Of a stretch of DNA of 46,984 bases, positions 1 to 46,984 are shown piece after piece. Under the pieces are notes generated by a model. It ran no database searches. It saw only the letters and a list, made by a program, of their open reading frames with translations, and was not told the origin of the DNA. The translations under genes and the position numbers were made by a program. Positions within the stretch are counted from its first letter, which is position 1, and every line of letters starts with the position of its first letter. This stretch comes from Bacillota bacterium (lineage in GTDB: Bacteria; Bacillota; Sulfobacillia; JAJZIM01), in assembly GCA_021810565.1 (NCBI GenBank), contig JAJZIM010000018.1, positions 1 through 46,984 on the forward strand, given 5' to 3'.

Positions 1-123
1 GGCCGGGGCAAGCTCGACCGCTACAAGCGGTACGACAAGCCGATCAAGGAGATCTTCCTCTATCCGCTGGCGACCAACTTCCGGGAAGTCCTGGCAGGAG
101 ACCCTGACGGCTTCACCGAATAG
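1..123 (+). CDS. C-terminal end of an unidentified protein (5' truncated)
   Basis: The window opens inside a reading frame that stays open from base 1 to a TAG at 121-123, giving 40 residues rich in basic and aromatic residues (contains YKRYDKPIKEIF) and ending in DGFTE. The start lies outside the window. It converges on the cytochrome gene, with a hairpin between them. I do not recognise the family from this tail; no domain or membrane segment can be assigned. It could belong to the upstream neighbour of recO, but that is only position. Confidence 0.5.
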   Translation, partial: GRGKLDRYKRYDKPIKEIFLYPLATNFREVLAGDPDGFTE

Positions 124-126
124 ATA

Positions 127-157
127 CGCCGAGGGAGGCCGGCGGCCCCCCTCGGCG
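127..157. terminator. Hairpin between convergent genes
   Basis: CGCCGAGGG (127-135) is complementary to CCCTCGGCG (149-157), giving a 9-bp GC-rich stem just after the upstream stop codon and just beyond the 3' end of the cytochrome gene. There is no clear T-run on either side, so termination is inferred from position and stem strength only. Confidence 0.4.
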
Positions 158-165
158 CAGTGGAC

Positions 166-507
166 TTATTTCCCTTTGTACAAGGACCACACATATTGGG
201 CGTCTTCGCTGGCTTGGGTATTCGTCAGGCTGCCCGGGTTGTCCAAAGGCATTTGGCCTTTGATGAAGCCCTGCAGGGCGCCCACGCTGGAGAAGCTTTT
301 CTGCACGTTGCCGTTATTCAGGGTGGGACATTTGCCCCCGACCCCTCCGGCCCCGTGGCATTTCTGGCATTTGGCCGCGAAGATCTTGGCTCCGGCGGCG
401 ATGGCCTGGGTGTTGGAGGGAGCCGGGGCGCCGCAGGAGGCCACGGTGGCGGCGAGGGCCGCCATGGCCAAGACGGAAGGGACGATTAGGCGATGCGGCT
501 GGCGCAT
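166..507 (-). CDS. c-type cytochrome lipoprotein
   Basis: A 113-residue small electron carrier. Residues 7-24 form a hydrophobic signal ending in VAS-Cys25, a plausible lipobox, so the mature protein is probably lipid-anchored outside the cytoplasmic membrane. The heme-binding motif CQKCH is at 47-51 and Met86 in KGQMP is the likely sixth heme ligand, the layout of single-heme class I cytochromes. The start ATG (507-505) is preceded by AAAAGGAGGT, fixing the start. A near-consensus promoter lies about 60 bases upstream. It is a single-gene unit reading away from recO. The electron partner is not visible; another lipoprotein with a beta-propeller fold is encoded at 27.1-28.6 kb. Similar small cytochromes serve terminal oxidases in Bacillota (family knowledge). 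Confidence 0.9.
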   Translation of the reverse strand: MRQPHRLIVPSVLAMAALAATVASCGAPAPSNTQAIAAGAKIFAAKCQKCHGAGGVGGKCPTLNNGNVQKSFSSVGALQGFIKGQMPLDNPGSLTNTQASEDAQYVWSLYKGK

Positions 508-565
508 GGGTTACACCTCCTTTTCTAAAAGGCTTGGAAGGCCGATGCACTTTGCACAGTAAGAA

Positions 566-594
566 ATTTTAAAACAAGGGCGCGGTTTTGTCAA
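566..594 (-). promoter_or_regulatory. Sigma-A promoter of the cytochrome gene
   Basis: On the minus strand TTGACA (594-589) and TAAAAT (571-566) are separated by 17 bases, close to the sigma-A consensus, and point into the cytochrome gene. The -35 element lies within 30 bases of the recO start on the other strand, so the two genes share a compact divergent region. Confidence 0.75.
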
Positions 595-621
595 AGCTTT
601 GTAATGAGAGGAGGATTGGTT

Positions 622-1380
622 TTGGGGCTCTACCGGACGGAGGCGGTGGTGCTGCGGGCGCGGGAGCTGGGAGAGACGGATCGCCTCCTGGTTCTGTACA
701 CCCGGAGCGAGGGCAAGGTGCGGGCCGTGGCCAAAGGGGTGCGCCGGCCCGGCAGTCGTCTGGCCGGGCTGGAGCCCTTCACCCTGAGCGAACTGCAGTT
801 GTTCCAGGGCCGCGAGCTGGACCGGGTGATCCAAAGTCAGCCCCGCCGGGGCTTCCGACCGCTGCGGGAGGATCTGGGGCGGCTGGCTGCGGCCAGCTAT
901 TTGGCCGAGCTGGTGGAGGGGCTGACGGCGGAGCGCGATCCCTCCCCGGCCCTCTTCCAAACCCTGGTGGCCGGGATGGCGCTCTTGGCCCAAGGGCCCG
1001 ACCCGCTGCTGGCCCTGCGCTTTTTGGAATTGCGCCTATCGGCCCTGGCCGGTTTCCAACCCGTCCTGGATCGCTGTGCCCGTTGTGGCGGGGAGGCGGG
1101 GCCGCGGCCCGCCTTCGCCCCGGCCGAGGGCGGCGTGGTGTGCGCCGGGTGCCGTCCCGTCTCGGGGGCGGTGTCCTTGGCCCCCGGTACCCTGGCCTCC
1201 TTGCGCTTTCTGGCGGCGGCCCAGCCGGGCCGCGTGGAGGTTCTGCGCCTCACGGCCGGGGCAAACGCGGAGATGGCCCGGGCGCTGGTGGGTTGGGTCA
1301 GCTACCATCTGGAGCGCCGGCCCCGGTCCTTGGACTTTCTGGAGGCCCTGTACCTTGACGCCCCCCGGGGGCTTTGCTAA
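622..1380 (+). CDS. recO: DNA repair protein RecO
   Basis: RecO assists RecF/RecR in loading RecA onto SSB-coated single-stranded DNA in recombinational repair. The N-terminal OB-fold signature GLYRTEAVVLRAR is present, followed by an alpha-helical part and a zinc-ribbon-like pair CARCGG and CAGC in the second half, as in many RecO proteins; length (252 residues) fits the family. An ATG at 604 is in frame, but the ribosome site GAGAGGAGG (606-614) overlaps it. The TTG at 622 lies 7 bases downstream of that site and yields the family's usual N-terminus, so I chose it. The glycyl-tRNA synthetase genes follow 69 bases later, an order common in Bacillota. Confidence 0.93.
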   Translation: MGLYRTEAVVLRARELGETDRLLVLYTRSEGKVRAVAKGVRRPGSRLAGLEPFTLSELQLFQGRELDRVIQSQPRRGFRPLREDLGRLAAASYLAELVEGLTAERDPSPALFQTLVAGMALLAQGPDPLLALRFLELRLSALAGFQPVLDRCARCGGEAGPRPAFAPAEGGVVCAGCRPVSGAVSLAPGTLASLRFLAAAQPGRVEVLRLTAGANAEMARALVGWVSYHLERRPRSLDFLEALYLDAPRGLC

Positions 1381-1449
1381 AGTATTGGCGGCAAAGGAGG
1401 CGCTTCGAACTGCAAGACATGCGCCTTCTTGGTTTCGGAGGGGAATAAA

Positions 1450-2331
1450 GTGACGTTTCAGGAAATGATTCTGGCCCTGGCGGCGTTCTGGGATCGGCAA
1501 GGCTGCCTCTTGGTCCAGCCCTACGACGTGGAGAAGGGGGCCGGCACCATGAACCCGGCCACCTTCTTTCGCGCCCTGGGCCCGGAGCCCTGGCGGGTGG
1601 CCTACGTGGAGCCCTCCCGCCGTCCGGCCGACGCCCGCTACGGGGAGAACCCCAACCGCCTGTACCAGCACCATCAGTTCCAGGTGATCCTGAAGCCCTC
1701 CCCGGACGAGGTCCAGGACCTGTACCTGGACAGCCTGTCCGCCCTGGGTATCCGCCAGCGAAGCCACGACATCCGCTTCGTGGAGGACAACTGGGAGTCC
1801 CCCAGCCTGGGGGCTTGGGGTCTGGGCTGGGAGGTTTGGCTCGACGGGATGGAGATCACCCAGTTCACCTATTTCCAGCAGATGGGCGGATTTGACTGCC
1901 GTCCGGTGGCGGTGGAGCTCACCTACGGTCTGGAGCGGTTGGCCACCTACCTGCAGGGCGTGGACGAAGTGTTTCAGATCGAGTGGGGGAACGGGGTGCG
2001 CTACCGGGAACTTTTCCAACGGGCCGAGTTCGAGCACTCCAAGTACGGGTTCGAGGTGGCGGACGTGGCGCTGTTGTCGGAGCTTTTCAACCGATACGAG
2101 GCGGAGGCCCGCCGCGCCCTGGCGGAGGGCCTGGTGCTGCCGTCCTACGACTATGTCCTGAAATGCTCCCACACCTTCAACCTGTTGGAGGCGCGGGGCG
2201 CCATCTCCGTCACCGAACGCACGGGATTTCTGGCCCGCACCCGGGCCCTGGCCCGCGGGTGCGCCCGGGAATACCTGCGCCAGCGGGAGGACGCAGGGTA
2301 TCCCCTGGCGGGAGAGGGGGCGTCCCGGTGA
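1450..2331 (+). CDS. glyQ: Glycyl-tRNA synthetase alpha subunit
   Basis: Catalytic subunit of the alpha2-beta2 bacterial glycyl-tRNA synthetase, which charges tRNA-Gly with glycine using ATP. The 293-residue protein opens with TFQEMILAL and carries hallmark stretches [21 protein letters not shown]-like VEPSRRPAD and [20 protein letters not shown], followed by the class II aminoacylation core. Start: an in-frame ATG at 1429 exists, but GGAGGGG at 1437-1443 sits 6 bases before GTG 1450, and the family begins at this point. Its stop TGA overlaps the glyS start (GTGA), implying translational coupling for balanced subunits. The leader is short and shows no T-box. Confidence 0.97.
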
Positions 2332-4394
2332 GGCTGCTCCTGGAGGTGGGGGTGGAGGAGGTGCCGGCGCGCTTCCTGCCCGGGGCGCTGCGGCAGTTGG
2401 AAGAGCATGCCGCCCAGCTTTTGGAGCGGGAGCGGCTGGGACACGGCGCGCTGTCCTCCCTGGGCACACCCCGCCGGTTGGCCTTGGAGGTGGCAGAGCT
2501 GGCCGCGACCCAGGCGGGGGTGGAGGAGTGGGTGCGGGGGCCATCGGTGCGGGCAGGCTTCGACGAGGCAGGCCTTCCCACGCCTGCGGCGCACGGCTTC
2601 GCCCGCGCCCAGGGCGTGCGGGTGGAGGAACTCGTGTCCCGGGAGAACGGGGGCGGGGCGTATCTCTTCGTGCGGCGCTTCCGCGAGGGACAACCGGCCC
2701 AGCGGGTGCTGGGGGGACTGTTGCCGGAGCTTTTGTCCTCCCTGGAGTTTCCCCGTCCCATGCGCTGGGGCGAGGGCAGCCACCGCTTCGTGCGACCGGT
2801 GCGCTGGCTGGTGGCCCTGCTGGACGAGGCGGTGCTTTCCTTCGAGTGGGCGGGGGTCAAGGCGGGGCGCGCCACACGGGGGCATCGTTTTTGGCATGCG
2901 GGTCCCGTGGAGTTGCCCCGGGCCGGGGCCTACCGCGCCACCTTGGCCGCGCACCTGGTGCTGGCGGACCCCGCGGAGCGGCTGGCCGCGGTGGAGCGCG
3001 AGGTGGAGCGCGCGGCCCGGGAGGCGGGCGGGCGGGCCGTCACCCCGGTTGGGCTTTTGCGCGAGGTGGCCGACCTCCTGGAGTACCCCACGGCTTTCGC
3101 CGGTTCCTTCCCGCCGGCTTACCTGAGCCTGCCCCAGGAGGTTCTGACGACGGTGATGGAGGAACATCAGCGTTTCTTCCCGCTGGAGGATGCGGCGGGA
3201 CGGCTGCTGCCGGCCTTCGTGGCGGTGCGCAACGGCACCGACGAGGACCTGGAGCTGGTGCGCCACGGCAACGAGAAGGTGCTGCGCGCGCGCCTGGCCG
3301 ACGCCCTCTTTTTCTATCGGGAGGACCTGAAGCAGGATCTGGAGCGGCGGCGTCCGGCGTTGCGGCACATCATGTTCCAGGAATCCTTGGGGACCATGGA
3401 GGACAAGGCGGAGCGGGTGTTGGGGCTCACCGCGCGGCTGGTGCGGCGCCTGGGACTCAAAGGAGCCGAGGCCGAGGGGACCCGGCGGGCGGCTTTTTTG
3501 TGCAAGGCGGATCTGACCACGCACCTGGTGTATGAGTACGGCGAGCTGCAGGGGATCATGGGGCGGGAGTATGCCCGGGCGGGCGGGGAGGCGGAGGCCG
3601 TGGCGACGGCCATCTTCGAGCACCTTTTGCCCCGAGGCGCCGACGACGAGTTGCCGCGGACCCCGGCGGGCCGGGTGGTGGCCCTGGCGGACAAGCTGGA
3701 CACCTTGGCGGGATCCTTCCGGGCTGGCCTGGTCCCTACCGGCTCCCAGGATCCCTACGGCCTGCGGCGTCAGGCCCTGGGCCTTTTGCGGATTCTCCTG
3801 GACATGGAGGCGGACCTGCCCCTGGGGGAGTTGGTGCAATGGGCGTGGGATATTCAGACGGCAGAGGAAACTCCAGGCAGCCGCACTCTGCTGGACGAGT
3901 TTTTGCGGGCCAGGTTGCGGGGGCTGTTGCTGGAGGCGGGGGTGGCGGCCCAAGTGGCCGATGCGGCGCTCACGGCCGATGCGGATCGGCCCGACGAGGT
4001 GCACCGCCGGGCGCAGGCCTTGGCGGATCTCTTGCGGCGGCCGGAACTGGGGGACATCTGCACCGCCTTCCGACGGGCGGACTCCCTGTCCCGGGACGCC
4101 CAGAGCACCCTGGTGCGGGAGGAGCTTTTGACCCTGCCGGAGGAGCGGGAGCTTTGGCGCGCCCTGCAGGAGGCGGCGACGGCGGGGGAGGACCGTCTCG
4201 CCGCCGGCGACTACGCGGGATATTTCGGGGTGCTGGCTGGGCTGCGCCCGGTGGTGGACCGCTTCTTCGAGGCGGTGCTGGTGATGGCGGAGGAAGCGGA
4301 ACTGCGGCGCAACCGGCTGGCCCTCCTGCGCCGGGTGAGCGCCGTATTCGGACGGGTGGCCGACTGGACGGCCCTGTTTCCCCTCCTGGGGTGA
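2328..4394 (+). CDS. glyS: Glycyl-tRNA synthetase beta subunit
   Basis: Beta subunit (688 residues, the normal size) that recognises and binds tRNA-Gly for the heterotetrameric synthetase. The N-terminus [17 protein letters not shown] is diagnostic, and further family landmarks include [18 protein letters not shown], the HD-like central region and [13 protein letters not shown] near residue 470; the C-terminal third is the helical anticodon-binding part. The GTG start at 2328 overlaps the glyQ stop codon by the GTGA arrangement. The same frame is open far upstream (to 1983) inside glyQ, but that is antiphase shadow with no family similarity. The next gene on this strand starts only at 5.1 kb. 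Confidence 0.97.
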
Positions 4395-4488
4395 GGCGAC
4401 GGCGGGACGCGTGCGGGCCCGTCGGGGCAAGGCACGAGAGAGGGCCGGCGCGGGCAGTCTACGCCTCCGGCCCTTGAGATTAGGGCGG

Positions 4489-4773
4489 TCAGGTCAGGGG
4501 GTGCCGGGTGTTGCCCTCGATGTTGACGAGGATGGTGAATACCTCCGGCAGCACTCGCAGCCCCAACCACCACAGAAAGCCGATGAACCAGATTATGATC
4601 AATTCCACCAGCCCAAAAAAGAAACCGCCGATGCCGGCGCTGGCGCCGAACTGACTGGTGGCCGCCGTGGTGCCGATCAAGGCCACCAGCCCCCAGATCC
4701 CAAATCCGGCCGCCACGATCCACGACAGGACGAAGCTGATGCCGTTGAACAACTTGATCGCCGGATACTGCAT
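4489..4773 (-). CDS. Small DUF4282-like membrane protein
   Basis: A 94-residue protein with two strongly hydrophobic segments (about residues 9-32 and 44-68) and a polar tail with the pattern RVLPEVFTILVNIE, which resembles the C-terminal end of DUF4282 proteins (RxxxExxIVLFRINE). GAGGAGGAGA (4790-4781) lies 7 bases before ATG 4773, which I prefer over an upstream in-frame ATG at 4824. It is transcribed opposite to glyS, as a single gene. Function is unknown; DUF4282 members are small membrane proteins without assigned role. The family call rests on pattern memory, not a search. Confidence 0.65.
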   Translation of the reverse strand: MQYPAIKLFNGISFVLSWIVAAGFGIWGLVALIGTTAATSQFGASAGIGGFFFGLVELIIIWFIGFLWWLGLRVLPEVFTILVNIEGNTRHPLT

Positions 4774-5127
4774 CCTCGCATCTCCTCCTCTGCATGATTT
4801 GGTTCCATAAGGTTTGTCGAGCAATGGGCGCCGATGTTTCAGCCCGCCTTCGGGCCTGGAAGGCGCCGACGAACGGTATGCCGGCTAGGTGGACAAAGCA
4901 TCGGCCCAAATATCCGGCCCGCCCACTTCCGCGAAGGAGCGGCCGCCCCCAAACTTTTTCGCCGAGAGGCAGCGGCCCCGGTTGGTCGCCGGCAGCCGGG
5001 CTGTCGACGGCGGCGGCCCAGGATCGGTACGATGGCACCCCGCGGCGGGGCGGCAGGATATAGGTCGCCCGGCGGCGAAATCTCCGGGAGGACGATGGTC
5101 GGCGCCCGAGTGCGGCGGGGAGAAAGG
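4774..5127. other. Divergent intergenic region
   Basis: About 350 bases between the divergent DUF4282-like gene and the PPDK regulator. A reading frame continuous with the regulator stays open through it but has no ribosome site or family similarity. I see short GC-rich inverted repeats (for example GCCCG-CCTT-CGGGC near 4839-4854) but no convincing sigma-A promoter on either strand. Confidence 0.4.
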
Positions 5128-5973
5128 GTGGAGTTGTTGAAGCAGGAGGCGGCGGCAGCCGCGGAGGGGAAGCCGCCGGTGGTCCTGGTGGTTTCCGATG
5201 CCTTGGGAGAGACGGCCGAGCTGGTGGCCAAGGCGGCGCTAAGCCAATTCCACAACGGGCCGGTGGAGATCCGCCGTTTTGCCCACGTCAAGGAGGAGGC
5301 GGCGCTGGAGGAGGTCCTGGAGCTGGCCCGGCAGCGTCCCAGTGTCATCGTGCACACCTTGGTGCTGCCCGAGCTGCGGGAGGCCTTGCGCCGGCGGGCT
5401 CAGGAGTTGCAGCTTTTGCAAGTCGACGTGCTGGGGCCCATCCTGGAGGCCGTGGGTTCTATCCTGCCGGTGGCGCCGCGGCTGAAGCCGGGGCTGGTGC
5501 ACCGCATGGACCAGGATTACTTCCGCCGGGTGGAGGCCATCGAGTTCGCCGTGAAGTACGACGACGGCAAGGACCCGCGGGGGCTGGACTTGGCCGATGT
5601 GGTGTTGGTGGGGGTGTCGCGCACCTCCAAGACCCCGGTGAGCATGTACCTTGCCGGCCGCCTGCTGAAGGTGGCCAATGTTCCGCTGGTGCCGGAGATG
5701 GCGCCGCCGCCGGAGTTGTTCCGGCTGTCACCAGGCAAGGTGATCGGGCTGACCATCAATCCCACCCAGCTGTACCATATCCGTTGCGAGCGGCTGCGGG
5801 CCATCGGGCTGCCGCCGGAGGCGGAGTATGCCAGCCTGCGGCGGATTATGGAGGAGCTGGACTACGCGGAGCGGGTCTTTGGCCGCGTGGGATGTCCGGT
5901 GGTAGAGGTGAGCAACAAGGCGGTGGAGGAGACGGCGAATCAGGTCTGGGAATTGATGCAGCGGAGGGGATGA
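5128..5973 (+). CDS. PPDK regulatory protein (bifunctional kinase / pyrophosphorylase)
   Basis: Member of the DUF299/PPSR family, which uses ADP to phosphorylate the active-site threonine of pyruvate phosphate dikinase, switching it off, and uses phosphate to reverse this. Landmarks are VVLVVSDALGETAEL near the N-terminus, VHRMDQDYFRRVEAIEFAVKYDDG in the middle (given here as its key residues HRMD and AIEFAVKYDDG), and the P-loop-like GVSRTSKTP at residues 162-170. GTG 5128 follows GGGGAG by 5 bases; an in-frame ATG at 5095 has GGGAGGA only 2 bases upstream and is an alternative. The stop overlaps the start of ppdK (ATGA), so target and regulator are made together. Confidence 0.93.
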   Translation: MELLKQEAAAAAEGKPPVVLVVSDALGETAELVAKAALSQFHNGPVEIRRFAHVKEEAALEEVLELARQRPSVIVHTLVLPELREALRRRAQELQLLQVDVLGPILEAVGSILPVAPRLKPGLVHRMDQDYFRRVEAIEFAVKYDDGKDPRGLDLADVVLVGVSRTSKTPVSMYLAGRLLKVANVPLVPEMAPPPELFRLSPGKVIGLTINPTQLYHIRCERLRAIGLPPEAEYASLRRIMEELDYAERVFGRVGCPVVEVSNKAVEETANQVWELMQRRG

Positions 5974-8624
5974 GTTTGGCGCGACAGCGGTGGGTATTCA
6001 GGTTCGAGGAGGGCACGGCGGAACAAAAAGCCCTCTTGGGCGGCAAGGGGGCCGGCCTGGCGGAGATGACCCGCATCGGACTTCCCGTGCCGAGCGGGTT
6101 CACCATCACCACGGAGGCCTGCATCGCCTACAACCGGGGAGGAAAGGCCTTTCCGGCGGGCCTGGAGGATGAACTGTGGGAGCAGCTGGCCGAGTTGGAG
6201 CGGCGCATGGGCAAGACCCTGGGCGATCCCGCGGCGCCGCTGTTGGTCTCGGTGCGTTCCGGGGCGGCCATCTCCATGCCCGGCATGATGGATACGGTGC
6301 TGAACCTGGGCCTGAACGACACCACGGTGCAGGGACTGGCCACGGTCACGGGGGACGAGCGCTTCGCCCGGGACTGCTACCGGCGCTTCATCCAGATGTT
6401 CGGCAACGTGGTCTTGGGCATGGAGCACGGCCGTTTCGAGGCGGTGCTGGAGCAGGTCAAAGGGGCCCGGGGCGTGCGTCAGGACCACGAGCTCACTGCC
6501 GACGCCCTGCAGGAGTTGCTGTCGTCATACAAAGAACTGGTGCGTCGGGAGCGGGGCAGCGCCTTTCCCCAGGATCCTCGGGAGCAGCTACTGATGGCGG
6601 TGCGGGCGGTCTTCGACTCCTGGGACAACCCTCGGGCGGTGACCTATCGCCGGATCCACGCCATTCCCGATGATCTGGGGACTGCGGTCAACATCCAGGC
6701 CATGGTCTTCGGCAACTGGAGTGCCGATTCCGGTACCGGTGTCCTCTTCACCCGCAACCCCAGCACGGGGGAGAAGGTGCTATACGGGGAGTATCTGACC
6801 AACGCCCAGGGGGAGGACGTGGTGGCGGGCATCCGCACCCCCCGGCCCATCGCCCAGTTGGAGGCGGAGCTGCCCGAGGTGTATCGGCAGATCCGGGAGA
6901 CCTGCGAGCTTTTGGAGGCCCACTACCGAGACGTGCAGGACATCGAGTTCACCATCGAGGGGGGGCGGCTCTACCTGCTCCAGACCCGCACCGGGAAGCG
7001 CTCCGCCGCGGCGGCGGTGCGCATCGCCAACGATTTGGTGCGCGAGGGTAGGATCGACCGGCGCACCGCGCTGGCGCGGGTGGCGCCCGAGCAGATCGAC
7101 CAACTGCTGCACCGGCATGTGGATCCCGTGGCGCCCGTGGAGGTGTTGGCTCAGGGGCTGCCGGCCTCGCCGGGGGCGGCCTGCGGCGTGGTGGTATTCG
7201 ACGCCGACACCGCGGCCTCGCGCGCTGAGCGGGGCGAGGCGGTGATCCTGGTCCGGCCGGAGACCACCCCGGACGACATCCACGGCATCGTGGCTGCGCA
7301 GGGCGTCCTGACTTCCCGCGGCGGCATGACCTGCCACGCGGCCATCGTGGCGCGCGGCATGGGCAAGCCCTGCGTGGTGGGCTGCGAGGAGGTGGCCATC
7401 GACCTGAGGCGCCGCGCCTTCAGCGTGCGGGGGCAGGAGTTCGCCGAGGGCGAGCTGCTCTCCGTCGACGGCGGCACCGGAAGGGTGATGCGGGGACGGG
7501 TGCCCCTGGTGGAACCCGAGCTGTCCGAGGACTTCCGGCAGCTGTTGGCTTGGGCGGACGAGGTGAAGCGTCTGGGGGTTCGGGCCAACGCTGACACTCC
7601 CGAGGACGCCGAGCGGGCCCGGGCGTTCGGGGCGGCGGGGGTGGGCCTTTGCCGCACGGAGCATATGTTCATGGCCCAGGAGCGCCTGCCGGTGATGCAG
7701 GAGATGATCCTGGCCGAGACCGAGGAGGAGCGGCGAGCGGCCTTGGAGCGGCTGCTGCCCATGCAGGAGGAGGACTTCCGGGGCATCCTGGCGGCAATGG
7801 AGGGCTTCCCGGTGACCATCCGCCTGCTGGATCCGCCCCTGCACGAGTTCCTGCCGCGGCAGGACCAACTGGCGCAGGAGATCGCCGCCGCGCGAGCCGC
7901 GGGCCGCCGGGAGGAGGTAGACCGGCTGGAACGGCTGGGGCACAAGGCCCACTCCCTGGCCGAGTTCAACCCCATGCTGGGCTTCCGCGGCTGTCGCCTG
8001 GGGATCGTGTACCCGGAGATATATGAGATGCAGGCCCGCGCCATCTTTCAGGCGGCGGCCCACCTGGTGCGCCAGGGCCGGCAGGTCATCCCCGAGGTGA
8101 TGATCCCGCTGGTGGGCGATCCCCGGGAACTGGCGGCCATGCGCGACCTGGTGCGGCGGGTGCACGCGGCGGTGTGCGCCGAGACGGGTCTTGAGCTGCC
8201 ATGCAAGGTGGGGACCATGCTGGAGGTGCCACGGGCCTGCTTGCTGGCGGAGCGGATCGCCGAGCATGCCGACTTTTTCTCCTTCGGCACCAACGACCTG
8301 ACGCAGACCGTCTTCGGTTTCTCCCGGGACGATGCCGAGGGGAAGTTCCTCCGGGTATACCTAGAAGACAAGATCCTGAGCGACAACCCCTTCGCCGTCT
8401 TGGACCGCGAGGGGGTGGGACGGCTCATGGAGGCCGCGGTGGGGGCGGGGCGCCGCCGCAAGCCCGAGCTGAAGATGGGCATCTGCGGAGAGCATGGCGG
8501 GGAGCCCTCATCCATCGCCTTTTGCCACCGCATCGGCCTCAGCTATGTGAGCTGCTCCCCTTACCGGGTGCCGGTGGCCCGCCTGGCGGCTGCCCAAGCG
8601 GCGTTGCGGGAAGGATCGGACTGA
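5970..8624 (+). CDS. ppdK: Pyruvate, phosphate dikinase
   Basis: Reversibly converts pyruvate, ATP and phosphate to phosphoenolpyruvate, AMP and pyrophosphate. At 884 residues it has the full family architecture: N-terminal ATP-grasp domain (GGKGAGLAEM near residue 25), central phosphohistidine swivel domain with GGMTCH at 451-456 (His456 is the catalytic histidine), and C-terminal PEP/pyruvate barrel with CGEHGGEPSS near residue 835. Thr454, two residues before the histidine, is the position modified by the regulator encoded just upstream; the residue between them is Cys rather than the common Ser. ATG 5970 overlaps the regulator's stop. Pyrophosphate made in the reverse direction could be consumed by or compete with the pyrophosphatase at 37 kb (inference). 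Confidence 0.97.
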   Translation: MSLARQRWVFRFEEGTAEQKALLGGKGAGLAEMTRIGLPVPSGFTITTEACIAYNRGGKAFPAGLEDELWEQLAELERRMGKTLGDPAAPLLVSVRSGAAISMPGMMDTVLNLGLNDTTVQGLATVTGDERFARDCYRRFIQMFGNVVLGMEHGRFEAVLEQVKGARGVRQDHELTADALQELLSSYKELVRRERGSAFPQDPREQLLMAVRAVFDSWDNPRAVTYRRIHAIPDDLGTAVNIQAMVFGNWSADSGTGVLFTRNPSTGEKVLYGEYLTNAQGEDVVAGIRTPRPIAQLEAELPEVYRQIRETCELLEAHYRDVQDIEFTIEGGRLYLLQTRTGKRSAAAAVRIANDLVREGRIDRRTALARVAPEQIDQLLHRHVDPVAPVEVLAQGLPASPGAACGVVVFDADTAASRAERGEAVILVRPETTPDDIHGIVAAQGVLTSRGGMTCHAAIVARGMGKPCVVGCEEVAIDLRRRAFSVRGQEFAEGELLSVDGGTGRVMRGRVPLVEPELSEDFRQLLAWADEVKRLGVRANADTPEDAERARAFGAAGVGLCRTEHMFMAQERLPVMQEMILAETEEERRAALERLLPMQEEDFRGILAAMEGFPVTIRLLDPPLHEFLPRQDQLAQEIAAARAAGRREEVDRLERLGHKAHSLAEFNPMLGFRGCRLGIVYPEIYEMQARAIFQAAAHLVRQGRQVIPEVMIPLVGDPRELAAMRDLVRRVHAAVCAETGLELPCKVGTMLEVPRACLLAERIAEHADFFSFGTNDLTQTVFGFSRDDAEGKFLRVYLEDKILSDNPFAVLDREGVGRLMEAAVGAGRRRKPELKMGICGEHGGEPSSIAFCHRIGLSYVSCSPYRVPVARLAAAQAALREGSD

Positions 8625-8630
8625 GCGGCC

Positions 8631-9626
8631 ATGGACATCCGGCGTGCGGCTGAGGAGCGGGAAGAGCGGATCCTCTCCCCCCGGGCGGCGCACAGCGCGC
8701 GCAGCCGCGGTCGGCTGCGGTCCGAGCCGCCCTGCGAGGTGCGCACGGACTTCCAGCGGGATCGGGACCGCATCATCCACTCCAAGGCCTTCCGGCGCCT
8801 GAAGGACAAGACCCAGGTCTTCGTGGCGGCGGCCGGCGACCATTACCGCACGCGACTGACCCACACCCTGGAGGTATCCCAAATCGCCCGCACCGTGGCG
8901 AAGGCCCTGGATCTGAACGAGGACCTGACCGAGGCGGTGGCCTTGGGACATGACTTGGGGCACACCCCCTTCGGGCACGCGGGAGAGGAAGTCTTCCGGG
9001 CGATCCACCCCGGCGGCTTTGAGCACAATCTGCAAAGCCTGCGGGTGGTGGACGTGCTGGAGCGCGACCACCAGGGTCTGAACCTGACCTGGGAGGTGCG
9101 CGACGGCATCCGCAACCACACCGGATCGGACCTCCCCGCCACCCTGGAGGGGCAGATCGTGCGCATCGCCGACCGGGTGGCCTACGTCAATCACGACATC
9201 GACGACGCGCTGCGGGGCGGAGTGCTAAAGGAGAGCGAGCTGCCCGCCCACGCGGTGAAGGTGTTGGGGGGTACCCACTCGGCGCGCATCAACACCCTGG
9301 TGCGGGACCTGATCCAGGCGAGCCGAGGGAGCGAGGGCATCCGGCAGTCTCCCGCGGTGGGCGAGGCCATGGACGAGTTGCGCGACTTTTTGTTTCAGCG
9401 GGTGTATATCGATTCTCCGGCCAAGCGGGAGGAGGAGAAGGCCAAGGGGCTGCTGGGCCACCTCTACCGGCACTATCGGGAGCGCCCGGAGGAGATATAT
9501 GGCGGGCTAGGGCCGCGGGGGGAGGAACCGGTCCAGGCGGTCTTGGATTACGTGGCGGGGATGACGGATCGCTACGCCATACAGCGCTACCAGGAACTCT
9601 TCGTTCCCGCTCCCTGGCGGGATTGA
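8631..9626 (+). CDS. dgt: dGTPase-like HD phosphohydrolase
   Basis: Deoxyguanosinetriphosphate triphosphohydrolase-like protein of 331 residues. Enzymes of this family cleave dNTPs to the deoxynucleoside and tripolyphosphate. The HD-domain metal ligands are visible: His78 in RLTHTLEV, His107-Asp108 in [16 protein letters not shown], and Asp in [11 protein letters not shown] further on. N-terminal [24 protein letters not shown] is split here as DRDRIIHS and [12 protein letters not shown], both typical of the short bacterial subgroup. It follows ppdK by 6 bases, with no strong ribosome site, and precedes dnaG, an order common in Clostridia-like genomes. Substrate preference cannot be read from sequence. 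Confidence 0.93.
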
Positions 9627-9704
9627 ACAGGCGCCGGGACAACCTGCGACCGTCCGGCAGGAAAAACGACAAGGGCGGCGAAAACATAGCCTGAAGGTGG
9701 AGGC

Positions 9705-11495
9705 ATGCGACTTAGTCGGGAGTTCGTGCAGCAAGTCCGGGACCGCAACGACCTGGTGGAGGTCGTGGGCGAGTACCTTCCCCTCCAGCGGCGGGGGAAA
9801 ACCTATGTGGGGCTGTGTCCCTTCCATGCGGAGCGAACTCCCTCCTTCGGCGTGTCCCCCGACAAGCAGTTGTTCTACTGTTTCGGGTGCGGCGAGGGCG
9901 GCGACCTCTTCACCTTCGTGATGAAAAAGGACGGGCTCAGCTTCCAAGAGGCCGTGGTCTCGCTGGCCGAGCGGGCGGGGCTGACGGTGCCGGAGGCCGA
10001 CGACCCGGTCCAACTGGAGCGCTGGCGCCGGCAAGAGGCCCTGTTGGCGGTGCTGGAGGCGGCCTGCGTCTTCTTCTGTCGCATGCTGGCCGAGCCGACC
10101 CAGGGGCGTGCGGCCCGGGCGTACCTGAGCGAGCGGGGCGTGTCGGAGGAGGCGATGGCGCGTTTCCGCTTGGGCTACGCTCCCCCTGCATGGGAGGCGC
10201 TGAGGCCGGAACTCACCCGGCAGGGTTTCTCCCCAGAACTGGCGGAAGCCGCAGGTCTCTTGGTACGCAAGGAGCGGGGTTTCTACGATCGCTTCCGGGA
10301 GCGGGTGATCTTTCCCATCGCGGACCGGCGGGGTCGAGTGGTGGCTTTCGGGGGACGGTCACTGGATGGCTCGGGAGCAAAATATCTGAACTCGCCGGAG
10401 ACCGAGGTGTTCAGCAAACGTCGCACCCTGTACGGATACCACCTGGCCCGGGAGGGAATTCGGCGGGAGGGCCGGGCCGTGCTGATGGAAGGATACATGG
10501 ACGTGCTGACGGCCCACCAGTTCGGGGTGGACTGCGCTGTGGGCTCCTTGGGCACCGCCCTGACCCCCGAGCAGGTGCGCCTGCTGGCCGACCAGGCCGG
10601 GGAGGTGGTGCTGGCCTTCGACGCCGACAGCGCCGGCCAGCGGGCCGCGCGCCGGGGGCTTGAGGTGTTCGGCTCCCTGCCCTGCGAGGTGCGGGTGCTG
10701 GCGATCCCCGAGGGCAAGGACCCTGACGAGTTCCTGCATCGTCACGGCCCGGAGGCCTTTCGCCGGGCGGTGGCCGAGGCGCCCTACTGGGTTCAGTTCC
10801 TGCTGGACGGTCTTTTGGCCACCCACGACGTGCGCACCGCCGAGGGGAAGCACCGGGTGGCGCAGCAGTTCCTGGCGGTGCTGGAGCGCTTGGACAGCCG
10901 GGTGGAGCAGGAGGAGTACCTGGAACGCTTGGCCCGCCGCCTGGGGGTGTCGGTGGAGGCCGTGCAGCAAGAGGCTAAGGGTCGGCGCTCTTCCGGGGGG
11001 GAAAGATCGCCCGGGGAGAAGCATAAAATCCCGGGAAGACGGGAAAACCTACCTTCTCAGGGGGACCGAACCTCCCGCGCGGAGCAAACGCTGGTGGCCC
11101 TGATGTTGCAGGATGAAGCGGCCAGGCGGCAGGTGATGACGGAACTCGGCCCGGAGGATTTCGAGGTCGAGGAATTCCGGGCCCTGGTGGAGGCCATGCG
11201 GGACGGCGCGGCAGACGCGGGCGAGGCCTGGCTCGACCGGCCGCTGGGGAGCCCGGAAGCCTCACCGGACGGCGAGGCCACGATCCGGGGAGCCCAATTG
11301 GGAGCCTGGTTGCTCTGGGAGCTGCCTTTGGATAACCCCGAGCGCCAGCTGGCCGATTGCCTGGAGGTGCTGCGGGAACGGCGCCGCCGGCGGCGCGCCG
11401 AGGAGATCAAGGCGAAGCTGCGGGAGCAAGCGGTGCCGGATCCGGCCCTGTTGCGGGAGATGGACGAATTGGTGCGGGCTGGCAAGCGCCGCTGA
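9705..11495 (+). CDS. dnaG: DNA primase
   Basis: Synthesises RNA primers for chromosome replication with the DnaB helicase. The 596-residue protein has the CHC2 zinc finger Cys38-x2-His41 ... Cys59-x2-Cys62, the primase core with a TOPRIM domain ([10 protein letters not shown] near residue 260 and [10 protein letters not shown] near 305), and a C-terminal helicase-interaction region after a basic, low-complexity linker around residues 425-460. GGTGGAGGC ends directly before ATG 9705. The gene precedes sigA by 22 bases, the conserved macromolecular-synthesis arrangement of Bacillota. Confidence 0.97.
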
Positions 11496-11517
11496 TCGCT
11501 GCGGAGGGAAAGGGGGG

Positions 11518-12642
11518 ATGGCCGTGGTCAAGAAGAAGGAGTTGGACGTGGCGGGGGTGCGGGAACTCCTGGACGAAGGGAAGAAGAAGGGGTTTTTAAC
11601 CTACGGGGAGATCATGAACAAGCTCTCCATGGTGGAGCTTAGTCCCGAGCAGATCGACGACATCTACGAGGCCTTGGGGGACCTGGGCATCGAGGTGATC
11701 AACGAGGACGGCGACGGGGGGGCCTTGGAACATGCTCCCGAGGAGCCCGCCGCCGAGCCCGGCGGGGAGCCGGTGGCGGAGGTAGAGGCGGAGCTGGAGG
11801 TCCCGGAGGGCGTGGCCATCGACGACCCCGTCCGCATGTACCTGAAGGAGATCGGGCGGGTGCCCCTCCTCTCGGCGGAGGAGGAAGTGGAACTGGCCAA
11901 GCGGATTGAGCTGGGAGAGGAGGAGGCCAAGCGTCGGCTGGCCGAGGCCAACCTGCGCCTGGTGGTGAGCATCGCCAAGCGGTACGTGGGGCGGGGCATG
12001 CTCTTCCTGGACCTGATCCAGGAGGGCAACCTGGGGCTGATCAAGGCGGTGGAGAAGTTCGATTACCGCAAGGGCTACAAGTTCAGCACCTACGCCACCT
12101 GGTGGATCCGCCAGGCCATCACCCGGGCTATCGCCGACCAGGCGCGCACCATCCGCATCCCGGTGCATATGGTGGAGACGATCAACAAGCTGATCCGCAT
12201 TCAGCGGCAGCTTTTGCAGGAGCTGGGCCGCGACCCTAGTCCAGAGGAGATCGCCGAGGAGATGGATCTGTCCGTGGAGCGGGTGCGGGAGATCATGAAG
12301 GTGGCCCAGGAACCGGTGTCCTTGGAGACGCCCATCGGGGAGGAGGAGGACAGCCACCTGGGGGACTTCATCGAGGACGAGGAGGCCCCGGCCCCGGCAG
12401 AGGCTGCTTCCTTCCTGCTGCTCAAAGAGCAGTTGGAGCAAGTGCTGGACACCCTCACGCCCCGGGAGGAGCGGGTGTTGCGCCTGCGCTTCGGTCTGGA
12501 TGATGGTCGGGCCCGCACCCTGGAGGAGGTGGGTCAGGTCTTCGGGGTTACCCGGGAGCGCATCCGGCAGATCGAGGCCAAGGCCCTGCGCAAACTGCGC
12601 CACCCCAGCCGCAGCAAGAAGCTGAAGGACTACCTGGAGTAG
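11518..12642 (+). CDS. sigA: RNA polymerase principal sigma factor (sigma-A)
   Basis: Primary sigma factor of 374 residues. Region 1.1 (about 1-80) is followed by an acidic linker, region 1.2 at [16 protein letters not shown] (about 102-117), region 2 with [16 protein letters not shown] and the -10 recognition stretch [15 protein letters not shown], region 3, and region 4 with the helix-turn-helix [20 protein letters not shown] near the C-terminus. The near-perfect TTGACA/TATAAT promoters found in this window match these conserved regions. GGGGGG precedes ATG 11518 with little spacing. It is cotranscribed with dnaG by position; a tRNA promoter begins 3 bases after its stop. Confidence 0.98.
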
Positions 12643-12645
12643 CCG

Positions 12646-12674
12646 TTGACGCTCGACCTTGGGCAGGGTATAAT
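12646..12674 (+). promoter_or_regulatory. Sigma-A promoter of the tRNA-Asn/tRNA-Met pair
   Basis: TTGACG (12646-12651), 17-base spacer, TATAAT (12669-12674). The tRNA-Asn 5' end is 18 bases downstream of the -10 element. Confidence 0.9.
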
Positions 12675-12691
12675 ACCCTTCGGAGTTTTAT

Positions 12692-12766
12692 TCCTCGATA
12701 GCTCAACGGTAGAGCACTCGGCTGTTAACCGAGGGGTTGTAGGTTCGAATCCTACTCGAGGAGCCA
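12692..12766 (+). tRNA. tRNA-Asn (GTT)
   Basis: A 75-base cloverleaf. Acceptor TCCTCGA (12692-12698) pairs with TCGAGGA (12756-12762), discriminator G, CCA encoded at 12764-12766. The anticodon stem is CTCGG/CCGAG with loop CTGTTAA, anticodon GTT at 12724-12726. T-arm contains GTTCGAAT. Confidence 0.96.
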
Positions 12767-12776
12767 AATATTTTTT

Positions 12777-12852
12777 GCGCCCGTAGCTCAATCGGTAGAG
12801 CATCCGGCTCATAACCGGCTGGTTCGGGGTTCGATACCCTGCGGGCGCACCA
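12777..12852 (+). tRNA. tRNA-Met (CAT), probably elongator
   Basis: A 76-base cloverleaf 10 bases after tRNA-Asn. Acceptor GCGCCCG (12777-12783) pairs with CGGGCGC (12842-12848), discriminator A, encoded CCA. Anticodon loop is CTCATAA. The anticodon stem lacks the three consecutive G-C pairs (GGG/CCC) of initiator tRNA and position 1-72 is paired, so it is not the initiator. A tRNA-Ile whose CAT anticodon is modified to read AUA cannot be excluded from sequence alone. The outermost anticodon-stem pair (T/C) is mismatched. Confidence 0.88.
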
Positions 12853-12859
12853 GCCTTGG

Positions 12860-12890
12860 GAGGCCGGCGGTAAGCGGCCTCTTGTTATTT
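12860..12890 (+). terminator. Terminator of the tRNA pair
   Basis: GAGGCCG (12860-12866) pairs with CGGCCTC (12875-12881) around an 8-base loop, followed by TTGTTATTT. Confidence 0.7.
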
Positions 12891-13192
12891 GGGTGAAATT
12901 AATATTATTGGCATTATTTTAGAATAACTCATGCGTAATGATGCAGATGGATACTAATGCCTACATGACGGCGTGGCGCTGCGGGTCTGCGGCCCAGTGC
13001 AAAGAGTTCGAGGTGCGGCGGCAAGCGGCCATGGCCGGCTTGGAGGTGGTGCTGCTGGGGATCCGGTGGGTATTGGATGAGGAATATGGGGCCAGGGAGT
13101 CTTCAGGCTGCGGTATCTGCAGGGTCCACCTCCTTGCTCGCCGTTGGATCCGGCTGGACTTTGACCGAGTCACGGGAGTGCCTGCGTTTGCC
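12891..13192. other. Intergenic region between tRNA units
   Basis: The first 40 bases are AT-rich, including the palindrome TTATT-TTAG-AATAA. The rest is GC-rich. A frame at 12938-13315 runs through the tRNA-Val promoter and the tRNA itself, so it is not a credible gene. Nothing else is recognised. Confidence 0.4.
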
Positions 13193-13221
13193 TTGACAAC
13201 GCCGGGTGGCCTGCGTATAAT
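13193..13221 (+). promoter_or_regulatory. Perfect consensus sigma-A promoter of tRNA-Val
   Basis: TTGACA (13193-13198), 17-base spacer, TATAAT (13216-13221): an exact match to consensus at both hexamers and spacing. The tRNA begins 12 bases after the -10 element. Confidence 0.95.
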
Positions 13222-13232
13222 GGCCCTGCGGC

Positions 13233-13307
13233 GGGCGGTTAGCTCAGCGGGAGAGCGCTTGACTCACATTCAAGAGGCCACAGGTTCGATCCCTGTACCG
13301 CCCACCA
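13233..13307 (+). tRNA. tRNA-Val (CAC)
   Basis: A 75-base cloverleaf. Acceptor GGGCGGT (13233-13239) pairs with ACCGCCC (13297-13303), discriminator A, CCA encoded. Anticodon stem CTTGA/TCAAG encloses CTCACAT, anticodon CAC at 13265-13267. Confidence 0.96.
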
Positions 13308-13318
13308 CGAGATAGCTT

Positions 13319-13349
13319 AGAGCCGCAAGGTTTGTGGCTCTTATTTTTT
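13319..13349 (+). terminator. Terminator of tRNA-Val
   Basis: A 10-bp stem AGAGCCGCAA (13319-13328) / TTGTGGCTCT (13332-13341), with one G-T pair and a 3-base loop, followed by TATTTTTTA: a textbook intrinsic terminator. Confidence 0.9.
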
Positions 13350-13795
13350 AGGCAAGGCTTCTCCTTGGGGAACGGGCTTGACCGCAACCCGGCGAAGACC
13401 TCGCCGCCGGGGGATGTCAATCATTCGGGCGTCTCCGCCTCTCCGGGCCATACCCAGCCGGCGCGGGGATGCTCTCCGTTCGTACCGCGGAGGCCTTCTG
13501 CGTTCCGGCGATCACATGGGCGCAGATCTCCATCGTCATTGGGGTGATGAGGACGCCTGTGGTGAAGGCGAGCCCCTGTCCTCGCCGTACCGCGCCGGCG
13601 GCCTGCCGCGCCCCTGCCTGGATCATTCGGGGCGCCGCCAGGATGTTCAGGACCGGGGGTTGGCGGGTGCCCTGCACCGTAACCCGGCAAGGACTGGGGT
13701 CGTCGGCGCCGGGATGTTTGGAGGAACTGGCCGTGCGGGATGGCCGCTAGGCATGCCCGCCGATGGTCGATCGGGAGGCGGTAGGGGGGAGGCGG
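13350..13795. other. Gap upstream of trmK with a possible minus-strand ORF
   Basis: About 450 GC-rich bases. On the minus strand, 13677-13417 (GTG start, 86 residues) has codon third positions roughly three-quarters G/C and a moderately hydrophobic stretch around LAFTTGVLITPMTMEIC. The frame stays open further upstream to a TAG near 13748. There is no convincing ribosome site and I recognise no family. Plus-strand frames here are low-complexity Arg/Gly/Pro shadows. I leave it unassigned. Confidence 0.25.
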
Positions 13796-14488
13796 ATGGG
13801 TCGGGATCCCAGACTGCTGGCTCTGGCGGAGTTGGTGCCGCCGGGACTTGCCGTGGCGGATGTGGGGACGGGTGGCCGCGCGGCCTTGGCGCGGCTCCTG
13901 GTGGCCTCGGGGCGCAGCCCCGGGGCCGTGGGCATCGAGGCCTCCCACCCCACCTGGCAGGCGGCGGCGGACCTGGTGGCCCGTCGGGGGCCGGTCGAGG
14001 TGGCGGTGCGCCGGGGGAGGGGAGTGGCGCCCCTTTCGTCGGGGGAGGCGGCGGTGCTGGTCGCGGCGGGGTTGGGGGGACGCGGCATCATCGACCTTTT
14101 GGAGGAGGCCGGGCCGCGTCTGGGGGAGTTTCGCCGGTTGGTGCTGGGACCGCAGCGGGACGCCGCCGTGCTGCGCCGCTGGCTGGCCGAACGCGGTTTC
14201 CGGCTGGCTTGGGAGGAACTGGTGGCCGCGAGGCGAAGAATATACGAGCTAATCGCGGCCGAGCCGGGGGTGGAGCCGGCCTCCGGAGCGGAGCTGGAGA
14301 TCGGGCCGCGCCTTTTGGAGCGGCGACATCCGCTGCTGGCAAATCTGTTGCGCTATCGGGTGCAGAGGCTGGAGGCTGCCGCGGCGCAGGCGGCCTGGGC
14401 GGGGAACGAGCAGGCGGCCAGCAGGCTCTTCGAGGCGGCACGCCGGTTGAGAAAGGTGGGGGAAACTTGGCTGTCGTTGCGGATCTGA
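13796..14488 (+). CDS. trmK: tRNA (adenine-22-N1)-methyltransferase TrmK-like
   Basis: Methylates A22 of certain tRNAs using S-adenosylmethionine. At 230 residues it fits the family, and its place between sigA and a Nif3-family gene is the conserved Bacillota order. A Rossmann-like glycine motif VADVGTGGRAALA starts near residue 22, with AGLGG near residue 96 corresponding to the family's AGMGG, then LGPQRDAAVLRRWL. The usual DHAYLP after the first motif is missing, so the protein is divergent. ATG 13796 follows AGGGGGGAGG; an in-frame ATG at 13763 has a weaker upstream context. It overlaps the next gene by 22 bases, implying coupling. Confidence 0.85.
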   Translation: MGRDPRLLALAELVPPGLAVADVGTGGRAALARLLVASGRSPGAVGIEASHPTWQAAADLVARRGPVEVAVRRGRGVAPLSSGEAAVLVAAGLGGRGIIDLLEEAGPRLGEFRRLVLGPQRDAAVLRRWLAERGFRLAWEELVAARRRIYELIAAEPGVEPASGAELEIGPRLLERRHPLLANLLRYRVQRLEAAAAQAAWAGNEQAASRLFEAARRLRKVGETWLSLRI

Positions 14489-16038
14489 TGGACCGGGTGG
14501 AGGAGATCGCTCCCCGGGCGCTGGCGGCGGAGTGGGACCGGGTGGGACTCCAGGTGGGAGATCCCGCCTCCCGGGTGGAGACGGTCCTGGTGGCCTTGGA
14601 TCTTACCCTGCAGGTGCTGGAGCGTGCGGAGGCGGAGGGGGCCCAGCTCTTGCTGTTGCACCATCCCCTTTTCTTTGAGTCCTGGAGCGAGGTGCGCACG
14701 GATCGTCCGGAGGGGCGGTTGCTCGGACGGTTGCTGGCGGCGGGGCGCTCGGTCTTGGTGGCCCACACCAACTGGGACGCGGCGCCGCAGGGTCTGAACC
14801 ACCACTTGGCCGCTCTCTTGGGGCTGCACCGGTGCCGGGTGCTGGAACCCGTCTTCTCCGGCTTGCACAAGGTGGTGGTCTTCGTGCCTCGGGGGCACGA
14901 GGAGGCGGTGCGCCAAGCCATGGCCGAAGCCGGGGCCGGCTGGATCGGCAACTACCGGGATTGCGCTTTTCTGACGGAGGGCACGGGCACCTTCCGGGCG
15001 CAGGAGGGGGCCCATCCCTTCCTGGGGAAGGTGGGAGAGCTGGAGCGGGCCGCCGAGGTGCGCCTGGAGACGGTGGTGGACGCCGTTCGATTGAACCAGG
15101 TGCTGCGGGCCATGCGCGCGGCCCATCCCTACGAGGAGGTGGCCTACGACGTTTACGCCCTCGCCCGCGGCCGGGAGGATGCCGGGCTGGGACGGGTGGG
15201 AGAACTGGTGGAACCGTGCACCTTGGCCCAGCTGGCCCACAACTGCGCCGAGCTGCTGCATGCTTCCTCGGTGCGTACCGTGGGCGACCCGAGCCGGGCG
15301 GTGCGGCGGGTAGCCGTGGTCGGTGGTAGCGGGGCCGAGGCGCTGGCGGCGGCCGGTGAGGCGGGCGCCGATGCCCTGGTGACGGGGGACGTGCGCTACC
15401 ACCAGGCCCGGCAGGCCCATCTGGCGGGCCTAGGCGTGGTGGACGCGGGGCATTGGGCCACCGAGGCCTTCTCCCTGGAGATCCTGGCCGGAATTTTGCG
15501 CACGGCGGCGGCTGGCCGGGGGATGTCGGTGCGGGTGGTGGTGGAACCGGGGGAGGATCCTTTTTGGGTGATGCCGCCGCCAAGCCTCAGGCCGGCAAGG
15601 CCGGGGACAGGGGGCGAGGCCGAAGGCGTCTGGACCGTCTTCACCGACGGGGCGTCCCGGGGGAATCCGGGCGACGCGGGGATTGGGGTGGTGATCCGGG
15701 ATCCCTCCGGCCGCACGGTGTGCGAGGTGGGCGAGTACGTGGGACGGGTGACCAACAACGTCGCCGAGTACCTGGCCTTGGAGCGCGGCCTCAAGGAGTT
15801 ATTGCGCCTGGGTGCCCGCAGGATATCCCTGCGGGCGGACAGCGAGCTGCTGGTGCGCCAGCTGCAGGGGGTGTACCAGGTCAAGAACGCGGGGTTGCGT
15901 ACCCTCTTCACCCGCGTGGAAGGGCTGTTGCGCCGGTTCGAGACATGGGAGGCCCGGCATGTGCCGCGGCGGGAGAACGCGGCCGCCGACGAGTTGGCCA
16001 ACCACGGCATCGACGCGGCGGTCAAGCCGCAGAGGTAG
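14467..16038 (+). CDS. Nif3-like dinuclear-metal protein fused to RNase HI
   Basis: One 523-residue frame with two complete domains. Residues 1-367 are a Nif3/YqfO-type protein: LLLLHHPLFF and DAGHWATE carry metal ligands, the middle has the PII-like insert (NYRDCAFLTEGTGTF, HPYEEVAYDVY), and the domain ends at the usual VxxxEPxEDPFW. After a short Pro/Gly linker, residues about 388-523 form an RNase HI with all four acidic catalytic residues: Asp394 (DGASRGNPG), Glu434 (NNVAEY), Asp458 (RADSELL) and Asp508 (AADELAN). RNase HI cuts RNA in RNA-DNA hybrids; Nif3 function is unsettled. TTG 14467 follows AAGGTGGGG inside trmK. A GTG/ATG pair at 15568/15571, 11-14 bases after GGGGGAGG, could also start RNase HI separately. 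Confidence 0.88.
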   Translation: MAVVADLMDRVEEIAPRALAAEWDRVGLQVGDPASRVETVLVALDLTLQVLERAEAEGAQLLLLHHPLFFESWSEVRTDRPEGRLLGRLLAAGRSVLVAHTNWDAAPQGLNHHLAALLGLHRCRVLEPVFSGLHKVVVFVPRGHEEAVRQAMAEAGAGWIGNYRDCAFLTEGTGTFRAQEGAHPFLGKVGELERAAEVRLETVVDAVRLNQVLRAMRAAHPYEEVAYDVYALARGREDAGLGRVGELVEPCTLAQLAHNCAELLHASSVRTVGDPSRAVRRVAVVGGSGAEALAAAGEAGADALVTGDVRYHQARQAHLAGLGVVDAGHWATEAFSLEILAGILRTAAAGRGMSVRVVVEPGEDPFWVMPPPSLRPARPGTGGEAEGVWTVFTDGASRGNPGDAGIGVVIRDPSGRTVCEVGEYVGRVTNNVAEYLALERGLKELLRLGARRISLRADSELLVRQLQGVYQVKNAGLRTLFTRVEGLLRRFETWEARHVPRRENAAADELANHGIDAAVKPQR

Positions 16039-16051
16039 CTGCCGGGCTGAT

Positions 16052-16080
16052 TTGACGGCGGCGGCCTTTGCTGTTAGAAT
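16052..16080 (+). promoter_or_regulatory. Sigma-A promoter of the RNase P RNA gene
   Basis: TTGACG (16052-16057), 17-base spacer, TAGAAT (16075-16080). The RNA's first helix starts 6 bases downstream. Confidence 0.85.
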
Positions 16081-16085
16081 CGTGT

Positions 16086-16440
16086 CGCCGAGGTGAGTCG
16101 GCTGGACGGTCGCGGGTGCGAAGCCGCGAGGCTGCACGCGAGGAAAGTCCGAGCTGCAAAGGGCAGGGTGCTGGGTAACACCCAGTGGGGGCGACCCCAA
16201 GGAAAGTGCCACAGAGACATACCGCCCGCGAGGGCAAGGGTGAAAAGGTGGTGCAAGAGACCACCAGGGGCCGGGTGACCGGTCTGCTAGGCAAACCCCA
16301 CCCGCAGCAAGACCAAATAGGGGGAGGATGAGGCGGCCCGCGGAGCTCCCCGGGTTGGTCGCTGGAGGCGGCAGGCGACTGCCGTCCTAGATAGATGATC
16401 GTCCTCGACAGGACTCGGCTTACAGGCCGACTCACCGGCG
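16086..16440 (+). ncRNA. rnpB: RNase P RNA
   Basis: The catalytic RNA that removes 5' leaders from pre-tRNAs. The conserved GAGGAAAGTCC is at 16140-16150, followed downstream by ACAGAGACATACCGCC-type sequence (the conserved ACAGAAA region), GGCAAACCCC and near the 3' end AGATGATCGTCC. The terminal helix P1 closes by GTGAGTCGGC (16093-16102) with GCCGACTCAC (16426-16435), extended by CGCCG/CGGCG. The approximately 355-base length is normal. Ends are inferred from P1 pairing and may be off by a few bases. Confidence 0.95.
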
Positions 16441-16469
16441 AAAAGGTTGGGGGCAACCCCGCCTTTTTG
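16441..16469 (+). terminator. Terminator of the RNase P RNA gene
   Basis: Immediately after P1, AAAAGG-TTG-GGGG, loop CAA, CCCC-G-CCTTTTT forms a hairpin with an internal bulge and ends in five T. Confidence 0.85.
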
Positions 16470-16525
16470 CAAAGGGTAAAGGCACTTTAACGTCAGAGTA
16501 CAATTGCTGCCGGGAGGTGGGAGGA

Positions 16526-17197
16526 TTGCGCATCAAGTGGCTGGGGCATTCCTGCTTCCAGGTCACCGATGCCCGGGGCTTCCGGGTGCTGACCGACCCC
16601 TACGAGGTTCCGAGGCGGCCGGGCATGCCGCTCAGGTTTACCTATCCGCCCCTGGACGTGGCGGCGGACCTGGTGCTGGTGAGCCACGACCATTTCGACC
16701 ACAACGCGGTCCACGCCGTGCGCGGTGATCCGGCGGCGTTGCGGGAGCCGGGGGAGCACCGGGTGGGAGACGTGACGGCGCGGGGCGTGGCGGGGGAGCA
16801 TGATCCGGAAGGTGGGCGGGTGCGCGGTCGCAACCTTTTGTGGCGCTGGGAGCAGGACGGGGTGAGCCTGTGCCACCTGGGGGATTTCGGCCAGGCGGCC
16901 TTGCGGCCGGAGCAGGCGGACGCCCTGCGTCCGGTAGACGTGCTTTTCGTGCCGGTGGGGGGAGGGCCGGTCGCGGACGCGCGGGGGGCCAAGGAGTTGG
17001 TGGGCCTGCTCCAGCCCCATCTGGTCTTCCCCATGCACTACCGTACGGCGTTCGTGGACTTCGGGGAACCGGTGGAAGGCTTTTTGCGGCTGATGGGAAC
17101 GGTGCGGCGAGAGGAGGCCGACGTGGTGGAGCTGACGCCGGAGCAAATCCGGGTGGCGCGCGGCGACGCGGTGGTGCTTCGCCCACCCGGCGGATGA
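16526..17197 (+). CDS. Metallo-beta-lactamase-fold hydrolase (UlaG/UPF0173-like)
   Basis: A 223-residue cytoplasmic protein starting MRIKWLGHSCF, the typical opening of the small UlaG/UPF0173 branch of the metallo-beta-lactamase fold. The metal-binding HxHxDH is VSHDHFDHNAV (about residue 57), and later histidines in AGEHDPE and PMHYRT are in the right order. TTG 16526 lies 8 bases after GGGAGG and yields this N-terminus. The substrate cannot be deduced; the family includes lactonases and phosphoesterases. Its stop overlaps the start of the following transporter gene (ATGA). Confidence 0.88.
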   Translation: MRIKWLGHSCFQVTDARGFRVLTDPYEVPRRPGMPLRFTYPPLDVAADLVLVSHDHFDHNAVHAVRGDPAALREPGEHRVGDVTARGVAGEHDPEGGRVRGRNLLWRWEQDGVSLCHLGDFGQAALRPEQADALRPVDVLFVPVGGGPVADARGAKELVGLLQPHLVFPMHYRTAFVDFGEPVEGFLRLMGTVRREEADVVELTPEQIRVARGDAVVLRPPGG

Positions 17198-18636
17198 TCG
17201 CCGCCCTACACCGACGCTTTCCGTACAAATGGATCGCCTTGTCCAGCACCAGCCTCGCGGTGCTTCTGGTCACGGTGAACCAGGGCAGCCTGATCATCGC
17301 CCTGCCCGTCATCCTGCGCCAGTTGCACACCAGCCTGATCGACGTCCTCTGGATTGTCATGGTGTACTTGCTCATCACCACCGTTTTCCTGATCCATTTC
17401 GGACGTTTCGGCGACCTGTGGGGACGCAAGCGCCTGTTCAACCTGGGCTTTTGGATCTTCACGGCGGGATCCCTGCTGTGCGGCTTGGCCACCTCCGGGG
17501 GCCTTTTGATCTTCTACCGGGTGATCCAGGGCGTCGGCGGCGCCATCATCTTCGCCAACTCCACGGCCATCGTCACGGATGCCTTTCCGAAGGGGGAGCG
17601 GGGGCGCGCCCTGGGGATCAACAGCATGGTGGCCGCGGTGGGCAGCATTGCGGGTCCCATCCTGGGGGGGGCGCTGGTGACCTTTTTGGGTTGGCGCTGG
17701 GCCTTCTTCTTCAACGTGCCGTTGGGGGTGGCGGGTGCCTTGTGGTGCCAGCTTAGCCTGCGGGAGATGGGGAAACGGGACGTCTCCGTCGATTTCGACG
17801 TGGCGGGCACGGGGCTGTTCCTGGTGGGCATCACGGCCCTGCTGTTAGCCATGAGCTTCGGGGGTGTGGCGGGCTGGACCTCCCCCGCCATCATCGGCCT
17901 GGGCGGGGGCGGCCTGATCCTGCTGGCCCTCTTCCTCCGGCTGGAGCAGGGGGCCCGCAATCCCCTTTTGGACCTGCATCTTTTTCGCAGCCGCGTGTTC
18001 GCCATGGGGAACCTGAGCGCCTTCCTGAACTCGGTGGCGCGGATGGCGGTGATGTTCCTGCTCATCTTCTACTACCAGGGGCCCCGCGGCGACGATCCCC
18101 TGACCGCGGCCATCCTGCTGACGCCCCTGGCCGCCTCCCTGCTGGTGGTGGCGCCCATCAGCGGCTACCTGTCGGACCTGTATGGGTCCAGGGGGCTGTC
18201 TTCCCTGGGGCTGGCGCTGTCCGCGGTGGGGCTGGCGGGCTTGGCGCTGCGCATCGGGGCCCACACCGCCTATGGGGAGATCGTGTTGTGGCTGATCCTC
18301 CTGGGGGGCGGCTCAGGTCTGTTCAACTCCCCCAACACGGCGGCGGTGATGGGAGCGGTGCCGCCGGAGAAACGGGGCGTGGGGGCGGGCACGCGCAGCA
18401 TGCTCACCAGCGCCGGGATGGTGATCAGCCTGGCCCTGGCCTTAGCCTTCATCACCAGCGCCGTGCCCATGTCCGCCCTGATGCGGATCTTCGTGGGCCA
18501 GCATGTGGTCACCAGTTCCCAGACCCTGCAGGGTTTCCTGACCGGGTTGCGCCGGGCCTTTTGGCTGTCGGCGGTCATCAGCGGCGTGGCCGTGTGGGTG
18601 TCCATGTCCCGGGGACGCACCCGACCACAGCATTGA
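17194..18636 (+). CDS. MFS transporter, EmrB/QacA (DHA2) type
   Basis: A 480-residue integral membrane protein with about 14 hydrophobic segments. The major-facilitator motif A GRFGDLWGRKRLF lies after TM2 (about residues 70-82), RVIQGVGGAIIFANSTAI matches the motif around TM4-5, and GPILGGALVTFLGWRWAFFFNVPLG is the DHA2 motif C region (key residues GPxLGG and WRWxFxxNxPLG). Such proteins export drugs or other small molecules in exchange for protons. ATG 17194 overlaps the hydrolase stop, so the two are translationally coupled. Substrate unknown. Confidence 0.93.
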   Translation: MIAALHRRFPYKWIALSSTSLAVLLVTVNQGSLIIALPVILRQLHTSLIDVLWIVMVYLLITTVFLIHFGRFGDLWGRKRLFNLGFWIFTAGSLLCGLATSGGLLIFYRVIQGVGGAIIFANSTAIVTDAFPKGERGRALGINSMVAAVGSIAGPILGGALVTFLGWRWAFFFNVPLGVAGALWCQLSLREMGKRDVSVDFDVAGTGLFLVGITALLLAMSFGGVAGWTSPAIIGLGGGGLILLALFLRLEQGARNPLLDLHLFRSRVFAMGNLSAFLNSVARMAVMFLLIFYYQGPRGDDPLTAAILLTPLAASLLVVAPISGYLSDLYGSRGLSSLGLALSAVGLAGLALRIGAHTAYGEIVLWLILLGGGSGLFNSPNTAAVMGAVPPEKRGVGAGTRSMLTSAGMVISLALALAFITSAVPMSALMRIFVGQHVVTSSQTLQGFLTGLRRAFWLSAVISGVAVWVSMSRGRTRPQH

Positions 18637-18663
18637 GGGAAGCATCGCGAGGAGGTATCAAAG

Positions 18664-19683
18664 ATGCGGTATCGCAGACTGGGATCCACGGGCCTGTTGG
18701 TGTCCGAGCTGTGCTTCGGGGCCATGACCTTCGGGGACAGTCCCTGGAAGCTGGGCGGGGTGGATCAACAGACGGCCGACCGGATGGTGGGGCGCTGCCT
18801 GGAGGCGGGCATAAACTGCTTTGACACCGCCGACATCTACAGCGACGGTGCCTCCGAGGAGATCCTGGGCCGCTCGCTGGGCGGACGGCGCGGCGAGGTG
18901 GTGTTGGCCACCAAGGTATATGGGCGCATGGGACCTGGGCCAAACGACCAGGGGCTGTCGCGCCGCCACGTCCTGGCGGCCGCCGAGGACAGCTTGCGCC
19001 GGCTGGGCACCGAGTGGCTCGACTTGTATCAGGTGCATGGCTTCGACCCCCTCACTCCCTTGGAGGAGACCCTGGGGGCGTTGGACGACCTGGTGCGTGC
19101 GGGCAAGGTGCGCTACATCGGCCTTTCCAACTTCGCCGCCTGGCAGACCATGAAGGCCCTGGCCATCTCCGATGGGCACGGCTGGAGCCGTTTCGTGTCC
19201 GCCCAGATGCACTACAGCCTCTTGGGCCGGGACATCGAGGAGGAGGTGGTCCCGCTGGCTTTGGACCAGGGTCTGGGTATCCTGTGCTGGAGCCCGCTAT
19301 CCGGGGGTTTTCTGAGCGGCAAGTATCGCAGCGGGGAGACGCCGCCGGGCACCCGCTTCGGCGATCGGCAGCTTTGGTTTCCTCCTTTCGACCGGGAGAT
19401 GGGCTTTCACGCCCTGAAGGCGGTGGAGGAAATCGCCGCCGAGGCAGGAGCCACGCCGGCTCAGGTGTCCCTGGCCTGGCTCTTGACCAGGGACGGCGTC
19501 GCATCGGTGATCCTGGGGGCGCGCCGCTTGGAGCAGTTGGAGGACAACCTGCGCGCGGCCGAGCTGACCCTGGCGCCGGAGCAGGTGGCGCGGCTGGAAG
19601 AGCTGACCCGGCCCGCCGCTCGGTATCCGCGCTGGATGGTGGAGCGCCAGTCCGCCGGACGGGCCGCCGGCCCCGTGTCCTGA
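18664..19683 (+). CDS. Aldo-keto reductase
   Basis: NAD(P)H-dependent oxidoreductase of the TIM-barrel aldo-keto reductase superfamily, 339 residues. The catalytic tetrad is intact: Asp54 and Tyr59 in FDTADIYSDGASEE, Lys84 in VLATKV and His125 in YQVHGFDP. The start RYRRLGSTGLLVSELCFGAMTFG (key part RLGSTGLxVS) is that of the bacterial YajO/GSP69-like group. GAGGAGG lies 8-10 bases before ATG 18664. It follows the MFS gene by 27 bases and precedes an aminotransferase by 9, so an operon from 16.5 to 20.9 kb is likely. Natural substrate unknown. Confidence 0.94.
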   Translation: MRYRRLGSTGLLVSELCFGAMTFGDSPWKLGGVDQQTADRMVGRCLEAGINCFDTADIYSDGASEEILGRSLGGRRGEVVLATKVYGRMGPGPNDQGLSRRHVLAAAEDSLRRLGTEWLDLYQVHGFDPLTPLEETLGALDDLVRAGKVRYIGLSNFAAWQTMKALAISDGHGWSRFVSAQMHYSLLGRDIEEEVVPLALDQGLGILCWSPLSGGFLSGKYRSGETPPGTRFGDRQLWFPPFDREMGFHALKAVEEIAAEAGATPAQVSLAWLLTRDGVASVILGARRLEQLEDNLRAAELTLAPEQVARLEELTRPAARYPRWMVERQSAGRAAGPVS

Positions 19684-19692
19684 GGCGGGGCG

Positions 19693-20853
19693 ATGACACC
19701 GTCGGATGAGGAGCGGGCCCAGGTGTTGCGGCGGCAGTTTCCGGTGCTGCGGCGCTTGGCCTATCTGAATGCCGGCACCAACGGGCCGCTGCCCGAGGTG
19801 GTGCGCGCCGCCGTGGAGGAGAGCCTGCGGCACCAATATCGGCGGGGGAGGATCGGGCGGGAGGCCTTCCGGGAGCACCAGGCGGCGGGGGAGCGGGTGC
19901 GGGAGCTGGCGTCCCGCCTGCTGGGGGCGGATCCCGCGGAGTTGGCCCTGACCCACCATACCACGGAGGGAATGAACATCGCGGCCTGGGGCCTTCCATG
20001 GCGGCAGGGGGACCGCGTCCTCACCACCGACCAAGAGCACCCCGGGGGGCTGCTGCCCCTAGCCGGCTTGCGCCGGCGTCTGGGGGTGGAGGTGGATTTC
20101 TTGCAGGCGGCCGACCTGGCGGCGGAACCAGCGGGGGCCGTGGAGGCGGCCATCACGCCCCGGACGCGCCTTTTGGCCTTCTCCCACGTTTCCTACCGCA
20201 CGGGGGAGGTGTTGCCGGCGGCCGCCATGATCCGGGCGGCCCATGGGCGGGGAGTGCCGGCTCTGGTGGATGGCGCCCAGGCCGTGGGGGCGATACCGGT
20301 GGATATGGCCGAGTTGGGAGCCGATTTCTATGCCCTCCCGGGCCAGAAGTGGCTGTGCGGTCCCGAGGGAACCGGCCTGCTCTACGTCAACCGGCGGCAG
20401 TTGCCCCACCTGCGCCAGACCTTTCTCGGCTACCTGTCCATTCGGGACCTGGACGAGGCGGGCGAGTTCCTGCCCCAGGAGGGAGCGCGGCGCTACGAGG
20501 TGGGCTTCTTGTTCCAGCCCTCCCTGGCGGGCTTGGCGGCCGCCTTGGAGCTATTCCTGGACCAGGTGGGGCCGGCGTGGGCCTATCGGCGCATCGTCGC
20601 TCTGCGGGAGGAGGCACGCCGGCTGCTGGGCGGACCGGGGGTGGAGTTTCTGACCCCGCCCGAGGCCGCAGGGATCCTCTCCTTCCGGGTGAAGGGCCTG
20701 GATCCCGGGGAGGCGGTGGCCGCCCTGGAGAAAAAGAAGGTGCTGATCCGCTCCATAGAGCGGCCCTCCTGCCTGCGGGTGGCCGCCGGCTACTACAACT
20801 CCCAGCAGGACCTGGAGCGCTTGGCGGATGGGCTGGCGGCCTTGCGGCGATAA
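19693..20853 (+). CDS. Class V aminotransferase (cysteine desulfurase / isopenicillin N epimerase-like)
   Basis: PLP-dependent fold-type I enzyme of 386 residues. YLNAGTNGPLP near residue 25, TTEGMNIAAWG (about 95) binding the cofactor phosphate, VDGAQAVGAIPVD, and the PLP lysine Lys219 in LPGQKWLCGPEGTG are typical. The C-terminal part lacks an obvious flexible-loop catalytic cysteine of true NifS/IscS desulfurases, so a desulfurase role is not supported; epimerase/lyase-like members are closer. It is the last gene of a compact run. About 400 bases without genes follow. Confidence 0.88.
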   Translation: MTPSDEERAQVLRRQFPVLRRLAYLNAGTNGPLPEVVRAAVEESLRHQYRRGRIGREAFREHQAAGERVRELASRLLGADPAELALTHHTTEGMNIAAWGLPWRQGDRVLTTDQEHPGGLLPLAGLRRRLGVEVDFLQAADLAAEPAGAVEAAITPRTRLLAFSHVSYRTGEVLPAAAMIRAAHGRGVPALVDGAQAVGAIPVDMAELGADFYALPGQKWLCGPEGTGLLYVNRRQLPHLRQTFLGYLSIRDLDEAGEFLPQEGARRYEVGFLFQPSLAGLAAALELFLDQVGPAWAYRRIVALREEARRLLGGPGVEFLTPPEAAGILSFRVKGLDPGEAVAALEKKKVLIRSIERPSCLRVAAGYYNSQQDLERLADGLAALRR

Positions 20854-21257
20854 GGTGGGCGCACGTTCGAGGGCCACGGCGCCTGGGGCATGCCTTCCCA
20901 ACTGAGGTTCCGCTTGCGGGACCGGAGCGCTACCGAGGGCGCCGTGTTCCGCCCGGCTCCGGAGGTTGCCCCTCCATACCGGCTATGATACGATTACCTG
21001 GCGCCCTCCGGGCTCGTCCGACGGTGGGACGCGGGGCTTCGGAATCCCACAGCCGTGGTTCGAGACTCCGTTCCGGAGCCGATCTTCGTCGGCGGCATTT
21101 CTGACGATGCCCTCTCAATCGCTACGCACACCCTTTGTATGCCGCCCCGGAGGGCCACATCGAAAAGCGCCGGACCCGCAATCGGCGGTACCCGGAAGGA
21201 TCGCTGACCGCCGGGGATGCCGGGAGTCCGGCGTGCCGCAATGGGGGGGAATGCCGC
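20854..21257. other. Intergenic region upstream of the Crp/Fnr regulator
   Basis: About 400 bases. TATGAT at 20984-20989 resembles a -10 element but no matching -35 lies 16-18 bases upstream. Open frames on both strands have unlikely compositions. No copy of the TGTCG-N6-CGACA repeat seen further right was found here. Confidence 0.35.
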
Positions 21258-22055
21258 ATGACCGGAGCGAGGCCTTTCGTGCGGAACCTGCCGGTTTTTG
21301 AGGGCCTGAGTTGCGAGGAGGCGTCGCGGCTCGACCGGATGGTGTGGGAGCGCCGCTTCAAAGCGCGCGAGTCCATCTTCTCCGCCGGAGAGCAGGCCGA
21401 GTATGTGTATCTCGTGCGCGAGGGATGGGTGAAGCTTTTTCGCGTCACCGAGGACGGGCAGGAGAGCGTGACGGCCATCCTGGGCCCGGGAGACATCTTC
21501 GGAGAATTCATCCTGGGCGAGAACCTGTGCCACTCCGTATTCGCCGAGCCTTTGGAGGCGGCGCTCTTGTGCATCCTGCCCCGGTGCAACTTTTTTCGGC
21601 TCCTAACGGAGGACCCGAAGATAGCCCTGAAGATCATCGACAACATCGGGCGGCGCCTGAACCGGATCTCGGATGCTCTGGAGAACCTGCGCAGCTACGA
21701 TCTGGCGCGGCGTTTCGCCAGGCTCCTGCTCCTGCTGGCGGCGGAGTTCGGGGAAGGACCCGAGGAGGCGGCGTTCATCGGGATCCGTTTGACCCATCAG
21801 GATCTGGCCAACATGATCGGCGTCTGCCGGCAGACCGTCACCGGCCTCCTGGGCCGCTTCCGTCGTCTCGGCTTGGCCTCGGGCGAAGGGCACCACCTGA
21901 CCGTGAACCGACGGCGCCTGTCGGCTTTCCTGGAGCAAGTAGCGCCCCGCGCCGGCCGAGATGAGGCGAGGGAGGCGCTCCGGGGCACCGCTGGCCAGGG
22001 AGGGTCCCGGCAGCCGCCGGCGTCCAAACCTCACCCACCGGCCTTGCGCACGTAG
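21258..22055 (+). CDS. Crp/Fnr-family transcriptional regulator
   Basis: A 265-residue regulator: N-terminal cyclic-nucleotide-binding-type beta-barrel (FSAGEQAEYVYLVREGWVKLF, key GEQAEYVYLV; then GPGDIFGE), long dimer helix, and C-terminal winged helix with LTHQDLANMIGVCRQTVTGLL as the helix-turn-helix (key HQDLAxxxGxxRxTV). The recognition helix has Arg-Gln where classical Crp has Arg-Glu. Several cysteines occur (LSCEE, NLCHS, LLCILPRC) but not in the FNR spacing, so an iron-sulfur sensor is unproven. ATG 21258 follows GGGGGGGA by 7 bases. It converges on and overlaps the TusA-like gene by 25 bases. It probably controls that operon (see the inverted repeat at 22956-22971). Confidence 0.92.
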   Translation: MTGARPFVRNLPVFEGLSCEEASRLDRMVWERRFKARESIFSAGEQAEYVYLVREGWVKLFRVTEDGQESVTAILGPGDIFGEFILGENLCHSVFAEPLEAALLCILPRCNFFRLLTEDPKIALKIIDNIGRRLNRISDALENLRSYDLARRFARLLLLLAAEFGEGPEEAAFIGIRLTHQDLANMIGVCRQTVTGLLGRFRRLGLASGEGHHLTVNRRRLSAFLEQVAPRAGRDEAREALRGTAGQGGSRQPPASKPHPPALRT

Positions 22056-22264
22056 AACCGGAACGTGCCGCCGCCGGCCTCGGTGGCCAAAAGCTCGTTG
22101 CCGGTGTGCCGACACCAGGCGGGGATATCCGTGCAGGTTCCGCTGGTGGTGGTAATCACCTCCAGAACCTGACCCGCCGTCAATTTGCCCAGGGCTTCTT
22201 TCAGCTTCGCCACCGGGGCGATGCAATATAGACCGGAGGCGTCCAACGTGGCGTCCGCCCGCAT
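22031..22264 (-). CDS. TusA/SirA-family sulfur carrier
   Basis: A 77-residue TusA-like protein. The sulfur-accepting cysteine is Cys14 in DASGLYCIAPVAKLKEAL (core GLYCIAPV, corresponding to the family GLxCPxPV, with Ala in place of the first Pro neighbour), and the C-terminal GTFRFYVRK strand is typical. The family relays persulfide sulfur between proteins and in sulfur-oxidising organisms moves it in the dissimilatory pathway. GGGAGGG abuts an ATG at 22270 but sits 6 bases before ATG 22264, so the latter is chosen. Last gene of a three-gene operon with DUF2892 and thioredoxin-like genes. Confidence 0.88.
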   Translation of the reverse strand: MRADATLDASGLYCIAPVAKLKEALGKLTAGQVLEVITTTSGTCTDIPAWCRHTGNELLATEAGGGTFRFYVRKAGG

Positions 22265-22301
22265 GGTCATCCCTCCCGTTGCCCTCGTCTTGCGGGCCAG
22301 C

Positions 22302-22514
22302 CTACCGGGAATCGCGGCTCCGGGTGGATATGCCCAGGAGGTGCCAGACGGGGCAATAGGCGATGAGCCCGGTCCCCACCAGCACCACTCCCCCGGCCAT
22401 CAGCACCCAGGATAGCCACCCATACTCCCTGCCCAGCAGGTAGCCGCCGAGCAACGCTGCCGCTCCCAGCACCATGCGGATTCCCCGCTCCACGGGCCCT
22501 TGGTTTGCACGCAT
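22302..22514 (-). CDS. DUF2892 (YgaP-like) membrane protein
   Basis: A 70-residue protein with two membrane segments (about residues 13-28 and 33-52) and the family features NQGPVERGIRMVLG and TGLIAYCPVWHLLGIST; the Cys-Pro after the second helix is characteristic. DUF2892 domains often occur fused or next to rhodanese and TusA proteins in sulfur metabolism, which fits this operon. GGGGGA precedes ATG 22514 by 6 bases. Its exact role is unknown. Confidence 0.9.
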   Translation of the reverse strand: MRANQGPVERGIRMVLGAAALLGGYLLGREYGWLSWVLMAGGVVLVGTGLIAYCPVWHLLGISTRSRDSR

Positions 22515-22532
22515 CGGAACTCCCCCTTAAGA

Positions 22533-22895
22533 TCAATTTTCGGGCAGCCAACGGGCCAACTCGGACGGAGGCACGAACCCGTGGAAGGACTCGACCACCA
22601 CCCCGTGGCGCACCACGAGGGTCGTCGGAACGGACAGGATCCCGTAGCGCCTTGCCGCCGCCGGATTTTCGGCCAAGTCGACCACGCGCACGGCTCCGTC
22701 TCGGATCGTCGACGCATGGACTTCCTTCATCCGGGCGCAAACCCGGCAGGTGGGGGTGGTGAACAGATATATCCCATCCGCGTCCTCCGTGGATGAACCC
22801 TGCTGGCGGCGGCGTTGCAGCGCCACGATCCATCGTTGCGCCAGCCACAGACCCAGCAAGGCCGCTATCGCCATCGCAACGAAGGCTTCTCTCAT
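22533..22895 (-). CDS. Membrane-anchored thioredoxin-like protein
   Basis: A 120-residue protein with an N-terminal transmembrane anchor (about residues 5-25) and a thioredoxin fold: strand IYLFTTPTC, redox motif Cys50-Arg-Val-Cys53, and a cis-proline in SVPTTLVV. The RVC sequence in place of GPC suggests a more reducing or specialised thiol exchange. Topology (fold inside or outside) is not decidable from the short flanks, although the RRR after the helix favours a cytoplasmic domain. AAGGAGGG is 6 bases before ATG 22895. First gene of the operon with DUF2892 and TusA-like genes. Confidence 0.9.
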   Translation of the reverse strand: MREAFVAMAIAALLGLWLAQRWIVALQRRRQQGSSTEDADGIYLFTTPTCRVCARMKEVHASTIRDGAVRVVDLAENPAAARRYGILSVPTTLVVRHGVVVESFHGFVPPSELARWLPEN

Positions 22896-22927
22896 GCTCT
22901 GCCCTCCTTGACGCTACCCCTGGACCG

Positions 22928-22971
22928 ATCTTAGGCTTCCGGAGCAGCACCGCGCTGTCGCCGTGACGACA
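22928..22971 (-). promoter_or_regulatory. Candidate activator-type promoter with inverted repeat
   Basis: TGTCG-N6-CGACA (22956-22971) is a perfect 5-6-5 inverted repeat, the geometry of Crp/Fnr sites. On the minus strand a -10-like TAAGAT lies at 22933-22928 with no recognisable -35. With a start near 22921 the repeat is centred close to -42, the class II activator position. Binding by the neighbouring regulator is inferred. Confidence 0.5.
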
Positions 22972-23012
22972 ATATTTGCCGGCAGCGGGTGCGCATGTCC
23001 CGGACCGGGCTA

Positions 23013-23041
23013 TTGACAGCGCAGCCGTCCCATGGTAAAAG
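23013..23041 (+). promoter_or_regulatory. Promoter of the leuA leader
   Basis: TTGACA (23013-23018), 17-base spacer, TAAAAG (23036-23041) preceded by TGG, which may act as an extended -10. It lies immediately before the T-box leader. Confidence 0.6.
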
Positions 23042-23059
23042 GAAAGGCAAAGGCCATGA

Positions 23060-23320
23060 CCGGGAGTAGTAGCGGGTGTCCCGATCCAGAGAGCCGCCGG
23101 TCGGTGCGAGGCGGTGGAAGGAACTTGCGAAACTCGCCCGGGAGCCGCCGCCTGAAACCCCACCGGGGAGAAAAAGCGGCCGGACGTTCCCCCCGTTAGC
23201 GCAGGGAAGGGCATCGGCTTAGGCTCGTGCCCCAGTGAAGGGGGCCCCCCAGGGGGTCAACTAGAGTGGTACCGCGCAAGGCCAGCCCTGCGTCTCTAGC
23301 GAGACGCAGGGCTTTATATC
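23060..23320 (+). promoter_or_regulatory. T-box riboswitch, probably tRNA-Leu responsive
   Basis: A transcription-attenuation leader that reads uncharged tRNA. Stem I base pairs CCGGG (23060-23064) with CCCGG (23137-23141). AGTA follows on the 5' side of the specifier loop and GAAA-CTC-G on the 3' side, so the specifier is likely CTC (Leu) at 23133-23135. AGAGAGCC...GGTCGGTGCGAG-type apical elements follow. The T-box sequence AGAGTGGTACCGCG is at 23263-23276. The competing terminator is a 13-bp stem AGCCCTGCGTCTC (23284-23296) / GAGACGCAGGGCT (23301-23313) and a T-rich tract. Gene context (leuA) agrees with the specifier. Confidence 0.92.
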
Positions 23321-23348
23321 TTTCAATAACGGAAAGGAGTTGGGAGGC

Positions 23349-24866
23349 ATGGAGCGGGTGTATGTCCTGGACACCACCCTGCGGGATGGGGAGCAGGTGC
23401 CGGGGGCGGCCCTGAACGCTCGGGAGAAGCTGGAGGTGGCCCGGCAGCTGGCGGCCCTCAAGGTGGACGTCATCGAGGCGGGGTTCCCGGCCTCCTCGCC
23501 GGGTGACGCCGAGGCGGTGCGCGGCATCGCCCGGCAGGTGCGGGACTGCTCCGTCACCGCCCTGGCCCGGGCGGTGACGGCGGACATCGATGCGGTTTGG
23601 GAGGCCATTCGGGAGGCGGCGGATCCCCAGATCCACATGGTGCTGGGCGTATCCGATGTCCATATCCAGGGGAAGTTTCGGCGCAGCCGGGAGGAGATCC
23701 TGGAGATGGGGGTGGCGGCCGTGCGCTACGCCCGCAAGCTGTGCCCCAAGGTGCAGTACTCCACGGAGGACGCTGGCCGGGCCGACCGGGAATACCTGTG
23801 CCGCACCGTGGAGGCGGTCATCGATGCCGGGGCCACGGTGGTGAACATCCCCGACTCCACCGGCTACTGCTACCCCCAGGAGTTCGGCGATCTGATCCGC
23901 CACCTCTTCGAGCATGTGCCCAACATCCATCGCGCCCTGATCTCCGTGCACTGCCACAACGACCTGGGCATGGCCACGGCCAACACCCTGGCGGCCTTGC
24001 GGGCGGGGGCTAGGCGGGTGGAGGTGACCATCAACGGTTTGGGGGAGCGGGCGGGCAACGCGGCCCTGGAGGAGGTGGTGATGGCCCTCAAGACCCGCCC
24101 CGACTACTTCGGCCTGGAGACGGGCATCAACACCCGGGAGCTGTACCGCACCAGCCGCCTGGTCAGCTCCCTGAGCGGGATCCGGGTGCAGGTGAACAAG
24201 GCGGTGGTGGGGGCCAACGCCTTCGCCCACTCCTCGGGGATCCACCAGGACGGGGTGCTCAAGGAGCGCTCCACCTACGAGATCATCGATCCCCGGGAGG
24301 TGGGGGTGCCTGAGTCCAAGCTGGTGCTCACCGCCCGTTCCGGCCGCCACGCGCTTAGCCATCGGCTGGAGTCCCTGGGGTATCACCTGCCGGAGGACCA
24401 GTTCGAGGCGGTGCACCGGCGCTTCCTGGAGCTGGCGGACCGCAAGAAGGAAGTCCTGGACGAGGATCTGGAGGAACTGGTCTCCGACACCGCGCGGGTG
24501 GTGCCCCAAGGCTACGCCCTGGAGTCCTTGGCCGTGAGCTGCGGCACGGTGGGTATGCCCCGGGCCGAGGTGGTGCTGCGCCGCCCTGACGGCAGCAGGT
24601 TCACGGGGCGCGGGGAGGGCTCGGGGCCGGTGGACGCCGCCTACAAGGCGGTGGATCAGGGGGTTGGAATGCCCTGTCGCCTGCTGGAGTTCTCCCTGCA
24701 GTCGGTGACCGAGGACATCGACGCCCAGGCCAATGTGCATGTGCGCGTACGGGTGGGGGAGCGGGTCTACGGTGGCCACGCGGCCCACACGGACATCGTG
24801 GTCTCCGGGGTGCTGGCCTATCTGAATGCCCTGAACCGGGCGGCCCAGGACGCCGATGGACGCTAG
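23349..24866 (+). CDS. leuA: 2-isopropylmalate synthase
   Basis: First committed step of leucine synthesis: condenses acetyl-CoA with 2-oxoisovalerate. At 505 residues it has the HMGL-like TIM barrel with [12 protein letters not shown] (residues 7-18, metal and substrate binding), [11 protein letters not shown], the metal-binding HCHNDLGMA and [14 protein letters not shown], then GIHQDGVLK, and a C-terminal LeuA regulatory domain ([13 protein letters not shown] onward) for leucine feedback. These are typical of LeuA; homocitrate or citramalate synthases are related, but the leucine T-box upstream supports leuA. GGAAAGGAG is 9 bases before ATG 23349. The frame overlaps the methyltransferase by 11 bases. 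No other leu genes lie nearby. Confidence 0.93.
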
Positions 24867-25617
24867 GGAGCAGTTCGGCCGCACGGCGGCGGCCTACGTG
24901 GACAGTCCGGTGCACGCCGCGGGCCGAACCCTGGCGCGCTGCCGGGAGCTGGCGGGCCTGCGCGGCGGCGAGCGCGTTTTGGACGTGGCCACGGGGGCGG
25001 GGCACCTGGCCTTTGCGCTGGCTTCCCTGGCCGGGGAGGTGGTGGCCTTGGACCTCACCCCGGCCATGCTGGAGGTGGCCGCCGACGAGGCGCACCGGCG
25101 CGGCATCGGCAACGTGTCCTTCGTGCAGGGGGACGCCCTGGACCTGCCCTTTCCCGATGGCCTTTTCCAGGCGGTGCTCTGCCGGGTGGCCGCCCACCAT
25201 TTCCCCGATCCCGCCCGGGCGGTGGCCGAGATGGCCCGGGTGGTGGAGTTCGGGGGCTTGGTGCTGGTGGCGGACACCTGTGTTCCCGAAGACGACGGCC
25301 TGGACCGGCGGATCAACGAGTTGGAGCTGCTGCGCGACGCCAGCCACCGGCGCAACTGGCGTCCCGGCGAGTGGCGGGGCTTTTTTCGGCGGGCGGGGCT
25401 GACGGTGCAAGGTCAGGAGTGGGGCTTTCTGGAGCGGGAGATGCCCCTGGAGGAGTGGCTGGAGCGCGCTGCCACCCCACTGGGGCGCCAGACGGCCGTC
25501 CGCAGGCGCTTCGCCGAGGCGGACGCCGCCCTGCGGGCCGCGCTGGCCGTGCGGGAGGAGGCGGGGCAATGGTATTTCCAGTTGCCCTGGGTAATCACCT
25601 GGGGACGAAGGCCGTAG
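24856..25617 (+). CDS. Class I SAM-dependent methyltransferase (UbiE/YcgJ-like)
   Basis: A 253-residue methyltransferase with the SAM-binding loop VLDVATGAGHLAFAL (about residues 42-56), acidic residue in VVALDLTPAML, and the motif GDALDLPFPDGLF (about 95) as in UbiE/YcgJ proteins. The AAHHFPDPARAVAEMARV stretch resembles the post-motif region of small-molecule methyltransferases. It overlaps leuA by 11 bases, so it is translationally coupled and likely under the same T-box, although a role in leucine metabolism is not evident. Substrate unknown. Confidence 0.9.
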   Translation: MDAREQFGRTAAAYVDSPVHAAGRTLARCRELAGLRGGERVLDVATGAGHLAFALASLAGEVVALDLTPAMLEVAADEAHRRGIGNVSFVQGDALDLPFPDGLFQAVLCRVAAHHFPDPARAVAEMARVVEFGGLVLVADTCVPEDDGLDRRINELELLRDASHRRNWRPGEWRGFFRRAGLTVQGQEWGFLEREMPLEEWLERAATPLGRQTAVRRRFAEADAALRAALAVREEAGQWYFQLPWVITWGRRP

Positions 25618-25713
25618 GGAGAGGGCCGGTGGAGCAGGATCGGAGGCTTGCCGCGCAGAATTAAGTTCCTGGTCGGCGGTGGTCTTGCGGCCTCGGGGTC
25701 GGGAGGAGGCGAT

Positions 25714-27021
25714 GTGGCGGTGGCCCAGGACGACTCCGCGCCCCGGAACTCCCCGCGTTTCGTCAGCAACCTCACCAAGAACACCCTGGCCCTCATTTTG
25801 GCCGGAGGGCGGGGCAGCAGGCTGGGCCCGCTGACCCAGTGGCGCGCCAAGCCGGCGGTACCCTTCGGCGGCAAGTTCCGCATCGTCGACTTCTGCCTGT
25901 CCAACTGCGTGAACTCGGGCATCCGCCGCATCGGGGTGCTGACCCAGTACAAGGCCCATAGCCTGATCCGGCACATCCAACTGGGCTGGGGCTTTCTGCG
26001 GGGGGAGTTCGACGAGTTCGTGGAGATCCTGCCGGCCCAGCAGCGGGTGACCCAGACCTGGTATCAGGGCACCGCCGACGCCGTGTTCCAAAACGTCGAC
26101 ATCGTGCGGATGCATCGGGCGCGCTATGTGCTCATCCTGGCCGGAGACCACATCTACAAGATGGATTACGGGCAGATGCTGGCGGAGCACGTGCAGGCCC
26201 AGGCCGATCTCACCGTGGCCTGCCTGGAGGTGCCCCTGGAGCAGGCCGGAGCCTTCGGGGTCATGGCCGCGAACCGGGAGGGCCGCGTGACCGCCTTCGT
26301 CGAGAAGCCGGCGCAGCCCAGCCCGCTGCCCGAGCGGCCGGACCGGGCCCTGATCAGCATGGGGGTCTACGTGTTCAACACCGATTTCCTGTACGAGCAG
26401 CTGATCCGGGACGCCGAGGCCCCGGGGTCCAGCCACGATTTCGCCAAGGACGTGATCCCCCATGCGGTGGCGCACCACCAGGTGGCGGCCCACCGCTTCG
26501 CCAACAGCTGCGTCAGCACCCAGATGGATCCCGGCCGCTGTTACTGGCGGGATGTCGGGACGGTGGACGCCTACTGGGCCGCCAACAACGACCTGATTCA
26601 GGTGATGCCGGAGCTGGACCTGTACGACCGGCGCTGGCCCATCTGGACCTACCAGGAGCAGCTGCCCTCCGCCAAGTTCGTCTTCGAACAGGAGGGACGC
26701 CGGGGCGTGGCCCTGGACTCCCTGGTGTCGGGCGGCTGCATCATCAGCGGCGCCACGGTGCGCCGCTCCCTGCTCTTCTCCAACGTGCGGGTGGAGGATG
26801 CCTACACCCTGGTGGAGGACTCGGTCATCCTGCCCAACGTGCACGTGAACCAAGGGGCGCGGCTGCGCAGGGTGGTGGTGGACAAAGGCACCGTCATACC
26901 GCCAGGGCTGGTGGCGGGGGAGGATCCTGAGGAGGACGCCCGGCGCTTCCACCGCACGGCGCAGGGGGCGGTGTTGATCACCCCGGAGATGCTGGGGCAA
27001 CAGATGCATCTTACCAGGTAG
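25714..27021 (+). CDS. glgC: Glucose-1-phosphate adenylyltransferase
   Basis: Makes ADP-glucose from ATP and glucose-1-phosphate for glycogen or related storage glucan. The nucleotidyltransferase signature LILAGGRGSRLGPLT is followed by RAKPAVPFGGKFRIVDF, WYQGTADAVFQN, LAGDHIYKMDY, and FVEKP; the C-terminal half has the left-handed beta-helix (SGATVRRSLLFSNVRV, DSVILPNVHV). GTG 25714 is placed 4 bases after GGGAGGAGG; an in-frame TTG at 25648 is possible but adds a non-conserved Gly/Ala-rich tail, and GTG 25720 is another option. No glycogen synthase or branching gene is present nearby. The next gene is convergent. Confidence 0.95.
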   Translation: MAVAQDDSAPRNSPRFVSNLTKNTLALILAGGRGSRLGPLTQWRAKPAVPFGGKFRIVDFCLSNCVNSGIRRIGVLTQYKAHSLIRHIQLGWGFLRGEFDEFVEILPAQQRVTQTWYQGTADAVFQNVDIVRMHRARYVLILAGDHIYKMDYGQMLAEHVQAQADLTVACLEVPLEQAGAFGVMAANREGRVTAFVEKPAQPSPLPERPDRALISMGVYVFNTDFLYEQLIRDAEAPGSSHDFAKDVIPHAVAHHQVAAHRFANSCVSTQMDPGRCYWRDVGTVDAYWAANNDLIQVMPELDLYDRRWPIWTYQEQLPSAKFVFEQEGRRGVALDSLVSGGCIISGATVRRSLLFSNVRVEDAYTLVEDSVILPNVHVNQGARLRRVVVDKGTVIPPGLVAGEDPEEDARRFHRTAQGAVLITPEMLGQQMHLTR

Positions 27022-27058
27022 CCCAGGCGCCGGCCCGGGCCGCGGCTGGGACCGGGAC

Positions 27059-27095
27059 AAAAAGGATCCGGGCCGGACGGCGGTCCGACCCGGAT
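27059..27095 (-). terminator. Terminator of the beta-propeller lipoprotein gene
   Basis: ATCCGGG-c-CGGAC (27066-27078) pairs with GTCCG-a-CCCGGAT (27083-27095) with one internal mismatch, followed on the minus strand by CC and TTTTT. It may serve glgC partly in the other direction but lacks a T-run there. Confidence 0.7.
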
Positions 27096-27108
27096 GGCGT
27101 CGGCTGGA

Positions 27109-28560
27109 TCAGGCCTGGGGATTGATCTTTTTCAGGGGGATGGCCATCACCCAGTCGTAGGAGCTGTCCATGTAGACGGTGCCCCCCACGATCACCGGGT
27201 TGACGATGCCGAAGAGGCCGCCCGCCTTGAATTGGTGGATCAGGTGCCCGCTCGCCGGGTTCAAGGCGTAGATGAAGGGGCCGTCGGCGAAGTATAGGGT
27301 GCCCCGGTAGTAGGTGGGGGCCGCGCGGCCGGGGAACTTGCTCTTGAAGCCCCACAGCACGTGGCCGCTGGCCAGGTCTATGGCGTGCATGGTATCCGTG
27401 GCCGGGGCGTTCATGTAGATCACACCCTTGTGGATCATGGGCACTCCGGCCTTGAAGGCCGGAGGCATGGAGCCACGCCCCAGCTGGTCGTACCACAGCA
27501 CCTGTCCCGTGGTGCCGTTCAGGGCCTCCACGGCCAGTTGGGTGGTCAGCTTGCCGCCCACGGTCTTGGGGTTCACCACGGAGTTGACCACCACCACGTT
27601 GGCCTGGGGGTCAACCGTGGGGACCTCGTCGCTGAGGCCGGTGTCGAAGGATCCCTTCACGGTCTGGGTCCACAGCTTTTTACCGTCGGAGGCGGCCAGG
27701 GCCACCACCTGGTCGGGATTGCTGAAGGAGGCCACCACCTCGCCCTGCTTGGTCTGGGGATTCACCCAGGCCACCGGTGAGGACATGCTGTCGAAGCCGC
27801 CGATATGCTTCTTCCAGAGCAGCTTGCCCGTCGAGGCGGTCAGGGCCAGGACGTTGCCGTCGCCGTTGGCCTCGAAGAGGGTTCCCTGCAGGTAGGCGGG
27901 GGTGGGCATGTCCTCGCTCAAGGTGTTGCGCTGCCACACGGTCTTGCCCGTCTTGGCGTTAAGAGCGAATATTCCCGACATGCCCGTGCCGCGCATCACG
28001 GGCTGGCCGCTCTTGTAGTTCATGAGTTCCCGGAAGGAGAAATTGGTGTTGCCCATGCCGATGAAGACCAGGCCGTGCTCCACCACGGGGTTGCCCATCA
28101 CCTCGTTGGGGAAGGTGCGCTCCCAGATCTGCTTGCCCGTGGCGGCGTTCAACGCATAGATGGCTCCCGAGTCGGACTCGGCATAGATGATGCCGCCGAC
28201 GGCGGTGACGCCCAGGGCGTTGCCCATGCTCTGGGTGGTGCGCACCGACGCGCGCAGGCGGCCCGCCACGTCGGCGTCGGGGGGCAGCTGTTTCAGGGGC
28301 TGGGCGTGGATCTCGGCGAAGCGCCAGGAGTAGCCGGCCAGCAGCCCCGCCGGGGCGCCGGAGGGCGCGGCGAAGGCGGCGTTGTGCTCCGGTCCGGCGG
28401 CATCCATGGACCAGCTGGCGGGGAAGGCCGCCGCCAGGGAGGCGGCGCCGCTGGCCGCCGGGGTCGCCTGGGGGCCGCAGCCGGCCAGGGCGAACAGGGT
28501 CACACAGGAGCATAGGGCCAGCCCCACCTTCAAGGGACCTTTCTTTGTGCGCAGGAACAA
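27109..28560 (-). CDS. PQQ-type beta-propeller lipoprotein
   Basis: A 483-residue exported protein. Residues about 8-27 form a signal ending LFALAGC, a clear lipobox, so it is lipid-anchored outside the membrane. The rest contains repeated propeller blades of the form GxIYALNAATGKQIWERTF, GIFALNAKTGKTVWQRN, GNVLALTASTGKLLWKK and HAIDLASGHVLWGF, characteristic of PQQ-like WD/quinoprotein repeats. The metal and PQQ ligands of true alcohol dehydrogenases are not obvious, so it may be a structural or BamB-like propeller or a dehydrogenase. The start is TTG (28560), 7 bases after AGGAGG. A cytochrome lipoprotein at 0.2-0.5 kb would be a possible partner (inference). Confidence 0.88.
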   Translation of the reverse strand: MFLRTKKGPLKVGLALCSCVTLFALAGCGPQATPAASGAASLAAAFPASWSMDAAGPEHNAAFAAPSGAPAGLLAGYSWRFAEIHAQPLKQLPPDADVAGRLRASVRTTQSMGNALGVTAVGGIIYAESDSGAIYALNAATGKQIWERTFPNEVMGNPVVEHGLVFIGMGNTNFSFRELMNYKSGQPVMRGTGMSGIFALNAKTGKTVWQRNTLSEDMPTPAYLQGTLFEANGDGNVLALTASTGKLLWKKHIGGFDSMSSPVAWVNPQTKQGEVVASFSNPDQVVALAASDGKKLWTQTVKGSFDTGLSDEVPTVDPQANVVVVNSVVNPKTVGGKLTTQLAVEALNGTTGQVLWYDQLGRGSMPPAFKAGVPMIHKGVIYMNAPATDTMHAIDLASGHVLWGFKSKFPGRAAPTYYRGTLYFADGPFIYALNPASGHLIHQFKAGGLFGIVNPVIVGGTVYMDSSYDWVMAIPLKKINPQA

Positions 28561-28758
28561 AATGACGCCTCCTTTTTTGCGATGTGCTGGGTCAGGTGCG
28601 GCCGTTTCACCTCCTCGAGAGCGGACTGCGGCTATGATTATAGCTAGAAAAAGAGGAACGCGCCAGGGGGGTTAACGATATTTGCCTCGAGAGTGCGGCG
28701 GAGGATTTGCCTCCCCGAGAGTAGAATTACCCCTGGGTCGGCGAAGGGGGGCGGGGAA

Positions 28759-29847
28759 GTGGCGTCGTCCGGCAGACGCACGGGTTCGGCGGATCTGCCG
28801 CTGCACGGCGGCAAGGCTCCCCACTGGCTTTTTCGGCGCATGGTGGCCCTCACCCGCGAACTGGTGCGGATCATGGTGGCCGAGGGCGGGCCGGAGGAGC
28901 TTTTGCGCCGCCTGAGCGATCCCCGGTGGTTTCAGGCCTTGGGCTGCGCCGCAGGCTTCGACTGGCACTCCAGCGGCCTCACCACCACCCTGTGCGGTGC
29001 GCTGAAGGAGGGACTGCGCGGCCTGGAAGGCGAGGTCGGGCTGCAGGTGTGCGGCGGCAAGGGAGCGGCCGCCCGGCGCACGCCGGAAGAGATCCGGGCG
29101 GTGGCCGAGCGGTGTGCTCTGGAGGGCGGGAGCCTGGTGGAGGCCAGCCGGTTGTCGGCCAAGGTGGACTCCAACGCCCTGCAGGACGGCTACCGGATCT
29201 ACCACCACAGCTTCTTCGTCACCGCCCGCGGGCGCTGGGCGGTGGTGCAGCAGGGGATGCACGAGGGCGGTTGGGCCCGCCGCTACCATTGGCTGGGGGA
29301 GGAGGTGTCCGACTTCGTGCGGGATCCTCAGGCGGCGGTGTGCGGGCGGCCGGGACCGGCGCTCAACCTGGTGGCCGGGGAAGGGGAAGCCAACCGGGAA
29401 GGCAGCGTGGCCCTGTGTCGGGAACCGCCCGCGCGGCTGGTGGGGGAGCTCGCGCGGGCCCGGGAGTTCATACTGCCGGGGCGGCATCGGATCCTGGCGG
29501 AGGATCTGGACCCCCGGCGATTGGAGCGCATCCTGCTCAAGACCTATGAGCGGCCTCCCGCCGACTACGCGTCCCTGGTGGGCATGGCGGGGGTGGGGGC
29601 CAAGACTCTGCGGGCACTGTCCCTGCTGGCGGACCTTTTATATGGGGCGCCTCCCAGCTTTCGGGATCCGGCGCGATTCAGCTTCGCCCACGGCGGCAAG
29701 GACGGCCACCCTTTCCCCGTGGACCGGACGACCTACGACCAAAGCATCGAGTTCCTGCGCCGGGCGGTGTCCCGGGCGCGACTGGATCGGACCGAGCGGC
29801 TGCAGGCCTTGCGGCGCCTGCACACCTACTACGACGTGGAGGCTTGA
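28759..29847 (+). CDS. DUF763 protein
   Basis: A 362-residue protein whose start RTGSADLPLHGGKAPHWLFRRMV (key ADLPLHGGKAPxWLF) is the defining DUF763 N-terminus. Near residues 272-292, LVGMAGVGAKTLRALSLLADLLYG looks like a helix-hairpin-helix, suggesting nucleic-acid binding, and the central part (DSNALQDGYRIYHHSFFV) is conserved in the family. Function is unknown; members are scattered in archaea and thermophilic bacteria. GTG 28759 lies 3-9 bases after GGGGGGCGGGG; the frame extends upstream to 28693 without conservation. It is tightly followed by an unrecognised gene, probably in one operon. Confidence 0.87.
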   Translation: MASSGRRTGSADLPLHGGKAPHWLFRRMVALTRELVRIMVAEGGPEELLRRLSDPRWFQALGCAAGFDWHSSGLTTTLCGALKEGLRGLEGEVGLQVCGGKGAAARRTPEEIRAVAERCALEGGSLVEASRLSAKVDSNALQDGYRIYHHSFFVTARGRWAVVQQGMHEGGWARRYHWLGEEVSDFVRDPQAAVCGRPGPALNLVAGEGEANREGSVALCREPPARLVGELARAREFILPGRHRILAEDLDPRRLERILLKTYERPPADYASLVGMAGVGAKTLRALSLLADLLYGAPPSFRDPARFSFAHGGKDGHPFPVDRTTYDQSIEFLRRAVSRARLDRTERLQALRRLHTYYDVEA

Positions 29848-29849
29848 GC

Positions 29850-30443
29850 ATGCTGACCTACGAGGACCTGTGGGACATGATGGTCTCGGATGCCGAGGGG
29901 GCGGGGCTGGAGGTGTACATGATCCGCAACACCATGGAGACCACCACTTGCGAGCGGGAGTTCCGGATGTTCTGCGCTCCCACCGATGCGGCCCCACCCT
30001 ACAACGTCTACGCCGAGCTGGGCTTCGTGTGGGAAGTGGATCAGACGGCGGCCTCGGTGTACGGGCCGGACTGCTCCTTCTACCACGACGAGGGTGAGGC
30101 CTGCCCGCATCAGAACGCCGAGCCGCAGGGCTTCGTGGAACTGGAGATCCGCTACTCCCTGGGGCGGCCGCAGGCCCAGTTGGTGCCCAGCATCGCCATG
30201 GAGATCCGCGAAGTGCTGCAGGAATGCATCCAGCATCAGAACTTCCCCCAGATCCAATTCCTGGTCTCGGTGCTGCCCGATGACCGGGTGGTGATCCATG
30301 AGGCCTACGCCACTTATCATTGGGAGATCGAATTCTACGACGAGCCGGTGGACTTCGCGGGGATCATGGAGGAGGTGCGCACGGTTCTGGAGCGCCTCAA
30401 CGCCAGCGGGCTGTGCCGTTCGGAGGAGGACGAGGAGCTCTAG
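29850..30443 (+). CDS. Unrecognised soluble protein
   Basis: A 197-residue acidic protein with no signal peptide or membrane segment. It is rich in aromatic residues and Glu/Asp, with a histidine/cysteine cluster around residues 72-88 (PDCSFYHDEGEACPHQN) and the stretch VHIHEAYATYHWEIEFYDE-like region late in the protein (key HEAYATYHWEIEF). I do not recognise the family. ATG 29850 is 3 bases after the DUF763 stop, with GGAGG inside the end of that gene; an in-frame TTG at 29844 is alternative. Its stop shares a CTAG palindrome with the stop of the convergent YdcZ-type gene. Coupling with DUF763 suggests a shared task, but that is inference. Confidence 0.7.
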   Translation: MLTYEDLWDMMVSDAEGAGLEVYMIRNTMETTTCEREFRMFCAPTDAAPPYNVYAELGFVWEVDQTAASVYGPDCSFYHDEGEACPHQNAEPQGFVELEIRYSLGRPQAQLVPSIAMEIREVLQECIQHQNFPQIQFLVSVLPDDRVVIHEAYATYHWEIEFYDEPVDFAGIMEEVRTVLERLNASGLCRSEEDEEL

Positions 30444-30883
30444 CCGGGCTGGCGGAGCAAGAGCCAGGCTCCCAGGGCCAAGAGAGCCACCCCGCCAAGC
30501 TGCCACCAGTTCAGGGGATGTCGCTCCAAGCCGAAGAGACCCCAGTGGTCGATGAGGGCGGCGGTGCCCACCTGCCCCACCACGATGGCCGTGGCGGTGG
30601 CGGCCACTCCCAGGCGGGGGATGCTGACCACCACCAGATAGGTGATCAGCACGCCGACCGGACCGGCAAGGAACACATACCAAGGGGTCCGGTGGAGGCG
30701 CTCGAGGCCGAAGGGAACGCGCCCGCCGGCCACCAGGATGCCGGCGGTGGTCACGGTGGCGACGGCGTTCAGCACCAACAGGGCGGTCCACACCGAGGCT
30801 GCTTTGGTGAAGACGGCGTTCCAGGAGCCCTGCAAGGCCATGGCCACGCCGGAGAGGAAGGCCAGGAACCAAAAGCGCGACAT
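30440..30883 (-). CDS. YdcZ/DUF606-type DMT membrane protein
   Basis: A 147-residue protein with five hydrophobic segments and the DUF606/YdcZ features MALQGSWNAVFTKAASVWTALL near the N-terminus (key QGxxNAxF), TPWYVFLAGPVGVLITYLVV and GVAATATAIVVGQVGTAALIDHWGLFG. Half-size drug/metabolite transporter relatives of this family are thought to work as dimers. It is a single minus-strand gene ending on a shared CTAG with the upstream plus-strand gene. The start region is ATG 30883 with GGCGAGGCG before it. Substrate unknown. Confidence 0.85.
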   Translation of the reverse strand: MSRFWFLAFLSGVAMALQGSWNAVFTKAASVWTALLVLNAVATVTTAGILVAGGRVPFGLERLHRTPWYVFLAGPVGVLITYLVVVSIPRLGVAATATAIVVGQVGTAALIDHWGLFGLERHPLNWWQLGGVALLALGAWLLLRQPG

Positions 30884-30939
30884 CGCCTCGCCCCTTCCGA
30901 TGGCTATTGTCCCCGGGGGGAGCGGGCGCTATCGACGGG

Positions 30940-30971
30940 AAAAGGCGGGGCCGCTTGCGCGCCACCCCGCC
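30940..30971 (-). terminator. Terminator of the perR-rubrerythrin unit
   Basis: GGCGGGG (30971-30965 on the minus strand) pairs with CCCCGCC (30950-30944), followed by TTTT. Confidence 0.6.
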
Positions 30972-30984
30972 CGAGTCGTCAGGC

Positions 30985-31359
30985 CTACTTGAAATACTTG
31001 TTCAGGATGCCATCGAGGATCTTGGCGTGGCGGTCCTCGTCGTGGGCGGCGGTGTCGAACCAGGAGGCGAGCTCCTTCTTGTCGTGGCCCAGGGCCTCCT
31101 TCATGCCGTCGTGCTTGCCGTCGTAGGCCTTGCGCTCGCCGGCCAGCATCTTCTCGATCTCACCCTTGAGATCCTCCACCTGCCCGTCCAGGAAGATGAA
31201 GCGGGCGCCGTGGTTGGCCTCGTCCATGGCGATCCGCCGCAGGGCATCAGCCACCTCGCCCATGCCCAGGTGGTCGGCCTTGTAGGCCATGGCTAGGTAG
31301 TGGGTCACCTCCCAGGTCTCGCCGTTGATGTTGCCCTTGACGTGATCTTGCAATTCCAT
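30985..31359 (-). CDS. Rubrerythrin-like ferritin-fold protein
   Basis: A 124-residue helical protein with diiron-type motifs: Glu14/Glu17 in NGETWEVTHY, Glu47-x2-His50 in MDEANHGARF, and DEDRHAK near residue 110. Rubrerythrins reduce hydrogen peroxide using an electron donor; this one lacks the C-terminal rubredoxin domain, so it is the single-domain form. GGAGGAAGC precedes ATG 31359. It follows the PerR/Fur gene by 46 bases, and one promoter can serve both, matching peroxide-stress control. Confidence 0.88.
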   Translation of the reverse strand: MELQDHVKGNINGETWEVTHYLAMAYKADHLGMGEVADALRRIAMDEANHGARFIFLDGQVEDLKGEIEKMLAGERKAYDGKHDGMKEALGHDKKELASWFDTAAHDEDRHAKILDGILNKYFK

Positions 31360-31405
31360 TTATGCTTCCTCCTCGCGTGATTTTCCGACGGTGGGTCACC
31401 GGGGT

Positions 31406-31858
31406 TCATGCGTCGGGGCGCATCACCTCCCCCGCGAGTTGCCGGCACCGGGGGCAGTTGCCGTAGAAATACAGGGTCTGGCCGGTGATCCGGTAGCCGG
31501 AGCGCTGCTCCACCTGGGCGGTAAGATCCGCCAGGGAGGAGTCGTCCAGGTCTTCCACGCGACCGCAGGAGCGGCAGATCAGGTGGGAGTGGGGGGCGGT
31601 GTTGCCGTCGAAGCGCAGGTGTCCGTCCCCCAGGTTGATCACCTCGGCCAGGCCAGCCTGGGACAAGCTCTCCAGCGTCTTGTACACGGTGGCCAGGCTC
31701 AGGGAGGGAAAGGCCGGCTTCAGGTCCCGGTACACGGTATCCGCCCGGGGATGGGCGGTACTGGCGCGCAGGTAGCCGAAGATGGAGATGCGCTGCGGCG
31801 TGGCCTTCAGGCGGTGCGTGCGCAACTGGGCGGCCAGGTGTTCCGGCAAGTAGGGCAC
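31406..31858 (-). CDS. perR: Fur/PerR-family regulator
   Basis: A 150-residue metal-dependent repressor: winged helix LKATPQRISIFGYLRAS... and TVYKTLESLSQAGLAEVI, then the dimerisation domain with APHSHLICRSCG and FYGNCPRC, which supply the structural zinc site (two CxxC). The APHSHL histidines belong to the regulatory metal site. Neighbouring rubrerythrin suggests peroxide sensing (PerR) rather than iron (Fur), but sequence alone does not settle this. A strong promoter and two palindromes lie directly upstream (31871-31933), suggesting autoregulation. The start ATG 31858 has GGGAGGTG upstream. Confidence 0.9.
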   Translation of the reverse strand: MPYLPEHLAAQLRTHRLKATPQRISIFGYLRASTAHPRADTVYRDLKPAFPSLSLATVYKTLESLSQAGLAEVINLGDGHLRFDGNTAPHSHLICRSCGRVEDLDDSSLADLTAQVEQRSGYRITGQTLYFYGNCPRCRQLAGEVMRPDA

Positions 31859-31870
31859 CTCCCTTCTCGA

Positions 31871-31933
31871 TAATAAATATTAGGTGATAAAACTTATCGT
31901 CTGTATCCTAGCAGGCGGGGTCTCCCTTGTCAA
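31871..31933 (-). promoter_or_regulatory. perR promoter with Fur/PerR-like operators
   Basis: On the minus strand TTGACA (31933-31928), 17-base spacer, TAGGAT (31910-31905). Just downstream lie two palindromes: GATAAAACTTATC (31886-31898) across the expected start site and TAATAAATATTA (31871-31882). Both resemble the AT-rich repeats bound by Fur/PerR proteins, so the gene is probably autorepressed. Confidence 0.75.
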
Positions 31934-32058
31934 GGGGGGAGGCGCAAATTTTTTCGCCGGAAAGGAGGCGCAAGAAGGCCGCTCACGGAAGGAGAAGTCC
32001 CGCCGCCCATAGAATTGAAAGCAAAAGTGCTTCTGCGGTCAGGAGGTATGTTGGGTCG

Positions 32059-32298
32059 ATGAAGGCAACGGGTTACGTGCGCAAATTGGACCATCTGGGC
32101 CGGTTCGTGATACCAGGGAGTGTGCGCAGGTCTTTGGAGTTCACGGATCACCAGCCGCTGCTCATCGCCGTGGACGGCGACCGGATCATCTTGGAGAAGG
32201 AGACCCCCCGCTGTGCCGTCTGCGGTGAGCGGGCGACGGAGGACTTCGCGGGGAAGCACCTTTGCGTGGAGTGCCTGGCGGGAATCGGCAGACTCTAG
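32059..32298 (+). CDS. AbrB-like regulator with C-terminal zinc ribbon
   Basis: A 79-residue protein. Residues 1-48 are an AbrB/SpoVT swapped-hairpin DNA-binding domain (KATGYVRKLDHLGRFVIPGSVRR, key GYVRKLDxLGRxVIP, then DGDRIILEK). The C-terminal 30 residues carry CAVCGERA and LCVECL, a zinc-ribbon pair that replaces the longer tail of B. subtilis AbrB. AbrB proteins are global regulators in spore formers. ATG 32059 is 12 bases after AGGAGG, a slightly long spacing, but no better start exists. It reads away from perR, and a weak terminator follows. Confidence 0.88.
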   Translation: MKATGYVRKLDHLGRFVIPGSVRRSLEFTDHQPLLIAVDGDRIILEKETPRCAVCGERATEDFAGKHLCVECLAGIGRL

Positions 32299-32316
32299 TC
32301 CGCGGCTGGTACACCA

Positions 32317-32346
32317 GACCCTCGGCCGGATCGGCCGGGGGTCTTT
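32317..32346 (+). terminator. Hairpin after the AbrB-like gene
   Basis: GACCCTCGGCCG (32317-32328) pairs with CGGCCGGGGGTC (32332-32343), 12 bp with one T-G pair, then TTT. The short T-run makes it a weak terminator. Confidence 0.5.
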
Positions 32347-32353
32347 CGCCATC

Positions 32354-32383
32354 TTGGACGGCTGCGGCGGCGTGTGGTAGAAT
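32354..32383 (+). promoter_or_regulatory. Promoter of the cation efflux gene
   Basis: TTGGAC (32354-32359), 18-base spacer, TAGAAT (32378-32383), about 30 bases before the start codon of the efflux gene. Confidence 0.6.
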
Positions 32384-32412
32384 AAACGGCGTTTGAGGGG
32401 AGGCGGATCGGG

Positions 32413-33339
32413 TTGGCTCATCAGCACTCCCACGGACATGCCGACGGGGCCGGGCGCAAGTTGCGCACCGCCTTCTTCCTCACGCTGGTGATCCTGGCGG
32501 TGGAGGTGGCTGGAGGGATCCTGGGCAACAGCCTGGCCCTGTTCAGCGATGCGGGGCATGTCTTGACCGACGTGTTCGCCCTCGGCATGGCCTGGTTCGC
32601 CGCCATCCAGGCACAGCGGCCGCCCACCGAGCGGCACACCTTCGGATATCATCGGGTGGGTATCCTGGCGGCCTTGGCCAACGCGCTGCTCCTGTTCGTG
32701 GTGGCGGGCCTCATCGTCTACGAGGCCGTGGGAAGGCTGCGCCATCCGGAGGCGGTGCAGGGGCTCTACATGTTCCTGGCGGCGGGGGTGGGCATCCTGG
32801 TCAACGGCTATATCGGCATGGGCCTGCGCACCGAGCAGCAAAACCTCAATGTGCGTAGCGCTTTGATGCATGTGTTGGGGGACGCGGCGGCGGCCGGCGG
32901 GGTGGTGGTGGCGGGCCTGATCATAACCTACACCGCGTGGTATCCCGCCGATCCCCTGGTTTCCGTGCTCATCGCCGTGCTCATCGCCTTCAGCGCGTGG
33001 AACATCGTGCGCGAGACGGTGGCCATCCTGTTGGAGAGCACGCCGCCGGGCGTGAACACCTCCGAGCTGATCCGGGCGGTGCTGCGGGTGCCGGGGGTGC
33101 AGGACATCCACGACCTGCACATCTGGGGCATCACCCCCCAGATGCCGGCCCTGGCCTGCCACCTGCTCCTGGATGACCAGACGCTTTCCGAGAGCGAGCG
33201 TATTGTGGGACAGGTGCGCCAGGTGCTGGAGCATGATTTCGGCATCGAGCACACCACCTTGCAGTTGGAGTGCCGCGGCTGCGGCGTGGATTCCGTCTTC
33301 TGCGCCTGGCGGGCCGGCTCCGGAGCGCACAACGGCTGA
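32413..33339 (+). CDS. Cation diffusion facilitator (CzcD/ZitB-like)
   Basis: A 308-residue zinc/divalent-metal:proton antiporter. It starts with a His-rich stretch (AHQHSHGHADG) and has six hydrophobic segments. Metal-site residues are in SDAGHVLTDV (TM2) and LMHVLGDAAAA (TM5). The cytoplasmic dimer domain follows, ending in an unusual cysteine-rich tail CRGCGVDSVFC that may bind metal. The start is TTG 32413 after AGGGGAGG. It is followed by a macro-domain gene after 54 bases. No metal-responsive repressor is adjacent, so induction cannot be read here. Confidence 0.94.
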   Translation: MAHQHSHGHADGAGRKLRTAFFLTLVILAVEVAGGILGNSLALFSDAGHVLTDVFALGMAWFAAIQAQRPPTERHTFGYHRVGILAALANALLLFVVAGLIVYEAVGRLRHPEAVQGLYMFLAAGVGILVNGYIGMGLRTEQQNLNVRSALMHVLGDAAAAGGVVVAGLIITYTAWYPADPLVSVLIAVLIAFSAWNIVRETVAILLESTPPGVNTSELIRAVLRVPGVQDIHDLHIWGITPQMPALACHLLLDDQTLSESERIVGQVRQVLEHDFGIEHTTLQLECRGCGVDSVFCAWRAGSGAHNG

Positions 33340-33393
33340 GGCGGCCGGCTGTGCATCCTTGGACGGCGCCGCCGCGACGAGGGGGGGAGGCAG

Positions 33394-33891
33394 ATGCTGC
33401 GTGTTCGGGTGGTCCAGGGGGACATCGCGGAGCAGGCGGTGGATGCCGTGGTTAACGCCGCCAACAACGCCCTGTGGATGGGGGCCGGGGTGGCCGGAGC
33501 TTTGCGGCGCCGGGGCGGGGCGGGGATCGAGGCCGAGGCCATGCGGCAGGGCCCCATTCCGGTGGGGGAGGCCGTGGTGACCGGCGGCGGGGCGCTGCCG
33601 GCCCGCCACGTGATCCACGCGGCGGTGATGGGCCAGGACTTGACCACCGACGCGGATAAGATCCGCCGGGCCACGGTGCACTCCCTGACCCGGGCGGAAG
33701 AGCTAGGGGCACAAAGCGTGGCCTTTCCGGCCCTGGGGACGGGAGTGGGGGGCTTTCCCTTGGAGGAGGCGACGCGGATCATCGTGCAGCAGGCGCGCCG
33801 GCGCTGGGGCGACACCGACCGGGAGGTGGTCCTGGTGGCCTGGGATGCGGCCGCCCGGCGGGCTTTCGAGGCGGCCCTGGCGGATGTTTGA
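33394..33891 (+). CDS. Macro-domain protein (ADP-ribose binding)
   Basis: A 165-residue stand-alone macro domain. VVQGDIAEQAVDAVVNAANNALWMGAGVAGAL holds the family signature (key GDI, VVNAANN, GxGVAGAL) for binding ADP-ribose; ALGTGVGGFPLEEA forms the phosphate loop. Such proteins remove ADP-ribose or acetyl groups from ADP-ribose, or simply bind it. The Asn-Ala-Ala-Asn of the deacetylase group is present. The GGGGGGAGG before ATG 33394 is strong. Its last bases overlap the next small gene by 8 bases. Confidence 0.94.
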   Translation: MLRVRVVQGDIAEQAVDAVVNAANNALWMGAGVAGALRRRGGAGIEAEAMRQGPIPVGEAVVTGGGALPARHVIHAAVMGQDLTTDADKIRRATVHSLTRAEELGAQSVAFPALGTGVGGFPLEEATRIIVQQARRRWGDTDREVVLVAWDAAARRAFEAALADV

Positions 33892-34141
33892 TCCGGTGTG
33901 CGCGGCCCGGGCGGATCCCTTCGCCTTCCTGCCGGATCCGCCGCTACGGGAGGCGGTGAAGGCGGAAACGCTGGAGGCCTTGAGTCGGGAGGCTCCACCG
34001 GAAGATCTGGCCAAAGGGTTGGAGGCGTTGGCGCCGCATTTTTCCCTGCGGGTGTACCCCCAGACGGAGGCGGTGGAGGCGACCCCTCAACAACTGGCCT
34101 GGTTCCTGAGCGGGCGCTTCTTGCGTGGTCTGGTGCCTTAG
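33884..34141 (+). CDS. Small hypothetical protein
   Basis: An 85-residue protein beginning MFDPVCAARADPFAFLPDPP and rich in Leu, Glu and Ala, likely helical, without signal or membrane segment. ATG 33884 overlaps the macro-domain stop, so it is probably cotranslated. I recognise no family. Its end marks the left side of the AT-richer stretch described next. Confidence 0.55.
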   Translation: MFDPVCAARADPFAFLPDPPLREAVKAETLEALSREAPPEDLAKGLEALAPHFSLRVYPQTEAVEATPQQLAWFLSGRFLRGLVP

Positions 34142-34160
34142 ACTTGCCGGGGGATTTTAA

Positions 34161-34400
34161 AGAAGGGAAATGCGCAGCGGGGTATGTAAGATCACGCTGC
34201 GGAATCGGACGCTGGAGGTACCGGTGGCGATCAGGGGCTTGAACTTGTAACTGACGGGCCGGGCGAACTACTTGTGCCACGGTCGGGTCAGAGGATTATT
34301 TGAGGATCTGGATCGGTGGATACGGCGCAAGATCAGAATGGTATAGATGCGCAGTTGGCACCATCCACGAAAGCTGCCGGGGATGCTGCGGGCAAGAGAC
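34161..34400 (+). pseudogene. Fragment of a group II intron-type reverse transcriptase/maturase C-terminus
   Basis: In one frame the sequence reads KITLRNRTLEVPVAIRGLN, a stop (TAA 34248), LTGRANYLCHGRVRGLFEDL, DRWIRRKIRMV, a stop (TAG 34344, where families usually have Trp), then MRSWHHPRKLPGML. This matches the X/thumb and maturase layout of group II intron proteins (...LRGWxNYF...LDxWIRRRLRM...WKxWKxPxxR). Two in-frame stops and no upstream catalytic YADD domain make it a decayed 3' remnant. No intron domain V hairpin is visible after it. Confidence 0.6.
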
Positions 34401-34468
34401 GGAGGCGTGTCTCTACCAAATTTGTCGAACTCGGACCAATAGGTCCAACTATTTTGAGCGCTAGAGGT

Positions 34469-36286
34469 TCATTTATCATCAGCACCGACAGTTTTGGGCA
34501 CGGAACAAGGAGGACGCACCCCCTCCCCCCAACGGATGTGCCCCAGCTTCGCCCAGAGCACCAGCGGTAAATAAATGGCGGTCATGCCGAACACCAAGTC
34601 AAAATGAATATCTTTCAAATCAAGAATTTCCGGGTCGGCGGCCATGAACAGCCCAAGGACGGCCACCAACATGATCACATACCCGACGTAAAGGAGCGTG
34701 GCGCTACCCGCAGGTGCGCTGTCGCCGAAGGACGAGCTGTATTCATCTTCGGCTCGGGGCACCTTGGAAAGCAAGGCTGCGGCCACCAACACGAGCTGCA
34801 GCCGCTGGACAGCCGTCCAGGCCGCAGCGGGCTTTAAAATGATGAGACCGGCTGCGGCGAGGAGGATGGGTACCCCCGCGACCAAGGCCGGCAGGCGGTA
34901 GCGCGGGTTATGGCTTACCCAGGCGAGAATGGCAGAGAAAACTACGAACAGGCCTAGAGTATCGGCATAGAGGGAGACCAGGTCAACAGCTTGGCTTTCC
35001 AATAACAAATAAATGGCGATTATGATAATCAGCAACAAAATAATGTCCAAAACGGTGAATATATTTTTCCGGATTTCGGAACCGGCGCCCTTACCCCGCA
35101 GGGCAACCAAAGCCACGGCCAAACTTCCTAACGCCACCGCGATTTCGAGTCCGCGCATGGTCAAACTCCAAGCCGAAAGTTTGGTGGCGCCGAGGAAAAT
35201 CCAAGCCGACCAGATGGACACCAGCAAAAGGCCGTCGCCCGCCCCTGGCCATCGGCGGTTCAGCCATCCCCGGATCAAGAATACCACCAGCCCGGCGGCC
35301 AGTGCGCCGGTGGAAAAAGTGAACCAAGCACTCCCCGGGTTGCCCAAGGCGGCTTGGGAGACGGAACCCAGGACCAGGAATAGCACCGCCGCCAAGGCGG
35401 GGATAACGAGGAGGAACGCCGGAGGGCCGTAGGTAAAACGCCCCCGGGTAAATTTGGGAGCCAGCCAGCCGATGAGAGCGACCGCGAGGACGGAGAGTAC
35501 GTCCCCCCCCGACAGGGGATATTTTCGGTTCCAAGCCAGGAAGATGTAAACTACGCCGGAGAGGCTCAAACCCGCCAGGAGCAGTGCCAGAGAACGATTT
35601 CCCCAATTTTCCAACGGACGAAGCGCGTGCTTCCCAACGATTTCCGCGAATGCACCCAGTTCCTTCCCGGTAAGCAGCAAAACGGGAAAGGACACCATTA
35701 CCAAGGTTGCAAACTGGCCGACAAGATCCGCCGCATAGATCACCAAACCACGATTTGCGCCGAAAGAAGCCACGGCGAAATGGGCCATCAATCCATAATA
35801 GCTTACGGAAGTGATTAAGAACATTAGATATTCCCTGACTCCATAAATTTCCCGCTTATTCGTCCAGCCGTGCCAAAAAAGCGCCACCAAAGGCAGAACC
35901 ACCGGGAGTAGGAAGAGCAGGGGGTGTAAAGTGACATCAATGCTATCGCCGCCTATGGTTGCGACAAGCCACAGGGCGGCTACCCCGATTCTCATCCATG
36001 TTTTCCCGAAGAGGACTCCGGCAAGAACGAATGCCCAGCCGAAACAAATCAGTAGGGTAGCCAGCGGCAACCAGGCAACGGGTACCGCGTAGAGTTGTTT
36101 GGCCGGTATCGTGATGGCCCAACCAAATCTATCACCATGCCCAATGAGCCCAATGAATACTCCAATAATTACTTCGGCCACACCGAGGGCCAGCAAGAGT
36201 CGCAACGGCTTCGAAAGGATCCGGTCCCGGGTTTTCCTTGGTTCATCGTCCACGGCGTACCCGGGGTTAGCCGGATGTTCCGGCAC
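34469..36286 (-). CDS. Large multi-pass membrane protein, unknown function
   Basis: A 605-residue protein, almost entirely hydrophobic, with roughly 15-17 predicted membrane segments and short polar loops; the N-terminal 30 residues are polar (PEHPANPGYAVDDEPRK) and the tail is charged. I recognise no family; it does not show MFS, ABC or oligosaccharide-flippase motifs. GTG 36286 is preceded on the minus strand by AAAGGGGGGTGAGGCG, which is why I chose it over upstream frame extension to 36466. Codons are visibly richer in A/T (for example AATAAC, AAATAA stretches) than neighbouring genes, and it is bracketed by decayed mobile-element pieces, so it is probably acquired. Confidence 0.65.
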   Translation of the reverse strand: MPEHPANPGYAVDDEPRKTRDRILSKPLRLLLALGVAEVIIGVFIGLIGHGDRFGWAITIPAKQLYAVPVAWLPLATLLICFGWAFVLAGVLFGKTWMRIGVAALWLVATIGGDSIDVTLHPLLFLLPVVLPLVALFWHGWTNKREIYGVREYLMFLITSVSYYGLMAHFAVASFGANRGLVIYAADLVGQFATLVMVSFPVLLLTGKELGAFAEIVGKHALRPLENWGNRSLALLLAGLSLSGVVYIFLAWNRKYPLSGGDVLSVLAVALIGWLAPKFTRGRFTYGPPAFLLVIPALAAVLFLVLGSVSQAALGNPGSAWFTFSTGALAAGLVVFLIRGWLNRRWPGAGDGLLLVSIWSAWIFLGATKLSAWSLTMRGLEIAVALGSLAVALVALRGKGAGSEIRKNIFTVLDIILLLIIIIAIYLLLESQAVDLVSLYADTLGLFVVFSAILAWVSHNPRYRLPALVAGVPILLAAAGLIILKPAAAWTAVQRLQLVLVAAALLSKVPRAEDEYSSSFGDSAPAGSATLLYVGYVIMLVAVLGLFMAADPEILDLKDIHFDLVFGMTAIYLPLVLWAKLGHIRWGEGVRPPCSVPKTVGADDK

Positions 36287-36374
36287 CGCCTCACCCCCCT
36301 TTGAACATGACGCCCGCGCATTCCCCTTCCCAGGCATAGCCGGGAGGGGGTCAAGCGGGCGATGACAATCTCGC

Positions 36375-36403
36375 TTGCGTAAGGCGACCGCAGATGCTAT
36401 AAT
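36375..36403 (+). promoter_or_regulatory. Candidate sigma-A promoter in the island
   Basis: TTGCGT (36375-36380), 17-base spacer, TATAAT (36398-36403). It points into the TnpB-like remnant, with no intact gene until the pyrophosphatase at 36974, which has its own promoter. Confidence 0.45.
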
Positions 36404-36496
36404 TACCATAGATGGTTGGCCATAGGACAGAAATGGGGTCATCACGGGGAGGTGGTAAGGTAGCATCCGTCGGATTATAGCGGTCCCCTATCTATA

Positions 36497-36760
36497 GCCC
36501 ACAAGGGCGTACACGTCCTTGGACAAGCGGACTACCAGCCGCATTCGTCCTCTTCTGTTGTGGGCAGGGGAACATCCGTTAGGGATTTGCCAATGCCAAC
36601 TAGGGCCGGAGCAGCCCGAAGTCACGCCTGGGGAGACCGACATAAGACGCGGATGGAGAACAACTCCGTCGGCGCACAGATCGCTGAGCCAGGAAACTCC
36701 GGGGGCGACCCCGGAAACCCCCGCCTCAAGCCGCCAGGCTTAGGCGGCGGGAGAGTTCAT
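36497..36760 (+). mobile_element. 3' remnant of an IS605/IS200-type tnpB (OrfB) with terminal hairpin
   Basis: In one frame GAYTSLDKRTTS recalls the start of the TnpB zinc-finger region (AYTSxxC), and LGPEQPEVTPGETD...SLSQETPGATPETPASSRQA (only key parts given) resembles the low-complexity C-terminus of OrfB proteins, which often carry GPEVTPVET and KQE...SS patterns. The cysteines and the RuvC part are missing, and the best similarity switches frame, so the gene is broken. It ends in the hairpin at 36721-36747, like IS605-family right ends. No left end or TnpA is visible. The identification is moderate. Confidence 0.4.
36721..36747. repeat. Imperfect hairpin, possible IS605-family end
   Basis: CCGCCT-c-AAGCC (36721-36732) pairs with GGCTT-AGGCGG (36737-36747) around a 4-base loop with one bulged C. 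Hairpins of this kind are the recognition ends of IS200/IS605 elements. It overlaps the putative end of the tnpB remnant. Confidence 0.45.
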
Positions 36761-36916
36761 TTCAGTCGCCCATGGTCCGCTCAGACCAATGCCGAAAGGC
36801 AACCTGTCCCCTCCTGCCCCCCGCGGCATGCAGGGGCCTGCGGTGAAGGCATCGGAGAGCCTTCTCCGGCGCCTGTGAGTGTTCGGGGTCAACGAACCCT
36901 CGCATGGCTAGTGGGC

Positions 36917-36946
36917 TTGCGCATCGGTCTCCTACCAAGGTATAAT
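36917..36946 (+). promoter_or_regulatory. Promoter of the pyrophosphatase-dedA unit
   Basis: TTGCGC (36917-36922), 18-base spacer, TATAAT (36941-36946), 28 bases upstream of the pyrophosphatase start. Confidence 0.65.
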
Positions 36947-36973
36947 TTTCACAGACGGTTGCTTTAAGGAGTG

Positions 36974-37468
36974 ATGGGGGACTTGTCGGAACTGGTGGAA
37001 GTGATCATCGAGATCCCCAAGGGAAGCCGGAACAAGTACGAGTACGATGCTGCACGGAGCGTGATCAGACTAGACCGGGTGCTGTTCTCGTCGGTGCACT
37101 ACCCGGCGGACTACGGCTTCATTCCCGACACCCTGGCCCCGGACGGCGACACCCTGGACGCCCTGGTGCTGGTGGAGGTGCCCACCTTCCCAGGCTGCCA
37201 CATCGAGGTGCGGCCGGTGGGGCTGCTCCTGATGCGGGACGAGCATGGGGAGGACCACAAGATCCTGGCGGTGCCCGCCAGCGATCCCCGCTACAATGAG
37301 ATCAACGATCTGAAGGACGTGGCCCCCCATTGGCTGCGGGAGATCGCCAATTTCTTTTCCACCTATAAGCTGCTGGAGGACAAAGAGTCGGAAACCCTGG
37401 GTTGGGAAGGAGCGGCGGCGGCGGCCGAGTTCATCGACCGGTGCCGGCGGGAGTTCAAGAAGGGGTAA
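36974..37468 (+). CDS. ppa: Inorganic pyrophosphatase (family I)
   Basis: Hydrolyses pyrophosphate to two phosphates, pulling biosynthetic reactions forward. The 164-residue protein has IEIPKGSRNKYEYD near the N-terminus, the DYGFIPDTLAPDGDTLDALVL region holding the metal-binding signature Asp-Gly-Asp-x2-Asp, and KILAVPASDPRYNEINDL; all are conserved in bacterial soluble PPases. The start is uncertain: GTG 36971, ATG 36974 and TTG 36983 are in frame with AAGGAG at 36966-36971; I list ATG 36974. It precedes dedA by 8 bases. Confidence 0.94.
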   Translation: MGDLSELVEVIIEIPKGSRNKYEYDAARSVIRLDRVLFSSVHYPADYGFIPDTLAPDGDTLDALVLVEVPTFPGCHIEVRPVGLLLMRDEHGEDHKILAVPASDPRYNEINDLKDVAPHWLREIANFFSTYKLLEDKESETLGWEGAAAAAEFIDRCRREFKKG

Positions 37469-37476
37469 GGCGGATC

Positions 37477-38079
37477 ATGGAGCACCTGATGGGTTACCTG
37501 CAGACGGTGGGCTACCCGGCCCTTTTCCTGATCCTCCTGGTGGAGAGTCTGGGCGTGCCCAGCCCCAGCGAGCTGGCCGTGGTCCTGGCCGGCTATCTGG
37601 TGTTCCGGGGTGAGCTGTCGTTGCCGGGTGTGATCCTGGCCGGGGCGGCGGGCAGCACGGTGGGGGCCAGCCTGGCCTATCTGGTGGCGGTGCGGGGGGG
37701 CAGGCCATTCCTGGAGCGCTATGCGGGAGCGATCCATCTGGACCGGCGTCGGCTGACAGCGGTGGAGGACTGGTTCGCCCGCCACGGCGGTTGGGCCGTG
37801 TTTTTCGGTCGTCTGCTCACCGGCGTCCGGGCCCTGATCTCCTACCCGGCGGGCATCTTCGGCATGGCCTACCCGCGCTTCGCGATTTGCACGGTCGGGG
37901 GGGCGCTTTTGTATACGGCGCTGTTCGCCACCGGATCCATGCTGTTGGGTCCCCAGTTTCAGGTGCTCCTGGTGTGGATGCGGCCCGGTCCCGCGCTTTA
38001 CCTGCTATTGGGCCTGGTGGTGGTGCTGGGCCTCGGCTACCTCCTGTGGCGCCGCCGGCGGCAACCGGCCGGCGGCTAG
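37477..38079 (+). CDS. DedA-family membrane protein
   Basis: A 200-residue polytopic protein of the DedA/VTT family, which contains undecaprenyl-phosphate and phosphatidylethanolamine translocases. ESLGVPSPSELAVVLAGYLV matches the first conserved hairpin (key E-x-LGxPxPxE), and FFGRLLTGVRALISYPAGIFGMAYPRF has the second (key GR-x5-R-x3-S-x2-AG-x3-M). A basic tail RRRRQ follows the last helix. ATG 37477 lies at the end of a run of frames; its ribosome site GTAAGGCGG is fair. The stop shares a CTAG with the convergent lytic transglycosylase gene. Confidence 0.92.
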   Translation: MEHLMGYLQTVGYPALFLILLVESLGVPSPSELAVVLAGYLVFRGELSLPGVILAGAAGSTVGASLAYLVAVRGGRPFLERYAGAIHLDRRRLTAVEDWFARHGGWAVFFGRLLTGVRALISYPAGIFGMAYPRFAICTVGGALLYTALFATGSMLLGPQFQVLLVWMRPGPALYLLLGLVVVLGLGYLLWRRRRQPAGG

Positions 38080-38573
38080 CCGTAGCGGTCCAGGTTGTTT
38101 CCCAGGATCTCGGCAACGTAGGCCTGGGTCTGGGGTATGGGGGGGATGCCGCCGGCGGCCTCCACCGCGGCTGGCCCCGCGTTGTAGGCGGCGAGGGCCA
38201 GAGGCAGGCTGCCGCCGAAGCGATCCAGCAGGGAGCGCAGGTAATGCGCTCCGGCGGCGACGTTTTGGGCCGGGTCGAAGGGGTCGGTGACCCCCAACTC
38301 CGCGGCGGTGCCGGGCATGAGCTGCATGAGCCCCATGGCGCCGGCGGAGGACACCGCCTGGGGGTTGAAGCCGGACTCGGCGGCGATCACCCGCTGCAGG
38401 AGCTGCGGCGGCAGGTCGTAGCGGCGGGCCGCCTGACGGATCAGGCTTTGGAAGTGCCCCGGCGTGGGCACAGGGGAGAGGGCTCCCGTGGAGCGGGGGG
38501 CCAAACGGCCGAGGATTCCCTGCACCCTTTGCAGCAGGGCCGCCATATCCTGTTGGATTTCGCCGGTAAACAT
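38076..38573 (-). CDS. Lytic transglycosylase (SLT domain)
   Basis: A 165-residue protein with the soluble-lytic-transglycosylase catalytic domain at about residues 45-155: IAAESGFNPQAVSSAGAMGLMQLMPGTA (key catalytic Glu in AESGFNP, then GAMGLMQLMP) and AAYNAGPAAVE. These enzymes cleave the glycan strands of peptidoglycan. No signal peptide is seen at the chosen start (ATG 38573); the first 40 residues are a helical linker. It is therefore either secreted in another way or starts differently, but no upstream in-frame hydrophobic leader is evident. Stop shared with dedA on a CTAG. Confidence 0.88.
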   Translation of the reverse strand: MFTGEIQQDMAALLQRVQGILGRLAPRSTGALSPVPTPGHFQSLIRQAARRYDLPPQLLQRVIAAESGFNPQAVSSAGAMGLMQLMPGTAAELGVTDPFDPAQNVAAGAHYLRSLLDRFGGSLPLALAAYNAGPAAVEAAGGIPPIPQTQAYVAEILGNNLDRYG

Positions 38574-38668
38574 GCCTGCCACCACCTCTTGGCTGCCGGA
38601 TTGAGGATATTCTTCGCCGCGCACACGGGTATTCCTGCCGCGGCGGTGCGAGAAGGGAGAGATCACCC

Positions 38669-38869
38669 ATGCCCCAAAGAGCGCTGGTGCGGGGATTGGC
38701 GGCCATCGGCGCGGGAGCCATCCCGCCGGTGGTGAGCGTGGTGCGCGACGAGTATATCTTTTCGCGCGTCGATCTGGTGGGTTTGGCGCTATGCGGCTAC
38801 GGATTGTATACCGCGGCGTGGGCTCTGGGGCGGGCGGCCCGGGAGCGGCTGCGGGACGCGGCGCGATGA
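38669..38869 (+). CDS. Small membrane-like protein upstream of selA
   Basis: A 66-residue protein with one or two hydrophobic stretches (residues about 9-25 and 36-54) and a basic C-terminal tail. I recognise no family. AAGGGAGAGA is about 9 bases before ATG 38669. The stop TGA overlaps the selA start (ATGA), so translation of selA is probably coupled to it. Confidence 0.6.
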   Translation: MPQRALVRGLAAIGAGAIPPVVSVVRDEYIFSRVDLVGLALCGYGLYTAAWALGRAARERLRDAAR

Positions 38870-40287
38870 GGACTTCCCGGCGGGAACTGCTGCGGGAGAT
38901 CCCGGCGGTGGGACGCCTGCTGGACGACCCGCGGGGCCGGGAACTGATCGGGCGGTTTCCCCGCGCCCAAGTGGCTCGGGCCATCGCCGCGGCGGCGGAG
39001 GGGCTGCGCCGCCGGGTGCAGCAAGTGCCGGAGGAGGAGTTGGCTTCCTTGGAGATCGGCAGCCGGGTGGTGTTGGAGGCGGCGGCGGCGCGCCTTAGCG
39101 AGCTGGAACGAGCGCACCTCACCCGGGTGCTGAACGCCACGGGAGTGGTGGTGCACACCAACCTGGGGCGCTCAGTCCTGGCCGAGGAGGCGGTGGAGGC
39201 GCTCGCCGAGGCGGCCCGCGGCTACAGCAACCTGGAGTTTGATCTGGACACCGGACGGCGGGGCTCTCGGCACAGCCACCTGGAGGAGGTGCTCTGCCGA
39301 ATCACCGGGGCCGAGGCGGCCATGGCGGTTAACAACAACGCCGCCGCGGTGTTCTTGGTGCTGCATACCCTGGCGCACGGTCGCCAGGTGCCCATCTCCC
39401 GCGGCCAGTTGGTGGAGATCGGGGGCTCCTTTCGCATTCCCGAGGTGATGCTGGCCAGCGGGGCCATCCTGGTGGAGGTCGGTACCACCAACAAGACCCA
39501 CTTGGCGGACTACGAGGCGGCCATTCGGGAGGAGACGGCCTTCCTGTTGAAGGTGCATCAGTCCAACTACCGCATCGTGGGCTTCACCCAGGACGTGCCC
39601 CTGCCGGAGCTGGTGCAACTGGCCCATTCCCGCGGTTTGCCGGTGGTGGAGGACCTGGGCAGCGGGGTGCTGGTGGAGCTGGGATCCCGGCAGGTGGCCT
39701 CGGAGCCCACGGTGCAGTCCAGCATCCGGGACGGGGCCGATCTGGTCACCTTCAGCGGGGACAAGCTCCTGGGCGGTCCCCAGGCCGGGATCATCGTGGG
39801 GCGGCGGGAACTGGTGGAGCGGCTGAAGCGGGATCACCTGGCCCGGGCCCTGCGGGTGGACAAACTGACCATCGCCGCCCTGGAGGCCACCCTGCGCCTC
39901 TACCTGCGGGGGGAGGCGTGGGAGCGGATCCCCACCCTGCGCATGCTGGGAACGTCGCCCGAGCTGCTGCGGCGCAGGGCTTCGCGGTTGGCTCGGGCGC
40001 TTGGCCGGGCGCTGGGGGAGGCGGCCCAGGTGCGGGTGTTGCCGGGTACCTCCCGTCCCGGTGGCGGCTCGCTGCCGGCGGTGGAATTACCGACCTCCCT
40101 GGTGGAGGTCACGCCCCGGAGGATCACGGCGGCCCAACTGGCGGAACGGCTCCGGCACGGCGCACCACCCCTGGTGGGGCGGGTGCAGCACGACGGGCTG
40201 TTGCTCGATCTGCGGACCATCGACCCGAAGGAGGAGGCGCTGCTCGTGCGGGTGATGCGGGATGCTGCGGTGGGGGAGCCCAGCTGA
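38866..40287 (+). CDS. selA: L-seryl-tRNA(Sec) selenium transferase
   Basis: PLP enzyme that converts seryl-tRNA(Sec) to selenocysteinyl-tRNA(Sec) using selenophosphate. The 473-residue protein matches SelA throughout: INxTGVVVHTNLGRS (here LNATGVVVHTNLGRSVL), YSNLEFDLDTGRRGSRHSHLE (key YSNLEFDLxxGxRGSR), and the PLP lysine Lys300 in FSGDKLLGGPQAGI. ATG 38866 overlaps the preceding small gene. No selB, selD or tRNA-Sec is in the window, so the pathway must be completed elsewhere or be absent. The next gene, bshC, starts at TGATG of its stop. Confidence 0.95.
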   Translation: MRTSRRELLREIPAVGRLLDDPRGRELIGRFPRAQVARAIAAAAEGLRRRVQQVPEEELASLEIGSRVVLEAAAARLSELERAHLTRVLNATGVVVHTNLGRSVLAEEAVEALAEAARGYSNLEFDLDTGRRGSRHSHLEEVLCRITGAEAAMAVNNNAAAVFLVLHTLAHGRQVPISRGQLVEIGGSFRIPEVMLASGAILVEVGTTNKTHLADYEAAIREETAFLLKVHQSNYRIVGFTQDVPLPELVQLAHSRGLPVVEDLGSGVLVELGSRQVASEPTVQSSIRDGADLVTFSGDKLLGGPQAGIIVGRRELVERLKRDHLARALRVDKLTIAALEATLRLYLRGEAWERIPTLRMLGTSPELLRRRASRLARALGRALGEAAQVRVLPGTSRPGGGSLPAVELPTSLVEVTPRRITAAQLAERLRHGAPPLVGRVQHDGLLLDLRTIDPKEEALLVRVMRDAAVGEPS

Positions 40288-41921
40288 TGCGCCTGGAGCG
40301 GGTGATGCTGCCGGAGGCCCTCCCTTTGGTTCGCCGTTATCGGGAGGACTTCCCCGCGGTGGCCGAGTTCTACAGCTACGATCCTCGGGATCCCGACAGT
40401 TGGCGGCAGCGGCGGGAGCAGGTGCTGGCCGTGCCGGGGGAGCGACTGCGGGCGGCCGAGATCCTGGCCTCCTACAACCGCCGGATCGGGTCCGGGCCCC
40501 GCACCCAGGCCAATATTGAGCGGCTGGCCGACCCGCTGGCCACGGTGGTGGTGGCGGGACAGCAGGCGGGAGTATGCACCGGCCCTCTATACACGGTGTA
40601 CAAGGCCTTGGTCGCGGCGGCCCTGAGCCGACGGCTGGAGGAGGAACTGGGCACGCCGGTGGTGCCCCTCTTCTGGGTCGCCGGCGAGGACCACGACCTG
40701 GCGGAGATAGATCACCTGCATCTGTTGGGATCGGATCTTACGTGGCGGGAACTGCGCGTGGAGGGGCTGCCGGAGGGACAGGTGCCCGCGGGCTGGGTGG
40801 AGGTGGGGCCGGGCGTCTTCGACCTGATCCACCGTCTGACCGAGACGCTGCCGCCGGGGGAAGGACGCCGGAGCGTGTTGGATCTGCTGGAGGGCGAGGC
40901 GGCCCAGGCCGACAACCTGGCCGAGTGGTTCGCCCGGGTCATGGCCCGCCTCTTCCGGGAGCAGGGGCTGATCATGGTGGACGCCCTGGATCCCAAGCTG
41001 CGGGACTTGGCCGCACCGGTGCTGGCCGGAGTGGTGCGGGAGCGCCGGGAGGTGGCCCGGGCGGTGGCGGCGGCGGACGCTCGCCTGACGGCCGGGGGCT
41101 TTGTGCCCCAGGTGGTCAAGGAGGCGGGCAGCCTGCACCTGTTCCACTTCTGGGAGGGAGAACGCCTGCCGCTGCATTGGGAGGAGGACCGGATCACCCT
41201 GCGGGGGCGCTCCACCGGTTGGGAGGCGGGGGAGTTGGAGCAGCGCGTGGGGCGCTTCCCCCAGGAATTCAGCCCCGACGTCTTCGCCCGCCCCCTGGTG
41301 CAGGACCACCTCTTTCCCGTCCTGGCCCAGGTGGTGGGACCGGGGGAACTGTCCTACCACGCCCAACTGCGGGAGGTATTCGCCCGCTTCGGACGCCAGC
41401 TTCCTATCCTCTACCTGCGGCCCAGCCTAACTCTGGTGGAGGGGACGGTGGAAAAGCTGATGCGCCGCCACGGCCTGGATTTCCCGGCGGCGGTGGGCGA
41501 CTTCGCGGCAAGCACGGCCCGCTATCTGGAGGAACGTGATCAGGTGGGCATCCACGCCGAGTTCGCGGCATGGCGGGAGGAGGCCGCCCGCAGCTACCGG
41601 CAGTTGGTGGAACGGGTGCAGGTGGCGGCCCCGGAGGTTCGGGTGCTGGCGGAGGACAACCTGCGGCGGATCCTGGAGCAGAGCGAGTGGCTGGAGCGCA
41701 AGGCCTTCGAGGAGCACCGCCGCTCCTGCGAGGCGGGATTGCGCCAGCTGCGCAAGGTGCGGGAAAACCTCTACCCGCGGGGCAACCTGCAGGAGCGGGT
41801 CATGAACGTGATGCCCTTTCTCGCCCGCCACGGCATGGATCTGTTGGACCGCCTGGGGGAGCTGCCGCTTCTGGAGGGGGAGGGGCACCTGCTGGTGCAT
41901 CTGGCGGAGCGGGAGGGCTGA
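40287..41921 (+). CDS. bshC: Bacillithiol biosynthesis cysteine-adding enzyme BshC
   Basis: Adds cysteine to glucosaminyl-malate in the last step of bacillithiol synthesis, the low-molecular-weight thiol of many Bacillota. At 544 residues it has family hallmarks VVAGQQAGVCTGPLYTVYKALVAAALSR (key GQQAGxxTGPLYTxYK), VPLFWVAGEDHDLAEIDH (key FWVAGEDHDxxEIxH), and SYHAQLREVFARFGRQLPILYLRPS. The start ATG overlaps the selA stop as TGATG. bshA and bshB are not in the window. A hairpin follows 24 bases after the stop. Confidence 0.95.
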   Translation: MRLERVMLPEALPLVRRYREDFPAVAEFYSYDPRDPDSWRQRREQVLAVPGERLRAAEILASYNRRIGSGPRTQANIERLADPLATVVVAGQQAGVCTGPLYTVYKALVAAALSRRLEEELGTPVVPLFWVAGEDHDLAEIDHLHLLGSDLTWRELRVEGLPEGQVPAGWVEVGPGVFDLIHRLTETLPPGEGRRSVLDLLEGEAAQADNLAEWFARVMARLFREQGLIMVDALDPKLRDLAAPVLAGVVRERREVARAVAAADARLTAGGFVPQVVKEAGSLHLFHFWEGERLPLHWEEDRITLRGRSTGWEAGELEQRVGRFPQEFSPDVFARPLVQDHLFPVLAQVVGPGELSYHAQLREVFARFGRQLPILYLRPSLTLVEGTVEKLMRRHGLDFPAAVGDFAASTARYLEERDQVGIHAEFAAWREEAARSYRQLVERVQVAAPEVRVLAEDNLRRILEQSEWLERKAFEEHRRSCEAGLRQLRKVRENLYPRGNLQERVMNVMPFLARHGMDLLDRLGELPLLEGEGHLLVHLAEREG

Positions 41922-41944
41922 CCCGGCAGCCGGCACCCCGGCCC

Positions 41945-41976
41945 AGCCCCGGGGAAGCGCATGGCTCCTCCGGGCT
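41945..41976 (+). terminator. Probable terminator after bshC
   Basis: AGCCCCGGGGA (41945-41955) pairs with TCCTCCGGGCT (41966-41976) with one mismatch and one G-T pair, followed by ATTTAC. The T-tract is short. Confidence 0.4.
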
Positions 41977-41977
41977 A

Positions 41978-42006
41978 TTTACAGGCGATCCTGCGAGGAG
42001 TATAAA
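41978..42006 (+). promoter_or_regulatory. Promoter of the CcoG-like gene
   Basis: TTTACA (41978-41983), 17-base spacer, TATAAA (42001-42006), 35 bases upstream of ATG 42042. Confidence 0.7.
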
Positions 42007-42041
42007 GAAAGGCGGTGGTGTAGAAAAGGGGAGGGACGGGA

Positions 42042-43376
42042 ATGCAGGGGAAGATCCGGCGCTGGCGGCGGGCCCTGCAGCTGGTCACCCTGGCGGCCTT
42101 CGCGGCGGCTCCCTTCCTGAACGTCTTCCGGATCGATCTGCACCGCGAGCGCGTGTATCTTTACGGGCACGTGTATCCCCTGCTGGCCACCAACAGCGTG
42201 GGGATTCCCTTTCTGGTCATCATCCCCATCGCCTTTATCCTGGCGCTGTTCCTCTTTCTTTTCGCCCTCTCCTTCGTTTTGGAGCGGGCCTTTTGCGGCT
42301 GGTTTTGCCCCCAGGGGCTCTTGGCGGAGACGGGAGACCAGTTGGGCGTGTTGCTGCGGGGGCGGTGGGGCCTGTGGGGGGGATCCCGGGCGCCGGGGCG
42401 GCGGTGGCGGCTGGGGGGCTGGCCGCGCGCCGGGGCCTGGGTGGGGCTCACGGGGGCGGCCGTGATCGGAGCGGGGATCCTGGCCTTCGCCACCCTGTCC
42501 TATCTGGTGGATCCGCCCTACCTCTTGGGAAGCATCTTGGGGCTGCGCGAGCCCTGGGTCGCGGCGTACCTTGCCGTCACGGCCCTGATCTTCTTGGACA
42601 TCGTCTGGCTGCGGCATCTTTGGTGCCGCCTTTGCCCTTTCGGCACCCTGTACCAACTGGTCTTCGCCTGGCTGGCGGAGCTCTTGCGCTATTCCTTCCC
42701 CGGCTGGGGCGATACCCTGCGGGTGCGCTTTCAGCGGGACCGGGAGGCGGACTGCGCCCGCTGCCGCTACTGCGAAAAGGTTTGCTTCATGGGGGTGCCG
42801 ATCCTCAGCCGGGATGACTCCCCGGAGTGCGTGGACTGCGGCGAGTGCGTGGAGGCCTGCGCCGCCATCATGGCGGGCAAGGGGCGACCGCCCATCCTGG
42901 ACTTCTCCCCGCCGCGGCCGGGAGGAACCGCGGGGCCCCAGGGGGAGGGGGCGTGGCTGTTCCATCTCTCCCGCCGGGCGGTGACGGGGACGGTCCTGGC
43001 CGTCTTGGCCGTGGCCATCACGGCGGCGCCGCTCTTGGTCGCCACGGGTGCTCAGTGGAAGCTGGAGACCAGAAGCGGGTCTTTGGAGCCGGGCGGCGCG
43101 CGGTTCACCTATCGAGTGTCGGTCACCAACAACGGACTTGCCGCGCACACCTTCCGGCTGGTTCCGGAGGGACTGCCGCGCGGCGTGGCGTACAACCGAC
43201 CGGAGGCGATTATACCTTCCCAAGAGACCCGGCAGCTGGTGTTGCGGGTGCGGGCCGAAGGCAGCCCCACCCCCTATCTGGGAACGGGCACGCCTTTTCG
43301 GCTGGTGCTGTGGGAGGGAGCAAGGCGGATCGCGGAGATGCCTTTGACCTTGCACATATCCGGCTCCCTGGGTTAG
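42042..43376 (+). CDS. CcoG/FixG-like membrane polyferredoxin
   Basis: A 444-residue membrane protein. Residues 1-30 and the next 240 hold about five membrane segments with the redox-associated motifs CGWFCPQG (about 86) and CRLCPFGT (about 200). A cytoplasmic module follows with two 4Fe-4S sites, CARCRYCEKVC and CVDCGECVEAC. Another membrane helix then leads to a C-terminal immunoglobulin-like domain (from about 345), the FixG/CcoG layout. CcoG assists maturation of cbb3 cytochrome oxidase by copper reduction; NapH relatives lack the Ig-like part. No oxidase genes are present here. GGGGAGGGACGGG precedes ATG 42042. Confidence 0.87.
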   Translation: MQGKIRRWRRALQLVTLAAFAAAPFLNVFRIDLHRERVYLYGHVYPLLATNSVGIPFLVIIPIAFILALFLFLFALSFVLERAFCGWFCPQGLLAETGDQLGVLLRGRWGLWGGSRAPGRRWRLGGWPRAGAWVGLTGAAVIGAGILAFATLSYLVDPPYLLGSILGLREPWVAAYLAVTALIFLDIVWLRHLWCRLCPFGTLYQLVFAWLAELLRYSFPGWGDTLRVRFQRDREADCARCRYCEKVCFMGVPILSRDDSPECVDCGECVEACAAIMAGKGRPPILDFSPPRPGGTAGPQGEGAWLFHLSRRAVTGTVLAVLAVAITAAPLLVATGAQWKLETRSGSLEPGGARFTYRVSVTNNGLAAHTFRLVPEGLPRGVAYNRPEAIIPSQETRQLVLRVRAEGSPTPYLGTGTPFRLVLWEGARRIAEMPLTLHISGSLG

Positions 43377-43403
43377 ACGATGCACGGGAGGAGTTGAGGC
43401 CTT

Positions 43404-43871
43404 TTGGAAGCCGGACGCATGCTGGGACCCCTGTCCTATCCCTACGAGATCACCCGGGCCATCTTCCGCGGCACGGCGGGGGTGTTGACGGACCTGGATC
43501 TCTTGCTCATGGCGCTGACCCTGCTGTCGGGAGGCTTGCTCCTGATGGGGCGGCGGCGTTCGACGGCCGGCTTCTGGCTGTGGGCACACCTGTCCGCCGC
43601 CACCGTGTTCTGGGTGGTGCGCATCGTGCTGTTCTACTTCCTCCTGGAGGGCTTCCGCATCTTCCTGGCGGTGGCCGGACTGGGGATGCTCTTCGTTTTC
43701 ATGGCCGCCGCCGTCTTGCTCATCGGGGTCTTCGTCCTGGGCCTGGTGCTGCACTACGGTCCCTGGCGGTCACCGGTGCGGGAGCGGCTGCTGCAGGTGC
43801 ATGTGGGGGTGGCCCTGCTGGCTGTGCTGCTCTCTGGGATCAGCCTGGTACCGTTGGCAGTATGGCCCTGA
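43404..43871 (+). CDS. Four-helix membrane protein, unknown
   Basis: A 155-residue protein with about four hydrophobic helices (near residues 30-47, 58-80, 85-115 and 130-152). No family is recognised and no heme or iron-sulfur motif is visible. The TTG start (43404) is about 10 bases after GGGAGGAG; ATG 43419 is an alternative. It follows the CcoG-like gene by 27 bases and is probably cotranscribed, suggesting a partner subunit or anchor, but that is position only. Confidence 0.7.
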   Translation: MEAGRMLGPLSYPYEITRAIFRGTAGVLTDLDLLLMALTLLSGGLLLMGRRRSTAGFWLWAHLSAATVFWVVRIVLFYFLLEGFRIFLAVAGLGMLFVFMAAAVLLIGVFVLGLVLHYGPWRSPVRERLLQVHVGVALLAVLLSGISLVPLAVWP

Positions 43872-43887
43872 TTTTGTGAACGCAGCT

Positions 43888-43969
43888 TTGCAGGTGCTTT
43901 GGTTTTCCGTTACAATCGTCAGCTTGCGCCTATTTTAACTTTACAATGCCATGCACATATGCTAATGTG
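43888..43969 (+). promoter_or_regulatory. Promoter region and inverted repeat of the SufR-like gene
   Basis: TTGCAG (43888-43893), 17-base spacer, TACAAT (43911-43916) is a good promoter. A second possibility is TTTACA (43940-43945), 17 bases, TAATGT (43963-43968). CACAT-N6-ATGTG (43954-43969) is a perfect inverted repeat overlapping the second -10 and lying just downstream of the first. Its 5-6-5 layout is like operators of dimeric winged-helix regulators, suggesting autorepression. Confidence 0.55.
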
Positions 43970-44000
43970 AATACAGAAAAAAGGGGAGGCGGTGGGGCGG

Positions 44001-44657
44001 ATGGTGGAGCGTAAACCTTCCAGTCGGCGCGAGATTCTGACCCTGCTGAAGCAGCACGGTCGGATGACTGTGGAGGAGCTGAGCCGAGCATTGGGCATCA
44101 CCCCCATGGGGGTGCGCCAGCACCTGGCGACCCTGGAGCGGGACGGCCTGGTGGAGAGTTCCCAGCTGCGGCGCAAGGTGGGGCGGCCGAGTTTTCTGTA
44201 TCACCTGACCCCCAAGGCCGAGGATGAATTCCCGCACCGCTACGACGACCTGGCCATCCGGCTGTTGAGGGATATTCGGGAGCTGGAGGGGGATGAGGGC
44301 CTTTCGGCCCTGATGGCGCGCCAGGAGGAGCATCAGGCCAAGCGCTGGGGACGCCGGGTGCAGGGTGAATCCCTGGAGACGCGGCTGAACGAGTTGTGCG
44401 ATACCCTGCGGGAAGAGGGGCAGATGCCCAGCCTCCGGCGGCTGGGCGACGGCAGCTGGGAGGTGCGCATCGCCAACTGCCTGCGCCCCCGGGCGGCCAG
44501 GGCTTTTCCGGTTCTGTGCGATGCCGACGCGGGAGCCTTCCAACGGATCCTGGGGGTCCAGGTGCAGCGCGAGACCTGCATGGCCACGGGGGACGGCGAT
44601 TGCGTCTACCGGGTGACGGCGGTGCCGGACCGGGTGGAGCAGGCCGCCGGCGAGTGA
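44001..44657 (+). CDS. SufR-like iron-sulfur winged-helix regulator
   Basis: A 218-residue regulator. Residues 1-75 form a DeoR/ArsR-type winged helix (SRREILTLLKQHGRMTVEELSRAL, key REILTLLK and TVEELSxALGITPMGVRQHL). The C-terminal half has four cysteines in the spacing Cys-x12-Cys-x19-Cys-x7-Cys, starting in IANCLRP and ending in GDGDCVYRV, resembling the iron-sulfur-binding domain of SufR repressors. Cyanobacterial SufR controls suf genes and senses cluster status; no suf genes are adjacent here. ATG 44001 is 11 bases after GGGGAGG; GTG 43992 is closer but too near. A strong terminator follows. Confidence 0.82.
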   Translation: MVERKPSSRREILTLLKQHGRMTVEELSRALGITPMGVRQHLATLERDGLVESSQLRRKVGRPSFLYHLTPKAEDEFPHRYDDLAIRLLRDIRELEGDEGLSALMARQEEHQAKRWGRRVQGESLETRLNELCDTLREEGQMPSLRRLGDGSWEVRIANCLRPRAARAFPVLCDADAGAFQRILGVQVQRETCMATGDGDCVYRVTAVPDRVEQAAGE

Positions 44658-44685
44658 GCTGCGGCTAGGCGTTCGGGCGGCGGGA

Positions 44686-44713
44686 GCCGGGGATGACCTC
44701 CCCGGCCTTTTCC
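44686..44713 (+). terminator. Terminator of the SufR-like gene
   Basis: GCCGGGGA (44686-44693) pairs perfectly with TCCCCGGC (44699-44706) around TGACC, followed by CTTTTCC. Confidence 0.7.
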
Positions 44714-44810
44714 GTTGGGGGAGCGGCGTGCCCAGCAGGATTTCCGTTTTAGAAAGGCGAAGATATACAAAAGGCGGGGGGCGAGGTGCTCCAAGGGGGG
44801 AGGCGCAGCG

Positions 44811-45431
44811 GTGCGCAGATTCCGGGCGGCGGTGCTGGCGGGTCTCATGGCCGCCGTGTTGGCCGGTTGCAGCAGCGACCTGTTGCCCGGGGCCTTGGCC
44901 CCGGTCTATCCGGGTCTCAAGGTGGGAATGGAGGCTCCGGCCAGCAACAACCTGGTGGTGGGGGAGCGGGTGACGCTCCACGGCAAGCCCCACGTGTTGC
45001 GCTGGTACGACACCAGCACCTCCGGGTCCCCCCTGGCGGCGCAGCTTCAGCAGGAGACGGTGCGCGAGGCCCTGACGCGCCATCAGTACATCTTCGTCCT
45101 GTTCGACGTGCCGGTGCATGAGACCAACGGCGCCTTGAACTTAGAGTACGCGCTGCACCTGCACCATCTTTTCGGCAAGAAGATCGCCGTCATCCTCATC
45201 GACCTGTGGGATGATCCCCAGGTGGCCCCCCAGTGGAACCTGAGCACCTCGGCCCACCACGCCGAGTTCCTGATCGGCCCCCACGGCCATATCCGCTATG
45301 CCTTCGTGGGCTTTTTCGAGGTGCAGCCGATGCAACAGCGCATCGAGGATCTGCTGCACCACCGTTACCGGGCGCTTTGGCAGGCCTCCCCGGCGACATT
45401 GCGCCTGCCCTGGAGGCGGCAGCCCCGTTGA
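44811..45431 (+). CDS. Thioredoxin-fold-like lipoprotein
   Basis: A 206-residue exported protein: basic start RRFRAA, hydrophobic stretch and lipobox LAGC (about residue 18), so it is lipid-anchored outside the membrane. The rest resembles a thioredoxin/SCO1-like fold in pattern (YIFVLFDVP..., KKIAVILIDLWDDP, EFLIGPHGHIRYAFVGF, where LIGPxGxIRYxFVG is typical), but it has no CxxC redox pair and has many histidines (LHLHHLFGKK, HHAEFL) instead. GTG 44811 is 7 bases after GGGGGGAGG. Its stop overlaps the start of the FGE-like gene, so the two proteins are probably made together. The fold assignment is tentative. Confidence 0.7.
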   Translation: MRRFRAAVLAGLMAAVLAGCSSDLLPGALAPVYPGLKVGMEAPASNNLVVGERVTLHGKPHVLRWYDTSTSGSPLAAQLQQETVREALTRHQYIFVLFDVPVHETNGALNLEYALHLHHLFGKKIAVILIDLWDDPQVAPQWNLSTSAHHAEFLIGPHGHIRYAFVGFFEVQPMQQRIEDLLHHRYRALWQASPATLRLPWRRQPR

Positions 45432-46309
45432 GCGGGCCCCAGGCGGTGCGGCCCGTGGTGCGCTGGGTGGCGCGCCACGGGGGGCGGTTGGCGGCCGCAG
45501 GGCTTTTCCTCCTGGTGGTGGGCGTCACCCTGCACTCGGTGTACCTGGCGGGCCGGGTGATGCGCTCCTTTGCCCATGGAGGACTGCCCGGAAGCCAAGC
45601 TTCACCCCGGACGGCGGCGCCGGGGTTGTCCCGCATGGTGTTTATCCCGGCGGGCAGCTTCGTCATGGGCACCAACGCGCCCGGGGCCAACTCCAACGAC
45701 GGTCCGGCCCACCGGGTGCACCTGTCCGCCTACTACATCGGTCGCTACCTGGTCACCGATCGCGAGTACGCGCGTTTCTTGAAAGCCACGGGACGACCGG
45801 CGCCGACCGGCTGGCGCCACGGCACCTATCCGCCCGGGGAGGGTGACTATCCGGTCACGGACGTGACCTGGTACGACGCCACGGCTTACGCCCGGTGGGC
45901 CGGCGATCGGCTGTGCAGCGAGGCCGAGTGGGAGCACGCGGCCCGGGGGCCCCAGGACGGACAGTATCCCTGGGGGAACCACTGGGTGCCGGGCCGCGCC
46001 AACGTGGAGTATGACGTGGGCCACCCCACCGCCGTGGGGACGTACCTCTCCGGCGCCAGCCCCTACGGCCTGTACGACATGGCGGGGAACGTCTGGGAAT
46101 GGACCTCCTCGCCCTTCACGCCCTACCCGGGCAACGACGGCAAGAACTGGACCTTCGGGCGCTGGAAAGGATACGTGGTTACCCGCGGCGGCTCCTTCAT
46201 GTCCGATTGGATGGACGCCACCAGTTGGCAGCGCAATCCGGTGCTGCCCTCCAAGGCCGCCGGGTACATCGGGTTTCGCCTATGTCGCAACGCCGCCGGC
46301 GGCAGCTAG
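45428..46309 (+). CDS. Membrane-anchored formylglycine-generating-enzyme-like protein
   Basis: A 293-residue protein with an N-terminal membrane anchor (about residues 20-43) and an FGE/SUMF1-type domain: FIPAGSFVMGTNA, VTDVTWYDATAYARWAGDRLCSEAEWEHAARG (key VTWxDAxAYxxWxGxRLxSEAEWExAARG), YDMAGNVWEWTSSPF, and GGSFMSDWMD ... IGFRLCR at the end. Classical FGEs activate sulfatases by converting Cys to formylglycine using copper and two cysteines; here only Cys in FRLCR and CSEAE are visible, so catalysis is uncertain. Many such domains are binding scaffolds. TTG 45428 overlaps the lipoprotein stop. Its stop shares a CTAG with the minus-strand gene. No sulfatase is nearby. Confidence 0.87.
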   Translation: MSGPQAVRPVVRWVARHGGRLAAAGLFLLVVGVTLHSVYLAGRVMRSFAHGGLPGSQASPRTAAPGLSRMVFIPAGSFVMGTNAPGANSNDGPAHRVHLSAYYIGRYLVTDREYARFLKATGRPAPTGWRHGTYPPGEGDYPVTDVTWYDATAYARWAGDRLCSEAEWEHAARGPQDGQYPWGNHWVPGRANVEYDVGHPTAVGTYLSGASPYGLYDMAGNVWEWTSSPFTPYPGNDGKNWTFGRWKGYVVTRGGSFMSDWMDATSWQRNPVLPSKAAGYIGFRLCRNAAGGS

Positions 46310-46437
46310 GGGACGAAGGTGTTGGTCCCCCAAGGATTGAGGGGGAAGGGCAGCAGGGTGACCACGGCCGCGCCCAGCACGAAAACCATCGCGACCACTA
46401 GGAGCAGAATGGTCCAAAAGCGCCGTTCGGGGCTCAC
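46306..46437 (-). CDS. 43-residue membrane peptide downstream of iscB
   Basis: A short frame reading MSPERRFWTILLLVVAMVFV then a continued hydrophobic helix and a tail ending NTFVP. It has one clear membrane segment with positively charged residues before it. The GTG start (46437) overlaps the iscB stop TGA as GTGA, and no separate ribosome site is seen, so it would depend on coupling. Its stop shares a CTAG with the FGE-like gene. No family is recognised. It may be a chance frame or a displaced gene end joined to iscB. Confidence 0.4.
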   Translation of the reverse strand: MSPERRFWTILLLVVAMVFVLGAAVVTLLPFPLNPWGTNTFVP

Positions 46438-46984
46438 AAAATCGCGGCCAGGAAGCCCACCCCTTCAGGGATGGGAGGAATGGCCGCTTCCCTCCTTCCG
46501 ATTTGCCAGCCGTTGTTGTGCTGCAGGAGCCGGAAGTGCCGCCAGGAGATCCCCTGGATCATGCGCTTCCCGGCGGCGTCCTTCAGGTCGAAGGATCCCG
46601 AAGAGCGCACGGCCACCGTGCCGCGCCAGGTACCCGCGTATCGGCCGGACGGCACCCGGACAACTGCCGCGTCCCCGGTCCGAAAGCCGTGGACCGACTT
46701 CGACCGCGAACGGTGACCTTTGGGAAAACCGTACCGGTCGACGTTCGCCATCCGCCGGTGCCCACGGCCCAGCGCCCTGAGCACGACCACCTTGCCGTTG
46801 GCGAAGGTCAGCCGCTCCGGGGTGGACGCTCCGACGCAGGCGGCGTCCAGACAGTGATCCTTCGGCAGGCCGAACCTGGTGCGGTTGTACTTCGTCCTGG
46901 CCCCGGAGCCCGCTTCCGTAGGCATACCCATGCCCTTCAGCCGGTGCCATACCGCCCACCGGGTGGCGTTCATCATGGCGGTGT
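46434..46984 (-). CDS. iscB: RNA-guided nuclease IscB, C-terminal part (5' truncated at window edge)
   Basis: The frame enters the window from the right edge and covers about the last 183 residues. TGSGARTKYNRTRFGLPKDH-like motif (visible as KYNRTRFGLPKDHCLDAACVG), then LGRGHRRMANVDRYGFPKGH and FRTGDAAVVRVPSGRYAGTWRGTVAVRSSGSFDL, are the hallmark C-terminal parts of IscB, including the last RuvC region (His-x-Asp type DHCLDA) and the TID/PLMP-like end. IscB is the ancestor of Cas9 and uses an omega RNA encoded 5' of it, which would lie beyond the right edge. The N-terminal PLMP, bridge helix, HNH and first RuvC parts are outside the window, so intactness cannot be judged. The end overlaps a small peptide gene. 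Confidence 0.85.
   Translation of the reverse strand, partial: TAMMNATRWAVWHRLKGMGMPTEAGSGARTKYNRTRFGLPKDHCLDAACVGASTPERLTFANGKVVVLRALGRGHRRMANVDRYGFPKGHRSRSKSVHGFRTGDAAVVRVPSGRYAGTWRGTVAVRSSGSFDLKDAAGKRMIQGISWRHFRLLQHNNGWQIGRREAAIPPIPEGVGFLAAIL

What the first reader, a model, noticed from the sequence alone, without database searches (positions are those of the whole stretch)
46434..46984. IscB-type RNA-guided nuclease at the right edge
The C-terminal motifs KYNRTRFGLPKDHCLDA, GHRRMxxVDRYGFPKGH and VPSGRYAGTWRGTVAVRSSGSF are seen directly and match the established IscB family (HNH/RuvC OMEGA nucleases). Thermophile-derived IscBs are of special interest, and the omega RNA should lie just right of the window (inference).
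Basis: partly seen in the sequence, partly recalled or inferred. Interest (0 to 1): 0.65.

Follow-up and report, generated by a model that had tools for sequence, protein, structure and literature searches.

The report
IscB RNA-guided nuclease transposon, multicopy
The right edge of the window holds the tail of a genuine IscB gene, an RNA-guided DNA-cutting enzyme carried by a small jumping gene present in about 16 copies in this bacterium; it is a typical member of a known family, with an unusually readable record of how it inserts next to GTGA sites.

Summary
Confirmed. Window 46434-46982 (-) is an uninterrupted 182-aa C-terminus of IscB (NCBIfam NF040563, 4e-12), cut only because the contig ends at 46984. 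The genome has about 16 copies, nearly all broken at contig ends. Together they give the whole element (~1.7 kb): left boundary GTCAGCCACCC = position 1 of Rfam HEARO (the IscB omega RNA; 85 and 83 bits in two copies, cutoff 83), ATG 314 nt further on, iscB ~463 aa with PLMP, bridge helix, RuvC I-III and HNH. All right ends stop at ...GTGA, followed by unrelated host DNA. GTGA belongs to the target: one copy splits korB from korC exactly at a stop/start overlap; relatives keep these genes adjacent. GTGA fits the NTGA TAM of the nearest solved TAM domain (DtIsrB). The element has no tnpA, but three tnpA copies elsewhere have a matching left end; guide tetranucleotide and cleavage site changed together (AAAG/TTAC versus GAAG/TCAC), as the IS608 pairing rule predicts. 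So: a new member of a known kind (IscB/HEARO transposon of IS200/IS605 type, probably mobilised in trans). Less usual: the iscB stop codon comes from the target GTGA, in several copies the start codon of the downstream gene.

The parts
46434..46982 (-). C-terminal 182 codons plus TGA stop of iscB (RuvC-III KDHCLDA, C-terminal TAM-interacting region), cut by the contig end
46842..46862 (-). RuvC-III motif KDHCLDA
46452..46475 (-). Subterminal hairpin of the element's right end, read on the + strand (tnpA orientation) as guide GAAG then CCCACCCC-TTCA-GGGATGGG; translated as part of iscB
46434..46437 (-). GTGA: retained target site and predicted TAM; supplies the iscB stop codon (TGA) and the GTG start of the next frame
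46306..46437 (-). 43-aa open frame (VSPERRFWTILLLVVAMVF...) starting at the GTG of the target site; possible host membrane peptide gene downstream of the insertion (no Pfam match)

Best explanation
This is one of about 16 copies of a ~1.7-kb IS200/IS605-type transposon carrying a HEARO omega RNA and IscB but no transposase. Inferred mechanism: an IS605-type TnpA acting in trans excises and inserts the element as single-stranded DNA next to TCAC (GTGA on the iscB strand), chosen by base pairing with the GAAG guide next to the end hairpin. The omega RNA carries host sequence from the left flank as its guide, so IscB with that RNA recognises flank sequence followed by the TAM GTGA, which is the empty site restored after excision, and cuts it, so that repair from an intact copy keeps or copies the element. 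Shown here: the protein family, the RNA family, both element ends, the GTGA target, the separate tnpA copies and the guide/cleavage-site match. Not shown: transcription, cleavage, TAM preference, transposition, mobilisation in trans.
For: IscB profile match and two 431-aa open sister frames over the curated cut-off. PLMP (HHKPLMPC), arginine-rich bridge helix, RuvC-I LDPG/ESK, RuvC-II VENIRFDTQ, HNH VDHVVPRSRGGT..SNL..C..CN and RuvC-III KDHCLDA all present in sister copies; Pfam RRXRR 1e-45 and HNH 1e-11. HEARO RF02033 begins at base 1 of the left end in 12 copies, over threshold in two complete ones, most others truncated by contig ends. 16 left ends and 15 right ends with sharp common boundaries and unrelated flanks. 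korB and korC ends pair across GTGA; relatives keep them adjacent, some with ATGA overlaps. Three tnpA left ends TTAC|AGAA...GAAAGCCCAC-hairpin resemble the iscB right end in reverse complement, alignment score 17 against a shuffle maximum of 7. IS608 pairs A16:T-3 and A17:T-4 (PMC5934647) become G:C and A:T here, and the other end (CATG/TGAC) also fits. Nearest fold of the C-terminus is DtIsrB (5.5e-6), then TbaIscB and HfmIscB; DtIsrB reads NTGA/TTGA (PMC9581776).
Against: The window copy has only its 3' 549 nt in the assembly, so its own catalytic domains, RNA and guide are unseen. No complete copy exists on a single contig; the element is a composite of copies. No element carries tnpA itself, and the right end of the tnpA element was not seen. 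C-terminal model confidence is modest overall (mean pLDDT 60.9), good only for residues ~101-150.
Confidence: 0.93

Rival explanations
1. The window copy is a dead 3' remnant, not a functional gene; only some sister copies are active.
For: Only the 3' part is visible; some right ends are decayed (C101 L028, C15 L038).
Against: 182 codons open, 94% identical to an open 431-aa sister; the truncation coincides with the contig end, as for the other copies.
Confidence: 0.15
2. The protein is an IsrB (HNH-less nickase) rather than an IscB.
For: The nearest TAM-domain fold is DtIsrB; the same genome also has an HNH-less relative at C58 (412 aa, L023).
Against: Sister copies have a complete HNH and match the IscB equivalog above its cut-off.
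Confidence: 0.03
3. Insertion next to GTGA at start codons is only survivorship: the element lands anywhere with GTGA and only harmless insertions remain.
For: Most other GTGA sites lie inside genes; 72 of 307 sampled GTGA sites begin an open frame of 180 codons or more by chance.
Against: Five of 15 right-end frames have a start codon supported by family profiles, against 17 of 307 start-like GTGA sites, about P 1e-3 by my binomial estimate; this does not separate targeting from selection.
Confidence: 0.6

Closest known systems
IscB / HEARO OMEGA systems (PMC9755519; Rfam RF02033; NCBIfam NF040563)
   Same: Protein domains, HEARO RNA 5' of the gene starting at the transposon end, usually no tnpA nearby
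   Different: The iscB frame runs through the right-end hairpin and takes its stop from the target GTGA; most sampled relatives stop before or inside the hairpin
DtIsrB (Desulfovirgula thermocuniculi; 8dmb; PMC9581776)
   Same: C-terminal TAM-interacting fold, NTGA-type TAM
   Different: IsrB lacks HNH; sister copies here have one
IS608 / IS200-IS605 single-strand transposons (PMC5934647)
   Same: Subterminal hairpins, guide tetranucleotide before the hairpin, target retained beside one end, guide/cleavage-site pairing rule
   Different: GAAG/TCAC instead of AAAG/TTAC; transposase not in the element
TbaIscB (9k30) and HfmIscB (9k2z)
   Same: Closest solved IscB proteins by sequence (4.7e-25, 9.7e-21)
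   Different: Only distant sequence similarity

Membership tests
IscB (OMEGA) | Match to the IscB profile | tested here: met
   NF040563: window fragment 4e-12; sister copies 324-329 bits against a cut-off of 175
IscB (OMEGA) | PLMP domain, bridge helix, RuvC I-III, HNH | tested here: met
   In sister copies; only RuvC-III and the C-terminal domain in the window copy
IscB (OMEGA) | Omega RNA (HEARO) immediately 5' at the transposon end | tested here: met
   RF02033 from base 1 of the left end, two copies over threshold; not visible for the window copy
IscB (OMEGA) | Conserved target motif (predicted TAM) beside the opposite end | tested here: met
   GTGA at 15 right ends; target origin supported by korB/korC. 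Recognition by the protein not tested
IscB (OMEGA) | RNA-guided DNA cleavage | not testable with these tools
   Needs biochemistry
IS200/IS605 type transposon | Subterminal hairpins with guide/cleavage-site pairing at both ends | tested here: met
IS200/IS605 type transposon | Y1 transposase TnpA in the element (autonomous member) | tested here: not met
   No tnpA between left end and iscB; three tnpA elements with a matching left end elsewhere. The element is therefore filed as IS200/IS605-type and non-autonomous only
IsrB | No HNH domain | tested here: not met
   HNH present in sister copies

The most novel reading that the evidence does not exclude
The element is adapted to invade operons at stop/start overlaps: its nuclease frame has been extended through the end hairpin so that the target GTGA acts at once as transposase target, TAM, iscB stop codon and start codon of the downstream host gene, which keeps translational coupling and makes insertions cheap.
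Probability: 0.3. Interest if true: 0.5.

Novelty: new member of a known kind. Interest (0 to 1): 0.3.

Why it matters
It adds an IscB family with about 16 natural left-flank guides and a readable GTGA target motif from one genome, and a case where the DNA guide of the transposase and its target site have changed together. If the start-codon idea holds, it would show how an RNA-guided transposon lowers its cost in operons.

Tried and rejected
Empty site of the window copy by DNA similarity in relatives: only one weak partial match in the same order, and it does not reach the insertion point. The IS200-like tnpA copies on C69, C22 and C34 were examined as mobilisers; the end hairpins were not found at C69/C22, and C34 gave only a weak self-symmetric match. 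HEARO copies in G011 do not lie next to obvious intact iscB genes and did not help the right-end analysis. No held paper was found describing a TAM-supplied iscB stop codon, but the main IscB papers are not in the library. A PDB sequence search with the window fragment alone gave only weak matches. RNAalifold on the copies added little covariation because they are too alike; the Rfam model is the evidence for structure.

Full report
Observation. The minus-strand frame 46982-46434 is open for 182 codons and ends in TGA; the quoted motifs are present. Pfam gives nothing for this fragment, but NCBIfam NF040563, RNA-guided endonuclease IscB, matches its first 50 residues to the last 50 positions of the model (E 4e-12). 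The window is the complete contig C1 of a 115-contig assembly, so the gene is cut by the contig end, not by mutation.

Sister copies. The right-end sequence recurs on many contigs of the same genome, almost always at contig ends, as expected for a repeat that breaks an assembly. Two copies, C30 and C114, give 431-aa open frames over the IscB cut-off and lack only the first ~34 residues; C58 and C46 supply the N-terminus. The composite protein is about 463 aa. All expected parts are seen: KPLMPC, bridge helix, RuvC-I, RuvC-II, HNH and RuvC-III. The nearest solved proteins are TbaIscB and HfmIscB.

Omega RNA. The left end is sharp in 16 copies, starting at GTCAGCCACCCACGGC after unrelated host DNA. 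Rfam HEARO starts exactly there; two complete copies pass the gathering score, and several others score lower, most of them cut by contig ends. The iscB ATG is 314 nt from the left boundary. The host sequence just before the boundary is the presumed guide, different in each copy (inference from how IscB systems work). The left partner of the window copy, and so its guide, is unknown.

Right end and target. Fifteen right ends finish at GTGA and then diverge. In several, the GTG begins the downstream host gene: profiles align from near their start for a 2-oxoacid oxidoreductase gamma subunit, NAD kinase, a diglucosyl diacylglycerol synthase-like protein, an MBL-fold hydrolase and a PilZ/ParA-type protein. 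One left flank carries the end of a 2-oxoacid oxidoreductase beta subunit whose frame would stop at that TGA; in relatives the beta and gamma genes are adjacent, in some with ATGA stop/start overlaps. GTGA therefore belongs to the target. The pairing of these two contig ends rests on operon order, not on a spanning read. Start-like GTGA sites make up 17 of 307 in sampled DNA of this genome, so five of 15 is about P 1e-3 by my own binomial estimate; selection against other insertions could explain it.

Transposition. The element has no transposase. Four Y1 transposase matches exist; one of them (C99, cut by a contig end) has two further 5' fragments, and all three have TTAC followed by an end that resembles the reverse complement of the iscB right end. 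IS608 chooses TTAC through A16:T-3 and A17:T-4 pairs with its AAAG guide (PMC5934647). Here AAAG/TTAC at the tnpA element and GAAG/TCAC at the iscB element both obey this, as does CATG/TGAC at the other iscB end. TCAC is the complement of GTGA, so transposase target and predicted TAM are the same site. DtIsrB, whose TAM domain is the best fold match, reads NTGA/TTGA through R323 and Q326 (PMC9581776); the window motif GKRMIQG has R and Q with the same spacing, and Q is invariant in relatives. The residue correspondence was not verified structurally.

Context. HEARO is found in 35 of 154 genomes of the class, often with 5-14 copies, so copy number is not exceptional. Novelty is that of a new family member. 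The TAM-supplied stop codon and the stop/start overlap are the less usual points; they may already have been described, as the main IscB papers are not held.

Noticed in passing
L023:1607-2845 (-) (G000 C58): A 412-aa HNH-less RRXRR protein with a HEARO match (64 bits) next to it, IsrB-like, in the same genome.
   Followed up: partly
L024:1457-3070 (-) (G000 C58): A 538-aa IscB-like RRXRR protein over the IscB cut-off (188 bits) but without an HNH Pfam match and without a detected HEARO.
   Followed up: partly
G011 copies, L114-L123: Ten HEARO matches in another genome of the class, several without an obvious intact iscB behind them, perhaps RNA-only derivatives.
   Followed up: no
L028 (G000 C101): A right end in which the sequence between hairpin and GTGA is changed (GGAGGAATGGCC instead of GGCTTCCTGGCC), a decayed or recombined copy.
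   Followed up: no
window 45233-46309 (+): Sulfatase-modifying-factor-like (FGE) protein next to the insertion (Pfam 1.9e-51).
   Followed up: no
window 12692-13307 (+): Three tRNA genes, Asn, Met and Val, close together.
   Followed up: no
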